NCBI GenBank assembly: GCA_947568835.1
Contig: OX387605.1
Coordinates: 20,588,418-20,652,417, forward strand
Length of the DNA stretch: 64,000 nt
From: Protonemura montana
Lineage: Eukaryota; Arthropoda; Insecta; Plecoptera; Nemouridae
Reading direction: 5' to 3'
Shown here: positions 1-64,000 of the stretch, piece after piece
Layout: each line of letters begins with the position of its first letter
How positions within the stretch are numbered: the first letter of the stretch is position 1
The notes under the pieces: model-generated
Seen by the model: only the letters and a program-made list of their open reading frames with translations
Database searches by the model: none
What the model was told of the DNA's origin: nothing
Program-made: the position numbers and the translations under genes

Positions 1-620
1 TTTCTGCCCTGAAATTGTTCGACGCACGGGCCGGAACAAGGTATCTTTCCAAAGCTCAGTCCTGCGTGCATGGGGTGCCCTATCTGTGCGACCGAAAAGA
101 TGAGTCACCACCACACAAGAGCTCCGGGACGGGCCACTGGTCTTCTCGGGTCTGATTCCGACCACAACAAACCCATTCATCCCAAGCTGGGGAGAACTCG
201 GTTGTAAGCAAAACGGCGTCCTGCTTGATGGAAACTAGTGGAAAGTTTTGGAAGACATGGCAGGTTTCAGCGAACTGTTGGAGCGACACCGCACGGCGCT
301 CTCGATCAATTTTAATCGAGTGAAAGCTTTCTGTCGCCTTCGTTTTCGTGGGTCGTTGGAGACCGCTGGACCTGAACCGTGGCCGCCACTCTCTACTACA
401 TTCGTGCCAGGGACAAAACAAAACGTATAATTGTGGAGCGAAGTCCCAAGAGGATTTGAAATATTTCCGCACCGTTTATTTGAAGCACTTCAATATGCCA
501 AACGACGCCATATTTGGTAATTTTGCTGAAGTTTTGAAAAACCACCTTGCCATTACAATATTTTCGAAAATGTAATATTTATCTAGTTACATAAATAAAC
601 ACATCTATTTTTTATTTAAA
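1..620. other. GC-richer segment with unrecognised overlapping ORFs
   Basis: The first 420 bases are noticeably richer in G+C than the AT-rich DNA that follows. Open frames exist on both strands: minus 80-472 (130 codons), plus 248-430 and plus 348-575. The plus frame ending at 575 is followed by AATAAA at about 592, so a terminal exon running in from outside the window is possible. I recognise no family in any frame, and codon 1 has no supporting promoter. A non-coding exon, a promoter region of an off-window gene, or a chance ORF are all compatible. Confidence 0.2.
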
Positions 621-1570
621 GAAGCGTATCAAATCCTTAGAGATAAAAAAGCCATCTTATCAAACATACATAAAAAAAAAAACGGCAAAATAAACAAAAA
701 TATTCTTTTTTCCGGGCAGTCAAATGTTGCTTTGCAGGCTTTTCCCAACAAACTTCTGCTGTCACGCTGCTCGAAAATAAAAATGTTTGTACCTATTATC
801 GATTTTAAAATCATCTTTGGTCTTAAACTTTGTACTTGTTTAATTCCAAGGAGCTAGCACCAACGCAGACTTTTTTTCCAGATTTTTTCCAGTGACGGTA
901 TGCCCTTGTCAACCGGCAACTGCCACCGTACCTTGTTGTAGCTCAAAGCGTCAAAGAAAGCCAAACAAATAACCTTTCGAAACACAGCCTGGCAGAGAGA
1001 GCGAGAGTATCACTTATCAAGTTAAACACAACATTGAAACTTGATCTTGCCCCTCTGTCTCTCACAAAGACAAGCTTTCAACCAGCAGACGGATCACCCT
1101 TGTGACAGTTGACACGCCCAAGTCAGACATTTTTTGCAACCCGAAGAATGGCGAATCTCTGACTAACCTGACAGCTGTGCGAAAGGTCCGATATCTTTGA
1201 TACTATTCGTATGGTGCGAAAATGGAGCGATTTGATTCCATGAGAATAATGACCCTAGGGATCGATCGAAGAGGTCTCGACATTTTGTAACGAGACACTG
1301 GTTCGCACTCGGGTTGTGGCAGTTTTATTTTTCTTCTCTCATCGGAACGTCTTAGAGATTGGCTGGAAGCTATTAGTAATGTAAAATAATACGCCTATTG
1401 TAACCCTACACAATTGTTCTAGCCTAATGAGTCACTGGAAAATATTCAGAAATTGAATAGCTCATAGCAAAGTTAATTTTAACATTCAGTAAGTTCATTT
1501 TCCTTTAATTGTGCAATTTTCTATCAATTGTAAATTCATCCGAAGTGGATCATAAACGTTTCATAATATC

Positions 1571-1620
1571 AATTATTGTAAAGAAATTGTAATTGTAAAT
1601 TGTAAATTGTCATTGTAAAG
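1571..1620. repeat. Degenerate ATTGTAA simple repeat
   Basis: ATTGTAA recurs about five times with small spacers. This is low-complexity DNA with no further signal. Confidence 0.7.
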
Positions 1621-4557
1621 AAACCAAAAAACTATTTGCAATCCAAAAAAAGGCTGTTAAATACATGGCAGATAACATGGCAACGTTTTAGAATATTTTA
1701 TACTATAAACGAGTTCTGCGAACAATTGTAATATGATTGTAATACATGATACTGACTGTCTTTATAAAATGTATATTATATTGCTTATTGATAATAAAAC
1801 ATATTATTATTATTAATTGTTTAATGGCAATAATAATTGCACGCATGCATATGACATACTGGAATTTTGAGCCACGAAAAATACTTCAAAATGTTACCAA
1901 AATTAGGGAATCACAGTCGCTTAATTGTTTAGTCCCTGCATTCTTGTTTCTTGGTTCTAATTTTTTCTTCTAGAACCGATTTTGTGTTTGTGTCATAGTT
2001 TGTAATGAAGATTTCGTGTGTTAAGTGTTTTTTTTTTTTATTATTATTTTTACTTTAGCGTGGATTGTTGAAAAATTCTCGTCATATGCAAGCACGCCTA
2101 GACCTAGACGAAATCAAAATTACCTCAAGCCAAAAAAAGTCTTCTCGTTAGTATTTTCTACAGTAAGAAATATAGGAATGTGATTCCATTCGCTTCGCAA
2201 GGCTCATTTAAATACGCAGTGAATTGCAAGCAATCCAGACGAGTTAATTAAATCACAGTCTATTTTTTTCCCGGAACTAAGGAAAATATGAAAACTTTGT
2301 AACTATGAAATAACAACACGACTCACCAATTCCTATAATATTCTGGAGAACTTAATTATCTTCTTAAGATAATATAGTAAAGTATAAGATAATTGAACTT
2401 AAAATCTTTCTGCTCCGTGGATTATAAATAACTAAGAGCTTGTAAAAGAGCGCCGTTAGCTAGTTAGTCATTTTTTTACAATACAATTTTGCTATATTTC
2501 TTGGTCCGCGTGCAAGAGCGTTTCTCTGTACCACAGCATTTTGCCAGAGGATTAGTTCACTTCAAGCAATACTGCAACGCCAAAGAAACTAGAAAATAAC
2601 GAGATTCTATTAAAAGTACTTTATTTTGGGTTTTAAATTATTTTCAATGATAATTTAATACGTACTATATTTTTGCAGGGTTTAAGAAGAGACTACCAAA
2701 CGTTAGAAACGTGATTTTACGCAATAAATCTTACGTGCCAGTCCAATTGAAGTAAATAAACGGTATCGAAATTGGTAAAAACCAATTAGACTGAATGATC
2801 TGAATAACACATTCAGCGAATAACTCTTTATTTCCAGTGCAGATTATATTTCCGACGGAATTAATGTTATAATTTAATTCCAATCCAGAATTTCCCATCT
2901 GGCATTCTATTTCTTTATGCAAAAAACCTGTCCAGCCAATATGTAAAACTATTCCGACCAGATTGCCAGCTTACCACTACCCATCAATCCAGCAATGCAT
3001 CAATAATTCGACGATTGATCACATCCATCAATACACTCATTAAATGGATGAGCAAAGCGAGTTTGATAGCAAAATAGTTCAATTATACCAAATTCTCTGT
3101 GGCTTGTTTTACAGATGATTATGCAAAAACCGATTGATAACTGATTCGTAACTGATACCGAATAAACCGATGGAAATTGTTTTTGTGCTAAGGAATCTGA
3201 TTAATCAAAATGCAGTCCAGAGTAGTCTAATTGCGTTTGCATGCCATAGAAAATGGCTGCTCGTATTAAATTCAGTACAACGTTCTCTGTAATGTAAATA
3301 CGAAAACACAGTTTGTTAAGTACACACTTAGTTGAAATGGGACATTTGATTGAGTCAAAATAAATCTCTGGGTGCGCTTTAGAATTGCAGTTCGAATATT
3401 ATGTTTTATACAAAACAAGTATTTCGAACAACCTTAGCTAATTTAATAACATTATATGCTTTGATTATATGGCTATGCTGCAGGTTTCTTTTCCGGTGCC
3501 TAATAACGTAGAAACCCGTCCAATTATTTCCTATGACATCAGCATAGACGAGTAAACTGTCATCTCTGTGCAACAATAAAATTCAAATCGTGGCTCAGCA
3601 TAATCCTGTATTTTTATTAAAGTGTATATTATATGGTAACCTTCCAGTGGTTTCCACAGAGGAGTAAATTGTATTTTTCTCAAAATTCACGAATTCATTT
3701 TAAAAGGTTAAGGGAATGTCAACAATTGGGAATGAGAGCTTATAGTGCATGTATATTTACATCCGAGGTAATATGAATTTTTACATTTCAATGGAATTCA
3801 TTATCTTCAATAGAAATCTCATAGTGGTTATGAAATTCAATTGTGTGCAAACAATATAATGCTTTGAATAGTTAACAATATGTGAGCATAAATTCTCCAT
3901 CATCATGCCAATCATGCCATTTTCATTGCTCAAAAGGAAGGTATTGTTCTTGAATGGGATTTATAATTAATATTATAATTATTTTGAAAATTTAATAATT
4001 GTAATAAATCCACGTAAGAGTCCGCGTGCCCATCAGAAATTTATCATATATATTATAATTTAATAATATTTTTGACTGCTCTTTTAAATTGAACCCTTCA
4101 CATATAAAAATGTTCTGCCTTCCAGCAGCGTAACCACCGCCGAGGCGGTCACCCCGGTGACACTTCCCCACCCCCTCCACGTTTTTTTTTTTGCTCGTGG
4201 GTCCCGCCAGCTGGGAGAAAAACATAGGCGCGTGCCGTACTCGCGCCGGCCGACGGAGCCACGGATCACGTCAAATTACTTTTTGTGTTTGCCAAAACAA
4301 CAAAGAAAATTTGTATTTCAAAGCATTTCCTAGTTGCACTGCAGGCACCCAAACTTCACTCAGTTTTGCGTAAAACCGCGGGACTCGGCAGAAAAATACT
4401 TCTTTAAAATACGGGGCTCGCATTATTTCAGCGGGTGGTAACCATTTTTTTTTTGTAGTGGGAAAAATGCTTTTACACAATAGTTGGTGGTTAGTAAAGT
4501 CAATGCTCATTGGGCCTTCGGTAGCTGGCGTCTGTGAGTTTATTTATTTCTTTGGAA

Positions 4558-4578
4558 GGGGGGGGGGGGGGGGGGGGG
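4558..4578 (+). repeat. 21-bp G homopolymer
   Basis: An uninterrupted run of 21 G. It could form a G-quadruplex on this strand. Runs this long are also prone to length errors in sequencing. Confidence 0.9.
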
Positions 4579-5033
4579 TTACGAAACAATCTTGCTCGGG
4601 ATCAAGGAATACTATAGTTAGGCCATTGTTAACTTATGTTTTATCTGAAGACTGCACATCTTTTAACGAAGCTATAAGGACCAATTAGACGGATAAATCT
4701 AGGATAATTCCGTTTTTTACTCGCCTTTCACGAGATACTCACATAACGAAGCCCACATTGTAAAGAAAGTTGACGTAGCATTGAAGTGAAGTCAACACAA
4801 TTCATACTTTATGATGCAAATTGTTGGTTAATGTCCGTTGTTACCATCAAGTTATTTTGTGGCAAAAAACCTGGCAATTCGAATGTTACCTTTCGACTCA
4901 AGAATAAGAAAACAACCGAAAAAAAAACATATAAATAAGACAGCTGCAGTTGTTTCTATTTATTTTTACATCGCTTAATATTACGATGGTCGTTGGGGAC
5001 AGATATTACGACAAAACGGTATATTTCTTCCAA

Positions 5034-5486
5034 TATTGCTGCATTGATTTGTGGTTTTTAACGACGCGCTGTTTTGACAACTGGCCCTGCGGTACTGGTC
5101 TAATGGCGTCGGTGAATGAGAGGTTGATGATGAGCCTAGCCTAGCCTAGCCTAGCCTAGAAGGGAGGAGGGGAAACCCGGTGCTGACAGGTAGCCTACTC
5201 CTGTCAAAGAGCACCAAGGGGACCGTCGGCTTAACGTCCCTTCCGAAGGACGGTAAAACTCGAGCAGCAGGATTCCTATACAAATCCATGCCGTCGAGAG
5301 GTTGATAAGCAAGGCGAATAAGTTGCTGTACTAACTTTCATCCCACGAACTTCTCTCCCGAACAGAACTGGTCATGTGTATGATGGTCACCCATCCAATA
5401 CATGACATAGCGCAGTGTTGCAAACTTCGGTGATCTCATGAGAACCAGTGTTTCCAACATGCCAAACCGTTCGGTAATAATGCTGC
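5034..5486 (-). mobile_element. 5S rRNA-derived SINE-like element, near full length
   Basis: Read on the minus strand, the element starts near 5486 with a head resembling 5S rRNA: the GGTTCT..GATCACCGAAGTT block, then GATGGGTGACC. A body follows containing GTTGATAAGC, GACGGTAAAAC-type and ACCCGGTGC blocks, then a GATGAT-rich segment and a 3' part with TTGTCAAAACAGCG. The same order of blocks occurs at 39781-40215 on the minus strand, and parts recur at 21042, 27745, 53085 and 63065, so it is a dispersed family. A 5S-derived head with an internal pol III promoter fits the SINE3 class. Whether it corresponds to a named family cannot be told here. Confidence 0.75.
5134..5159. repeat. GCCTA pentamer array (about 5 copies)
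   Basis: Five tandem GCCTA units lie inside the SINE-like element, where the copy at 39.8 kb has only one or two degenerate units. The array therefore expanded after insertion. Confidence 0.85.
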
Positions 5487-5489
5487 AGG

Positions 5490-8400
5490 TTACATAGCTA
5501 CATACGTTATTAACCCTCACAGAAACGTTATTTGTGTGTTTACTTTCAATCAAAAATATGGGGACGTGAAATTTGGCATCACAAATCGATTCATTCAAAT
5601 TAATGTTGCATTTTCAACACTCCTGCATTTGAACTTGCATCGGTACCGACATTTTCTTAAGACAGAATTCGAAAAAAAAACTTTACAAATTTTAAATACA
5701 TATCGGTAAGTATCATTCCTGAAAATGATAGACTCGCATGTCTTCCCACGCTACTTTCCTTATAATTTTCAAGAATTTTCTTCAAGCTGTTTGTGTGTTT
5801 CTTCTAAACCATAATTTTCTTGCTGCTCCTCTACGTCTACATCATTTCTTTACCACTTAAGTCTGTAATCATCTTAGAACGTCTCAACTCTTAAGCCTGT
5901 AATCATGATTTTCGCAAAGACGCGTTAATTCAATATTCGCAGAACGGTTTTTTTAAAAGAAAAAAATTCTGAAAATACTGATATGGCGATAGAGTTTACA
6001 AAAGGAACTACAAATTCTATTGGCCTCGAAAAGATATCTCTTAGATTTAACTGTAACGTAAGACACCTCTGACTTGACAAGTTCAAAGACAACGAGCGTC
6101 TGAAATGAGTTTTCTTATAACTCTTGATGTAAGTACGTCTTCATGGGTGGCTGAATTCCGTAAAGCACCTTTCTGCATTCTCTTGGGTGTTTCGACACGA
6201 ACAATATTTGAAACTGTTCTGTTCGTCGCTCTGCAGGTGTGCAGGTTTTGAAATTGAATCAATTTGTATGTAGCGTGTTTTTGCAATGGCCACGTGTACC
6301 AAACCACCACATTGTTGCGATGCTCATCGACTTTGATGGTAGTGCCAGTAAATTTATGCACTCACCTTTATAATACTGAATGCCATACAAGTGCTATGAA
6401 GATGGTAAACAGGTGATGAGAAATCGCCCCAATAAATGTTTTATATTGTTTGAATGGGTTGACCGGTGTAATAGCTTTGTCGCTTGTCACCGCTCCTATA
6501 ACCGCCCACCGTACACACTTGTGTTCATTCGAAGCGTGCTTTGGTGTATTCTTGCTATGATTATTATGAAAGTAATTGACTATTTTGAATTATCGATTAT
6601 TTTTATTTTTTGACTATATTGAACTGTAAAAGTTTGAGGGTTTTTTCAATTTTTTTTTTCTTTTCTGTTACTTTGCTCAATATGTAATAATCAATAACAT
6701 TCGAACACAATTTTTGCCTGTAGTTTTCTCTTGGGCGTTAATGGGTGCAAAAATACTGAATTTTATTATTTTACAATGTCGCGGTTTAGATATAAATAGA
6801 AGTATCTGATTGGCCAAGACCATGTGTGAGAGTATTGTATCGTCTTCCTTTTCTTTTTCTTGGGAATTCAGGGAACACAATCATATTTTTTATTCTGTAA
6901 TCAATCAACTGTTTCATCAACTGAAAAAATATTTTTAGTGCACATTTTCCAAAAAAATCCACTCTAAAAAACATATTTACCTATAACTGGATACAACTAA
7001 TAAGGGAGGCTTTTCAAAATAGTTGACTCTTGTGTTTTTTTTATGTCTAGTTTGGGACTGTTAACAGATTAAACAAATTTAAAATCCACAATTGAACTCA
7101 GATTTTTTTCTGAAAAAACACAAAAACACAAAAACGTCTTGAACAGGCTTTTTTACGCTTGTAACCATACGACAAAATAATATTTTTGATTTTCAAAAGC
7201 GTCGATCTGTTGCCAATAGTGTGATGAGTGAGAAATGTTTGGGTAACGAGTATCACCACTTTGAAGATCTTGGCTATGATTTACAACAAAACAGTGAACT
7301 GCACTCTATTATATTTTCATCTCAAAAGTTTTTTAATCTCACTTGCTTTCGGTTTCACCTCCGTACCTTCAAACAGCTAGTATACATACAAAACGCAAAC
7401 TTACCCTAATTTAGTAAAAAGTTGTGATTTGTTTATTTATTTCTGTTTGCTTACTTGATATACTGAAGCGATATGAATTCTGACTGCGCTGAAGTGGGAA
7501 GATTTCTGCTAAAGTTTTTAATATAACTTGATATAAACTTGTTTTCTTGGCCTATTTCCACGAGTAGAAGTATCTTCACGAAGATAGGTTTCATTAAAAC
7601 TGCCGTTGTTGACAGACTTTGCATGCTATTATAATATACCTACTCAGTGCCCGAGACTCACGACTAAGAAGATTTCTAATAAAAGTTGATAACTGGATTA
7701 TTTTTTTGTAAAGCTTATTTGCAAAATGTTCTCGTATAATAAATAATAGCCCCGAGCAGAGCTTGCGAGCTCGGAGCCAGCTGTTGCCATGCTCGCTAGC
7801 ACTTTGTTAAATTTAGGTTTGTTTTTTAAATAACGAGTAGGTACATATTGAAATAGAATATCTATCGAGAAATAACTAGAAGTTACAAATATATCTATAG
7901 CGTCATTCTTTAAATAAAGAAATGCAGAAGAGAGCAGAGATTTGATTATCAGATCATTTTGTCATTTTAAATAAATAGGAGAGAAGAAAAACTGGAAACA
8001 CGTAATGAAAATCCGATTGTAATCCAAGCTAGAATAGTTTAGTAGCTCGTAGAGTAGTGTAACTCAAATTACTTTAGTGAAATAATCAATAATTAAAATA
8101 GCACCAAAATATTTAAGAATAATATAAAAAAGCAGTGTGAGAAAAAACTTTTTAAAACTGAATCAAAAACGCTAAACACAGCTAATTTTACAGATTACAG
8201 TTATCAAAAAAGTTATATAAAATTACTTAAAATTTTATTAAAGTAAGCTAATTTTAAAATCAGAGTTTTTGACTTAAGTTAGAATTAGAATTAAAAAAAC
8301 ACGGTTTTAAATAGGTTTTTTCAAAACTAGTGCCACGGTTATATTAAGTAAGCACTAGACTAACAATTACATCAAAATAAGTACAGGATGACCATCGTTT

Positions 8401-9695
8401 TCCATTAACAACGTAATCGTTATTGTTTTGGGGGAGAAACTGCAGCTGTTTGTACTTTTAGGAACTAGATATGACCCGAGTTGAATTGACCCACGCCATT
8501 TACCATCGAGTTCTTTCCTGGCGCAATGAGAACAACGCGGAAAAAATGTCGGGAAATTACCCCTAGCAAGAATGATTTATAACACTTTTAAAACATTTCC
8601 CGACTGAAAGACAAATGATTAATTTGTGTTGTCCAACTAATCGGATATCACGATTTTGTGAAATTAATGAAGCTGTGCTCTTTGAGAAAAATCCTTTTGT
8701 CCCGACTTGAACACAGATCGTGCCTGAATGGGTAGTAGTGGTCGAGTGGAATACTAGATGCACATAGGAATGTTAGCTATTTCCCCCTTGTTAAATTCTG
8801 ATCAAATCACTAATGATTGTATTAATTAACAAAAAAATTATCATACCATATTTTACATCGATATTTGGTACAATTATTTCTAGTTACCATGAAAAGCAGA
8901 GAAAAAAAAACGCGATTACCCGATGGCCCATTAAAACCGTTTAGGTAGATACTCAGATTAAAATTTACAAATGTTCCGCGAAACAGTGCCAGTGAAACGT
9001 TGATGTAAAATTTGTTCTCTCGTTTCGATAAGAATCACACAAAAAATGCAATTTAATTGCTGTATAAACCTTGGTTATTTTGTTCAAACACTAGGAAAAC
9101 TAATTAAACTGGCTTATCGCTAACGATCATCAAAATGAACGGCGGGAAAATTTGCTGATTTCACATTTTCAGTTGTAAATTGAAAATATCGAATTTCAAC
9201 CAGTAGAATCGAGGTATTCCTTGCTGAATGTGCAACTTTGCTATGGACGTTGCAGCTTGGAATCACATTCAGTAGTGATACAGAAAAAAAAGTTGTCAGA
9301 GTGGAAATAGTTGTCTGTAAATTCTGAAAAATCTCAGTCTTTTGAAAAATCTTTAGTCTGAATCGAAACTATTACCGATAAATAAAAAGAGGAAAAAAGT
9401 AACAAAAATAAGTACAACGAAGACTTGTCACAACAGGTCTACTCAAAATAAATGTGACTCCAACTAGAAGCATCCTTCACTTTTGTCGGTAGAGATTAGC
9501 ATTGGCATTAGCATTTGGCAGAAAGATTAGCGAAGACAGGCAAATAATAGCGTTATGGAAGAAGACTCGAGTGTTTTGTGAATAACCGAAACTATCACCT
9601 TACTTAAAGTTTATAAATGTAGGTACTATCTACTGCGCAATGTATCTATTTTTTTCTATCCAAACCATGCCACACAAGTCATATATATATAGAGA
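5490..9695. other. AT-rich intergenic DNA, no gene seen
   Basis: No ORF has both protein-like composition and splice or promoter context. Poly-A and poly-T tracts are frequent. A short GC-richer patch at 7745-7800 has no recognisable feature. Confidence 0.5.
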
Positions 9696-9699
9696 AGAG

Positions 9700-10710
9700 G
9701 CTTTTCTATGGAAATGTATCACATTTTGATACACCCGAGAGTTCCCATACTTTCCCCTCTCGCAATTCGCAGCGGAGATTTATGTAAAACTTTCGCGCAC
9801 AAAAAATCCCTATCTTTTATTTACTTTGGCATAAGTTTCGTGCGACAAAGCGAGATCCGAACGGCCAGCTGCCTTCCTGTTAAATCTTCTTGGAAACTTA
9901 TCCAAGTTTGTATCGAAGAGTCCACGCCACTTGCAATAAAACTCCGAGCACTGCGATACACATCTAATAAAACCACGTTAATTAGAATTTTTATTCGAGC
10001 ACAGACCTTTGGCTGTAGAGTCTCTATTGACATTGCAGTAGAATATATACATGCCGCTACTGAAATATTTGAATACCCCTACAGAGATATGTAGTCAAAT
10101 ATTAAAGAAGAACTAGAAATATTTTTGAATCAATACTGTACTACCTACGGTTCTGTTTAAGGCAAATACGTATTTCGATGAAAGCCCCGGATGAGTGCGT
10201 GAGACTAGAGTATTGACTAGAGGCATCCCGGTCAGTTCGTATCGCTGCAAAGTTATTGAACGACGAGAGACCGGAGAATAACCCAAAGTAACAGTGACGC
10301 TCGAGACAGATTTCTATGAAAGTGATACTACAGTCAAGTAATCGAATACCAGCAAGAAAAATATATAGGATATACGAAACTCTAGAATCGTGTTTACCCG
10401 ATCTGCTTAACGACATTGACGTTGTCTTTGGCGTCGCTAGCTTAGCTAGCTTTGCGACTGGCTGCTCGAGACAAGAAACTTTGACATATCGAAATTGATA
10501 AAAGCATGCGAAAAAGAATTGACATGTGCTAATATGGTGTTTTGTATCGAAAAAGAGCGTGTTAGTTATTCTACAGAGCTAATACATGAAACGCAGGATA
10601 CGATTTACATCACAGCGAGCGCTCAACATTTTGAAGTTCATACAAATCCTGGCTTTTCGACGAACATTGCTGGCATCCACTTGTTATTTTTAAGGATCCA
10701 TTAAAATATG
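9700..10710 (+). other. Segment of consecutive plus-strand ORFs, unrecognised
   Basis: Three plus-strand frames follow each other: 9708-10094 (128 codons), 10316-10498 and 10495-10704. The base composition is more balanced than the flanks. The proteins show no motif I recognise, and no clear promoter or splice pair joins them. This could be a decayed coding unit, a transposase fossil, or chance. One 128-codon frame is about the length expected by chance once in a window of this size and composition. Confidence 0.2.
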
Positions 10711-13120
10711 CATTATAATCCTAACTCTTCAGGTCTTGCGGGGGCCTGATATTTGAAAATCAATTTTAAGCTCGCCATGTTTAGTTTTCCATACGGGGGT
10801 GTAAAGAAGCGTAGATAACCTACTACACGAAAGAAAATGCTTCTGCAAATATTTTTTTTTTGCCAGCAGCACATATCTCCCATCCAAATCTTAAAATCAT
10901 TTTAAAAAGCTATCAAAGCAATTAAAACACCAGTCTTATTCTTTAAACAATATCTTATCTAGATACAAGCTTACCTTTACACCTCTCAAAACGTTGGACC
11001 ACTCTGGAGCAGAGAGGAACCTGGAATAAAACAGCAATACTGGATCAGAAAGTGCGGATAGCGTGTCAAACCACCAGCAAGATTAACTAGAAAGGTTGTG
11101 CTAAACTCTTTCCTTCCCCGGCGACGTCAAAACTTCCCTTACACGCAACGCCTACAGAACCACACGTCAATTTCGAACACGTCTCGTGCAATTTATCGAA
11201 CCACGGCACTCAAATCGGCACGCTAGTGTACCTGTGTATGCAAATCGAGTTCGATAGGAAACCATCTGCAGTGTGCACAGCGTTGTTGTTATACCTTGGG
11301 GGATTAGGTCAAGGTGCGTTGCAGTATCGAATGGCAATTTTTACTGAATATACGTGGTGGGTGGCAATGGATCCAGGGTTTCCATAGCTGTCGGCAGAAA
11401 ACATGATTGGCTGAAATCGGAAACGTGAAGTCGTTTAGTGAAAGATCTTTTATAAAAGCCGTAAATTGGCCCGTGACAACCGCGTGGGTCGGTCAGTGGA
11501 ACGACTTTCAAGGTCAAGATCAAGGTCAAGGTCAGCGTCTCTCAACAGATGCAGTGCAGGTGCATAATTTTGAGTGAATGGTCACAATAGCTGGAAAATA
11601 CACCTTACATGCCATTTATGAAGTTGACGCTAAGCTTCCTCGATGGATATGTTTATGTTGAAAAATATGAGCTAACGCTTAAATTGAAATGGAATAAAAA
11701 AATATGTGAATCATTACCTTTTTACTTGATGGTAAACTTTCTGGTATAAAGGTACGTTGTAGCGTAAAAACTTTCCAGTTTTACTTCCATAACAAAAACA
11801 AGCGTTCCGTTCATACAGTTCCGTCAGCTGTGCACCAAAGTAATTATTTTCTCAAACGGATTGTGTATTACAGCATAAAATTGAAACCCGTCGCGTAAAA
11901 CTGACGTTTTGATGTGAAAAGGAAGGGATGATGGTTGAGAAATGATCGAGACGGAAGCGACGAACGGAAGTAGTTGAAATGATCTAAAACCGCTCTCCTG
12001 AGATCAGGAAGCGTCCATGGATATGCAGATGAAATGGCCGTGGAAATTCGGAAGATAAATCTGTGTCGAAAGCTATCAATCAGCTACAAGAGCATACAGA
12101 AGGGCCGGTAGAATGCGCTAATGCTTTCACTTTATTCGCGCATCCAATATTATTGATGGGCTAAAAGTTCGCTGCATTTGAATATCGTTCATCAAAAAAT
12201 TTCATTGAGAATTCGCACGGATAATCTTAAGGCTACGCGAATCACTAAGCTAACAAGAACCATTTCCAAGGCAAATTCTTAAAACCTCCTCAAAGTATAT
12301 TTTTTATCTACATGTATTTACATTAAAAAATGAATAACGAGCTTAAGATACGAACTGAATGTATTCAAAAAGTTAACTCCACTCTTTTAACTTGGAATCA
12401 GTTCGAGATACGCTTTTGCTATCAGAATTTTACTGGATCCAGCCGCTTGGATACCTTTACCCACTGAGCTGATGACCTACAAGTGACACGTATGCACCGA
12501 CGAGAAAGCTGGATGAAACAACCAGGTCGAGTAGAAAGAAAATCCATTAATCACGAGCTCTGATTTTTCCAGGAAATGGAAAACGGTACACAAAAAATGT
12601 ATATACCGCGTGCAGATATGTGCCACATATCATTAGCAGAAAATCATCTCCTAGACTACACACGCAGAGTAAGTGCAATACCAAATCCATGGCAATGTAA
12701 CTGATTGTGCGGTGTATAAGAAATGAATCAAAAGTCAATTTACTGCTCTGAAGTGCGGAAGTGGATAACTATGTCATGATGTTACATTTTCCCCTCTGAT
12801 TTGGTTTCAGTTCCGGAAAAAACAAATTGATTTTAAATTGCAGGCAAATTTGCAGCGAAACTCTTAATTAAAACGTTCTCGTCGGTTTAATTTGACTTTT
12901 TGTACGCTATTATTTGACTTTCAAGCAGCGAGGTAGCATTGTTATATAAAAATAAATAACATGGAAATGCATACCTACATACCAAAGTACCGTTACAGTA
13001 TTCAAATTTTCAGCAGATAGCAATAATAAATGAAAATTGAATGCTACAGCACGTTAGTGACGTACTACTTAAAGTAATGTTACTTTGTAAAATGTGTCTG
13101 TATGTGTGTTTGTTTTTAAG
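10711..13120. other. Intergenic DNA, no gene seen
   Basis: No supported coding region. It contains the nuclear-receptor half-site cluster at 11508-11535. The rest shows only short random frames. Confidence 0.5.
11508..11535 (+). promoter_or_regulatory. Cluster of AGGTCA half-sites (FTZ-F1/ERR type)
   Basis: TCAAGGTCA occurs twice, with a further overlapping AAGGTCA, within 28 bases. TCAAGGTCA is the known extended half-site bound by monomeric nuclear receptors of the FTZ-F1/SF-1 and ERR groups. A simple hexamer repeat could produce the same string, and no neighbouring promoter is evident, so function is inferred only. Confidence 0.4.
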
Positions 13121-13121
13121 A

Positions 13122-13698
13122 TTAAGTAGCCAACGTCAAAAAGTAATCACAGCGATGACAATGAAGGTTTGATGATGTTTTGATATGTTCATAGGTATGT
13201 TTTACTACTATACTAATCACACTCTGTTTACCCTTAGCAGCATTTGTCCTTTCAAACGAAAAAAACCATTGGAGCTCTAACAAAAGACGGCTGACAATTT
13301 CCTCTAAAACATCCCCGATCGCGCGTTTCATGTCTGCCAGAAAGGAATTTAACTTGGTCATCTTCTCACTAACTCCGCGTGACGACAGACAACAAAATTG
13401 CTTCTCCAATGAACGAAACCATTCTGGTAATGTGTCGTAATATTGCTTGAAACGCACGCAACAACCATCCAAGTGTTTTTATTTTTTTATTTTTTTCTCG
13501 TACGCACTTTACAAATTGAGCGAGCTCATTTTCTCTGCTTACCAGAAAAACGAAGAGTTTTCGGCGGAAAGTAGGAGTGGAAAGCATCTCGTTACTCAGA
13601 TTTATTAACAATTGTTTCGTGAAATATTTTAAAAGGCGCGTGGAGCTTAAGATTTTCTTAAATGCACATTCAGCGCCGATAAGTGCCTGACGGTACAT
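13122..13698 (-). pseudogene. Possible decayed small gene or split exon, unknown product
   Basis: Two overlapping minus-strand frames are open: 13698-13369 (109 codons) and 13472-13122 (116 codons). Both read as helical, charged, protein-like sequence (for example residues around YYDTLPEWF and EKMTKLNSFL). They meet at an A-rich tract near 13475-13500 (RNA sense), where a slip between frames or a short intron could lie. No family is recognised and no promoter is evident. It may equally be chance. Confidence 0.25.
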
Positions 13699-13699
13699 C

Positions 13700-16640
13700 C
13701 TCTTTTAGCAAGGAGATCACTAAATAACCAGTTCATTTATGTCAAAGAATCTTGTAAATAAATTTTCGCTTTTTCGAGTGCACTGAAATGACAGAAAATG
13801 TGTTTATATTTCCAATCACATATATGCAATGTTTACTTTGCAGGGTAAATGGCCAATACAAACAAAATTGATATTTACATAAATGCGCACATATATTATT
13901 TAAATGTCCCTAAGTAAATAAAAGAATGGTAATGATAAATATAAAATAAAATGTGATGCCAGCGGCAGGCTGTTCGTTAAACCGTTAAGCGGAAATCCGA
14001 AAATCATATATTTAATCTCATCGAACTGCAGAGAATGAGGATAAAATATTTTTTTTTACCAAAGTTCCGATTGTTTTTCCTTGCGTGACCATCAGATAGC
14101 CACATCGTGGTCGAGGACCGAGGTCTAAATCCTCTAATCTTTAATAAAGCCTGATCCTGCATCGTCCGGACTACGAACTGGGGCGGAAGACTAACCCATC
14201 TATCAGTCGACCAATGGATTGAAAAAAAGCACATATGTGTGTTTGTATGTGTTTGTGCGAACTGCGAAGTGCTAGTGGTTTATATGGCAAACTTATCTTC
14301 AGAAAATAAGAAACTGGATGACATTTTTAGATTTATTATGGCGTATTTTTTGTAAAGAGTTTTCATTTTTCTAGTTTGGTATCGAATCAGAAATTGGAAG
14401 GAACGGTGGTTTCAAACGTTTACAAGCGTTTTAGCAATGCAAATAGGTGCAATTTGTTTGATTTTCTGGTATGCACTTTGTGAAGTTTGCAAAGAAAATT
14501 GTCGGAAAGTTGTGTAAGTACATTTTTCATAAACTACCGATAATTTTGTGACTGCCGAGATGCCTAGAGGTATTTATCTCTCTCGCTCTCTTTCTTTCTA
14601 GGGTTGCAATTTACAAAACGGAAATGCAGTTTTTTTTTGCTTGCAGAAAACGTAAACACACGAGATTTATTAATTTTCATAAAAGCTTATCGTGTATGCT
14701 TCAAATTTCCGACTTTTGCCTCAAGAGCTTTTAAAAAATATTTCTTTAAGGAACTAATGATTATTTATTTTACATATCTGTTTATAACAATGAGAATATT
14801 TTTACTTGAGAGAAAATATCATCTCTGACATTTAAAGGCAGAGTGGGTTTTTCGATCAGGGACATCAAAAGCGTATCCCACGCAAAAAATCAAAAACACA
14901 AACGACCATCAAATTTTCCGCAATCTTTTCCGCCTATTTCTATTTGCTCAAAATCTTGTTTCCTCAACATTTTCCCCGGCGAACATTTTAACGTCAGATA
15001 CTGAAAAGGCATGCAGCGAGCAGAAACTTTGCTCAAAGATCGCCGCTAGCTCTGACGTTCACTGACGACAGTAAATCGCACGGCGCGTTCAACGCACTAC
15101 ACCGACTTGGGTGACTTTCCCGTCGCAGGGCACTCAGCCCAACTTGAAAACTTAAACGTATAGTCTTATAATTTCCACCTCCCCTTCCCTTTCCACACAG
15201 TCCCACGCAAGTTAACCGCGGACGGCGCCCAAAGATTCCTCTCAAAGGGGCCATTTGCTCGCGTCTTTATCGGGGGCACCATTTCCCCCCGGAGTTTTGG
15301 GCTAAGGGCGGACCATTGGGACATGCCATTGTGCCACCGCTCAATCTTAGCAAAATTACAAGATACGACTTAGCGCTACCCAGCCTAAACTTTGACAGTG
15401 TGTTTGAAGGTGTTTTGGGCTACATGCCAAAAGTTACGAAATTGAAAATAATTTGGTAGGACTGTCGACACAAATAAAGACTTCGTTCTTGCCAAGAGAT
15501 TCTGTTTCTAGCTAATGTTCTTTACAGCTCTGCCGTTGATCAGTAAATACTGTACATTTAAGGAAACTGCATCATCGATCGCATAACGGCTATATAGTTA
15601 GTGACGGTAAGTAACTTCTACCAAAATGAACCTAAATTGCAATGAATTTAATAACGGAATGTCATGCATATATGAAACTAAATTCTGGAACAATTGTTCT
15701 CTCTCAAGTAACGTCTCTCTAAAGTTCAATCTTCTGTCAGTTCTAACCTCAAAGATGCTATTTCTCACCCATATTTAAGAAATCTTCATTCAAATTGGGG
15801 ACTTGTAAGTAATGCTTTCAAGACAGACATTATTACAGTATTTTATTACATGGAGCGGCGCGCGACTTCGAAACGTATTACCATGTACCAGTGACAAACG
15901 GTAAATTACTCTAGCGAGGTACTAGGTATCCACTTCGGTAGAAAATTATCAAGGAAATCAAACGGAGCTCGAGAGAGAAGTTCGCGTTTCTGAAGACATT
16001 TCCACGTTTTTCTACGAAGTAGAGCAAAGTATCGCGCGAGAATAGAAACAAATTTAACATTTCTGCTCTAAAAAATTAGACATGTAACTGAAAAAGAAGG
16101 AAGTGAGGACGCCGTATTCATGTTATACTTGTCATCGGCCATGAATTCATTACCAAAGCCACATAAGTTTCAGGTAATATAAAGTTATCATGTGAATGTT
16201 AATTCATACACAATATCACAACCAGATTATGCAGTGGTTGAGGTATTTATTCTTGTCACTCAGAGTTTTGGAGTACATGATTATTATGAGCATAAGGTAA
16301 TATTAACTAGTGGTTTTGACATGGTTGTTGAAGTGTCAATTTCAGTCTAGAGTCTAGAGTGTATAATCACGGTACGTTTTCCACGAATAGCATTGAAGGT
16401 ATAAAGGAATTAATGAAATAAATGATCAAGACTGCCTTACACGTCGTTCAAAGCGTCGTCCGTGCATCTCCAACTTCCCAGATTTTAATAATATGCAAGT
16501 GTATTTTAACCAGATGCACGTGTGGTGTTTTGTATCCAGGTAATGAGTACCTAGATCACAAAGTGAATGCAAGTGGCAAATGTAGATTTTACAATTTCTG
16601 CATCGCATCGATTTTCCAAGAAATATCGAGCCTGTATTGC
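13700..16640. other. Intergenic DNA, no gene seen
   Basis: Mostly AT-rich. The interval 14990-15310 is clearly richer in G+C and CpG and has a 73-codon minus-strand frame (15033-15254) that I do not recognise. It might be a promoter or 5' exon of an unseen gene. A CT-rich tract lies at 14577-14600. Confidence 0.4.
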
Positions 16641-16644
16641 ACTA

Positions 16645-17371
16645 TCGTTGAGAGTACCTATAGATTTAGTCAAGAGAGCCAGCGTTAACGTCAAACTTTC
16701 TGCTGGGCAAACGAGCCGGCAACACGTGGTGACGGACGATGATACCGAATGGCGCATGCTGTCTTTCTTTTTTTTAAACCTCAACAATAAAATAATGACG
16801 ACTCAAAATATCGATAAATGTAAATTAATCGTCGAGGTTGGTATTAATGAAGATTAATTGAGCGTATACCAGTCTTAAATGCATTAATTTGCTAGAAATA
16901 ACGAAACATAATACGAATTTTCATAACACTCCAAACGACGGTGACTCCACCTAAGAGTATCCAACATTTTTGTCGGTGAAGACAGTTATGGTAGTACACA
17001 CTCAACGGTAGTACGGTTCTACCAGTCTTAGCGAAAAATGGCCACCAAATTACTACTTTGTCGACAAAAATGGACGATGCTCATAAATGGAGCCATCGTT
17101 TAGAGAATTAATAAATTTCAATTTCAGATTTCGCGACGACCTCTCGCATTTTAGACACCCAATTAATCTTTAGTAATGTTACATTCAACGATTGATAGAC
17201 ATATACCAATACTTTGAGTTGCAATTATTTAATTTTAGAGGTTTGTTGAAAATAACGGCCGAAAGCGCCATCGGGTAGCACGTACCGTTACCGCGTGTTG
17301 TCGGCTTGTTTACTCAGCAGAAAGTTTAACATTCACGTTGGCCCTCTGGTCATACCTATAAACTCAATGGT
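16645..17371. mobile_element. Non-autonomous DNA element with long terminal inverted repeats
   Basis: The left end (from about 16645) and the right end (to about 17371) are inverted copies of each other over roughly 170 bp. Shared blocks are AAACTTTCTGCTG, AACAAGCCGACAACACG-like, CGATGGCGC-like and an inner AACCTC..AACTCAAAATAT segment. Left and right have diverged considerably. No transposase-sized ORF lies between them, so it is a MITE-like passenger. A second family member lies at about 38010-39545. Superfamily and target-site duplication could not be settled by eye. Confidence 0.65.
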
Positions 17372-19660
17372 TGTACGTAAGGTTAATCAACATGAGGTTG
17401 CTTTATTCTAAATGAGCTTTGGTTTAATTTTTTGATTTCGAATGCCGAAAACTGATGTCGTTTTCGACACGCCTTCATCAGGGCGGGTTTGTAACTTGCT
17501 CGAACACCCTGCCCCAAGCGAGGGCACTTCCATCTGAACACGTTATAACTACCCGTCAGTACAATCATCTGTTACCCAATTGCTTCGTCGAATTTCTCGG
17601 AGTAAGATAAGTGCACCAGGAGCGACCCGAGAGCGAGCAACAGTCGAACACACGAAAGATGCAATGGGGCAGAGTTAAATGCCCAGTGTACACTCGGACG
17701 CACTGGAGCAGCTAATCAACGCCATATACCAGAAACAAAACAAAATGTCCACTTATATGGCACACTTATACCACAAATATAGGCTTACTGCAGTAACATT
17801 TTCGTGGAATTTCATACCGATCGCATTACCATCGTATTAATACTATCGTATTACAATATCGTAATACCATTTACCGCCACAAGATACATTGAGAGATCAA
17901 TTGAATGAAGTGTCTCCCAGTCATATATGTATTTCACAGAGTGATCTACTACTAACATTGTGTTGGGAGTGCTTTGACATGCCAGCCAGTGAAAGGCTCT
18001 GTTCTGTCTATTGTTCAACATACACAGGACTGGCCTCTCTCTGCTTGTTACATGTATCATATTTATGTTCCAGACTACAGATAATAGCGCATGATATTAA
18101 TAATACCATGTCCAGGGGGTAGTAATTATTCAATTAGTTCAGCGTATCGCAACGTAGACAGCTAATTCAAGTTAAACTGTGTTCTAATAAATACCTTAAA
18201 TCCGGTATAGATATTGTTACCGAGAAGATTGATATTTCCGATCTCTTAACGACTTTGCGGTACAAAGAGATGAATAATAGAAAAGTCTCTGTTTCCTGAC
18301 TTTTCGACTGTGAAAGGAGTAGAAATAAGAAACATTTTTTGTGATGAGGCGATATCAGGATTTTTGCTGCGGAAAATTACAGAATAAACTCACAGAAATC
18401 CCAACATTTACTTCATAAGTATCAATCACCTGGATCGATCCTGATATTCAACTAAAATCCTAGGTATCTCTTTAAATAAACAAATTCTAAAGCGAACTCA
18501 CTTTGCAGGAAACCATCGGTCTTTTTCAGCCACGAGAAAATCTGTCCTTACACATAAACGAAGTTAGAGGGTGATGATAGTTGGGATATAAATTCTTGGC
18601 TGTCGATAACATCGTAGTTTTGTGGTATAAATTATGTGTGATTTCTGATTCGTTCTGTTATGTTTTTTCCACTGAGAATAATGTTGGAAACACCAGAAAT
18701 AAAATACATTCGAAAGAAATTGATGCTAACTCAAGAATATGCACCGCGCTGTGAACGTACCACGATTTTAACAAAGTCGAGGAAATTTAAAATTGTTGAG
18801 ATTCCCACTAGTCTAATTGTTGTACTTCTAGAAAACCAGCGATTCTTTTATACAATCCATTAACTTTGTGGTAACAACTTCGCTGCAGATGCCTCGAATA
18901 TTATTACTTTTTGCAAAAACTGCTAGTGCAGTTTCTCATTAATAAGCGTGAAGACTTCCACAGCGTGAATTACTCGCTCCCCCACTATGCAAATTACCTA
19001 GAAATAATTTTCAGCTTTGTGGCTTGCTCAGAAGTGACGGAAGATTAACTTTTGCACAAATTAGAAAAGCACCACTTTTCAGTTACCTATACACCAAAAC
19101 GAGAATTCCAAGCTTAAGTAGTTTGTGATTTTTCACTGTTTTCATGGCCTAATTCGTAGATGCCCGACATTTTTCTTCTTCACTGAGGCTTCACTAACTC
19201 AAAGTAGTTAGGTTTGTGGATGAGCGTGACTATCATATATGTTAAGAGCAGACTTTTTAAAATGTTAAACTCAGCGCAAGTCTGAATGGATCGATTGAAT
19301 TCAAACGGGGTTCGTTATAATATTTCGCTTCACTCACATTTCACATTGATGCGAAGCACCCATCATTGATCTCTTAAATTTGATTTTAAATCGAATTCGC
19401 CACCAGAAACCCGGCGTTGTCAGCCGCAATCGAGTCATCTTCTACTAGGCGCCATTACAGAAGAGCTACTTTCCATTTTTTCCCCCGTCAAGGCAAAGAG
19501 ACTCGAACACTGTTCAATTCATGTTCTTTCGTTTATTCCAGCCTCGATCAAGGCTAAGCGAGACATTAATAAAATCACATTGCAATTTTCTTTGATTTAA
19601 ACTTAATCATAGCTACATTTTTATCTCCACGTTAAACACGCTTGAAAACGCCCAGTTGTT
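17372..19660. other. Intergenic DNA, no gene seen
   Basis: Only short frames without splice or promoter context. Nothing recognisable. Confidence 0.5.
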
Positions 19661-19662
19661 AG

Positions 19663-20010
19663 TATATATATACCGACCAGTGCAGTCAGCACACGGTGAA
19701 ATATTCAACATTTTCCGGCTGCAGACGGATCGCAGACAAAATGGAATTACTGAACAACGAAACTTTCTAGAGCGGGTGAATTTGTTCGGTCGAGAAATCT
19801 AGAAACTGCATCGCTTGGCGCACCATGGTACACCCTAGGTTTGCTGCTTAAAGTGCAGAAAAGAGGTCCTAAGAGCTCATTACATTGTGTTCGCTCCAAT
19901 CCGAGCACAGCGCACTGATTCTTGCCGATGTCGTAGAATTCACTTCAATTATCGTCGCACTAATGTCTCTTAACGGGTCCAGTTTGCCAATTATTGAAGC
20001 ACCCCCGGAA
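19663..20010 (+). promoter_or_regulatory. Candidate core promoter and first exon, unassigned gene
   Basis: A TATATATA box at 19663-19670 is followed about 25 bp later by GTCAGC (initiator-like, near 19688). Several tiny ORFs follow, the first at 19741 with a strong AAA-ATG context but only 8 codons. A later ATG at 19961 opens MSLNGSSLPIIEAPPE and runs into GAAG|GTTAGT, a possible donor in phase 1 at about 20010. P5CS exon 2 accepts phase 0, so this is not an alternative P5CS first exon in frame. No partner exon was found, so it could be a non-coding RNA start or chance. Confidence 0.25.
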
Positions 20011-20611
20011 GGTTAGTAGAGCGGAATGGCTTCATTTCAAAAAGGACGATTAGACAAATACCATGATTTGCAACTAAAATAAATTGACATGAACGTAACA
20101 AATAGAAAAGCAATCGACTCATCAAAGAATATACGGTTTACGTTTGCATCCTCTTGCAGAAGGATGTTTTTTTTTTAAGAAATAACAGAAAAAAGCAGCC
20201 TTGTTCTAGCACACTTTACAAAGCTGTAAAAGTGAACAACTAAAAGCATTTCAATTCTCTTGTTTCGCCGCGATACCAACAGGCGATCAGTATTCTAGTT
20301 GGAGCCTCAGTGAATCCAGATCTACGACTATATACACAACATGCAAGAGTGTGCTCGTCCAAACGTATTTATCCAAGGACAGTGTCAATATCTAAATTTC
20401 CACACTGTTTTGCATTTTCAGGACATTATCACTAAGCGAGGAAAATTATAAGTCTCTCTCTCTTGCTCTCTCGCTTTGTTCATCAAAAAGTACAGTTTGT
20501 TTTAAAGTGAACTGTGTGATGAATAATTTAAATTGTCATTTAGCAAAACTTTGCTATAGAGAAAGCGAATAACTTTTAACATACAACGAATATCCCACAG
20601 GCTGCACTTAC

Positions 20612-20728
20612 TTCAGTTCTTTGTCTTGGTGCTCTGGACGATCCGTTTGGTCGTCGCTTGATGAGGTCAACTTCGTAAATAGCTCGAGTCTCTTCAAGAT
20701 TTGAACAGTATTGTGGCCGATTTGCCTC
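20612..20728 (-). other. Candidate minus-strand exon
   Basis: Read on the minus strand, GCTGCTAG|GAGG (acceptor-like) is followed by 39 open codons (EANRPQYCSNLEE... ending RAPRQRTE) and then a perfect GTAAGT donor. A second frame through the same bases is also open. The region is more GC-rich than its flanks. No partner exon was recognised, so it could also be a 5' untranslated exon. Confidence 0.25.
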
Positions 20729-21041
20729 CTAGCAGCGATAAACAGCGATAAACTGTGATGGAAACTCGCGGCTCACCACATCAACAGGCATCCGTTTCCG
20801 CGCGTTGGTTCTGTTTCACCAGCCGATCGATTCGTTGGTTGAGCCAAAGACAACGCTACATACGAGAATCCCATCCAACTGTTATATTTCACGGAAATAA
20901 CCCTTTTTTATATATTTTAACCATATGAACTAGCACTAGTAAAAAAAAACACTAAAAAAATAGGGGTTTTACGTTCTTGATGAAATAACAGACTTAAGTT
21001 GCGAAACGTCGCGAAAATTAGAAGTTTTATACATTTTTTTT

Positions 21042-21205
21042 AATGCCCAGTCATCCCTTTAACCTCTCTCCCGAACAGAACTGGTCATGTGTATGAAGGT
21101 CACCCATCCATTACTTGACTCAGCGCAGTATTGCTTAACTTCGGTGATCTCTTGAGAACCTGTGTCTCCAACACGCCAAACCGTTCGGTTAAGTGTCGAA
21201 AATGC
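21042..21205 (-). mobile_element. Partial 5S-derived SINE-like element (head only)
   Basis: On the minus strand this copy begins near 21193 with the 5S-like head: GGTTCTCAAGAGATCACCG, then GAAGTTAAGCA, then GGATGGGTGACC. It stops near 21057, shortly after the head. The match to the 5S rRNA central region is the clearest among the copies. Confidence 0.75.
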
Positions 21206-23879
21206 GTGTTCTTTGTTTGGCAGAGGATTTGATGTTACAATTTTCTTAACTCCCACACAAATTGGGAGTTAAATCAATTGCCACAGCAACAACCAATCAC
21301 ATGCTGTGTAAGTCAATTGTTTCTGTGAGTTAGGAGCTTAACTTCGAGTTGGAAAAATATTATCATACCGCGCATTAGCATTCAAAATCCCAGTTTTTAA
21401 AACATATTGTTCTGTTTCCGAACTATACTGGAGTCTAAAAACTGTCATAACAACATGAGCCGTTTTTAAAACTAAAATTTTGAAGATTTTAGACCGAAAC
21501 TTTGCTATCAGTATGAAAGTGTTTCAGAATGACTGTAATTGTTTTAAAAATTGAGACCTCTGACCAATTATGGTGACGCACGTATCATATTGCTCGGCAC
21601 ATCCAATTTCAAGTAGAATGAACCGAATCAACAGGAAACACTCGGTACCAGCACAGAAATCACAATACACATTTTTCTCTGACTAGTTTCCCGGTTCAAA
21701 TTGCAATATCATTTCGTGTTGTAATAAGTAATATTGCAGCACTTTGCTCAGAGTGTAGAACTACAGAGACTAAGTTTTTATACAGCACTACAACTTGCAA
21801 AGTACAAGCAAAGATAGTTTGTTTTTGTAGCTTTTCCCCGGCATACGCGCCTCGAGACATCCACAGTGTTGTTGTATTATTTGGCCACGTGCAGTTTGAG
21901 AGCAAAAATGCAGTCGATTGTTTTAAAATTGCATGACGTGCAGCCTGTACTTTGCAATTAGAACGACTTTGGCGACTTTTTCTTCATCAAGCGAGAGAAA
22001 ATGAAAAATCGTAGCACTTTGCACCCTTGTTTCTTTGCCATTCATTAAAAATGTTAATGACTTTTCTAGTTGAAATAAATTTGGATCTTGTCAGGAGTTA
22101 GCTAGAACGCCAGACTTTTCCTCGGTCCGAGCAAAAATAAAAAGAGACCGGAAAACTTTGGCAATGCATTTTCTTAATCAACACAACGTGTTGCTTCCTA
22201 CTTTGCTTCTTTACAATTTACAACTTATTTTTTAAACTGTTTTCAAGTTAAAAAAAAAAAACACGCATAATTGCGTATTTTTTTTAATTTTTTTAATTAA
22301 AGCATTTATTAATTAAGCTCTCTTGTGGAAGCTTTGCAACATAAATTTTGAACTGAAACGTCACATTTTACTTAAGGAGAATGATGAATTAAGAATTTTA
22401 ATGCAAAATTATCATCAAGTCCATGGCAACACATTTTAAAGCGTGGGGGAAATAATTGGAAAGTAGCGACCTTGGCCTTGACCCTGACCTTGACCTTGAC
22501 CTTGAAAAAAAACCTATTTCAAATGCTGGCGGTGGCAAAAGAAAATTGACAAGATTATAACGGCAGCTTTTCACGAAAAAAAAACTGAAACCTAAAGACT
22601 TTGCTAACAGAACATTTAAAGATTTAGCAAAATTACACATTTCTTAGCGAGAAATCACATATAAATAAATTGTATGTTGTTCGATAAGGATCTAATGACA
22701 TTTTTATTTTTAAATTTTTTTAGCTGTGCGTAAAAATAATAAAAAAATACAAAAACAGTCTCGTAGACATCACAGCTTCACGATGCATCTCTCTAATGGT
22801 TAGCCAAGCCGAAATGAGGTCACTTAAGACCAGAAACGAGCCGAAACCGTGAGAATGTTAACATTCACTGCAATACTCGTTTAAAACAATCCTGCCCATG
22901 TAATGACCATTAACACCAAGGGTCGTTTTTAATTTTCCTCGTCTCATTCCCATCCCATACAGTCGCTTACGCAGCCATCCGTATAATAACCATTCCGCGC
23001 GTAAGCGCTAGACTCCCTCCGTCGGAAAATATTTATTCATGTCGCATAAAGGGAGCAGACTATGAGTCAAGTTTACGCAATAAGGCAAACGAACATTAAA
23101 AAAACTTGCAAGTTTCAGGGAAATATGGTTATTTACGAATTACGTGACTTTTTTTTCAAACGAAACCTCCCGGGAAGTTTCGTGTGAGGGCGATGCTTGC
23201 AGTCGCCTTAATTTCACACGTGGAGTTCTGTACCCTACGACATTTTCCAATCTAAATTCTCAGTGCCGATCTTATTTTCTGTGATAATCGAAAAGTATCT
23301 TTGCAAACCATTTTGAACAGTAAAGTTGGTGTTGCTTTCATTTCCTGGCAGTTAAACGTGATTAGTTGAACCTGGCAGATAACCCAGATAATGTAGATCA
23401 AACCTGTAAAAATTAAGAAAACGGGGAATAGTTTCATTATTTCTGGGTCCAAAATTACACGCACGAGTTTCCAAATTTTGACACCCTAATTGCAAAAACC
23501 GCGTGTACCAGAGATAATTCATCCAGAACTTGAAGGGGGATAACTTTTGAGGCATATTCGGATAAAAGCGATAGAAGCGTGAATTTTAAAGTGGTATTTC
23601 ACTGTTATTCAAGCAATTAACTCTAGGCGCGTGTAGGCTTAAAAAGACCCTCTCTGTCTGTTCAATTCGAGTGTTTATGCGTTTTTTTGGAAATGTTGAA
23701 AATTTTACCTTTATTCCCCAAAAGTATCGTGACTATCATCTACTTTCTAGTATCATGATTTCTATTTACAGTTCACAAATTTGATCACAAATTTTGAACT
23801 ACGTTGCTACAACTTGTGCAGAAACTTTATTGAACATCCTCAATGATTAGGATGAAATCTTATTTAAATTAAGAGAACT
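21206..23879. other. Intergenic DNA, no gene seen
   Basis: No supported gene. It contains the TGACCT array at 22469-22505, and otherwise AT-rich sequence with poly-A and poly-T tracts. Confidence 0.5.
22469..22505 (-). promoter_or_regulatory. TGACCTTGA array (AGGTCA half-sites on the minus strand)
   Basis: The string CCTTGACC-type repeats for 37 bp and contains three near-consecutive TGACCTTGA, which is TCAAGGTCA on the minus strand. It lies about 2.2 kb upstream of the P5CS promoter. It may be a nuclear-receptor landing site or merely a hexamer microsatellite. Confidence 0.4.
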
Positions 23880-24055
23880 TGGAGAACTGTCATTCTCATC
23901 AAATACACTAAAATCGTCTCAAAAAGCCAGTGTCCAAATAGCTCAATGGTTTAGAGCAACACCCGCGATAGGTGGAGATCGGATTTCGAGTCTCAGTTTG
24001 GGCATCAATTTTTGAGGCAGTTTTAGTGTTGATAATAATAAAATCCTCAATGATA
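23880..24055 (+). mobile_element. Repeat with a tRNA-like core inside inverted arms
   Basis: The core (about 23931-24003) has a tRNA layout. A 7-bp acceptor stem (TGTCCAA with TTGGGCA, one G-T pair) is followed by a D-arm with GCTC/GAGC and a GG loop matching box A, an anticodon-like arm (CACC/GGTG) and a B-box-like TTCGAGTC. The core is flanked by inverted arms: ACACTAAAATCGTCTC on the left and GAGGCAGTTTTAGTGT on the right. Other copies lie at 60430-60602 (minus) and 60766-60845 (plus, right half). The tRNA-derived origin is well supported. The class (SINE or foldback) is not. Confidence 0.6.
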
Positions 24056-24698
24056 CCTTCAAAATGACAAAAGTCCACAATTTTTAAAAGTGTTAAAGCT
24101 TTACATATCAGTAAAGCACTGATCTCAAAGGGCATGCAAATAATACCTATATCTTTTCCTAATGTCAATAACACGTTGGCTGAGTGAATAACTACAACAC
24201 TTGACATCACTGATTAGATTGATTAAGACCTTGTGACGTATCGAGACGGTGCAGGGCAACTAACCGCTATCAACCTCCTCACAATGCCAGCTGATGTGTC
24301 TCAATCGTAACTCATGGCTAAAGAAATAAGACGACCATGCAAGCGGCTCGTGCCTATTCCGTGATGGACAAGATTACACGGCGTATTAGTAGATTTATAA
24401 ATTTATAGCTGGAAGTTTCAATTGTATACCGACAAGCAAACAAATATAACCATGCTATACGAAAATAAAACTATTGAAATACACAGTTATTATTATGTTG
24501 AGCAGTAGTTTAGGATTCACATTTTTATTGTACTAATTCAAAAACAGACAATGCGATATTTAACAATAGCGGAAAAAAATATCGCCTCTATAACCCTCCA
24601 CTCAAAAAAACTATTGTTTTCGACGGGTACATAATTCCACTCTAAAGATCAATCGATATCCTATTTCAATACATTTATCAAAATCGCTCATATCAGCG
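24056..24698. other. Upstream DNA of P5CS, no gene seen
   Basis: AT-rich sequence leading into the P5CS promoter. No ORF of interest. Confidence 0.5.
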
Positions 24699-24699
24699 C

Positions 24700-24740
24700 T
24701 ATATAAAATATAAAACAACACACGACATTTTCATTCAGAA
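24700..24740 (+). promoter_or_regulatory. Candidate P5CS core promoter (TATA plus initiator)
   Basis: TATATAAAA occupies 24700-24708 and TCATTCAG, an initiator-like string, lies at 24731-24738, about 30 bp downstream. This predicts a transcript start near 24732 and a 5' leader of about 210 nt before the P5CS ATG. It is inferred from spacing only. Confidence 0.45.
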
Positions 24741-24835
24741 CCGCGTCATAGGTCAAAGTCGCTCCCGAACGCGTCAAGAGTGTACCGAGCAAAATCTCGT
24801 GTGCACAGACCCAAGAATATTGTTTCTACTAGATA

Positions 24836-25069
24836 ATGCAAGAGGCATCGTCCCTACTCAAACTAGCAACTGTCTCATCAAGCACTCATCAAACGCAGCT
24901 GGACCTCCATTCAGTGCTCTACATCTCCTTCGACCAGCATCAACATGCTCGGCTCCAGGATTGCACTGAGAGGAGTGGCACGTACTCAACACATCGGCGA
25001 GAAATGCACGACGCGTATCGCGGCGTCGCGACGCACGGTTGCTGGTCTATTGGGCGTCTGCTCGATTAA
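24836..25069 (+). other. Upstream ORF overlapping the P5CS start
   Basis: An ATG at 24836 opens 77 codons in a different frame and runs past the P5CS ATG at 24945, ending at 25069 inside coding exon 1. If transcription starts near 24732 this is an overlapping uORF that would reduce P5CS translation unless scanning leaks past it. Its ATG has A at -3. The P5CS ATG has the better CAAC context. The peptide itself is not recognised. Confidence 0.4.
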
Positions 25070-25109
25070 TGTGCCGTCAAGGAATTATTTAGCGTCGTCT
25101 AATCAAGCC
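24945..25109 (+). CDS. ALDH18A1: P5CS coding exon 1 (mitochondrial presequence)
   Basis: Codons 1-55, starting [14 protein letters not shown] and ending SSNQA. The donor is GCC|GTAAGT, phase 0. The ATG was chosen for its CAAC context and because it begins an Arg-rich leader in the frame that joins exon 2. No homology is expected in this part, so the exact start is less certain than the rest. Confidence 0.8.
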
Positions 25110-28100
25110 GTAAGTTGCTATTCGCTGTCGGATAAGTGGTAAAGTGACTTGAGTCGCACCTGGTTGAAGCGTTAAAAGCTTCGTCGTTACGTTTAATATA
25201 CTGGAAGTAAATTGGGGAAAGTTAGACGAAGAACAAGCTTTAAGATAAGTGTCTATATTTAAAGTCTTCGTTTTACGTGGTTTAACAGCAGATAAAAGCG
25301 TTGTTTTACTATGAACATTTTCTTGAGGTGATATTATTTCTAAGTCTTTGGCGTTCATAAATTCAGTTTTAAAGAGTTATCTGTGTTTTGTCAATAAAAA
25401 TCTTGAGACTCTTTTCTCAGCACTTACAACTTACAAATAGGAAGCATTTATTCACATGTACATTATAACATCTATACCACTAGCAGTGATAATTCATCCA
25501 AAGCTATGTCAGATGTCAGATTCAGACGATTTTACCGGCTATGCATTTCCATGTTTGAGAAAGAGACTTTCTCAAACATGGAAATGCATCGCCGGTCTCA
25601 TCAACGCGTGCATAAGTTACAGACTTGCTGAAAGTGCATGCATTTAAAATGTAGAAGAAATAAAATCATCTGGAAAAATGTAACGGTCGCTTTATCAATT
25701 TGAATTAATTACACGATTTGTCAAAAATGGCAAGACAAGCAATTCCTTGAATCAGGTGGATGTAAATTTTTAAAGCCTGGACAAGTCTAGTGGAACATAC
25801 CAGCAAGAATCGCATGCTAGCTACCACATAGAGTTGAGCAAATTAATTATTTAACACGACAGAAAGATTGTGATTTCTGAATGCGATCAATTTGAATTTG
25901 CCGATGGTGTGGGCGTTTCGCCAGGTGAATTACCAGTAAAAACTAATTGGGAAATGTACACCGCTCTCGAGATGTGAATTGGCACCGCAGATTCACCAAA
26001 ATATACGAGGGTTTTATTTTACCCGCTAGATGATTGGAGTACTCGATCAATTATTCGTACAAACTTGCCAAATAATGATAGAGCAGCGATAAACCTTCGG
26101 ATTTTGTACGTTCGAATAATGACGATGATAATAATTTCGAGTGTAAAACTCGTTGGTTTCATTCGTTGGTAATGTATACCCACACAAAATAGATGCTAAT
26201 TACGGTGTGGGTCTGTATTACTTTGCTGTAAACTCGGCAATGAAAATAAAACCAACGCATGAGGTTGTTTCAAAATTTTGCATTTGAAATGAAAAAGGTT
26301 TTTCATGAAGCCAATTATGAGAAGCGCTAAAAATATCATAGCGTGCTGTCGAGGAACGTTGATGCGGCAATGTGGTAGTGGCTTGAAAACACAAGTCAAG
26401 GCTCTAAAACCTACGCAATTTATAATATTGTTTTTCTGAAAAAAAAAAACCATAAGTATTTCCTGATATCCGATCACATAACAAATCCCATTTTTCTGCG
26501 ATTAGAAGAGCTCGCACGCAACACCAATCGATAAACCACTTGAAAGTCAGACTTAAGTGAAGTTTTGTAAATTTCCCTAGAGCAAAACATGAACTCGATG
26601 CAAGCTCAAGTGAGCCGCCATTTCTTTCGTTCTTGAAACGCAATTGATGTAATAAACACAGCCGCAATAATTAGCGACAGAATTGAGAAGTGTAAGAATG
26701 CCAGTTGAGCGAACGCTTGGGTTCAAAGAGTCAAGATGTTTATTGACACATAATCATTGTAAACTCCAGCTGAGAGTTATTCAATCAACTCGTGGTTTTG
26801 GTCAAGGCTCCGGTCTTAAAGTCCATGAGCACACATAGCATTGGAACAAACAATGCGTGAACTGAAGAGGATGTCTAAAATCAATATTTTTCAGCGTACT
26901 CTCTAGATATTGTTGTCCTAGGTCTACCACTATGTAGTGTACAAAAGGGATGCTGCTTTTATCTAGATGAAATGTGGTGAAACTCGTTTTAAACCATCTG
27001 TTACAGCTTCTAAAATTTTCCGAACGAAACTTTGAGTCTGCAATTTCGTTAAAACAAAGCGTGTACTGCATGTTTTCTTGGGTGCTCGCCTCGTGATGGG
27101 AACAATACCCTTCTGCCAATGCTCTCAACGAGACACCTATATTTTTCACGGTTAATCGTAAAGCTAGAAAACCTTGCGTTTTGTATGGAAATTGTCTCAC
27201 GACCTAGATGCACAGTAAAAAATAAAATGGCATCCGTTAAAAACCCAGCACAGGTATTGCTTGGATGTCATTTCATCACTAAAAAAATTACTACTTCATT
27301 TATTAAGACCGCTTTATTTTCCGACATACGATAGACAATTTTTGCATGATATTGTACAAAAACAATAAGCAATTGCATGCCCTAACCGTGAACTTTATTG
27401 GCACATCGCACAATTGGAATGCATCGCGCTGTTTGGTCACTTCCAGACATTACTTTCCTAGAAGCAAATACGAGTCTATATTAAACTATATTTCACCCTA
27501 GCACCAACCGAAGCAATATTCTTCCAGTTTATTCACCAAATAAACTGTCTCGATAAAAATCCCTGAACAAACACCGTTTACCAAACCTCCGTCCTGCATA
27601 TCTCTATATAACATAAATAGGCAGAATCGCTCAGTGCCTAAAAAAAAAAAAACTCTAGGGCTAAAAAATATCGACAACATGTCACATTTCAACGGTAAAA
27701 ACTATGCAAAATATTGTTGCCTGTCAATTTTCTCAATTACCGAAGTTACGGGGACCATTCAGGCTTTCCATGCGTCACAAAATGCTGGACACTGAAGTTA
27801 AGCAGCACTGCGCCGGGCCGCAGTTTTAGATGGGTTACCAAACCTTAACGAACGAGATACTGGCTCCGTTGCATCATCATTAAGATAGAAGAAACCTGTT
27901 GCAAACGCGTAAGCCGATCATCTTCTTAATGCTCTACGACAGGAACAGGCTACGTGTCTTCATCCCTTCTTAAAGAAGTGATCCATAACCAACCAAGGAT
28001 GACTAATGGCTAGTGACGCTATCTGAAGTTGCTGTTAGAAAAACATTTTTTAGTGTAATATAATGTTTCTGAATCCTGAGAGGTAACTTTGAACACAGCT

Positions 28101-31100
28101 TTATTGACCTACAAATTTATCTGGTAGGAAAACTATCTGAAAACTATCAAAAAAAAACTATGAATAAAGCTTTTTTGACCTTTGGAAAACTATCAACCCC
28201 ACTGCCAAATTGATCGCCATCTGCTTCTAGCGACTAGAGTAAAATAAAATTGGATAACTTACATAACGGCTAGGAATTAAACTGACTCTCAAATTAAATT
28301 ATTGTAATAGTAAAATGCCCCACAGGATGCGGGGCATCCTGTGAATTAAATTGACTTGAGATGGCGCTCTATGTAACATTATTCCTCTCAATGAAACGCT
28401 TGGAAACGCTGAAATTATGCCCGGTTTTCAAATAAATATTTGTTCATTACAATTTCCGACTTTCCTCAGGGCTCACAGCTGGACATGAAACGCGCCCTCC
28501 AGACAGCTGAACGACGGCGTGCTATGTTTTCGGACAGAAGCCAACTCAAGTACGCGCGGCGTTTGGTCGTCAAGCTCGGCAGCGCCGTCATAACACGGGA
28601 AGACGAGCACGGAATTGCGCTGGGCAGGCTGGCCTCCATAGTGGAACAGGTATGTCATTGCGCTGGGCAGGCTGGCCTCCAAAGTGGAACAGGTATGTCA
28701 TTGCGGTGGACAGGCTGGCCTCCAAAGTGGAACAGGTATGTCATTGCGGTGGGCAGGCTGGCCTCCATAGTGGAACAGGTATGTCATTACGGTGGGCAGG
28801 CTGGCCTCCAAAGTGGAACAGGTATGTCATTGCGGTGGGCAGGCTGGCCTCCATAGTGGAACAGGTATGTCATTGCGGTGGGCAGGCTGGCCTCTATAGT
28901 GGAACAGCTATGCCATTGCGGTGGGCAGGCTGGCCTCCATAGTGGAACAGGTATGTCATTGCGGTGGGCAGGCTGCCCTTATAGTGGAACAGGTATGCTA
29001 TTGCATTGGTTAGGCTATGCTCGACTAGCCATTGCATGTATATTGGTCAGGTATTGCTGGATGGTCGTGCAGGGAGTACGTAAAAAGATACCGCAAAGTT
29101 GTATATCTATTTCAAATGGCCGAAATACCAATAAAGATCGATATCTATCCGACAATTTTATATGGGGTCACCCCCCCCCCCCCCCCCCCCCAGGTAAAAT
29201 TCGTTCCATGTTTAATTGGGGTTGTGTTTGGATGCTGGGAATGAGCTTTGGGCCAGCCCACGTGGTGGTCTGCATCAAGTATTGGTGATGTTTGTTTTGT
29301 TGGAAATGACGCAAATGACGAGAGTAATTTACCGCGAGATGCTCTGGGAAATTTTGCGTTTGACACACTAGGGAGAGAATTCCAGCAATCATTCAGTCTC
29401 ATGTCTGCAGTATTAGGTATTATATTTCTATTATAGTTTTGTAAATATTTTTTTTTTCTATTTCATTTATACTTTCTGGCTGTTCATATTTTTTTTCTTA
29501 AATTGTCCTTATTTGTTCCTGGTAACCTGCGTGCTGGTTATGTTTAATTCAGGCACGATTCCTATTTTCGGAACTAGAAAATTCTATCTCATTATCACGT
29601 CACAAAATGTCTGCTGACATTTTTGTTCATATTTGCATATCGCAATTTTATTTGTAATTTTGTTTTTGTTTGGTATAATCAAAAATGTTACGATGACAAT
29701 GACGGCGAAGTCCACGCTTGAATAAGCTCTCAATCGATTCAGTGCGCAGATAGGCGACTTCTAATGTGTCCGCCAAAGTTTCCAAAAAAATCTGCTGCAG
29801 TAAAACAGAAACAAAACATGCCGTTGTGTACCCGTTTGTTGAGGGCTTGCGTTTAACTTTCTTGTTTGCAACTCTTGTGAAACGTCTGGAACGCTGAAAG
29901 ATCCATCATTGTGTAACATTGTGTAAGATAACGCGACGTTAATGGTCCAGCTATCACAACGAACGCTGTCCAAGAACTTTTGACGATCATTACGAAGCAT
30001 TCATACGCATTAAAATTGATGGTTTACGCGATCAATGCATATATCCCAATTCCGAATACATTTATTTAATGTGTAAATAAGCAAAATTTCCAATTTAAAA
30101 AATGTCACTGCTGTAAACCGTTAACTAGCAGCGTGCAAACAGCTTTAACCAACCATAAAGTTTCAGATGAAGTTTGATTAAAACACATCAATTCAATAAA
30201 ACTGGGATTCACGTCCTATACATTTTATTTTTTTAGCACCACTAGAACCAATATAAAAAAAAAATATGTTACAGAAAACAAAACCGCTGCAGCACAATTT
30301 GTGCGTGTGTGTTTCGAATTCAGTCCCTAATTTTCAACAAAGTTACAATAATTCCACCGCTTCACCATATTGTGTTGCAAGTTTCTGTCCGCTCTCTTCT
30401 CGTCACCTCCAAATAAGCCCACGGCACAATTCCTTCACGTGCGTGCGTACCCCATCTCAACATAACTCACGCTTTTGTGCTGTGTGCCAAATTACAGAGC
30501 GGTCTTTAGAAAAAAAACACATACACAATTCCGTGCTTGTTGCCCATTCACTAAACACTTTTTTGTCAGGAATGCTACATATCTTTTTTCTCCAAACTAC
30601 AACTTGAGCATAATGATGTGTAATTTCTTCGGACATGTTATCGTTTTGAGTAATATCTAGAGTTTTAGCGGTAGTTATAGAACCAAAAGTTTGAAAACCT
30701 CCAACGGCGACAGTAACTTCGTGACCCTCAGCTGCCAAGGACAGTGTTCTAGGATTGTTCTCTTGTCATACCCAGGTAGATCTGCTTTAGTCAAGCTTGG
30801 GGCATATCAATTTGTTCTTGTTGGTCTTACTGTGCTCAATATTGAATCACACATTTGTCTTAAAAGTATTTCTACTTGGCGTCTCTACAAAATAAGGGAA
30901 CATCGAATGACACTCTCTATTCGTTAAGGTGTCCGAGTGAAAGAAATTTCTCTGTAGAATGTCAGTATATTTACCAGCATTGCATTCACAGCTTAGAAGA
31001 GAGAGCGTCACAGCTTAGAGTCTAGCCGCAGTCCAAGCCGTTTTCCCTGCTCAGACTGTTTTAAACCTATTTATCATTTCTCAAGCTTGAACACAAAAGC

Positions 31101-34100
31101 TAGATCAGAAAACTGACCCCCTATTTAGAACTAAAATAATGTTTTTGAAATTCCATTTGAGTTTGCGTGTCTATTTCATTGCCAACGATTAATGAATACG
31201 ATATCTATTCTAAATTGCAGCTTTATTTCACCTTCAACTTTACTTTACCCTCAAAGATTGCTACTTTACCAAGTCAGTATTATTGAATCGTGATGAACTA
31301 GCGGATGCTGGGCACAAGTAACTTGTTACGCAACCCTTTTTAAAGGGTTTTCAAAGTTTCAGAGATTGACTTAACCTGCCCCTAGGCGCTACATGTGAGC
31401 TGTGTCTCGACTAGAAAGTATCTTATAGTTCTTAGCCATCATACGGGGCAAACAAGGGAAGCGTAGGTGTGGTTTGATTTCTGCATCGTCAATTCTCAAG
31501 TAAATCACTAATTAAATGCAGTCAAATGCAATTGCTTAAATTATAATTGTTGATTGCTTTAAATGTTAATCGTTTCACATCTAGAAATAGCGATCAGATT
31601 AACTCGACGATATATGCTTGATAGAGCCAATAACATTCCATTGACCATCATTCCCTGTGAAGTTGTGATTTGGTGAGTAATCGTGCAGAAAATTCAGTAA
31701 TGGATAATTAAAACAATTCCCGAACTCAATATATTGCTAAGCGCGACATGATTGGTGAAGTAAAACATTTTTTTTTACACTATTTTTACATGTTCCAGTA
31801 AACATTGTACTGTCACCGACTAGTCAATTGGATGCTAATATTGTTGTGCAAGCCCGTGATGTACATGGTAATCACATGGAATCAATTTATTTTGACTTCA
31901 TTTCCTGTTCCATCTACAGAAACACACCATTAATGTTCAAAAATAACCCAACATTTTTAAAACAGATACAAACCCAGAAACACTGAATGCTCTTTAATGC
32001 CTTTAAGTGTGTTGCTTGTCGATGTTCTAATACAAAATTGTTTTTTTAATATATTTTAAAATTTTCCTCTCTAACGCTTTAGTTTTCCGGTGTACGCTTG
32101 TCTGATTCTCTGACAGATTATCCTAAATTGTACGCTACGATATTTTCAGTTTGCGGTATGTTAGCTGCATACGTCAATTTAAGTTGATTCCAAGCATCCT
32201 TATTTTCCTAAAACGAATTATTTAAGATATTAACCATAGTGCAAAGTCACGCTTCAAGATGGAATTCTTAATGCAACAAATATACAACTTTTCAGGTAGC
32301 AGAGTGTCATCTCAACGGCAGAGAGTGCATCATGGTCACTAGCGGAGCCGTGGCTTTCGGCAAGCAGAAACTAACTCAAGAACTACTCATGTCACTAAGC
32401 ATGCGAGAAACTTTGTCGCCAAAAGATCACACGAGAGAGGTAAGTTAAGTTTCTCTGATTCCTAATTAAACTCGGTAATTGAATTCACTGCTAATTGAAC
32501 GGTGTGCACGTAGAAAACATCTTGTATGCGTTGAATTGCAATTTAATTATAGTTAGAGACTATATTCATAGACAGGGTGAACTTAATTTTATTTGTATAG
32601 AATCATTCATGAAAGATTTAGAAGGAGTTGGTTTAAAGTTCATAGGTAACTGATAAGACTGAGGAAGCTTCCTATCGTATGCCATGCCTTATTGCTGCAA
32701 GGCACGATCAGAAATGCAGATATGCGATTCGAAATTCATTCTGCACCTAACTTTGGCATTAAAACTTAGATTCTATCTCCAGACCGGTGTAAAACTACCC
32801 TTCCGTGTCGGGCATACGTTGTTTCAACGGTACTGAGCCAGCTAAGCATTGAATCAATCGAAACTTGAAGCCAGAGCAACATATTTTGAAAAAAATGAAT
32901 GCCAGCTCGAATTTTAGCGTTTTAAGTTTTGAAAGGCATTAACTTTGCTTGTAACAAATGATAATGGGATCTTAAAACGACGCTTGAAATCTGTGTTTGT
33001 TTGGCTATTTCTAGATATGCAAAACATTTGTGTCTTTGTCTTCAAACTTTGACCTATGCTGACAGGTTTAAGCCACTTTCAGAACAGAGGCACCCATAAA
33101 CTTACACGTGGGTTCTTTGAATCAATTCTCTTGCTCAAATATATTTGTTCGATTTTCAAAGCCCGGATTTAACCACAAGCCAAAATATACCGAAACCACC
33201 TCGTAAATAGCGCGAGATGATGCCGTTCCATCTCTCGCATATAGAGTACGAATAGTTATTATTTGTTGTTGCACTTTGCACATCAGATTCGTTAACCTCC
33301 ATGCAAAATAGAAACGGCAAGCAAAATACGACAGACAAACCTTATTGAACTACACAGCCGTCCGTACCAATGAATATTTAACGTCCAATTACGAGTTTGC
33401 AAGCGAGAGATTTATTTCAGCAGAAATAATAGATGGTCTTACTTACTATCTAGCTAGAGGAATAGGTCACTCGCCAGTTGAACATGTCTATGAACGGTAG
33501 GGTTATGTTGCTTGCCAGGCATGATTCTCGAACTCGCTGGCTCCGGTAACTCATGAACATCAAGACACCCGTTGGTACAAGATGCACGATTTTTTTCAAA
33601 CTTGTGCTATGATCCTTGCTACCAAATCTTCGTAAAACCGTCCAAAACCTTCTTTTTGGATACACTTTTAGGTATAATTTTGCTTACCGATATTTTTCAT
33701 TTGCATTCCACAAACTTCACTTAGTAAGTCAGCTGTTATTAGGTTTAAACACGAGGTTGACAAGCATCAGTTCAAATGATACGTATTATAACTATTATGA
33801 CACTTTCACGCGCACAAAACAACTGTCGGGTGGTTGCAAAACACTGCTCACGTACACACGCATGTTTCACTACTAACAAAAGCAACATATGACAAAGATT
33901 TGAGGGAAAAGTGAACTGCCAAACTAGCGCACAGTATGTCTGGTAGCGGAGTGTGGAGCGGCCAAGGTCGAACAGCTGACTCCTCTGCAATTCCTACTCC
34001 ATTAGCCAGGTAACGACAAATGAAATGGGTTTCCGTTAATGACTTCTGTCCCACGAAAGTACTTGGTGCTATCAGATGACATGCCATAAACAGTCTTTAT

Positions 34101-37100
34101 TTTGGTCATCCCAACTATTCAACAGCAAAGTTCAATTATTTCAGAGCATTGTCCCAATTCAGATATCCACTAATTGAGCAATTTAGCATAACACACATTG
34201 AACCATGAAAAATGCTATGGTTCAACAAATGGAAATTTTCGAATCTAGTTTCAGTAGTTAGTTGAAGTGGAAAATCAGTTTCTCGAATGATTTCACAAAC
34301 ATTTAAGATTTTATAAGGATTTAAACTGACTTGAGGCGTGTAATTTTTTGAATACTCCGTGAACTTCACTAATGCACTATCAATATCATTATATTAGTCA
34401 AACGTTGCGATAAAACGTTTTCAAGAGAGTCGAAAAATATTGAATATCGGTTGCTGGGATTCAATATTGACACAGGATTCATAATATCTTGAGAGGGCAA
34501 TGGAAATTGAAATTATTTTTTATCGTACCTACATTTCGATGGCCACGTACATACTTAAAATAAGCACTTTTACTCGTTATCGGCGTTTGAACTGGGTCAA
34601 TGGCCTCTAGCCTATAATTTTTATTGATCAGAAAATTACAGCAATAATAATCTTAGAACTAATAGCGATGGTAAAAATGGCAACTTTGCATAACAATTCA
34701 AATAGTTAAATTAAATTTTAGAACACGTTATTTTCCAAACGATAGATTTATTTTACTTGCGATAACTGATTCAGAATAATACCTAAAAAAACACCCTTTC
34801 GCCCTACCCAAAACTCATTACCTAGATTTTAGAATATTATAAAATATTTCACAGCAGTGAGCATACAGCACTGATTCCCATGAAACAATGGAGATAAATC
34901 GGATTCATTTAATCAGGTAACGATAATAACTATATGACCTTGATCCTGCAGGACGCCGGGATGCTTCTCGAGCCGAGGGCGGCGGCGGCAGTCGGCCAGT
35001 CGGGACTTATGTCTCTCTACGATGCCATGTTTGCCCAGTACGGAATCAAGCTCGCTCAGGTAAAATAAACATCGACATCCACATAATTTCACGCAACTTT
35101 TCATGCTTGAGTCTCTATAAATTCGCCAACGAGCAGAGTTAAATAAATCTACAAGAGTGACCCAACAATTACTGTTTACTTTTGTAATTTAAATAAAATT
35201 CCATCCCTAGATCAGGCACCCTACATTCTATATTATATTTACAGTTTCACCAACAATACTTCTATGTTAGTTTAGCGAGAATAATTAAATCAGAATTCTG
35301 TCTACCCCACTGCCTGTAACGGCGTCTCGTAATGCTTGAAAATACAATAGTTAAATGAAGCAACATTACAAAACTTTTATTACCCAGCCATGTGAGCAAA
35401 TCCTGTTGAATTTAAAAATTACAGCTTTACATATCAACTTTGTTTATAGAGTCTATAGTTATTACGAGCGTCCACATTTTTTTAATGCACATACACTAAT
35501 CAGTGTGCAATTTATCAGCCTATTTGTTTGCGTCAAGTGCATCCTCACTGAGCAATTGCAAATACCTCTATGGAGTGTAGCGGTTTAGCAGACCGCTACC
35601 AGCTGGCCACATTCTAAACACACCCAAATGTGGGTCACATCTATATACCTACCCTATCGTGTTAGATATTTCGCCTACCAGAGTGGCTAACCGATGTCCC
35701 ATTACCCTCTAATTACTAACTCTGCAAGGGTGAGATACACTCTACGCACTCCCCAATTTTCTTAGACCACTTAGTGGTAATCATAATACAATTAACATAT
35801 TTTGCATTCGTTCAAAAAGATACGATCATCTGTTTGAAAGAAAAATAAATATTCTTTTCCTCATTTTAAAATCTGTCATGTTTTCAATTATTGAAGAAAC
35901 TCGAGTAATTTTAAAATCCATTAAGGGAACCCGCGCAATTCAAGTAAACACATTTCATTTGATTAAAACGTTCTTTTAAATGCGTTATTCCGTCTTCAGC
36001 TACACGTACTTCGGAACGTACAAAGGGTACATACACAACCCATAAACACCTCTTGCTAAGAAATATATACAAGACTATTCCGTGGTCCCTGTTCAAATGA
36101 TAATATTGTTGCAGTGGCTAAAACTTATGCCAACAGAAATTGTCTTAAATTCCATGAGGAGTAGGTTTGTTCTCTATTGTTGGGCTTGGCCGTCTGTTAT
36201 TGTTAACAATTGGGTGAAACGGTTGTCTTACGAGAGTCTATGTTACTGGCTGAAATTCTACAAATGCATCAAGCTAAACAACTACAACCTTGCACAGTTA
36301 ACAAAACTAGTCGTTTTGGGGTCACCAAAGAAATAACTGTGATATTTTCCCTCTACAAGTCACAATTACAATATCTAGATAAAACGATAACTGCCAGTTA
36401 TTGGCTGGTTCCAGCCAATCAGATACTACCATTCTCATTTCAAACAAAAGATAAATTTTTATTCAGACATTGCAATTCTGGCCATAAACGAGGGTTCAAT
36501 CGGTATAATTTTTTAGTGTAAATCACACTCAACGATATAACTGAGAAAGATATAATGCAATTTTTGAAATTCGTATTTCTTTCTGCATTTCTACTACAGT
36601 CGCCTCCTTAATGATGAATCGCAACAAATATTTGCTATAAGCTATATTTAAACGCATTTCTAGAATGAATAGAAGATTTTCTTGATGAACTGTTCCTGAA
36701 AACGTATTTCGCCACACAATTAACATTGTTCAAACTTGGCGGAAACGCGTGCACGCCACGATTCCAATTCCTTAATTGCAATTAAGCTGCCTAACCAGTA
36801 GCTTATTTCGCTCCACAGTAAGGAAAAGCTACGCTCAGTTCTATCAACCCCTTTATGAGCAAAAAAATCCGTTCCTGTACCGACATCGATTTTATTCACA
36901 ACCCTTCCCAACGTACAATCACAACCAGATCTTCCCATATCATTGCTCTAGGCTTCTCAATGAATCGAAACCGCTCTCTGTTTCTGTGTCCAGGTGCTCG
37001 TCACCAAGCCCGACTTCTACAACGAGGAGACCCGGCGAAACCTCTTCAGCACTCTCTCAGAGCTAATTAGTCTCAACATAGTCCCAATTATAAACACTAA

Positions 37101-40100
37101 TGACGCCGTTTCGCCGCCTCCACAAGCAGACGAGGAGTCTGAAGGCGTGAGATCAAAGAAGGTAAGAGTTAACAAAAAAAAAATGACTAGTGCCTTTTAA
37201 AATAGGCACACTCGTCACACTGTATTGTAGTAAAAATGCGAAATAAATAATTAGAATATGTTCTCAACGTCAATGAAAAGGCAACTTAAAAAAAAAACGA
37301 GAGTAGATGTTAGGAGAAAGACGCTTTTTGAATGAATGATGAGTGTCTGACGTGTTTTACGAATCTATATTCCTATTCAAAGACTCAATTCCATGCGTGG
37401 CTTAAGAAAGAAGCTTCCAATATGGAAAATCGGGTGCTTGGTTTGTCTCTTTGCTTACCACGCCTTTGTCACTTCCGGTAACCATCACTTTCTATGGTGT
37501 TTTTTAGTAGGATAGTCATTTTGCAACAATATGACGCGAATTTATAGGTTTTAGTGCATTTTTTCATAACAAAATGGTGTTTAAGAAAATTGCAGACTTT
37601 TTGAAAGACCGTACATTAAATTCAGGGTCGCCGATTCTAAATTCAAACAATGTTTAATTTCGATTGAAACGAGTATTTTTGGGACAAACCATCATCCATA
37701 TTGTTCTTAGAAAGTATTTTTAAATTGCTCTCGCGGCTTGCAGGTAATCTCCATCAAAGATAACGACAGCCTTGCTGCAATGTTGGCCGCTGAGATTCAG
37801 GCTGACCTGCTTATACTGATGTCGGACGTTGATGGCATCTACACGGCGCCACCCTGGCAGGAAGGGTCCAGGCTGCTCAGGACCTACACCTCTGATATGA
37901 CGGATACAGTGCAGTTTGGCAAGAAGAGCAAAGTGGGGACTGGCGGCATGGACTCAAAGGTATAAAAATTTGCCGAATAGCGATGTCGGGTTTACATGTT
38001 TTTTTTCAAAGTTCCAGCAATTTTGTAAAACGTTTTTTTCTGCTAAGCAAACGAGCTGGTAGCACGTTGTAACGGTATGGTGCCACTCGATGGCGCCTGC
38101 AACCGTTCTTTTTCTAGCAGAACCTCTGTAACGAAATAATTACGAATCAAAATATCGAATCGTTGAGGTTATGGACACTTATATAATCTTCATTGAGCTT
38201 AATCCAGTTTTAACGGTGGACTATCGGCTGGAAAATCAAAATTAAATTTCTTAGTTCGCAATATGAAGGCGACGCTTTTTTTTGCATCAAGATTTTTCGT
38301 TGGTATAGGTTAGTAGTTGATCGGTGGGTATGTTTTGCAAAAAAGACAGCTTAACCACAGGTTTAATCGTGCAATTTATTAACTCTGGGTCTCTGACTAA
38401 ACCTATAAACCCAATTAGATGAATATCTTCATTGAGTGATTTTTCAGATAATGCGATAGTTCTCTTTAATTTTAAGTCAGTAAGATTTTGTTGTTTCTTT
38501 GAATATATATCCAACGTCTCTAAAATCGAGTCTTGATTTGCTATGATTTATATAATTATTCAGTTAGCAATTTGAATGGTTAACTAGGAATAAGGTAGAT
38601 GAGTTTTGCCCTCTCTATGAGCGCGGGGAAATATTTTGTATGAATTTAGCTTAGTATGCTATCAGTGCATAATGCCTTACAAAAACAGCGCTAAAATTTG
38701 TCTGTCGCATAATCTTAAGATCTCATTAAAAAAAAGCATGTTTATGAATATTTCTTTTTCAATATGTTTCTTCGATAAATGATAAAATTGAATATGGTAA
38801 CAAACATCAGAAAAGCGCACTCGCTTTTCCTGTCAACGAATAGTTATGAGAACAGAAAATGATTTCCCATCTTCTTTTTGGTATCATGCCATGAATGTGA
38901 ACTGATTGTCGTAGCTACGTTTCATGTTCCAAACCTTATCAGCCAAAATTAAGATTGTCTTCAATTTTAGATCGTTCAGGTAATTGAGACTATATTGTGT
39001 TTTGCTTTACTTTTGGTGCTCAGGGGTGCATCTGGTAACAGCACGACGAGAAAACTCGCATTCGAAATAAAGTTTGTTGGATTTTCCTTATGTGGATAAA
39101 GTCAAGTTTGAAACTTCCCGATAGATAATTTATAAAATGTTGACAATACAGCATTGGGATTAGAGGTTAATTCAGAGTCTCAGCGCTGATTTTAAACTGT
39201 CTTCGCGAAAATAGCCGACCGATAACTTTGAAACCGACCAAAATTGTGGTCGCCCAGAGATGGAGTCACTGTCGTTTCGAGTGACAAGAAATTTAATTTC
39301 GTTAATTCTTGCAAATTACCCACATTTGAGACTGGTTTACGCTCAATTAATCTTTACTCATACTTACCTCATCGATTGATTTACATAAATCGATATTTTG
39401 AGTCGAAATTTTTTAATTGCAGAGATTTGTTTTAAAGGATATCGCAGGCGCCATCAGGTGGATACAACCGAAACCACGTGTTTGGAGTGTATCAAACGTT
39501 TAACATAAGCGCTGTTACTCTGACCTTAACTATAAAACCAATGGTTGAAGCATCGCATGCAAGGCGAATACTCTTTGGAGTGAATGTAGATCACACTGAA
39601 CGGTTCGGCTCACAGGTCGCTTCGATTTATCTGAGCCTAGTTTCCGTTGAAATTATTCAACTCATTAGCTACGTTAATTTCCGCTCAGAAATGTCATGGC
39701 CGTTTAGCTCAGCGGTCGGGTCGCGATTGCCAACGCAGACACTCGAGCTCGACTCAACTCTAGTGGATAGATTGATTGATTTGTGGTGATTAACAAAGCG
39801 CTGTTTTGACAACTGGCCCTGCAGCACTAGTCTTATGGCGTCGGTAAATGAAGGGATGATGATGAGGATGATGATGAACCTAGCATAGCTTAGAAAGGAG
39901 GAGGGGAAACCCGGTGCCGGCACGTAGGCTACTCCTGTCGAAGACCCAAGGGACCACCCAGGGGACCACCGGCTTAACGTCCCTTCCGAAGGACGGTACA
40001 ACTCGAACAGCAGGATTCCTCCACAAATCCATGCTGTCGAGAGGTTGATAAGCGAGGCGAATAAAGTCGCTGTACTAACTTTCATCTCTCCAGCCTCTCT

Positions 40101-43100
40101 CCCAAATGGGGTCATGTGCATGATGGTCATCCATTCAATACCTGACTCAGCGCAGTGTTGCTTAACTTCGGTGATCTCATTAGAACCAGTGTTTCCAACC
40201 TACCAAACCGTTCAGTTTCTAGTGGATTTATGTTTGTAAATACAATTTTACATCAGATTATTAAGTATGACGTTGCTCTTAAATCCAAAATAAAGATCAG
40301 GGAGAAGCCAACGTTTCTAATCGAAAAACAAGCTCAATGACGGGACATTTTATGCGAAAAGTATTTTTTTTTGTTCATGCTAAGCACCACTAGTAAAATG
40401 GCGACCTATATTGTCTATAGCAACACTAGCCCCTAAGAGCAATGCTAAAGTCGGCCATTTAAACTTACGGATCTTGTAATGAACATACTGTGCGATTCAT
40501 TAGAGCCAAGTTTTCATTCGCTCTTCTGCAAGGTGAGAGAAAGAGAGATCATGTAACAAAATAAAATTCCAGAAAGTCCATGGAGCAAGCAAACATCTCA
40601 TCACGTTTTTTCATTAAAACTTGATAACAATATTGACGCCCTTATAATTGGTCGACAGGTTCAAGCTGCTACGTGGGCGTTGGACCGAGGGGTTTCTGTC
40701 GTTATCTGTAACGGAATGCAAGATCATGCCATCGAGATGATCCTTGCCGGACGCAAGATCGGCACCTTCTTCACGGAAACCTCCTCCGGTGGATCCACAC
40801 CCATCGAGTTCCTGGCTGAAAACGGTGAGGACCGACATCTATAATTTTTGGCCAAAATGTCTGGACTCTTTTTATTCGAAAATATTTCTTAAGAGAGCTC
40901 CAGGCGGATTTATTTTTCTTTCATTTAATTAGCGGGAAATTCAATTTCATGCTTTACAGACCTTAATTAGAAGTTTGCTGTGCTAAGCCACTGATTTTAT
41001 AATTTATTTCACGATCATGTTTGGGATAGGCCACAGGGGAGAGTTTGTTAACCTTCCTAGCAGGGGCCAAGATAAAAATTGTTAACCATATCACAGGATC
41101 ACTTGAATATATTAATTAGTGCAGTCTAGAACATGGACAGAGGAATCTTTAATATTGCAGCGCGCTCCGGCAGCCGGATCCTTCAAAGTCTCGCTCCTGA
41201 AGATCGAGCCCAGGTCATCAACGTCCTTGCCGACCTCTTGATCTCGAAGCAAACGGAAGTCTTGAACGCCAACGCATTGGACATGGCAGAGGCAACGAAA
41301 AACGGCGTTGCCAAACCACTTTTGTCTCGTCTTTCATTGACGCCGTCTAAACTAAAGGGTTTGGCTGTTGGATTGAAGCAGATTGCTGCAGCTAGTCACA
41401 CCAACGTTGGTAGGGTAGTGAGAAAAACGATCTTGGCTCCTGGACTAGATCTCACCCAAATAACTGTGCCAATTGGCGTGCTGCTTGTCATATTCGAGTC
41501 GCGGCCAGACTGTCTACCTCAGGTAACTATCAAATGCATTTTATTATCTTTGGCAAATCCCAACTAAACGAGCTATGCTTATGACGATTCCGATTCCACG
41601 TCGAAAAGTGAACTTTTATTCGAAAACGAATTCCACAAAGTTTTATCTAGTCAATAAAACCGTGGTTCAGTTTCATTGGCGCTGAGGGACGTCCAGTTTG
41701 TAGGGAATTTATTTTGCAGCTCAGTGCTACCCACAAAATAGTGGTCACAGGGTAGAATGCATGTGGATTGAATTGAATGAAAACTGCTCCACGAAGTATG
41801 TCTACTACTTTGACCCCAATTAGTCCAATTGACGCGAACCCAGCAGCTATTTGCATCCTATCTCTACTCCACTTAGCTCTGTCACGAAAAGGACTACTCT
41901 TTAAATGTCACTATTTCACCACACAAAATGTCTACCCGAGAAACTTTCCTCGCTGCCTGCGAACGCCATTAATAAATGGCGATGCGTTAATATTTTAGGT
42001 GGCTGCTCTCGCCATAAGCTCTGCGAACGGGTTGCTGCTGAAGGGAGGCAAGGAAGCTGCTCACAGCAACAAGGCCCTGATGGACCTTGTGAAAGAGGCG
42101 TTAAGCAGTGTCGGTGCCACTAACGCAATCTCTCTGGTGAGTGGATAGCTCCTTTCTGGACCGCAAGGGACGCGTCTTTGTTGCGTTTTCACGCTCCTTT
42201 GCGCTTGTTTTGGGCCGGGGTTCTTTCTTGTTTTCGCGTCGGTGTTGTGTTATCGTCAGGTGAGATCAAACCAGACGGAGTGCTTGTCGGTATCGGTGTT
42301 TTGAAAGCTAGGTGATTTTCCGTGTGGAAATTTGGAAAAAAATGTTTGCTTTTTGATCATACTTTTCACGTAGAGAATAGATACACAATCTAAAGTAGAG
42401 TGAAACACTTTTGTTTTCTGTAACAATTTTGTCATAAATTTTAAATGTGTGATTTTACTTTCATAGCCTTAACATTCATGTAGGTGTTTGAAGAGGGCTG
42501 AGGGTTTTAAAACAAAAAAAGAGATGGCAATTTTTTTACGGTATAAGCTTGGTTATAATTGGATGAGTAAAGCAAAAAATCTCGTAAAAAGCATGTTTTT
42601 TCTTTTTTTTATATGCGTCTATTTGCTCTCTTTTGGTCAAAAGGTCTGATCAATTTTGTTGAAATAGACAGGACACCTTCGAAATCTGGAAATTTGATCT
42701 TTTACATGTTTGAAAACAATCTGCTTGTTGGTTTTGTTATATAGATCAAAATTTAATAACATTTTCATCAAGATAACCAGACACGTAGTAAGGTTGGAAT
42801 TCTCTGATAGATTTTTCATGGCAAAATATTTACAGGACGAATTTCGAAAGAATCTTTGGTTACCGAACGTACCCAAATAAGCATGAGGCGCACTCCTTTC
42901 CATGGAAAAATAAAGAAATAATAGACAAAATACGCTCATCTACAGAACAACTCAAATGGAGCAATTTAATCAGACACTGGCTTTTTTTACCGCAAGTGTT
43001 ATTCAAACACAAGTAAATCATTTATATCATCTTCAAAATAAAGAAATGCGTGGAGTTTTATGATTGATTTATACTTCTTGTTACAACAGACTAAAAATAC

Positions 43101-46100
43101 TCACGTATTATATGCTGTTTTCGCGACGAGTTTTCCGTGCTGTGAGCTTCCCGCGAGTCGTTACCCTATCAGACATCTTCTCCTACTCTTTTAAACTTAT
43201 TCCCTGTCTGCATCTTGGAGGAGATAAGGGAAAGCGCAAGTTATGAGTGGCATAAATAGCTCACAATGTGCTACTATGTACACACTCGCGCTCGGTCCTG
43301 GTTATCAAACCAACGGGGGACCAACGGTCTTAATGGATGTTTGGAATCGCCCACTCGGCCCAGGACTCAGGAGTCAGGACTCAGAAGTCGTCGACAGGCC
43401 GATAACGGGGAGAACTTTAGCTTGGTAAGGAGCATGTGCCTATAATAAAGGGATGCTTAAGAGTAGGAAGTAGGAGGAAGGAGTGGTTTCTTTCAAACAA
43501 CAATGGGGAAAATGTCGAAATTGCAAAGGTTCACAAAATCGATTAACCAGGCATTTCTCATTCGTCTATAATGAAGTTACAATGAGTGTTCATTTTGCTA
43601 TGGAATTGAAATTGAATCGATGATGATTGTTCGGCTTAGCGGCGCGGCAGCTGCTTAGCTTTTAGGGCCAAACACATGATTATCAAAAAATTAAAAATTA
43701 ATAAACGAATGAATGCATTTTTATGAACTAAACAATAAATATAGAAAGAAATTTAAACCTTTTTCAAATCAATAATGTTTTGAAGTTGTTTATTTAGCAA
43801 TAAAAAAATACTTTTTACAGTAAATTTTACAAATTTTGCTTAAATTTTTAGTTAAATACTAACATGGCTTTCTAATTTTCTACTAAACTCAACAAAGTCT
43901 TCCTCACCTTCAATATTTACAGGAAGTACATAATACTTTCTCACTCCTCTAAGTAAATGAATCTACAGAATCGGACAGCATATACTACTTAACAATGCAA
44001 TTATTTGCTTTGATTTCTTTCGAGTTGACGGTTAAAAACCAACTCTACTTTTTATTTTGTGGCACTCAAAATAGAAGCGAGGTCAGAAAAGAGGTCAGAA
44101 TTTTGATCTGATTGCCCAAGTCCCCAGAGACCAATTCAACATAAAAATTGGCGAGGTCGAAATCGAGATTGCTCTACACAGAAAGGTGGGCACATGAAAC
44201 AAGTGCTGGAACCTAACAAGCCGAACTTGAATTACGGAACTATTGGTCGGCGGCCGCAGGGTTTTGGTACATTTTTTTATTTCGTTTGTCAATACTTCAA
44301 GCTACTACTATTTCATATTTTCTACCGTAGTGGGAAATGTCCGAAAAGTCTATCTCCAATTACTAATAAAAGTATTATGGCCGGAAAAAAAGGGTTCGAT
44401 TAAATTCGATTTGAAAAGTGTCAATCATCAAAACGTTGCGTGTACCGTCTAACCGATTGGGGTTCTTGTAGCGGAATATAGCAAGTCCCACCTGTGCGTG
44501 GGCTGAGATGCAACAAGTCGCGGGCTCTTGGGCGGCGACTTGGCGAGCAACGGCGTCTTGATCGCATTGAGGCTTACCTATAATAGACATTTACTTAACC
44601 CGAGAGTTCGGAAGACACATAAATCACTTGAGTTCTTAACTAGTGTCACCTCAAATAATGAACTCAATTCACAAGCCGAGGTTGCTGAGACTTACTCTTT
44701 TTATCAAAATTAAAGTTTATTCTGCAACTACTGAAACAGAGTTTCAAACCAAAATTCACATATTTTCTTTGCTATTTCGACGAAATTTCGCATTGAGAAA
44801 TCTATACATGAGAAAAAAATTGAACCTCCATTAGGTGCTTATTTTTTTACTAATGTTAGCGAATAAATAGTGTTTGCTTCTTAATTATCTGCTAGTTTTC
44901 AATGTCAAGTTGTTATTTACAAGAAATCTGACTAAAGAATCAGAGTAACAAAAACCTCTTATCTAGAATAGTACGATGAAACTGGTTGGATCTGAATAAT
45001 TAATTGTTTCATGACTGAAATCTGACAGTATCAAGTTCAAGATCACTGAACTCATTGTTACGTTTACAACAATGAAACATCTTTATCTTGCAATTCAAAC
45101 ACACGACTAACCCCAATTGTGTCTGCTTCACAGGTGTCAACGCGCGAAGAGATCAGCGACCTTCTCTCGATGGAGAAGCACATCGACCTGATCATCCCAC
45201 GTGGCTCAAGCGAACTGGTCAAGAGCATTCAAGACCAGAGTCAGCACATTCCAGTCCTCGGCCACGCTGAGGGCATCTGCCACGTGTACGTCGATAGCCA
45301 GGCTGACCTTGATAAGGCGCTGCGAATAGGTGAGCGTTCAAAGAAACTAGGTCTAAGTAGGGTGTGAAAATAATATTTTGTTATATTCACTGTAAGAATC
45401 CTGTGGCATCCAATTTGATTGACGTTAAGACATTTTTCTTAATTCAATGTTAAGTGTCAGCTATTCTCACCTACTCGTTATTTGACTCCCATGGAAATTA
45501 GCTTCGTATTTTGCTCAACAGAACTGATGTTAGAATCGAGAAAGTGTCAAAACTTACAACCCTAGACACAATGAAGCAGACTTTAAAGTCCCTACGGGTA
45601 GTTTTGACACTTTTAGCGGATTAATTCTAACAAAGGTGGGTCCACTTAGACGGTGGAAATCCAATCTCTTCATCTCTTCCATAATGGAGCATAGTTTCTA
45701 TTCTGATTAAAGTACAGTAAGGATTTAAGGTTATTACAATTTGGAAACACTTGAGAAGTGGCCGTCAATTTACAGCATTTTAATTTTAAACTTTTCAAAG
45801 TAATTGAGAACCAGAACGAAAGAAAAAGAACTGAAAACAGCAGTTTTATTAATAGCAGGCTAGGATATTGGACTTATTGGCTAGCAATCAGGACTTGGGC
45901 TAGCATGGACTTATTGGCACCAGATTATTATATTACCAACTTTATAAAGAGTTAACAGAAAGATTAGTTTCGGCTAAGTAACGTATTTCACACTCGCACG
46001 TGCGATAGGTAAATGCACTCAAGCTCCCTTGTCCTGTAGTAACTTGAAACTTGGTCCGTGTTTCCGAGCTGAAACTGTTTTCGCATCTGCTGTAATATTT

Positions 46101-48591
46101 ATGTGTCCCAATGCCGCAAGAGTGACTCGGTGAATTTATCTGGCATCGGTTAATTGAAAAACATTTCATACCTTTTCTACATTTAAAGACACATACGCTC
46201 ACAGACATCTCAAATTTAATCACGAAAAACACTTGGTAGGGCAATTTAACCTAAAACAAAATTACTTTTTATCTCAATTACTTTTCACGGTGTGTAAACA
46301 TTAAAACATACATTTAGTTGGTTTTAAAACAGCGATAAGGTCACTAATTAACAGTCATGTAACATCGTTAATTAGTGTATGTATATATATCTCCTCCTTT
46401 TGAAAAGCGCTTGGCTTGTCCGGGACGTCGTCGAGTCTCATTCTCACCTGTGTTGTGAGGTCAGTGAGGTCGTTAACGAGGACATTATGCATGGTCAAAG
46501 GCTATCTTGGTTTCTATGGAGGCGTCGCAGCTTAGCTTATCTTGCAGGGCCGTTACACGAGCCGGCTCGCTATGAGACACATGGGTGTACTTAGGACCTT
46601 GACGCAAATACCTACACTGCTAGGCAAGATGACAACTACATCGCATTTAAATTGTATGAGAGAATATCTTGGTTGTGTTTTATAACAGGTCTAAGTTAAT
46701 TTTCAAATATTTTATTGTCTGTGATTACTGTGGTTTTGACAATTTCAAAGACTAGTCGTTCGAGGAGACGTTTTTGGAACGGAAAATTGCGATTTTATTA
46801 TAGATGGTCCTCGCTTTTCGTATCCATTGTCTTACAAAATGGGCGAGCGTTTTGTCCGCGTGGTTACGCGGTGAATGCCTTGTTAGAGAACTGAATGGCG
46901 CGCCGCAGCAATCGTCGATAACTCAATCCAACGCCTAGCGTCTTTCATTTTCTTGCGACCGTCTTTGTGATCGAACCCAGACAAGGAAAAACGCGAAAAA
47001 CTCCATCATATCTAAACTGACTTGGAAATGGAATCGCTGCTAGATGTGGTGGTAAGAATGTGTGGAATCGGTTTAGAAATTGCTCGGCTAGATTTTCATT
47101 TAAAAAAAAAAACGACGAAATTGTAAAGCTCAAAAAAATGTAAAACGTCTAACACTAATCCGGCGTCGCTTTAGGCGACACCGTTATCCGTTTCTTGATC
47201 TTTTTCTAGACTTTTTTTAAGGAAAGGAATCTTTTTATTGCTATTTTCATTCGCTGTGTGGAAAATGAGAAAATTCATTGAATTTAATGTAACAGTTGTT
47301 ATCGATAATCGAGGGCGTGCATTCAGGGAAATTCATTTGTTTCTCTTCAGCGAAGCCGTATTTATTTCTTCTATTATTTCAGTCTTCGCTTTCCGACAGC
47401 AAAGAAAGAGGATTTTTGTTTGCTCAAATATATTCATCGATGAGATGAAAGTGAAATTTAAAAGTAAAATCGACTGCCAAATAATAACCATCGAGCCTAT
47501 GCGATAAGCGGCCACCGATATTTTTGCCATTTTGTCCGTCGTACGAACGAACAATCTCCAGTCCCAAGATACTATCTCCTCATTCTCATTCACATCCATC
47601 CCTTTATCTCCAATGACTTCTGAAAGAAACCCTTAGCTTCTTTGACATCAAACCAATATCTTTTCTTCTACTCGACAGTGCGTGACTCAAAATGCGACTA
47701 CCCCGCTGCATGCAACGCGATGGAAACGCTCCTCATCCACGAAGACCTCTTCAAGAACACGCCAAACTTCTTCGTCGACGTCTGCAGCATGCTCAAGAAA
47801 GAAGGAGTTACCATCAACGCCGGTCCCAATCTTGCCAAAATGTTGACTTTTGGTCCCCCACCCGCCAAATCCCTCCGCACCGAATACAGCAGCCTCGAGT
47901 GTGCCATTGAAGTGGTCAAGAGTCTTCAGGAGGCAGTCGAGCACGTCCACACGTACGGCAGCGGACACACGGACGTGATCGTTACCGAGAACGCGGAAAG
48001 GGCTGCTGAATTCCAAAATAAAGTCGACAGTGCCTGCGTCTTTCACAATGCCAGCTCGCGGTTCGCTGACGGGTACCGATTCGGTCTCGGTGAGTAGAAT
48101 TATAGACTATCATTTGTGAACGCCATCGTTCGAATTCCGCTGTAAAGATGGGAAATTTCGGTGATGTTATTTAATTTTCATATAGTGGTGTATATCGATA
48201 ATGAATCTTCTTTTACGATACAAGAATTGGGGACAACATTTTAAGGATAAGTGCCTTTTTACGCAATATAAAAAATTTCTCGGAATCTACCCATAAATAT
48301 AGATTGTTTTATATTTGTACCTAGCCATTAAAAAACGTCGTATTGCCGAAGGAAACAAACCTAAACCATTCAGAGTGACTTGAGGCGTTTTGGGTGATTT
48401 ATTTATGTCCTTTTCTTGATGCAGGCGCCGAGGTTGGTATCAGCACGGCACGCATCCACGCTCGAGGTCCTGTGGGGGTTGAAGGTCTCCTTACGACCAA
48501 GTGGGTGCTTAAAGGCGAAGGGCAAACAGCATCTGACTTTGCTGAGGATGGCCCTCTGACGTTCACCCACGAGTCTTTGCCTGTTCACTAA
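24945..48591 (+). CDS. ALDH18A1: Delta-1-pyrroline-5-carboxylate synthase (P5CS), 12 coding exons
   Basis: This bifunctional mitochondrial enzyme phosphorylates glutamate (glutamate 5-kinase, N-terminal half) and reduces the gamma-glutamyl phosphate with NADPH (C-terminal half), giving glutamate semialdehyde/P5C for proline and ornithine. Twelve exons with GT-AG borders join in frame to 806 residues, against 795 in human. Residues 1-55 are Arg-rich and nearly acid-free, a mitochondrial presequence. Kinase motifs are KLGS (90-93), TSGAVAFG (from 130), GQSGLM (from 178), NTND (233-236) and GTGGM..K (320-327). Reductase motifs are [30 protein letters not shown] (about 517-527), GHAEGICH, the catalytic Cys626 in [15 protein letters not shown] and the ending [18 protein letters not shown]. 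No key residue is missing. Exons are clearly GC-richer than introns. Animal P5CS is known to form filaments and is feedback-inhibited by ornithine in one isoform. Confidence 0.98.
25534..25596. repeat. Foldback hairpin, 23-bp perfect stem, 3-nt loop
   Basis: Bases 25541-25563 are the exact reverse complement of 25567-25589, with loop AGA. The match extends outward for seven more bases with one mismatch, giving about 30-bp arms. Such perfection implies a recent origin or selection. Confidence 0.9.
27745..27975 (+). mobile_element. Old, diverged 5S-derived SINE-like copy
   Basis: CTGAAGTTAAGCAGCACTGC and GATGGGTTACC match the 5S-like head on the plus strand. Further on, GACAGGAACAGGCTACGTG matches the body block GACAGGAGTAGGCTACGTG of the 39.8-kb and 63-kb copies. 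It is much more diverged than the others. Confidence 0.6.
28470..28649 (+). CDS. ALDH18A1: P5CS coding exon 2
   Basis: Codons 56-115, from [10 protein letters not shown] to GRLASIVEQ, with acceptor CCTCAG and donor CAG|GTATGT, phase 0. It carries [10 protein letters not shown], the start of the glutamate 5-kinase fold. The last 36 bases of the exon plus 7 intron bases form the first unit of the 43-bp minisatellite. Confidence 0.95.
28614..28999 (+). repeat. Nine-copy 43-bp minisatellite made from the exon 2 / intron 2 junction
   Basis: Units start ATTGCG and end GTATGTC. Each carries the 3' end of exon 2 (..GGCCTCCATAGTGGAACAG) and the donor GTATGT. Donor-equivalent positions are 28650, 28693, 28736, 28779, 28822, 28865, 28908, 28951 and 28993. 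Eight keep GT, while 28908 has CT. Units one to eight are exactly 43 bp and the ninth is one base shorter. Degenerate partial units follow to about 29090. Copies differ by a few substitutions (C/G near base 7, T/A near base 27). Confidence 0.97.
28650..32295 (+). other. P5CS intron 2 (3.6 kb)
   Basis: Begins inside the minisatellite, includes a 21-bp C run at 29171, and is otherwise AT-rich and non-coding. It ends CTTTTCAG. Confidence 0.85.
29171..29200 (+). repeat. 21-bp C homopolymer followed by CAG|GTAAAA
   Basis: Twenty-one C at 29171-29191, whose last C begins CAG, then GTAAAA. A pyrimidine tract, an acceptor and a donor therefore abut with no exon between them. This resembles a recursive splice site, although C-only tracts are weaker for U2AF than U-rich ones. 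Confidence 0.7.
32296..32439 (+). CDS. ALDH18A1: P5CS coding exon 3
   Basis: Codons 116-163, [11 protein letters not shown] through SPKDHTRE, acceptor TTTTCAG, donor GAG|GTAAGT, phase 0. It contains [14 protein letters not shown], the glutamate-binding part of the kinase. Confidence 0.96.
32440..34951 (+). other. P5CS intron 3 (2.5 kb)
   Basis: AT-rich, no ORF with supporting context, no repeat family recognised. Confidence 0.8.
34952..35059 (+). CDS. ALDH18A1: P5CS coding exon 4
   Basis: Codons 164-199, [18 protein letters not shown] through GIKLAQ, acceptor CCTGCAG, donor CAG|GTAAAA, phase 0. The AAVGQSGLM stretch matches the family strongly. Confidence 0.96.
35060..36993 (+). other. P5CS intron 4 (1.9 kb)
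   Basis: Non-coding. Open frames at 36082-36521 are unrecognised and lack context. Confidence 0.8.
36994..37161 (+). CDS. ALDH18A1: P5CS coding exon 5
   Basis: Codons 200-255, [17 protein letters not shown] through GVRSKK, acceptor TGTCCAG, donor AAG|GTAAGA, phase 0. It contains [12 protein letters not shown]. The stretch after it ([15 protein letters not shown]) is the variable loop at whose end mammalian P5CS has a two-residue alternative splice. No second in-frame donor six bases away is seen here. Confidence 0.96.
37162..37743 (+). other. P5CS intron 5 (582 bp)
   Basis: Non-coding, no repeat recognised. Confidence 0.85.
37744..37959 (+). CDS. ALDH18A1: P5CS coding exon 6
   Basis: Codons 256-327, [14 protein letters not shown] through GTGGMDSK, acceptor CTTGCAG, donor AAG|GTATAA, phase 0. 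It includes [15 protein letters not shown] and the ATP-site GTGGM..K of the kinase. Confidence 0.96.
38010..39545. mobile_element. Longer member of the inverted-repeat DNA element family
   Basis: The left end shares TCTGCTAAGCAAACGAGC, GCACGTTGTAACGG-like and GATGGCGCC with the left end of the 16.6-kb element. The right end (about 39385-39545) shares GATATTTTGAGT, GGCGCCATC, CGTTTAACAT and TATAAAACCAATGG with its right end. At about 1.5 kb it is twice as long, and its interior is different. The outer left boundary is uncertain by some tens of bases. Confidence 0.6.
38287..38545 (-). other. ORF inside the DNA element, unknown
   Basis: The minus frame is open for about 86 codons after an in-frame stop and reads as protein-like sequence ([14 protein letters not shown].., then [17 protein letters not shown], ending TNEKS). 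No family is recognised. It could be a fragment of the parent element's protein, a captured host exon, or chance. Confidence 0.25.
39697..39766 (+). mobile_element. tRNA-like SINE head
   Basis: TTTAGCTCAGCGGTCGGG (39703-39720) matches box A / D-arm and GAGCTCGACTC (39745-39755) matches box B, with spacing as in tRNA genes. A GATTGATT tail-like string follows and directly abuts the 3' end of the oppositely oriented 5S-derived element. Confidence 0.55.
39781..40215 (-). mobile_element. 5S-derived SINE-like element, best preserved full copy
   Basis: The minus strand reads: 5S-like head (GATCACCGAAGTTAAGCAAC near 40168, then GAATGGATGACC), a body with GGAGTAGCCTACGTGCCGGC and ACCGGGTTTCCCCTCC, a GATGAT-rich stretch, TTGTCAAAACAGCGC, and a tail of ATCAATC units at 39780. 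Total length is about 430 bp. It matches the 5034-5486 copy block for block. Confidence 0.8.
40659..40824 (+). CDS. ALDH18A1: P5CS coding exon 7
   Basis: Codons 328-382 plus one base, [13 protein letters not shown] through EFLAEN, acceptor GTCGACAG, donor AACG|GTGAGG, phase 1. It completes the kinase domain ([19 protein letters not shown]) and enters the linker to the reductase. Confidence 0.95.
40825..41160 (+). other. P5CS intron 7 (336 bp)
   Basis: Non-coding. It ends TTTAATATTGCAG. An ATG at 41133 makes the exon 8 frame look open upstream, but the exon border is fixed by the split Ala codon. Confidence 0.85.
41161..41522 (+). CDS. ALDH18A1: P5CS coding exon 8
   Basis: Begins with two bases completing Ala383, then [17 protein letters not shown] through SRPDCLPQ at residue 503. 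Donor CAG|GTAACT, phase 0. It carries the first part of the gamma-glutamyl phosphate reductase, including [19 protein letters not shown]. Confidence 0.96.
41523..41998 (+). other. P5CS intron 8 (476 bp)
   Basis: Non-coding, ends AATATTTTAG. Confidence 0.85.
41999..42136 (+). CDS. ALDH18A1: P5CS coding exon 9
   Basis: Codons 504-549, [19 protein letters not shown] through ATNAISL, donor CTG|GTGAGT, phase 0. It holds the [11 protein letters not shown] motif of the cofactor-binding region. Confidence 0.96.
42137..45133 (+). other. P5CS intron 9 (3.0 kb)
   Basis: AT-rich and non-coding. Frames at 42637-42939 (minus) and 43243-43428 (plus) are unrecognised. A GC-richer patch at 43240-43440 has no feature I can name. 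It ends TGCTTCACAG. Confidence 0.8.
45134..45329 (+). CDS. ALDH18A1: P5CS coding exon 10
   Basis: Codons 550-614 plus one base, [16 protein letters not shown] through DKALRI, donor ATAG|GTGAGC, phase 1. It contains [13 protein letters not shown] and [12 protein letters not shown]. Confidence 0.96.
45330..47678 (+). other. P5CS intron 10 (2.3 kb)
   Basis: Non-coding, no repeat family recognised. It ends TACTCGACAG. Confidence 0.8.
47679..48089 (+). CDS. ALDH18A1: P5CS coding exon 11 (catalytic cysteine)
   Basis: Two bases complete Val615, then [18 protein letters not shown] with the catalytic Cys626, and on to HTDVIVTE and FADGYRFGL. The exon ends with the first base of Gly752. Donor CTCG|GTGAGT, phase 1. 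It is the longest exon, with an open shadow frame of 119 codons on the opposite strand that is not a gene. Confidence 0.97.
48090..48424 (+). other. P5CS intron 11 (335 bp)
   Basis: Non-coding, ends TTGATGCAG. Confidence 0.85.
48425..48591 (+). CDS. ALDH18A1: P5CS coding exon 12 and stop
   Basis: Residues 752-806, [18 protein letters not shown] through HESLPVH, then TAA at 48589-48591. The C-terminus matches the family length. Confidence 0.97.
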
Positions 48592-49050
48592 TTTATTGTC
48601 TAAGCGCTTCATCACTCGCTAGAATTCATTTTATGCTCTCTCATCTTACGTCTAAGAAATGTTTATCTTTATTTTATTTAAATGTAAATATAATTTAGAC
48701 TCTAATGGAAAACTCGTAAAGAAGTGCTGTTCTTTTGTGTTTTTATTTCTTCCTTAATACATTTTGAATCATAAATCAGGTTCTGTACGTGAAGCTTCTA
48801 GTTTCAAGCAGCTTAAGAGCAAGGATCCCCAAGTGATTTCTGAACAAATTTTTTAGACGTTTTCTGGCCGTGTCTTTAAAGTTAGAAAGCTAAAAATTGA
48901 GTAGGTATTTTACTTTATTATTAAGTAATTTAATTTTGTTTCAACAAAGAATTTTTTTTTTAATTTGAATTTCATTTGCCAAAATTAACCATTCGAAATT
49001 TGCTCTTATTTTAGCTAAATTTAGAAGAACGTGCGAAATAAACTCAATTT
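48592..49050 (+). terminator. P5CS 3' untranslated region with candidate poly(A) signal
   Basis: The first canonical AATAAA downstream of the stop is at 49037-49042, soon followed by a T-rich tract. Variant signals (AATACA, CATAAA) lie nearer, around 48755-48775, so the true end could be about 48.8 or 49.06 kb. Confidence 0.4.
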
Positions 49051-49695
49051 TTTTTTGACGGACTTATTGAAACAAAGATAGATTGTTTGTCTGCAATATA
49101 TTTGGTTTAAGGCTTTTAACTTAGCCCAAAAACCCAGAAAATACCTGCAAAATGTGACGTTTTTTTCGATTTTTCCAAAACTAAATAATTATTGGAGCAG
49201 AAAAAAAAACTATTCCGTTTTTGTACAACTACAAGCCAAGGAATGCAACTAGTAATTGAATTAGTCCCTGGAGTCTGAGCGGGATTTTCAAGGAGTCAGT
49301 GATCAACAGAAAAAGCACAAAAGAAAGGGTAAAACGTAAACCAAAAAATGTAAAACGCAAGGACCTTAATTCTGAAGAACCATGATACAGAAATAGAAAC
49401 AATTTCTTGTGTGAATTGATTTGAAATATGATGTTTTACATAATAAGCGACGTCTCTAAGCTTCCTTTGATGTTCTTTTCGAAACATGGGGGTGTCTTTG
49501 CTTGTTCTGGTTACATTTTTCGCTCCATACCAAAATCCCGAAATGAGATTGGGTGTAACGAGGGGTACCAGATAATTTTACTATCACAATTTATCATTCA
49601 GAACGGCACGGCTGTTTCAAATATAATAAGGTCACAAAGCTAAAGTTCACAATTTAATTATGTCAGTCAAATTAAAATAGCACAGAATTGAAAAA
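49051..49695. other. Intergenic DNA between convergent genes
   Basis: No supported feature. P5CS (plus) and the small gene at 49.7-50.6 kb (minus) converge here. Confidence 0.5.
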
Positions 49696-49700
49696 TCAGA

Positions 49701-50035
49701 TTTATTTGCTGATATCATCTTAAATGACCTCATACAATCTCACGCGTTCACAGAGAATAGGTAATTAGTTTTTTAAAAATAAAACTGAGAAGTGTACTTA
49801 TAATTTACAACAGACCCGAAATGGTCGATGCATGATAGTTCACTTCAACATTTCCATATGAGTCACTGCAGTCAATAATAACAAAAACTTAATGTTCTTC
49901 TCCTACTTCAAATCATGGCTTCATGCACATGTTTGAGAGTACATGATCAAAGTCAGTTTGTCTAGACAATCATTGACTTGTAAATAACCTTTTAGTGTTC
50001 AGAGAGCGATGAATTAGTTTCTGCACCATCACCAT
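49701..50035 (-). other. Probable second (3' untranslated) exon of small gene A
   Basis: On the minus strand TTTCTCTTGCAG|ATGG forms a good acceptor at 50036. A poly(A) signal (AATAAA, minus) sits at 49706-49701. The position mirrors the second exon of gene B. The exon follows the stop codon, so it should be untranslated. Confidence 0.45.
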
Positions 50036-50339
50036 CTGCAAGAGAAAATAGAAGCTGCTGTCAGTATGAACGATGACTATCTAAATTAATGTAAGATGAA
50101 ATTCTTATTAAGCGTTGAAATGTATAAAGTTATACACCATTAACTTTGCTCTTGGAACAGAAATTGAACAACATAAGTTTAGTACTCACAAAACTTAACT
50201 TTTGCGAAATGATATTCATTTATGACAAAATGATATTCCAAACACTTTACATTTGCATTCAAAACAAGTGCAAGAAAATTATATTTATTTCAACACAAAG
50301 TCTCACCTGAAATACTGATTAAAACCAAAATGTGTAATT

Positions 50340-50549
50340 TTACGTCTTTCTTCGAATTGACTTCGCTTCATCGATAGTTGTTTGTCTAGTCACGTTTGAA
50401 TCTTGAAGCTTGTAGCCATTCTCATCTCTGAAGTTGAGTATCTTCCCCGTTTTCACCATCTTCGCCGAACCGTCCGTGGAGGTCCTCCAGTATATAGTTT
50501 GTACGGCACCTCTACCACCGATATATCTGGTAACTTTTCCGAACAGCAT
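50340..50549 (-). CDS. Small gene A: 69-aa basic protein, unknown function
   Basis: The protein starts MLFGKVTRYIGGRGAVQ and continues YWRTSTDGSAKMVKTGKI, ending SIRRKT. It is a paralog of gene B at 55018-55230 (15 of the first 25 residues identical, including GRGA and YWRT), which supports real coding. The first 25 residues have Lys/Arg and only one acidic residue near the end, as in mitochondrial presequences, but no transmembrane segment or known domain is seen. A TATAAAAG box lies 50 bp upstream. After the stop there is a strong donor (CAG|GTGAGA, exon end 50307), so an intron lies in the 3' untranslated region. I do not recognise the family. Confidence 0.65.
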   Translation of the reverse strand: MLFGKVTRYIGGRGAVQTIYWRTSTDGSAKMVKTGKILNFRDENGYKLQDSNVTRQTTIDEAKSIRRKT

Positions 50550-50569
50550 GATGCTAGCCCTGCATTCTA

Positions 50570-50605
50570 CCAGTGCGTCACTCTACGCCTACCATTGCTT
50601 TTATA
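50570..50605 (-). promoter_or_regulatory. TATA promoter of small gene A
   Basis: The minus strand carries TATAAAAG at 50605-50598, with GCACT (initiator-like) about 30 bp downstream near 50575. The leader to the ATG at 50549 would be about 25 nt. Confidence 0.55.
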
Positions 50606-50609
50606 AATA

Positions 50610-53084
50610 TGGTGATGACTTTTAGTTATCTTGCTCTGTATTGTTTTTAAGGAAAAGTTTTCACCGATAAGATTTAATTTAGCAACGTGTGTACGTCTAA
50701 AGAGCATGATATGAACACGAAGTATGTTGCACTCTAGGCATTTTCATGGCCACTTGTTTCCACGACTTCCACAAAAGTTTTAAATTTGCTCACCGACATG
50801 TTGTTGCCGTGTGCTTAACATAGAATGGTACTAGTTACTGTCATGTTTCTTTTGGATACGGCTTCTTATCTGCAGCATTTCTTATCTAGCGTAGACCATG
50901 GACCTGAATGATGACAGTTGGATACAATTTTTTGAGGAGAATTTTCGGCGACGTTTGACATTCTAGCATACAATTTTAAAAGTTTTAGTTTCCGAGGTGG
51001 TTCTGTGGGGTTCCTTTAAGGTATTTTTATTTGGATTCACAATGATAAAAGTGAGCCTAGAGGTAAATTACATCAGAAAAAGAAAAAAAAACTCAGCCGG
51101 AGCGCGCGGCACCTCCGTTAATCCGAAAATGTCATAAGAATTTGTTACAGAACTACTGTTTCTGAACGAAACTTTTGATAAAAACACAACTTTTTGTTGT
51201 TGTGCTCTTGAAAATTGACGAATATCAAATTTATTTTTTTATTTTTTTAAAGCTGTTCAATTTACTAGGTGCTAGTGGTCGAAAAATCTCTCGTGTTGTT
51301 CTCATGGGTCGTGTTTTTTTTTAAAGCACCCAAACATACCATGAGCTTTGATCATGTTTGCTGTTGATTGTGCGCCAACAGCAAGTGTTTCAGTAATCTC
51401 TAAATTCATAACCAAGGAACATAAATAAGTGGTGAAATTAAAATGTTTCTATCGCAGGAAATATTTTCTTTTCTTTGATTTACATAAGGTTAAATGTTCT
51501 ACAAAACCATTCTTAATTTTAAGGTGGCGAGATTTCCACCATCCATCGATATTAAATCCAGTTTGCTGCGTGCCAAATCCACCCCCTGTGAAAGTACTAC
51601 CACGCTTTGCTTTTCTGATGATAAAAATCACAAAAAACCGATTTATTTACTTTATAATGTCGCGTTCGAATCACAATGATGTTATCAGTGATTGAAAATA
51701 AATGACCATTCGATATAACACTGTCTATAGAATGACAAACAATCTAGAATCTAGAGAACACAACTCAAACCCAGACAATCAGTCTCCATGCGGTTCATAC
51801 CGAAGTCCAAGTACACATGACGTGATCTAGTATACTGAAACTTTGGCGTGTGTTGCATGCGCGGTTGCATGACAAAACGGAACAGATGGAATAACGCACT
51901 TAATAATGTGCATTCGGGAATCAATTAATATTAAATGAACATTTTAATTTGTTTCTTGACCGAGAACAACTATTTAGCAACTGGGTTTTTGAATGCAAAG
52001 TAAAACAACTAATTTTCCCGACGTCTCGCTTCTGTCTGTTACTTTATCAAGGATGATGCTTTAGGGTGATAGCAAGAGTGATAGGGCAACTGTACAATTA
52101 TGAAAAGGGTGTATAAGTTTCGCACAGACTTAGTCGACACGCCATGTTAATCACTATGTATTGGTATTTACCATTACAAGTGGAAAATTTCATCCGTGAC
52201 TCCTAAATGTTCACGGTCTCAGTCTTTTGATTAACTTTTGTGAATTTTTTATTATTATTATTCCTAATAAGCTGCATAAAAGATAAAATGTAGTAATACA
52301 GAAGTGTTTATTTACGTTTTAGCTTCTATCTTCGGTATACAATTATTTATGCAAATTCCTTTACACTTGGCGTTAGCAAATCTTTCACGTAGCCTTTGTC
52401 TCTAAATTAACATAGCATATCTTACAGTTTTTTTTTTTAATTGCTACTGCAAATTGAGCAAGCTTTTAATGTATATGTAATTTAATGTTATTACGAACCC
52501 TCTGGACTGAATAAGACACTTTAGACACATTCGGGGTAAATGCAACTCACACTAATAAAGGTTTCAACAAAAATAAAATTAGATAATGTATTTTCATGTA
52601 CCATTCAGTTGCCAAGTGAACAAAGCACAACCGGATTCTCGGAACCTAGCGCGAATCATCTTCACAAACTCTTGTTTATTTTCCGCGGCTGTTTCCTTTC
52701 ACATTTGGCAGTTCTTTCCTTTTTCGGCCCAGGACAATTTTCTTCCCGCACCGCCATAATCGACGTAGTTATCCTCAGCACAGAGGAACATTACTCCGTT
52801 CTACCGCCCATAATTGGCTACTTGGGAATGCATTAACTATGCGTTACTACCTCAATCTGTGGCAGCAAAGTACACCTGGAGGTATGCCCAAGCACAAACA
52901 ATAGCAAACAATGAAAAAATAAAAAAAATTCGTCTTGAAATCGGAACCAATTCTAGCCTTTTTATGGCACTTCCTAATTTAGAACGTGATGATGATTTAC
53001 TAAAAAAAAGTCTATAAGCGAACGCTTAGCGAACGCGATTTGAGTCGCGTTAAACATGAGCATATTTGCTTTTGTCTATTGATA
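50610..53084. other. Intergenic DNA, no supported gene
   Basis: Two plus frames, 52540-52836 (98 codons) and 52814-53017 (67 codons), overlap slightly and are unrecognised. No promoter or splice context was found. The rest is AT-rich. Confidence 0.45.
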
Positions 53085-53190
53085 GGTAAGGTTAATCATC
53101 ATCATCATCAACATCACTCACTAACTCACCGACGCAATCAGATCAGTGTCACGGATTCCGTTGTCAAAATAATACGTCGTTGTATTATTT
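53085..53190 (+). mobile_element. 3' part of a 5S-derived SINE-like element
   Basis: ATCATCATCATCAACATCACTC, ACTCACCGACGC and CGTTGTCAAAAT match the 3' third of the 39.8-kb copy in the opposite orientation. The head is missing. Confidence 0.55.
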
Positions 53191-53262
53191 AACTTCTTTA
53201 CTGGTTTTATAATATAACATCATATACGTCATATAACATCTATGTTCTCTTGACAATAAAAA

Positions 53263-53263
<1 letters not shown>

Positions 53264-53299
<36 letters not shown>

Positions 53300-53300
53300 T
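53264..53300. repeat. ATT/TAA trinucleotide microsatellite
   Basis: Twelve uninterrupted ATT units. It may be the tail of the retroposon on either side. Confidence 0.9.
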
Positions 53301-53695
53301 AGAAAAGAAAATATTTAAGAAAACTAGCTCCTGGAGGAGGGAATAACCCCTGTCCAGCTAAGCAACTTCATACAATTTTCCAGGGGTCTCAGGCAAGAAT
53401 GCACCTGAGGAGCAGCTCCAGACGGGGGGCTCTTACAACCCGAGACAGCGTACTGAATCTCCACGGGCACATCCCATAGGTTCCAGTCGTGTCACGGATT
53501 GGTACGCCTCCCGAATGGCTTGAACCACAGTAACACCTCGCCCTTAGGGTAGCGGCCGCTAAGGCACCCACTTCAAGGGGTACCGAAGCATCCGCGAATG
53601 CCAGGATCCACCTCTGGTTGGCCACCTTTAGCTGGTTTACAGGATTTCGCTACAACCCCGGCCGCAAGGGCTGGTGAAACTCTAAGCCATATTAG
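53301..53695 (-). mobile_element. Probable 5'-truncated non-LTR retroposon 3' end with (TAA)n tail
   Basis: This block is much richer in G+C than its surroundings and ends abruptly. On the minus strand it runs into the (TAA)n tract at 53300-53264, the tail type known from I-clade LINEs and SINEs that use them. An open minus frame (53389-53625) shows no recognisable reverse transcriptase, so this would be untranslated 3' sequence or an unrelated SINE. Family not identified. Confidence 0.4.
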
Positions 53696-53699
53696 TTGT

Positions 53700-54395
53700 A
53701 GTTTGTTACTATGGTACAAAAATTTGAAAAATGTGTTTAATTCATACATTGGCTACCAGGGCCAGAAATTGTTATTCATATCTCCAAGGTTTCGATACCT
53801 TTATCTGATTGTTAAAATCAATAACCGTTCTTGTTTAATGAGTTGGAGTATGACTACCAAAAGTCAAAATATCTTGGAAGATATTACTTTGCAAGTTTAA
53901 AAGATGGTTTGGTTTAGTTTAAAATACGGGTGCTAGATTGAGATAAGGCGTCTGTAAAAAGATGTGTGTGGTAGAGCTACTTATTAGAAAAAAAAGGAAA
54001 ATTCTCTAGCCCTTTTAAGTATTTGGGCCTTTCTCTGACGCTACTATTCGCACATTTGTATTTATAAACCCTGAGTCGTTTCGTTTCGTTTCCAGATAGC
54101 ATTGAGTGTTTCTGCGCAGGCTTTTATTTTCAATTTGGATTACCTCCGTTGAATTAAGACGCGAAAGAATTGTGGGGTGAAGAAAATTGAGATCTCTTGC
54201 AGATGCCATCGTTCTCATGAGCAATGCTCTCTGATCTGAATGCCTTTTCCATAAACCTTTTTTCCAGTTTATTCATTAAACCCGACATTTTTTTATTCGA
54301 TTGAGGTACGAGAGAAAAGAAACTGTAGGAAATCTTGCCGAGGTATCTCATGCGAATATTACATTTCAATGGTTTTTAATATAAAATAATCATAA
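53700..54395. other. Intergenic DNA, no gene seen
   Basis: AT-rich with short frames only. Confidence 0.5.
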
Positions 54396-54399
54396 ATAA

Positions 54400-54683
54400 T
54401 TTATTTAAAGTAAGAAACAGAGTACACGATATTTCAATATGAAATCTTTGGGTACACACATTTTATATGAGATTTACAAAATATTCAATAAATAACGTAG
54501 AAAATTACATCAATTGCACGGCATACATCATAACGGCTGCGTTGAATTCGTCAGCAGTTATACACAATGCATTTTTACGACAATTTACAAACGTATACGC
54601 CTGTATAAATATGATGAATTGATGATTGCTGCTGTTAATTACATATGTTGATGATAGCTCGGACGAGTTTTGCTGATTTTCAT
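54400..54683 (-). other. Probable second (3' untranslated) exon of small gene B
   Basis: On the minus strand TTGATTTCAG|ATGA forms an acceptor at 54684, and AATAAA (minus) lies at 54405-54400. One frame through it is open for about 60 codons (DENQQNSSELSS...), and the matching exon of gene A begins similarly (..AETNSSLSEH then stop). The resemblance may mean a coding C-terminus in an isoform, but the seen exon 1 frame stops first. Confidence 0.4.
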
Positions 54684-55017
54684 CTGAAATCAAAATAAAT
54701 GACACGATAAATTAAGCTGGAATATTGCAAAATAGAAACGAATCATATGTCGATTTATTATTTCCGCTACTTTGGTCGACAAAATAGCCAAACAACTGGC
54801 AAGGAAAATACACAAGAAAAATGACAGCACATTTTGCCACCCAACAATTTAAGAAATCTACAGCATTTAACATTTCAATTTTCAGATTCTATTTCTCGGA
54901 TAGGTTTTGAATAAAAAGGTGTTCAGATTTACTAAGAAATAAGACGGAAATAGTATTTAACCAAAGCATCAGAGACATGTCAACACTATTTATATTTGTA
55001 ATATTTACCTTTATTGT

Positions 55018-55230
55018 TCATATGCGCGAATCAGTGACACGACTCGAGCTGTAAGTCGAAAAATTCAGCTTCGATTCTTTCTTGTCCGCGAAAGTCAAAA
55101 AGCGTCCATACTTGACGATACGCGTCGCGGCGCCGTCGACAGCTTCCGTCTTAGGCGTCGTCGTCCTCCAGTAAACCCTCTGGGCAGCGCCACGTCCAGC
55201 CAGAAATCGAGTTGTGGTACCGATCAGCAT
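55018..55230 (-). CDS. Small gene B: 70-aa basic protein, paralog of gene A
   Basis: The protein starts MLIGTTTRFLAGRGAAQ and continues YWRTTTPKTEAVDG, ending SRVTDSRI. It shares the N-terminal pattern and the later V-K-x-G-x-x-L-x-F spacing with gene A, and has five extra residues in the middle. The coding part is GC-rich relative to its flanks. The donor AAAG|GTAAAT lies 9 bases after the stop (exon end 55009), in the same relative place as in gene A, so the pair share gene structure. The basic, acid-poor N-terminus suggests mitochondrial import (inference). Family not recognised. Confidence 0.65.
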   Translation of the reverse strand: MLIGTTTRFLAGRGAAQRVYWRTTTPKTEAVDGAATRIVKYGRFLTFADKKESKLNFSTYSSSRVTDSRI

Positions 55231-55289
55231 CTTCGATTAAACTTCTTCACTTGTTATAGACACTTGCTGTTTGGCGACTTGGAAACGGT

Positions 55290-55325
55290 TTGATATGCCT
55301 GCCTATCTTGCTCCTTGATTTTATA
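55290..55325 (-). promoter_or_regulatory. TATA promoter of small gene B
   Basis: Minus-strand TATAAAAT at 55325-55318. The leader to the ATG at 55230 would be about 65 nt. Confidence 0.55.
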
Positions 55326-55430
55326 CCCCATCTAAAGATCTTTGAGATTGATTCTATGACGCGGTGATCTTACGCACTGGAGAAGAGTTCGACGTCGACC
55401 GGCGATCATGATCCTGGCAGATGTCTCCAC

Positions 55431-55438
55431 TGACGTCA
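55431..55438. promoter_or_regulatory. CRE palindrome TGACGTCA
   Basis: A perfect TGACGTCA, the known CREB/ATF site, lies about 105 bp upstream of the gene B TATA box, a plausible distance for a proximal element. A single 8-mer match is weak on its own. Confidence 0.35.
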
Positions 55439-55439
55439 G

Positions 55440-57090
55440 CTCGATCGCGTCAGGAAGTCAGTAGTTCGTCGTTCGATCCAATTCCTTTCGATTATTTAAT
55501 AGTTTATGTAAGTGATTTCGCAACTGATTGACGTTACTGGTAACGTGATGCGTGATAAGCCACGCGCTAAAAATAAATTGACGTTGTCAATTGCCCGCAG
55601 GTTTTGTTGTTATTGATAAAGTAACGTTAGCAGTGGCGCAGTTGCATTCTTCAAGCGTGAGACTAGACCTTGATTTCGTTTTCCTATATTCTAGAATTTC
55701 GAATGTATAGAAGTGCTAAAAAAATTAAGAAATTCAAACCTAACCTAATTTCTTGCAGGTTTATCAACTGACATGCGGTTCATTGTAAGAATATTCCAGG
55801 GCACAAAGATTAGGGTCTTCACGCGTGCCGTTTACAGCGAGTATTCAACTTTTGGTCTTTGATACTATTTACCATTGCACGGGATTCACTCATGCTCTGC
55901 TGACGTGATTTAAATAACTTTAATGATTTTATCACTGTTACAAAGTTGAGAGAAATCAATCCGAAAACACAGACGCGACGGAGCAAAGATCAATCTACGT
56001 TCACTCGCCTCTGAATCGAGGATTTATATATTTTTTGAAATTAAAATAATTATTTCATTGCGCTGTGCCATCTGCACCGAAGCTTGCATCAACGGCACCT
56101 AGATGCATTCTGGAATAAACTCTTTACCGACTTCAAATACACCGAAGTTTCATCTCAGCAAAACTAGGATCAGACAAAAATGAGCATTTATATTAAATGT
56201 GGCTGAGCTAGATGGCTACAAGGAAGCCTCGAATTCTAATCTGAAATACAAATTAGTACTATTTGTACTTTTCTGAAAATTCTGTCCGTACAAAGGTTCA
56301 CTTAATAAGATTCTCACATATTACATTTTTTGCGCTCAAGATATTACATGTATTACCTTGGAAACTGACTTTGTACTAAATTGTTCAAATTCTTCAAAAG
56401 GTCTTCTTGTACGGGAGCAATAAAAAATCCCCTTTATACGACCATAAACCGTGGTACGATTAAAAATATACATATGAAATCGATAAAGAAAATTTTCATT
56501 AACAAGGCATTGCGCGATTACTAACAATGAGATGAAAATCAGCAACAATTAAAAAACCATTGAAAATGTACAGTGTTATTGCAGAAAAGTAATTGATTAC
56601 CAACTGCAGTAAGATTGCACCAGTAAACAATTTGACATCGATGAATGAACTACGACGGCGTCGACGCGCACGTTCAACTAGAATATACGATATGACCTCG
56701 GGTCATTAGAGGCCTAGGTCAGGGCAACATTGTTTCAATATCTAGGTCAAGTTTACCGACATTTTACTCAGGCCGTTTTTGCAAAAAGTCAGCAGGGAAA
56801 ATTCTGCATGGTCAACACTTTATTTTTCTTGCAAGAAAAGCGATAAAAATCGTTATAACGGTTTACATGTTAATCGAAGCAATATTAACGCGATGTGTAC
56901 TTGCACTACGCTTGTAGGAAATTATGCCGGATGTAAAGTTTAATTTGATGGATTTCCCATTGACATGAAATCGTTCTCGACTGCGATACTGCGTCACTTC
57001 TATGAAGGTATGTGATGATGCACCACCTTTGATCACCGTATTGCATTTAGTTTTTTACTCGGTTTATGAAATTGCATCAAAGAAGAAAAT
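55440..57090. other. Intergenic DNA between divergent genes, nothing supported
   Basis: Gene B (minus) and the first Kazal gene (plus) diverge from here. AT-rich. A donor-like AAG|GTATGT at 57008 might end a 5' untranslated exon of the Kazal gene, paired with TTAATTTTAG at about 57153. Confidence 0.4.
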
Positions 57091-57176
57091 AAATATATGT
57101 GCGTTTCATTTAAAGCTTCAAATCATCTCAAGTGGTATTCCCTGTTAATTTTAGAAAAAATCAATCGATTTTCGAT

Positions 57177-57204
57177 ATGAAGTTCACCGCCTTCGTTATT
57201 ATAG
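57177..57204 (+). CDS. Kazal gene 1 exon 1 (signal peptide start)
   Basis: ATG plus eight codons and one base (MKFTAFVII), donor ATAG|GTGAGT. Same length and phase as exon 1 of Kazal gene 2. Confidence 0.8.
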
Positions 57205-58831
57205 GTGAGTAACCAACTTTGTAATTATGCCATTTCAATTGCCAATCAATAAGGTTCGGTTTTACCAAAACCTCGTCTCCTAGTTGAAGTGTTAATAATG
57301 AAACTATTGCCATGACGACTTCCAATCACATACAGTGAAATTCAGATGTTTCTATGAGTTAGAGGTCCAACTTATATTTGAACATTTTGGTAAAACCTGC
57401 CCTGGGGGGTTGGAAAATTCAGCTCTAAACGAGCTCTAAACAAAAATGTAATTATTTGAAGAAGGAGGTCAACTTGAAGCATCCCCTTATTTTGAAACCT
57501 GATTTTGACGGCGAGAGGTTAAGCTCAACACCTGTTAAGGGCAGCAAAATCCAGCTCTAAACGAGCTCTAAGCGAGCTCAAAAAAGCGTCATGATATCGA
57601 AAGTGACCAACAATTCGACGATTGCCCTATGTCCCGAAATCTACATATGTCCCGCAATGTATGTCCCGAAACCTACTTATGTCCCGCAATATATGTCCCG
57701 CAATCTACTTATGTCCCGCAATCTGGAAATAATCATACTCTCTCCGACTTTTAGATTTGGCGCTTCTCTTCGGGGTGCTGGGGAGTTGTCCCGAATTTTG
57801 TCCCCAATACGTGTTACGGTTTTGTGCAAAGGATTCGGCCGGGAACAAGATGGCGTTCAACAACGAGTGCGAGATGCGACGTTACAATTGCAATGAGGGC
57901 TCTGGTCAGTCTTGTCGGCAACAGAAAGATGTTTTATCAAGATGATTTTTGGAAACTCAAGGTCAACTCAAAAACTCGAGGTCAACAAAAAAACTTCTAG
58001 CCTTGATGTGACCAATAAGAGTACAGAATGTTCCTGCGAAAATTAAAGCACTAAGCATAAATACATTTTAGCATAAATTAAGCATCAAATTTAATTTCGA
58101 GCATAAATAAGATAAAACCGACAAAACAAATCGAAGGCCTAACCCACCTTGAGAGGAGTCTTTAAGAAAGAGCAAGCTGGCCGTTCACGTCCATCAAGCA
58201 AGCACCATTTGGTATAATTTGTGTAACCCACGAGTGACAGATTTTCTTTTGAACTTTCTCCTGTAATCCCATGCACAAAAATGATTATAAACGCTTTGAC
58301 AAAACTTTTTAAACCATAACTTTCCAATAATTAATCATTGATCGAGTCTACAAGAAGCACACCAAAGGATAAGTTAAAGTTTGCCAGCTTACCCATCCCC
58401 AGCTTCTTGCTTTCCCTTGAATCATTCCCACCTCACCTCTCACCTTACGTCCTTCAAATAGTTAAATCGTCCATCTTCTCTCTCTATTTCTCTCTCTGTA
58501 TATTCTAGATTCGTATTAAGATTCGTATCACTTGCTATTGAAATGTCCATTATCCACACGTGTATGTAAAAGATTAATCAATTGCCTGTCCTATCACGAT
58601 GACGTTAGCACCCGTTCCGTGTGTTTCGCTGTTAGTCTGGGATCAAAATACGATGTTCTTTTCTCGTATTTTCTGCTGGCATGCTTCTTCTAGATCTTCC
58701 TTCAATTTAATTTCACAATGCCAAAGATCTTTTGTCTCGCCTGTGAAATAACTCTGATAATTTAATGTTCCATTTCAGACTTCGCTTTCGACATGAAAGG
58801 AGCGTGCAGTGAAACGCACCCAAAAGCTTGA
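57177..58831 (+). CDS. Kazal-domain secreted protein 1 (Vasotab-like), 3 exons
   Basis: Exons 57177-57204, 57755-57904 and 58779-58831 join in frame (both introns phase 1) to 76 residues. Residues 1-20 are a hydrophobic signal peptide (MKFTAFVIIDLALLFGVLGS). The mature part has exactly six cysteines (21, 25, 33, 48, 55, 69) spaced C-x3-C-x7-C-x14-C-x6-C-x13-C, with AFNNEC matching the Kazal YxNxC region. Kazal domains inhibit serine proteases, but short arthropod members such as horse-fly Vasotab act on other targets. The inhibitory P1 region here (CPQYVLRFC) lacks the usual P-V-C. AATAAA lies 12 bases after the stop (58844-58849). The second donor is GTCAGT, weaker than the rest. Function beyond the fold is inferred. 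Confidence 0.85.
57421..57575. repeat. Dispersed AGCTCTAAACG repeat
   Basis: AGCTCTAAACGAGCTCTAA occurs at 57421 and again at 57553, inside Kazal gene 1 intron 1. A further partial unit follows the second. Confidence 0.75.
57629..57726 (+). repeat. ATGTCCCG higher-order tandem repeat
   Basis: ATGTCCCG starts at 57629, 57647, 57661, 57679, 57693 and 57711. The spacing alternates 18, 14, 18, 14, 18, giving a 32-bp unit repeated three times. It ends 28 bp before exon 2 of Kazal gene 1. Confidence 0.9.
57755..57904 (+). CDS. Kazal gene 1 exon 2 (domain core)
   Basis: Acceptor GACTTTTAG, then LALLFGVLGSCPEFCPQY through YNCNEGS. Five of six Kazal cysteines are here. Donor TCTG|GTCAGT. Confidence 0.82.
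58779..58831 (+). CDS. Kazal gene 1 exon 3 and stop
   Basis: Acceptor CATTTCAG, then (D)FAFDMKGACSETHPKA and TGA. Supplies the last cysteine, as the final exon does in gene 2. Confidence 0.8.
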
Positions 58832-58843
58832 GAGTATCGTAAA

Positions 58844-58849
58844 AATAAA
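58844..58849 (+). terminator. Poly(A) signal of Kazal gene 1
   Basis: AATAAA 13 bases after the stop codon. Confidence 0.6.
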
Positions 58850-58859
58850 TAAGTATCAA

Positions 58860-59585
58860 CATGAAGAAAGTACGTTTCTATCATCTTTTACAAATATTGG
58901 CCGATACCACGGTATTGGATACATTTTCTGTCATGTATATTTTGATGTCCTGACAATTTTCCGTCGATTATTTGACTGACAACGCCGTGTTACTTTTTAG
59001 CATTCGATATCCAGCCACACGCAGTCTTCACGCAACTGACACGCACCCGACACGCACAGAAATGCCGACAGAAATTCCCTGGAAACACGAAGTCGCTGGC
59101 TTTGAAATGTCATGAAAATTGTTGGCTTTAATCCTCGGTTTAAGAATTACCTTTGCATTATGCTATGAGAAATGAATTTTGCATGTTTTGACTCGCACAA
59201 CTTTTAATTATGTCGTCCAAAGGTTATAAATAAATAAAATTGTTTGCGGCTAATCTGTGTTTACTGAGCGAGTCCGTGATTTTGTTTGAAGGTTTTTGTC
59301 AAAAATAATGAAGGCAATAATGACAATAAAGTAGACAATGTTTTGTTTCATTTTTTAAATTATAAAAGTAAGGGATTAAAAAAAAAAAACTGTTGAGGCA
59401 CCAGAAAGGTTTTATCCTAAGCCATGTAATGAAAGATAATTTATTTACTTGGCATAATTGCTATGAAAGTCCCGTGAGGGATAATACCTTTATTTTTGTG
59501 ATAAATATGATTGATTGGCTACAAAAGTGACACAAGGGAAAGTGATTACGTCACGTACAGATATATGTAAGTAAAATTACAATAA
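58860..59585. other. Spacer between the Kazal genes
   Basis: AT-rich, no feature supported. Confidence 0.55.
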
Positions 59586-59588
59586 AAT

Positions 59589-59625
59589 TATAAAACGCAT
59601 ACCTTTGAGTTTACTGTTATAGTGA
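59589..59625 (+). promoter_or_regulatory. TATA promoter of Kazal gene 2
   Basis: TATAAAA at 59589-59595. A start about 28-31 bp downstream would leave a leader of only about 17-20 nt before the ATG at 59637. Confidence 0.55.
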
Positions 59626-59636
59626 AACATTTCAGC

Positions 59637-59664
59637 ATGTCGGTCTTCGTAGTGTTCTTCGTTG
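59637..59664 (+). CDS. Kazal gene 2 exon 1
   Basis: MSVFVVFFV plus one base, donor TTG|GTAAGT. Twenty-eight bases, exactly as in gene 1. Confidence 0.82.
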
Positions 59665-62470
59665 GTAAGTAATCATAATTACGTGCAGAAACGTGTAATA
59701 CTGTATAGCAAAATGGTCGACTTTTGTACTTGTTAGGGGTAGATACCGTTCATAAGATGCTGTATTTTATATTTCTATGTCAAAACAAGATTGAGAGTTT
59801 GTTATTGCCTTTGCTATTGCGAGCAAAAAAGCACATAACGTTTGCATGTCATCTTATTTACATTCCAGTCCTAGCAAACAGCTTGCCAACTCTTTTAAAC
59901 CTAGGGGCAGTTTTTCCGGATTTGAAACATTATATAAGCTTCATTTTCAAGGTCACAGTGAACTAAAAAAAATATCTCCACTCTTGTGCATCAAAACTGG
60001 CCCTCAGCAGATCTCATAATCCTAGCTAAAAGCTGACTATAGGACAGGGACAAGGACTAGGACAGGGACAAGGACTAGGACTTTGACTAGGATTTCATTT
60101 CTCAGTGATATGAAACTATTTAAGAAAAGGATTCACACGAAGGGACTAGCACATGTATGACCTTGGAGACGTACCTAATGCCTAATGTATTCCTGCCAGT
60201 TCTGAAAATTACCATGTGCGTCGTTGGCTCGTCTGGTTGGGACGACTGTGCACCCAGAGACTGCACCAAAGAGTTCATCCCAGTGTGTGCCAAGAGTCCA
60301 GACACAGGAGCAGAATGGACGTTTCCGAACAACTGCACCAGACTATTCCTCGGTTGTCGTGAGTCGACGCAATTTTTTTGTATTCTGCTATTTCTCTGCT
60401 CATTCACTTCACCCAAAGAGCAATTGAAGAATATTGAGATTTTTTTTATTATTGTGAAACAACACTACTGCCGTTTCAAAAATTGAAGCCCAAACGGGGA
60501 CTCGAAAATCGCGGGTGTTGCTGTGACCCATTGACCCACATGCTTTTCGAGACGATTTTAGTGTATTTGATGAGAATGACGGATCTCCAAGGAATAGAAC
60601 CAAAAGGTTGTGAACACTCACAGTCACTCTGATTCTAGTGACGCTATATCACGTCACAACCAAAGACGTCACAACTATTCAATCTCGAGTAACTCCAATT
60701 TTGACGTTGGATGCGTTGTATTTATTTGAATTCTTATTTAAATTGCAAACGCGTGCAATGCACGGCAGGTGGAGATCGGAATTCGAGTCCCTGTTTGGGC
60801 TTCAGTTTTTGAGACGGTATAGTAGTGTTCATAATGATAAAATACCCCGCGTATTGCAAGCTTTTGAAATTTAAATTAAATTTCAAATGAATATTAAGAA
60901 TATTTAAGAATATTAGGTAAAGATATATATGCAGTGTTTTTTGGTTTTTCTGGCATTTCCATTAGGGAGCTTAAACCAGCAAGCGGATGATGGAAAGGAA
61001 GCTAGACTGAACCCGACCGGCAATTGGGAGGTCCCGGGTTCTTATCCCGGTTCGGTCGCACATTTTTCCAGTCTAGCTTCCTTACCAAAGATATATATTT
61101 TTTATGTATCGTAAATAAGTGCTGAAAAAGTGTTTATGATAACAGATCAGGTAGCAGCATTTCTGATGAAATATAAACATTAGCAACAATATGTTTGAAT
61201 TGATAGGTTAAAATCTAAGACATTTCAAGCATTCAATTAGCTGATTAGGGAAAAGTGAGGGGTGCAAAGCTATGGAACTTATTTGAGGCATAAATGGGAA
61301 GGAGAGATGGAGAGAAATCATTGGGATATAATTTCCTTTCATCGGAAAGAAATAACGCGAAACAGGAATCAGTGAAGCAGTATTTATCGAAATTTACAAC
61401 GGCATTGGATTTTCTCACGGAATCCCCGAAAATTCTTCTCCAACGTTCGTAACAATTGCAAATACTTCTCTAATTTCCCTGTCTTTACCTCATGTAAAAA
61501 TAGCCTTCATACCATGTTATGAATTCGTGTTAATGTTTTTATTCGTTGGCCTACGGCGGTACGGTGCGTATTTAAAGTGATGAAAATTCGAAATAATAAT
61601 TTTTTAAATCCCGTTAACATTTATGACAGACACAAAAAGCCAAGCTAACAAAACAAATGTGGCAAAGAGTATTGTTTCTCTGTATTTTTCAGTGACTTTT
61701 GTGTTTGTGTGTGTAACTCTATCCACTCAGCAAACGAGAATATTTAAGCACTTAAAGCTTATAAAAGTGATATGAGAGAAGCTTAAAAAAAAATGTCACA
61801 ATCACAAGGGAGAATTTTAAATTAAATGTTTATATGAGCCTGCCATCACCATGATTCGGATACAAGTCCGTGGTGTAATAATCTGGTGAGCCAGCTCAGA
61901 GCCCCAACAATATCATGAGCTAAATTGGAAGTGACAGTCGCACATTTCTATTAAATGCACCTCAAGTTTTTGTGCATGTTGGCCGAGTCACTTTTATAGA
62001 TCTTTCTCACTCGATTGGTTAATCTATTGCGTAGCACTAAAATATTCTTGTCGCTCAAATAAATCACGCTTAAATTAAAAGTATTACATTTGTTTGTACT
62101 TATTTTTACAAATCATTAAAATAAACAATAATAAATAATAATTAGTTTTTTTAGCGCATGCTCTAGCACAGTACAACAATAAATTACATGATTGCATTTA
62201 GACAAAGAAAAATACTGGGGTAAGGTTTCCAAATTTAGCTAAAACAAAAATGGCATTGCATTAAACTTTAAAATATATCTAGTATTTGACATTCTATCCA
62301 CCCTAGTACTATGAGCATTTTATGTATTGGAATTGTTTTTAGACGTGTGTCTGCCATATGTCTGTTTGTTTCCAGGGCACGAGTATCTGAGAGATGGAAA
62401 ATGTACTGAAGACGAGGCAATGTTTGAAAGGTTGGCAGGAATTGGTGATAATATCAAGACATTCGGTTAA
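59637..62470 (+). CDS. Kazal-domain secreted protein 2, 3 exons
   Basis: Exons 59637-59664, 60200-60358 and 62376-62470 join in frame (introns phase 1, as in Kazal gene 1) to 93 residues. Residues 1-20 or so are a signal peptide (MSVFVVFFVVLKITMCVVGS). The mature domain has six cysteines (26, 31, 39, 55, 62, 72): DCAPRDCTKEFIPVCAKS is a textbook Kazal start with I-P-V-C, FPNNC is the conserved middle, and LRDGKC is the end. A 21-residue tail (EDEAMFERLAGI...) follows that gene 1 lacks. Matching exon lengths and phases show tandem duplication with strong divergence. A serine protease inhibitor role is possible, and the P2-P1 residues would lie in the DCTKEF segment. ATTAAA at about 62509 may be the poly(A) signal. 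Confidence 0.87.
60041..60095. repeat. 18-bp tandem repeat, two perfect copies plus a partial
   Basis: AGGACAGGGACAAGGACT at 60041 and 60059, then a degenerate partial copy. Lies in intron 1 of Kazal gene 2. Confidence 0.9.
60200..60358 (+). CDS. Kazal gene 2 exon 2 (domain core)
   Basis: Acceptor CCTGCCAG, reading (V)LKITMCVVGSSGWDDCAP through RLFLGC, donor TGTC|GTGAGT. Five of six domain cysteines. Confidence 0.85.
60430..60602 (-). mobile_element. tRNA-like core repeat, second copy
   Basis: Minus-strand copy of the 23880-24055 element. It shares CATTCTCATCAAATACACTA, AACACCCGCGAT, TTCGAGTCCC and the GTTTGGGCTTCAATTTTTGA end. The anticodon-to-variable region is shortened and the D-arm is degraded. 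In intron 2 of Kazal gene 2. Confidence 0.65.
60766..60845 (+). mobile_element. tRNA-like core repeat, third copy (right half)
   Basis: AGGTGGAGATCGG, TTCGAGTCCCTGTTTGGG and the right arm GAGACGG..AGTGTT match the other copies. The left arm and D-arm are missing. Confidence 0.65.
60991..61087. repeat. 19-bp inverted repeat enclosing a tRNA minihelix-like hairpin
   Basis: Arms 60991-61009 and 61069-61087 are reverse complements with one mismatch. Inside, CGACCG (61014-61019) pairs with CGGTCG (61053-61058), enclosing a perfect T-arm form (CCGGG 61034-61038, 7-nt loop TTCTTAT, CCCGG 61046-61050). The D and anticodon arms of a tRNA are absent. Possibly a truncated tRNA pseudogene caught in a foldback. 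Confidence 0.6.
62376..62470 (+). CDS. Kazal gene 2 exon 3 and stop
   Basis: Acceptor TTTCCAG, reading (R)HEYLRDGKCTEDEAMFER through NIKTFG, then TAA at 62468-62470. Confidence 0.85.
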
Positions 62471-62519
62471 GTAACTGACCCGTTATTGGCTGGCTCTTAT
62501 TTGTAAAAATTAAAAACTG

Positions 62520-63064
62520 CATTTCATTAGAGTTGATCATCATTCATTTCATTACGCACTCAAGTGCGTTTCTAAAAATTAACCTTCATTCTCTTGACAG
62601 TCCATGGTGTCCACGGGAGATATTTTACTGCATCTTGGATGCAGATACAACTTTAGGTAGCCAAAGTTCCAGATTGATAATTGATAATTGGAAGCAAGTT
62701 TATTTTTTCTACCTTTAACACTGACACAGAAAGTCTCTCGGTCTCAACTGCTGGCAACCAGCACATTTTAGTACATGGATGCATTGCGGGTCGGCCTAAC
62801 TCAAACACGCCAGGCTTCGAGGTTGTCGCTGTGAATAAATTTCGAGATTACACCTGGCTACAGCGTACGTTTACTTTGAGTTGTGTCGAACGCGTTCCTC
62901 ACCTGTCCATGAAATCAACCGACAAAAACACAGGTAACACCAATCATCTAAACGTGTACTTTTACCTTCCTTCAGGAATTAGCTATTGAGAATTTGGCCC
63001 AGAAAACCATCGATATCCTTTTATCAATATCCGTTGTACTGTTCTTTGGAAGGGGCATTAATCT
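62520..63064. other. Downstream DNA, unrecognised ORF
   Basis: A plus frame at 62681-62989 is open for 102 codons. It has no signal peptide, Kazal cysteines or splice context, and I do not recognise it. Confidence 0.3.
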
Positions 63065-63270
63065 AGTAGTCCACTTGATGCCTTTCGACAGGAGTAGGCT
63101 ACGTGCCGGCACCGAGTTTCCCCTCCCTTCTAGACCATATTAGGTTCATCATCCTCATCACCATCCACTCATTCACCGACGCCATTAGACTAGAGCCACA
63201 GGTGACAGGACCCGTTGTCAAAACAGTGATTCGTAAAACACCACATATCAATCAGTCTATCAGTCTATCT
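63065..63270 (+). mobile_element. 3' half of a 5S-derived SINE-like element
   Basis: GACAGGAGTAGGCTACGTGC, ACCGAGTTTCCCCTCC, TTCACCGACGCCATTAGAC and GTTGTCAAAACAG match the 39.8-kb copy in the opposite orientation, ending in an ATCAATCAGTC tail. The 5S-like head is absent. Confidence 0.7.
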
Positions 63271-64000
63271 GTGAAAAGTTTCGGACTGGTCAGATCTAAA
63301 AAATGTGCACGTTTTGGGTTTGGGCCGGGACGGCACGGAATTTCGAGCCAAGTTCAGTACATGCTCTGACTTAGCGACAAAAAAATCTCATCTCCAATCG
63401 TCTTCAACTAACCAATTATCAAGGCACCGAGTAGCTACGATAAAGTGTTATTTTAACTTATCGCTCGTACATAGAAAGTTAGTGGGAAGGAGAAACAGAG
63501 TTGTTATCCCGGTGGAAAGACCTGGTGCTAAACGAAAATAAAATGGCGTCCGTGGAGCGATGTGAAATCATACTTATCGAGTTAAAAAATATACACATTT
63601 TGTGGAGTAGCCTCCGTGGACTTCCCCATCTTCAGCATCCCTAAGATTCCGTTGAGCTGAACTTCCATCGCTACAAAACCATGGATTCTGGAGGTTCAAA
63701 CTGGATCCGGCACTGACAATTGTTGCCAAGCACTTGCAAGTACAAGCGACAGTCCTAGGTCAGTGCTTAAAACCAGAAAGATGCTTGGCTGACTTATTTT
63801 CAGGTATCCAACAGATAGAAAGTACTACTCCTTTTTTAATTTCCTTGGATTTGGGTAGGATGCGAGGTAGAAACCGTTCATGTCAACACTACATGGAAAA
63901 TTTTACGTGTTAAACATTCATGCAGCACACCCTGAACATTGAATCTTACAATTTTCTTTAAAATCGCGTACATATTTTAAGATATATATTTTTTTTTAAA
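63271..64000. other. Window end, no gene seen
   Basis: Short frames only (63305-63541 plus, unrecognised). The last 400 bases are AT-rich. Confidence 0.4.

Follow-up and report, generated by a model that had tools for sequence, protein, structure and literature searches.

The P5CS exon 2 donor lies in a tandem array

How is an exon spliced when its end, donor included, stands nine times in a row, and do the extra donors serve the gene? A sequence-only reading of the window (the whole 64,000-nt stretch of DNA analysed here, on contig C3) had described a ninefold 43-bp repeat made of the end of P5CS coding exon 2 and the first 7 bases of intron 2, and had suggested that copy number could tune how much functional P5CS is made. 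Both the gene and the register of its donors proved right (tblastn and unit alignment). Residues 46-787 of Anabrus P5CS (ALDH18A1) aligned across 28482-48588 in tblastn; the exons for both enzyme parts, glutamate kinase and aldehyde dehydrogenase, were open and followed the right order, and the kinase part matched PDB 7f5t (P5CS) with an E value of 2.4e-150. In a tree of 47 P5CS proteins (that of the window and 46 of the 120 homologues listed), the window protein fell among the insects, with a branching order that the tree left open. Exons 2 and 3, which flank intron 2, join in frame as SIVEQ|VAECH.

28470-28649, + strand: P5CS coding exon 2, 180 nt, ending in phase 0, with array copy 1 as the last 36 nt (tblastn with insect P5CS, and sequence)
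28614-28999, + strand: nine-copy array; the 43-bp unit joins 36 nt of exon end to 7 nt of intron start (TRF and unit alignment)
32296-32439, + strand: P5CS exon 3, 144 nt, 48 codons, phase 0 (tblastn and sequence)

TRF and unit alignment bore out the ninefold repeat. TRF placed it at 28614-29004 with a period of 43, 9.1 copies, 94% matches and a score of 677, the top of 16 rows for the window. Array copies 1-8, each of 43 nt, differed from the consensus at 1, 2, 2, 0, 2, 0, 3 and 0 positions, respectively; copy 9 had one base deleted (42 nt), which placed its donor at 28993, one base earlier than an even spacing of 43 bp would have it. CAG|GT was kept in eight of the nine copies. The claim of up to eight intact CAG|GTATGT donors thus stood for CAG|GT; only seven copies carried the exact sequence, and copy 9 read CAG|GTATGC. 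All seven CAGGTATGT 9-mers on the + strand of the window lay inside the array, and a DNA search with window positions 28560-29050 found one matching place in the genome (258,480,905 bp on 34 contigs). As background, none of 19 stretches of 10 kb held a unit of at least 20 bp in more than 2.1 copies at a TRF score of at least 100. Nine copies of 42-43 nt with 94% matches are beyond chance, the number nine being that in the assembly. We consider it very improbable that one real unit was multiplied in assembly, because the copies differ from one another, copy 9 has a deletion of its own, and a like anatomy occurs at other loci with different sequences.

Reading frames predict use of the first donor

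A script that joined every donor to exon 3 gave the following consequences for the reading frame.

28650-28651, + strand: donor 1 (GT), gives normal P5CS (frame check)
28693-28694, + strand: donor 2 copy, +43 nt, frameshift; stop after the join to exon 3
28736-28737, + strand: donor 3 copy, +86 nt, stop at the exon 3 junction
28779-28780, + strand: donor 4 copy, +129 nt, frame kept, predicted product longer by 43 aa
28822-28823, + strand: donor 5 copy, +172 nt, frameshift; stop after the join to exon 3
28854-28856, + strand: in-frame stop in copy 6, where products from donors 6 to 9 terminate
28865-28866, + strand: donor 6 copy, +215 nt, stop reached within the array
28908-28909, + strand: copy 7 position, CT for GT, donor lost
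28951-28952, + strand: donor 8 copy, +301 nt, stop reached within the array
28993-28994, + strand: donor 9 copy (GTATGC), +343 nt, stop reached within the array

The frame analysis of the sequence-only reading was correct throughout: donor 4 inserts 43 open codons that end again in GRLASIVEQ, donors 2, 3 and 5 run into stops, donor seven has CT at 28908 in place of its GT, and the stop said to precede donor seven is that at 28854-28856 in copy 6.

Judging from these frames, the spliceosome would join the most upstream donor (28650) to 32296. If that donor is used, intron 2 simply begins with the extra copies, any leaky splicing from downstream donors would yield mostly stop-containing RNAs, and selection would see little of the array because donor 1 keeps working. 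Our preferred reading, at a probability of roughly 0.7, is that the P5CS array is a near-neutral exon-end minisatellite of the type called "mirage" in amphioxus, probably seeded by microhomology and tolerated through use of the most upstream donor. A point against it is that, of two donors equal in strength, splicing can favour the one closer to the acceptor.

The live donors hardly differed in predicted U1 pairing, with seven at -7.8 kcal/mol and one (donor 9) at -7.2 kcal/mol. They are not strong: eight of the ten other P5CS donors scored, a set that omits the exon 1 donor and includes both alternatives of one exon, had better predicted pairing. An RNA structure sequestering the donors was rejected as a candidate (z -1.49, with 8 of 100 shuffles as good).

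That eight donors are live, with much the same predicted pairing, and that one of them (donor 4) is open and in frame speaks for the downstream donors being put to use, with copy number setting the share of frameshifted RNA and donor 4 making a P5CS longer by 43 aa. For a different exon of Anabrus P5CS, moreover, two database isoforms fit a choice between alternative donors, which the window has too. Against such use, the 43-aa insert had no match in the protein collection searched, and the exon 2/3 junction was without insertion in 109 of the 120 P5CS homologues listed, from a search in which 7,206 of 7,995 scored candidates passed. The other 11 did not fit the search expression; five of them were Timema models, and four of these five resumed at VAEC, the start of exon 3. 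We regard useful splicing from the downstream donors as unlikely, a judgement to which other arrays in the same genome contributed.

Donor arrays at other exon ends

We scanned the genome for places where an exact donor word stands three times, separated by gaps of 20-50 bases, using four words whose matches were listed in full. CAGGTATGTV gave 66 matches (3 for the reversed-word control) in three arrays: that of P5CS, a 46-bp satellite and a 10-bp simple repeat. The 46-bp CAGGTATGT satellite, on C1, was rejected as an exonic array, since inspection of its upstream flank by eye revealed no exon. AGGTAAGT gave 25 matches (control 11) and likewise three arrays. In DNA ligase 3, eight copies of 41 bp, with donor 1 at C3:213713, adjoined an exon matching Pfam PF04675 (E 1.2e-7) and PDB 3l2p (E 3.1e-13); in RFX, 15 copies of 43 bp, with donor 1 at C2:466880, adjoined an exon matching PF25340 (E 1.1e-21); and the third array, on C16, had no clear exon in its flank.

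AGGTGAGT gave 80 matches (control 54), which comprised seven single-locus arrays and a dispersed 36-bp family. Leaving the family aside, we read one flank for each of the seven arrays, and six adjoined an exon end. The exon next to the UBR5 array matched PDB 8p82 (E 2.3e-17), and that next to a synaptotagmin-like array matched PF00168 (E 4.9e-11) and PDB 2r83 (E 3.6e-19). A JHBP-like array had a weaker match (PF06585, E 7e-6, 25.8 bits, under the cut-off of 29.2). At C2:28530139, C5:17317685 and C13:2911826, exon ends were recognized by open frame alone (AG to donor), and Pfam returned nothing or a weak unrelated match for these exons. The seventh array (C1:961472; locus C1:960800-961700, L022), with a 49-bp unit, adjoined a putative exon on the opposite strand and may be an acceptor-side counterpart. 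AGGTAAGA gave six matches, below its control (22), and these were two simple repeats by their look.

Counting P5CS and setting the dispersed family aside, nine of 15 arrays stood at exon ends, six of them with exon homology (P5CS, RFX, DNA ligase 3, UBR5, synaptotagmin-like and, with the weaker match, JHBP-like). A looser donor pattern gave 826 matches compared with 139 for its control and, among the matches listed, all were on C1. We make no claim of exon-end enrichment, because the reversed AGGTGAGT and AGGTAAGA words were about as frequent as the words themselves or more so. What is new here is the nine exon-end donor arrays found by genome-wide pattern scans in one insect genome; the unexpected part is the number that a quick scan turned up.

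These arrays bear on how the P5CS donors should be read. The RFX intron is 662 nt long and consists of a 645-nt array (15 donor-unit copies) plus 17 nt; when the RFX exons were joined, the frame was open from donor 1 only, and donors 2-15 all met stops. In DNA ligase 3, for which the array-side exon alone was read, donor 2 shifts the frame and donors 3 to 8 lie behind a stop. In both genes, then, the in-frame downstream donors are behind stops, which counts against useful splicing from the downstream P5CS donors; the open donor-4 insert of P5CS may well be chance. Unit length was not a multiple of 3 in eight of the nine arrays, compared with six of nine expected if frame is irrelevant, so frame-preserving units are not favoured. 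The number of exonic bases per unit varied widely, between about 4 (one array) and 36 (P5CS), counts that are unreliable for the UBR5, synaptotagmin-like and C5 arrays. Taken together, the exon-end arrays have the look of tolerated repeats that came to lie over a junction, and not of a switch made for a purpose. The idea of tuning, as put forward by the sequence-only reading, is weak, and the comparison counts against both copy-number tuning and a donor-4 isoform.

Comparison with known boundary repeats

The P5CS array is real in the assembly and of a kind already known from amphioxus mirages and the ABCA7 VNTR. The earlier description of such an array as unusual therefore has to be qualified: boundary duplications are on record in amphioxus (PMC3087553) and in human ABCA7 (PMC5954066), and eight further exon-end arrays were found here. 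Amphioxus mirages are minisatellite-like duplications of exon-intron boundaries for which both length changes and undisturbed regular splicing have been reported; they occur in Adh3 and the globin genes BflGb6 and BflGb9, and are also reported for TnC and PGBD5 (PMC3087553, PMC3902484). As in these mirages, the near-identical P5CS units straddle the exon-intron boundary in tandem (36 exonic and 7 intronic nt), and the splice signals repeat along with them (CAG|GT, eight of nine copies). The units of amphioxus Adh3 are 10-72 bp long and bracket the 43 bp of P5CS. The amphioxus cases differ in belonging to lancelets, in the globin units of 150-160 bp and in the duplication of an acceptor boundary in BflGb6. 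Length instability is reported for the amphioxus mirages, whereas the P5CS array is known from one assembly.

In human ABCA7, the VNTR of intron 18 has a 25-bp unit and takes in the donor of exon 18 (PMC5954066). Like that VNTR, the P5CS array has a short unit that contains the exon's donor, adjoins the exon end and is not a multiple of 3 in length. The ABCA7 repeat, of about 12 to 427 units, stands directly at the exon end, and its unit starts at the donor GT, whereas that of P5CS carries 36 exon bases. Population, RNA and disease data exist for ABCA7, whereas the P5CS array is known as sequence. Retention of one ABCA7 unit was reported at 2 +/- 1%, unaffected by array length, while skipping of exon 19 rises with length (PMC5954066). 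The independence of retention from length is a further point against copy number setting the share of frameshifted P5CS RNA.

The ABCA7 results suggest another way in which the array could act, namely at a distance, with U1-binding or other factor sites in a row changing the skipping of the next exon or expression. In ABCA7, exon 19 skipping goes up and expression goes down with VNTR length (PMC5954066). Skipping of P5CS exon 3 (144 nt) would likewise keep the frame, at the loss of 48 residues including TSGAVAFG. The P5CS array, however, has 386 bp, near the bottom of the ABCA7 allele range (298-10,678 bp; PMC5954066), and we think such action improbable, about as much so as useful splicing from the downstream donors.

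Every live P5CS unit ends in AACAG|GTATG, so that its AG|GT could in principle be both acceptor and donor, as intron gain or stepwise (recursive) splicing would have it. Pyrimidines make up just 8-9 of the 20 positions before the unit AGs, which makes these weak acceptors, and an intron of one 43-nt unit would be unusually short. For these reasons, we regard this possibility as very remote. Tandem duplication of AGGT segments is a proposed route to new introns (PMC4974935), and it resembles the P5CS case in that duplication yields extra AG|GT; the P5CS unit, by contrast, has no clear acceptor-like pyrimidine tract. A related case comes from human segmental-duplication genes, in which variable internal tandem repeats at exon-intron boundaries change the structure of the gene (PMC2812944). 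Those repeats are, like that of P5CS, minisatellites at exon-intron boundaries; they belong to recent primate duplicates and form new introns there, while P5CS has no sign of an extra intron.

Origin and turnover of the arrays

Under the preferred reading of a tolerated minisatellite, the array would probably have begun from a short similarity between exon and intron. One stretch just after copy 9 resembles the start of the unit.

29000-29020, + strand: stretch resembling the unit start, in the next register; 14 of 21 positions match, beginning with ATTGC

Only five of the 63,470 other 21-mers in the window matched the unit start as well, and the stretch is probably either the seed homology or a decayed partial copy 10. 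A longer decayed tail made of copies 10-11 was rejected, since its gapped alignment was not significant (44 and 62 of 500 shuffles were as good). Within the array, copies 1 and 2 have the coding C at unit position 7 in common, and copy 2 also has A at position 26, as do copies 3 and 5. The pattern of copy 2 fits a chimera or an exchange between the exon copy and the array, and such patchwork copies hint at instability of copy number.

We infer that the seed was a short exon-intron similarity (ATTGC, then TGG and AGGCT in register) that would have led to a tandem duplication, after which units could have been added by slippage or unequal exchange. Such a microhomology-seeded tandem duplication would go along with continuing turnover. 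At the RFX array, a 10-bp word, GACTGAAGGT, is present at either end. The synaptotagmin-like array has eight donors reading GTGAGT and a ninth reading GTAAGT, and AGTTGC occurs in its exon and again after its last donor; from these two occurrences, the original donor would be the last copy and the first a donor/exon hybrid.

Implications

To our knowledge, most studies of how identical 5' splice sites compete have used constructs. The loci described here provide natural examples: conserved genes that have 8 to 15 near-identical donors in a row and reading frames that predict use of the first donor. If RNA confirms this, they would allow tests of donor choice, of the tolerance that enables repeats to spread and of intron growth from exon-end repeats. 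The arrays are also likely sites of copy-number variation and would be poorly handled by short reads. A broader, tentative idea, which we are more inclined to doubt than to accept, is that a genome-wide wave of donor-anchored minisatellites has multiplied exon ends in many conserved genes, with introns growing from near-minimal size by copying their own donor, as RFX might have done, and with harm avoided by a strict rule that the most upstream of identical donors wins. If there was such a wave, its loci would be natural experiments in how the spliceosome chooses among up to 15 identical donors.

Additional observations

A second P5CS exon has two possible donors 15 nt apart, at 37147 (GGC|GTGAGA) and 37162 (AAG|GTAAGA), and the choice between them would add VRSKK in frame. 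At the equivalent place, VGSKK sets the Anabrus P5CS isoforms X4 and X3 apart, and we take this to be also the position of the alternative donor that adds two residues (VN) in human P5CS. In intron 2 of P5CS, at 29171-29194, 21 C are followed directly by AG|GTAAAA, with pyrimidines at all 20 positions before CAG; this resembles a site that is acceptor and donor in one (recursive-splice-like), or it could be chance.

Other repeats were found beside the donor arrays and in the window. The RFX intron contains, before its donor array, a second minisatellite of 42 bp in at least 18.5 copies (L024/L029, C2:467224-468000), and the intron of DNA ligase 3 has an unrelated one, with a 36-bp unit in at least 10.9 copies, directly behind its donor array (L027, C3:214007-214400). 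A smaller minisatellite, of three 32-bp copies, lies at 57628-57722 of the window. Two degenerate 5S-rRNA-like elements (Rfam RF00001, 49.2 and 44.7 bits) occupy window positions 21069-21189 and 5356-5475, both on the - strand. A 91-bp tandem repeat, which by eye is in part 5S rRNA-like, was present in 14.8 copies at L023 656-2001 and in 2.1 copies at L004 583-770; a 5S-derived repeat may thus form satellites in this genome.
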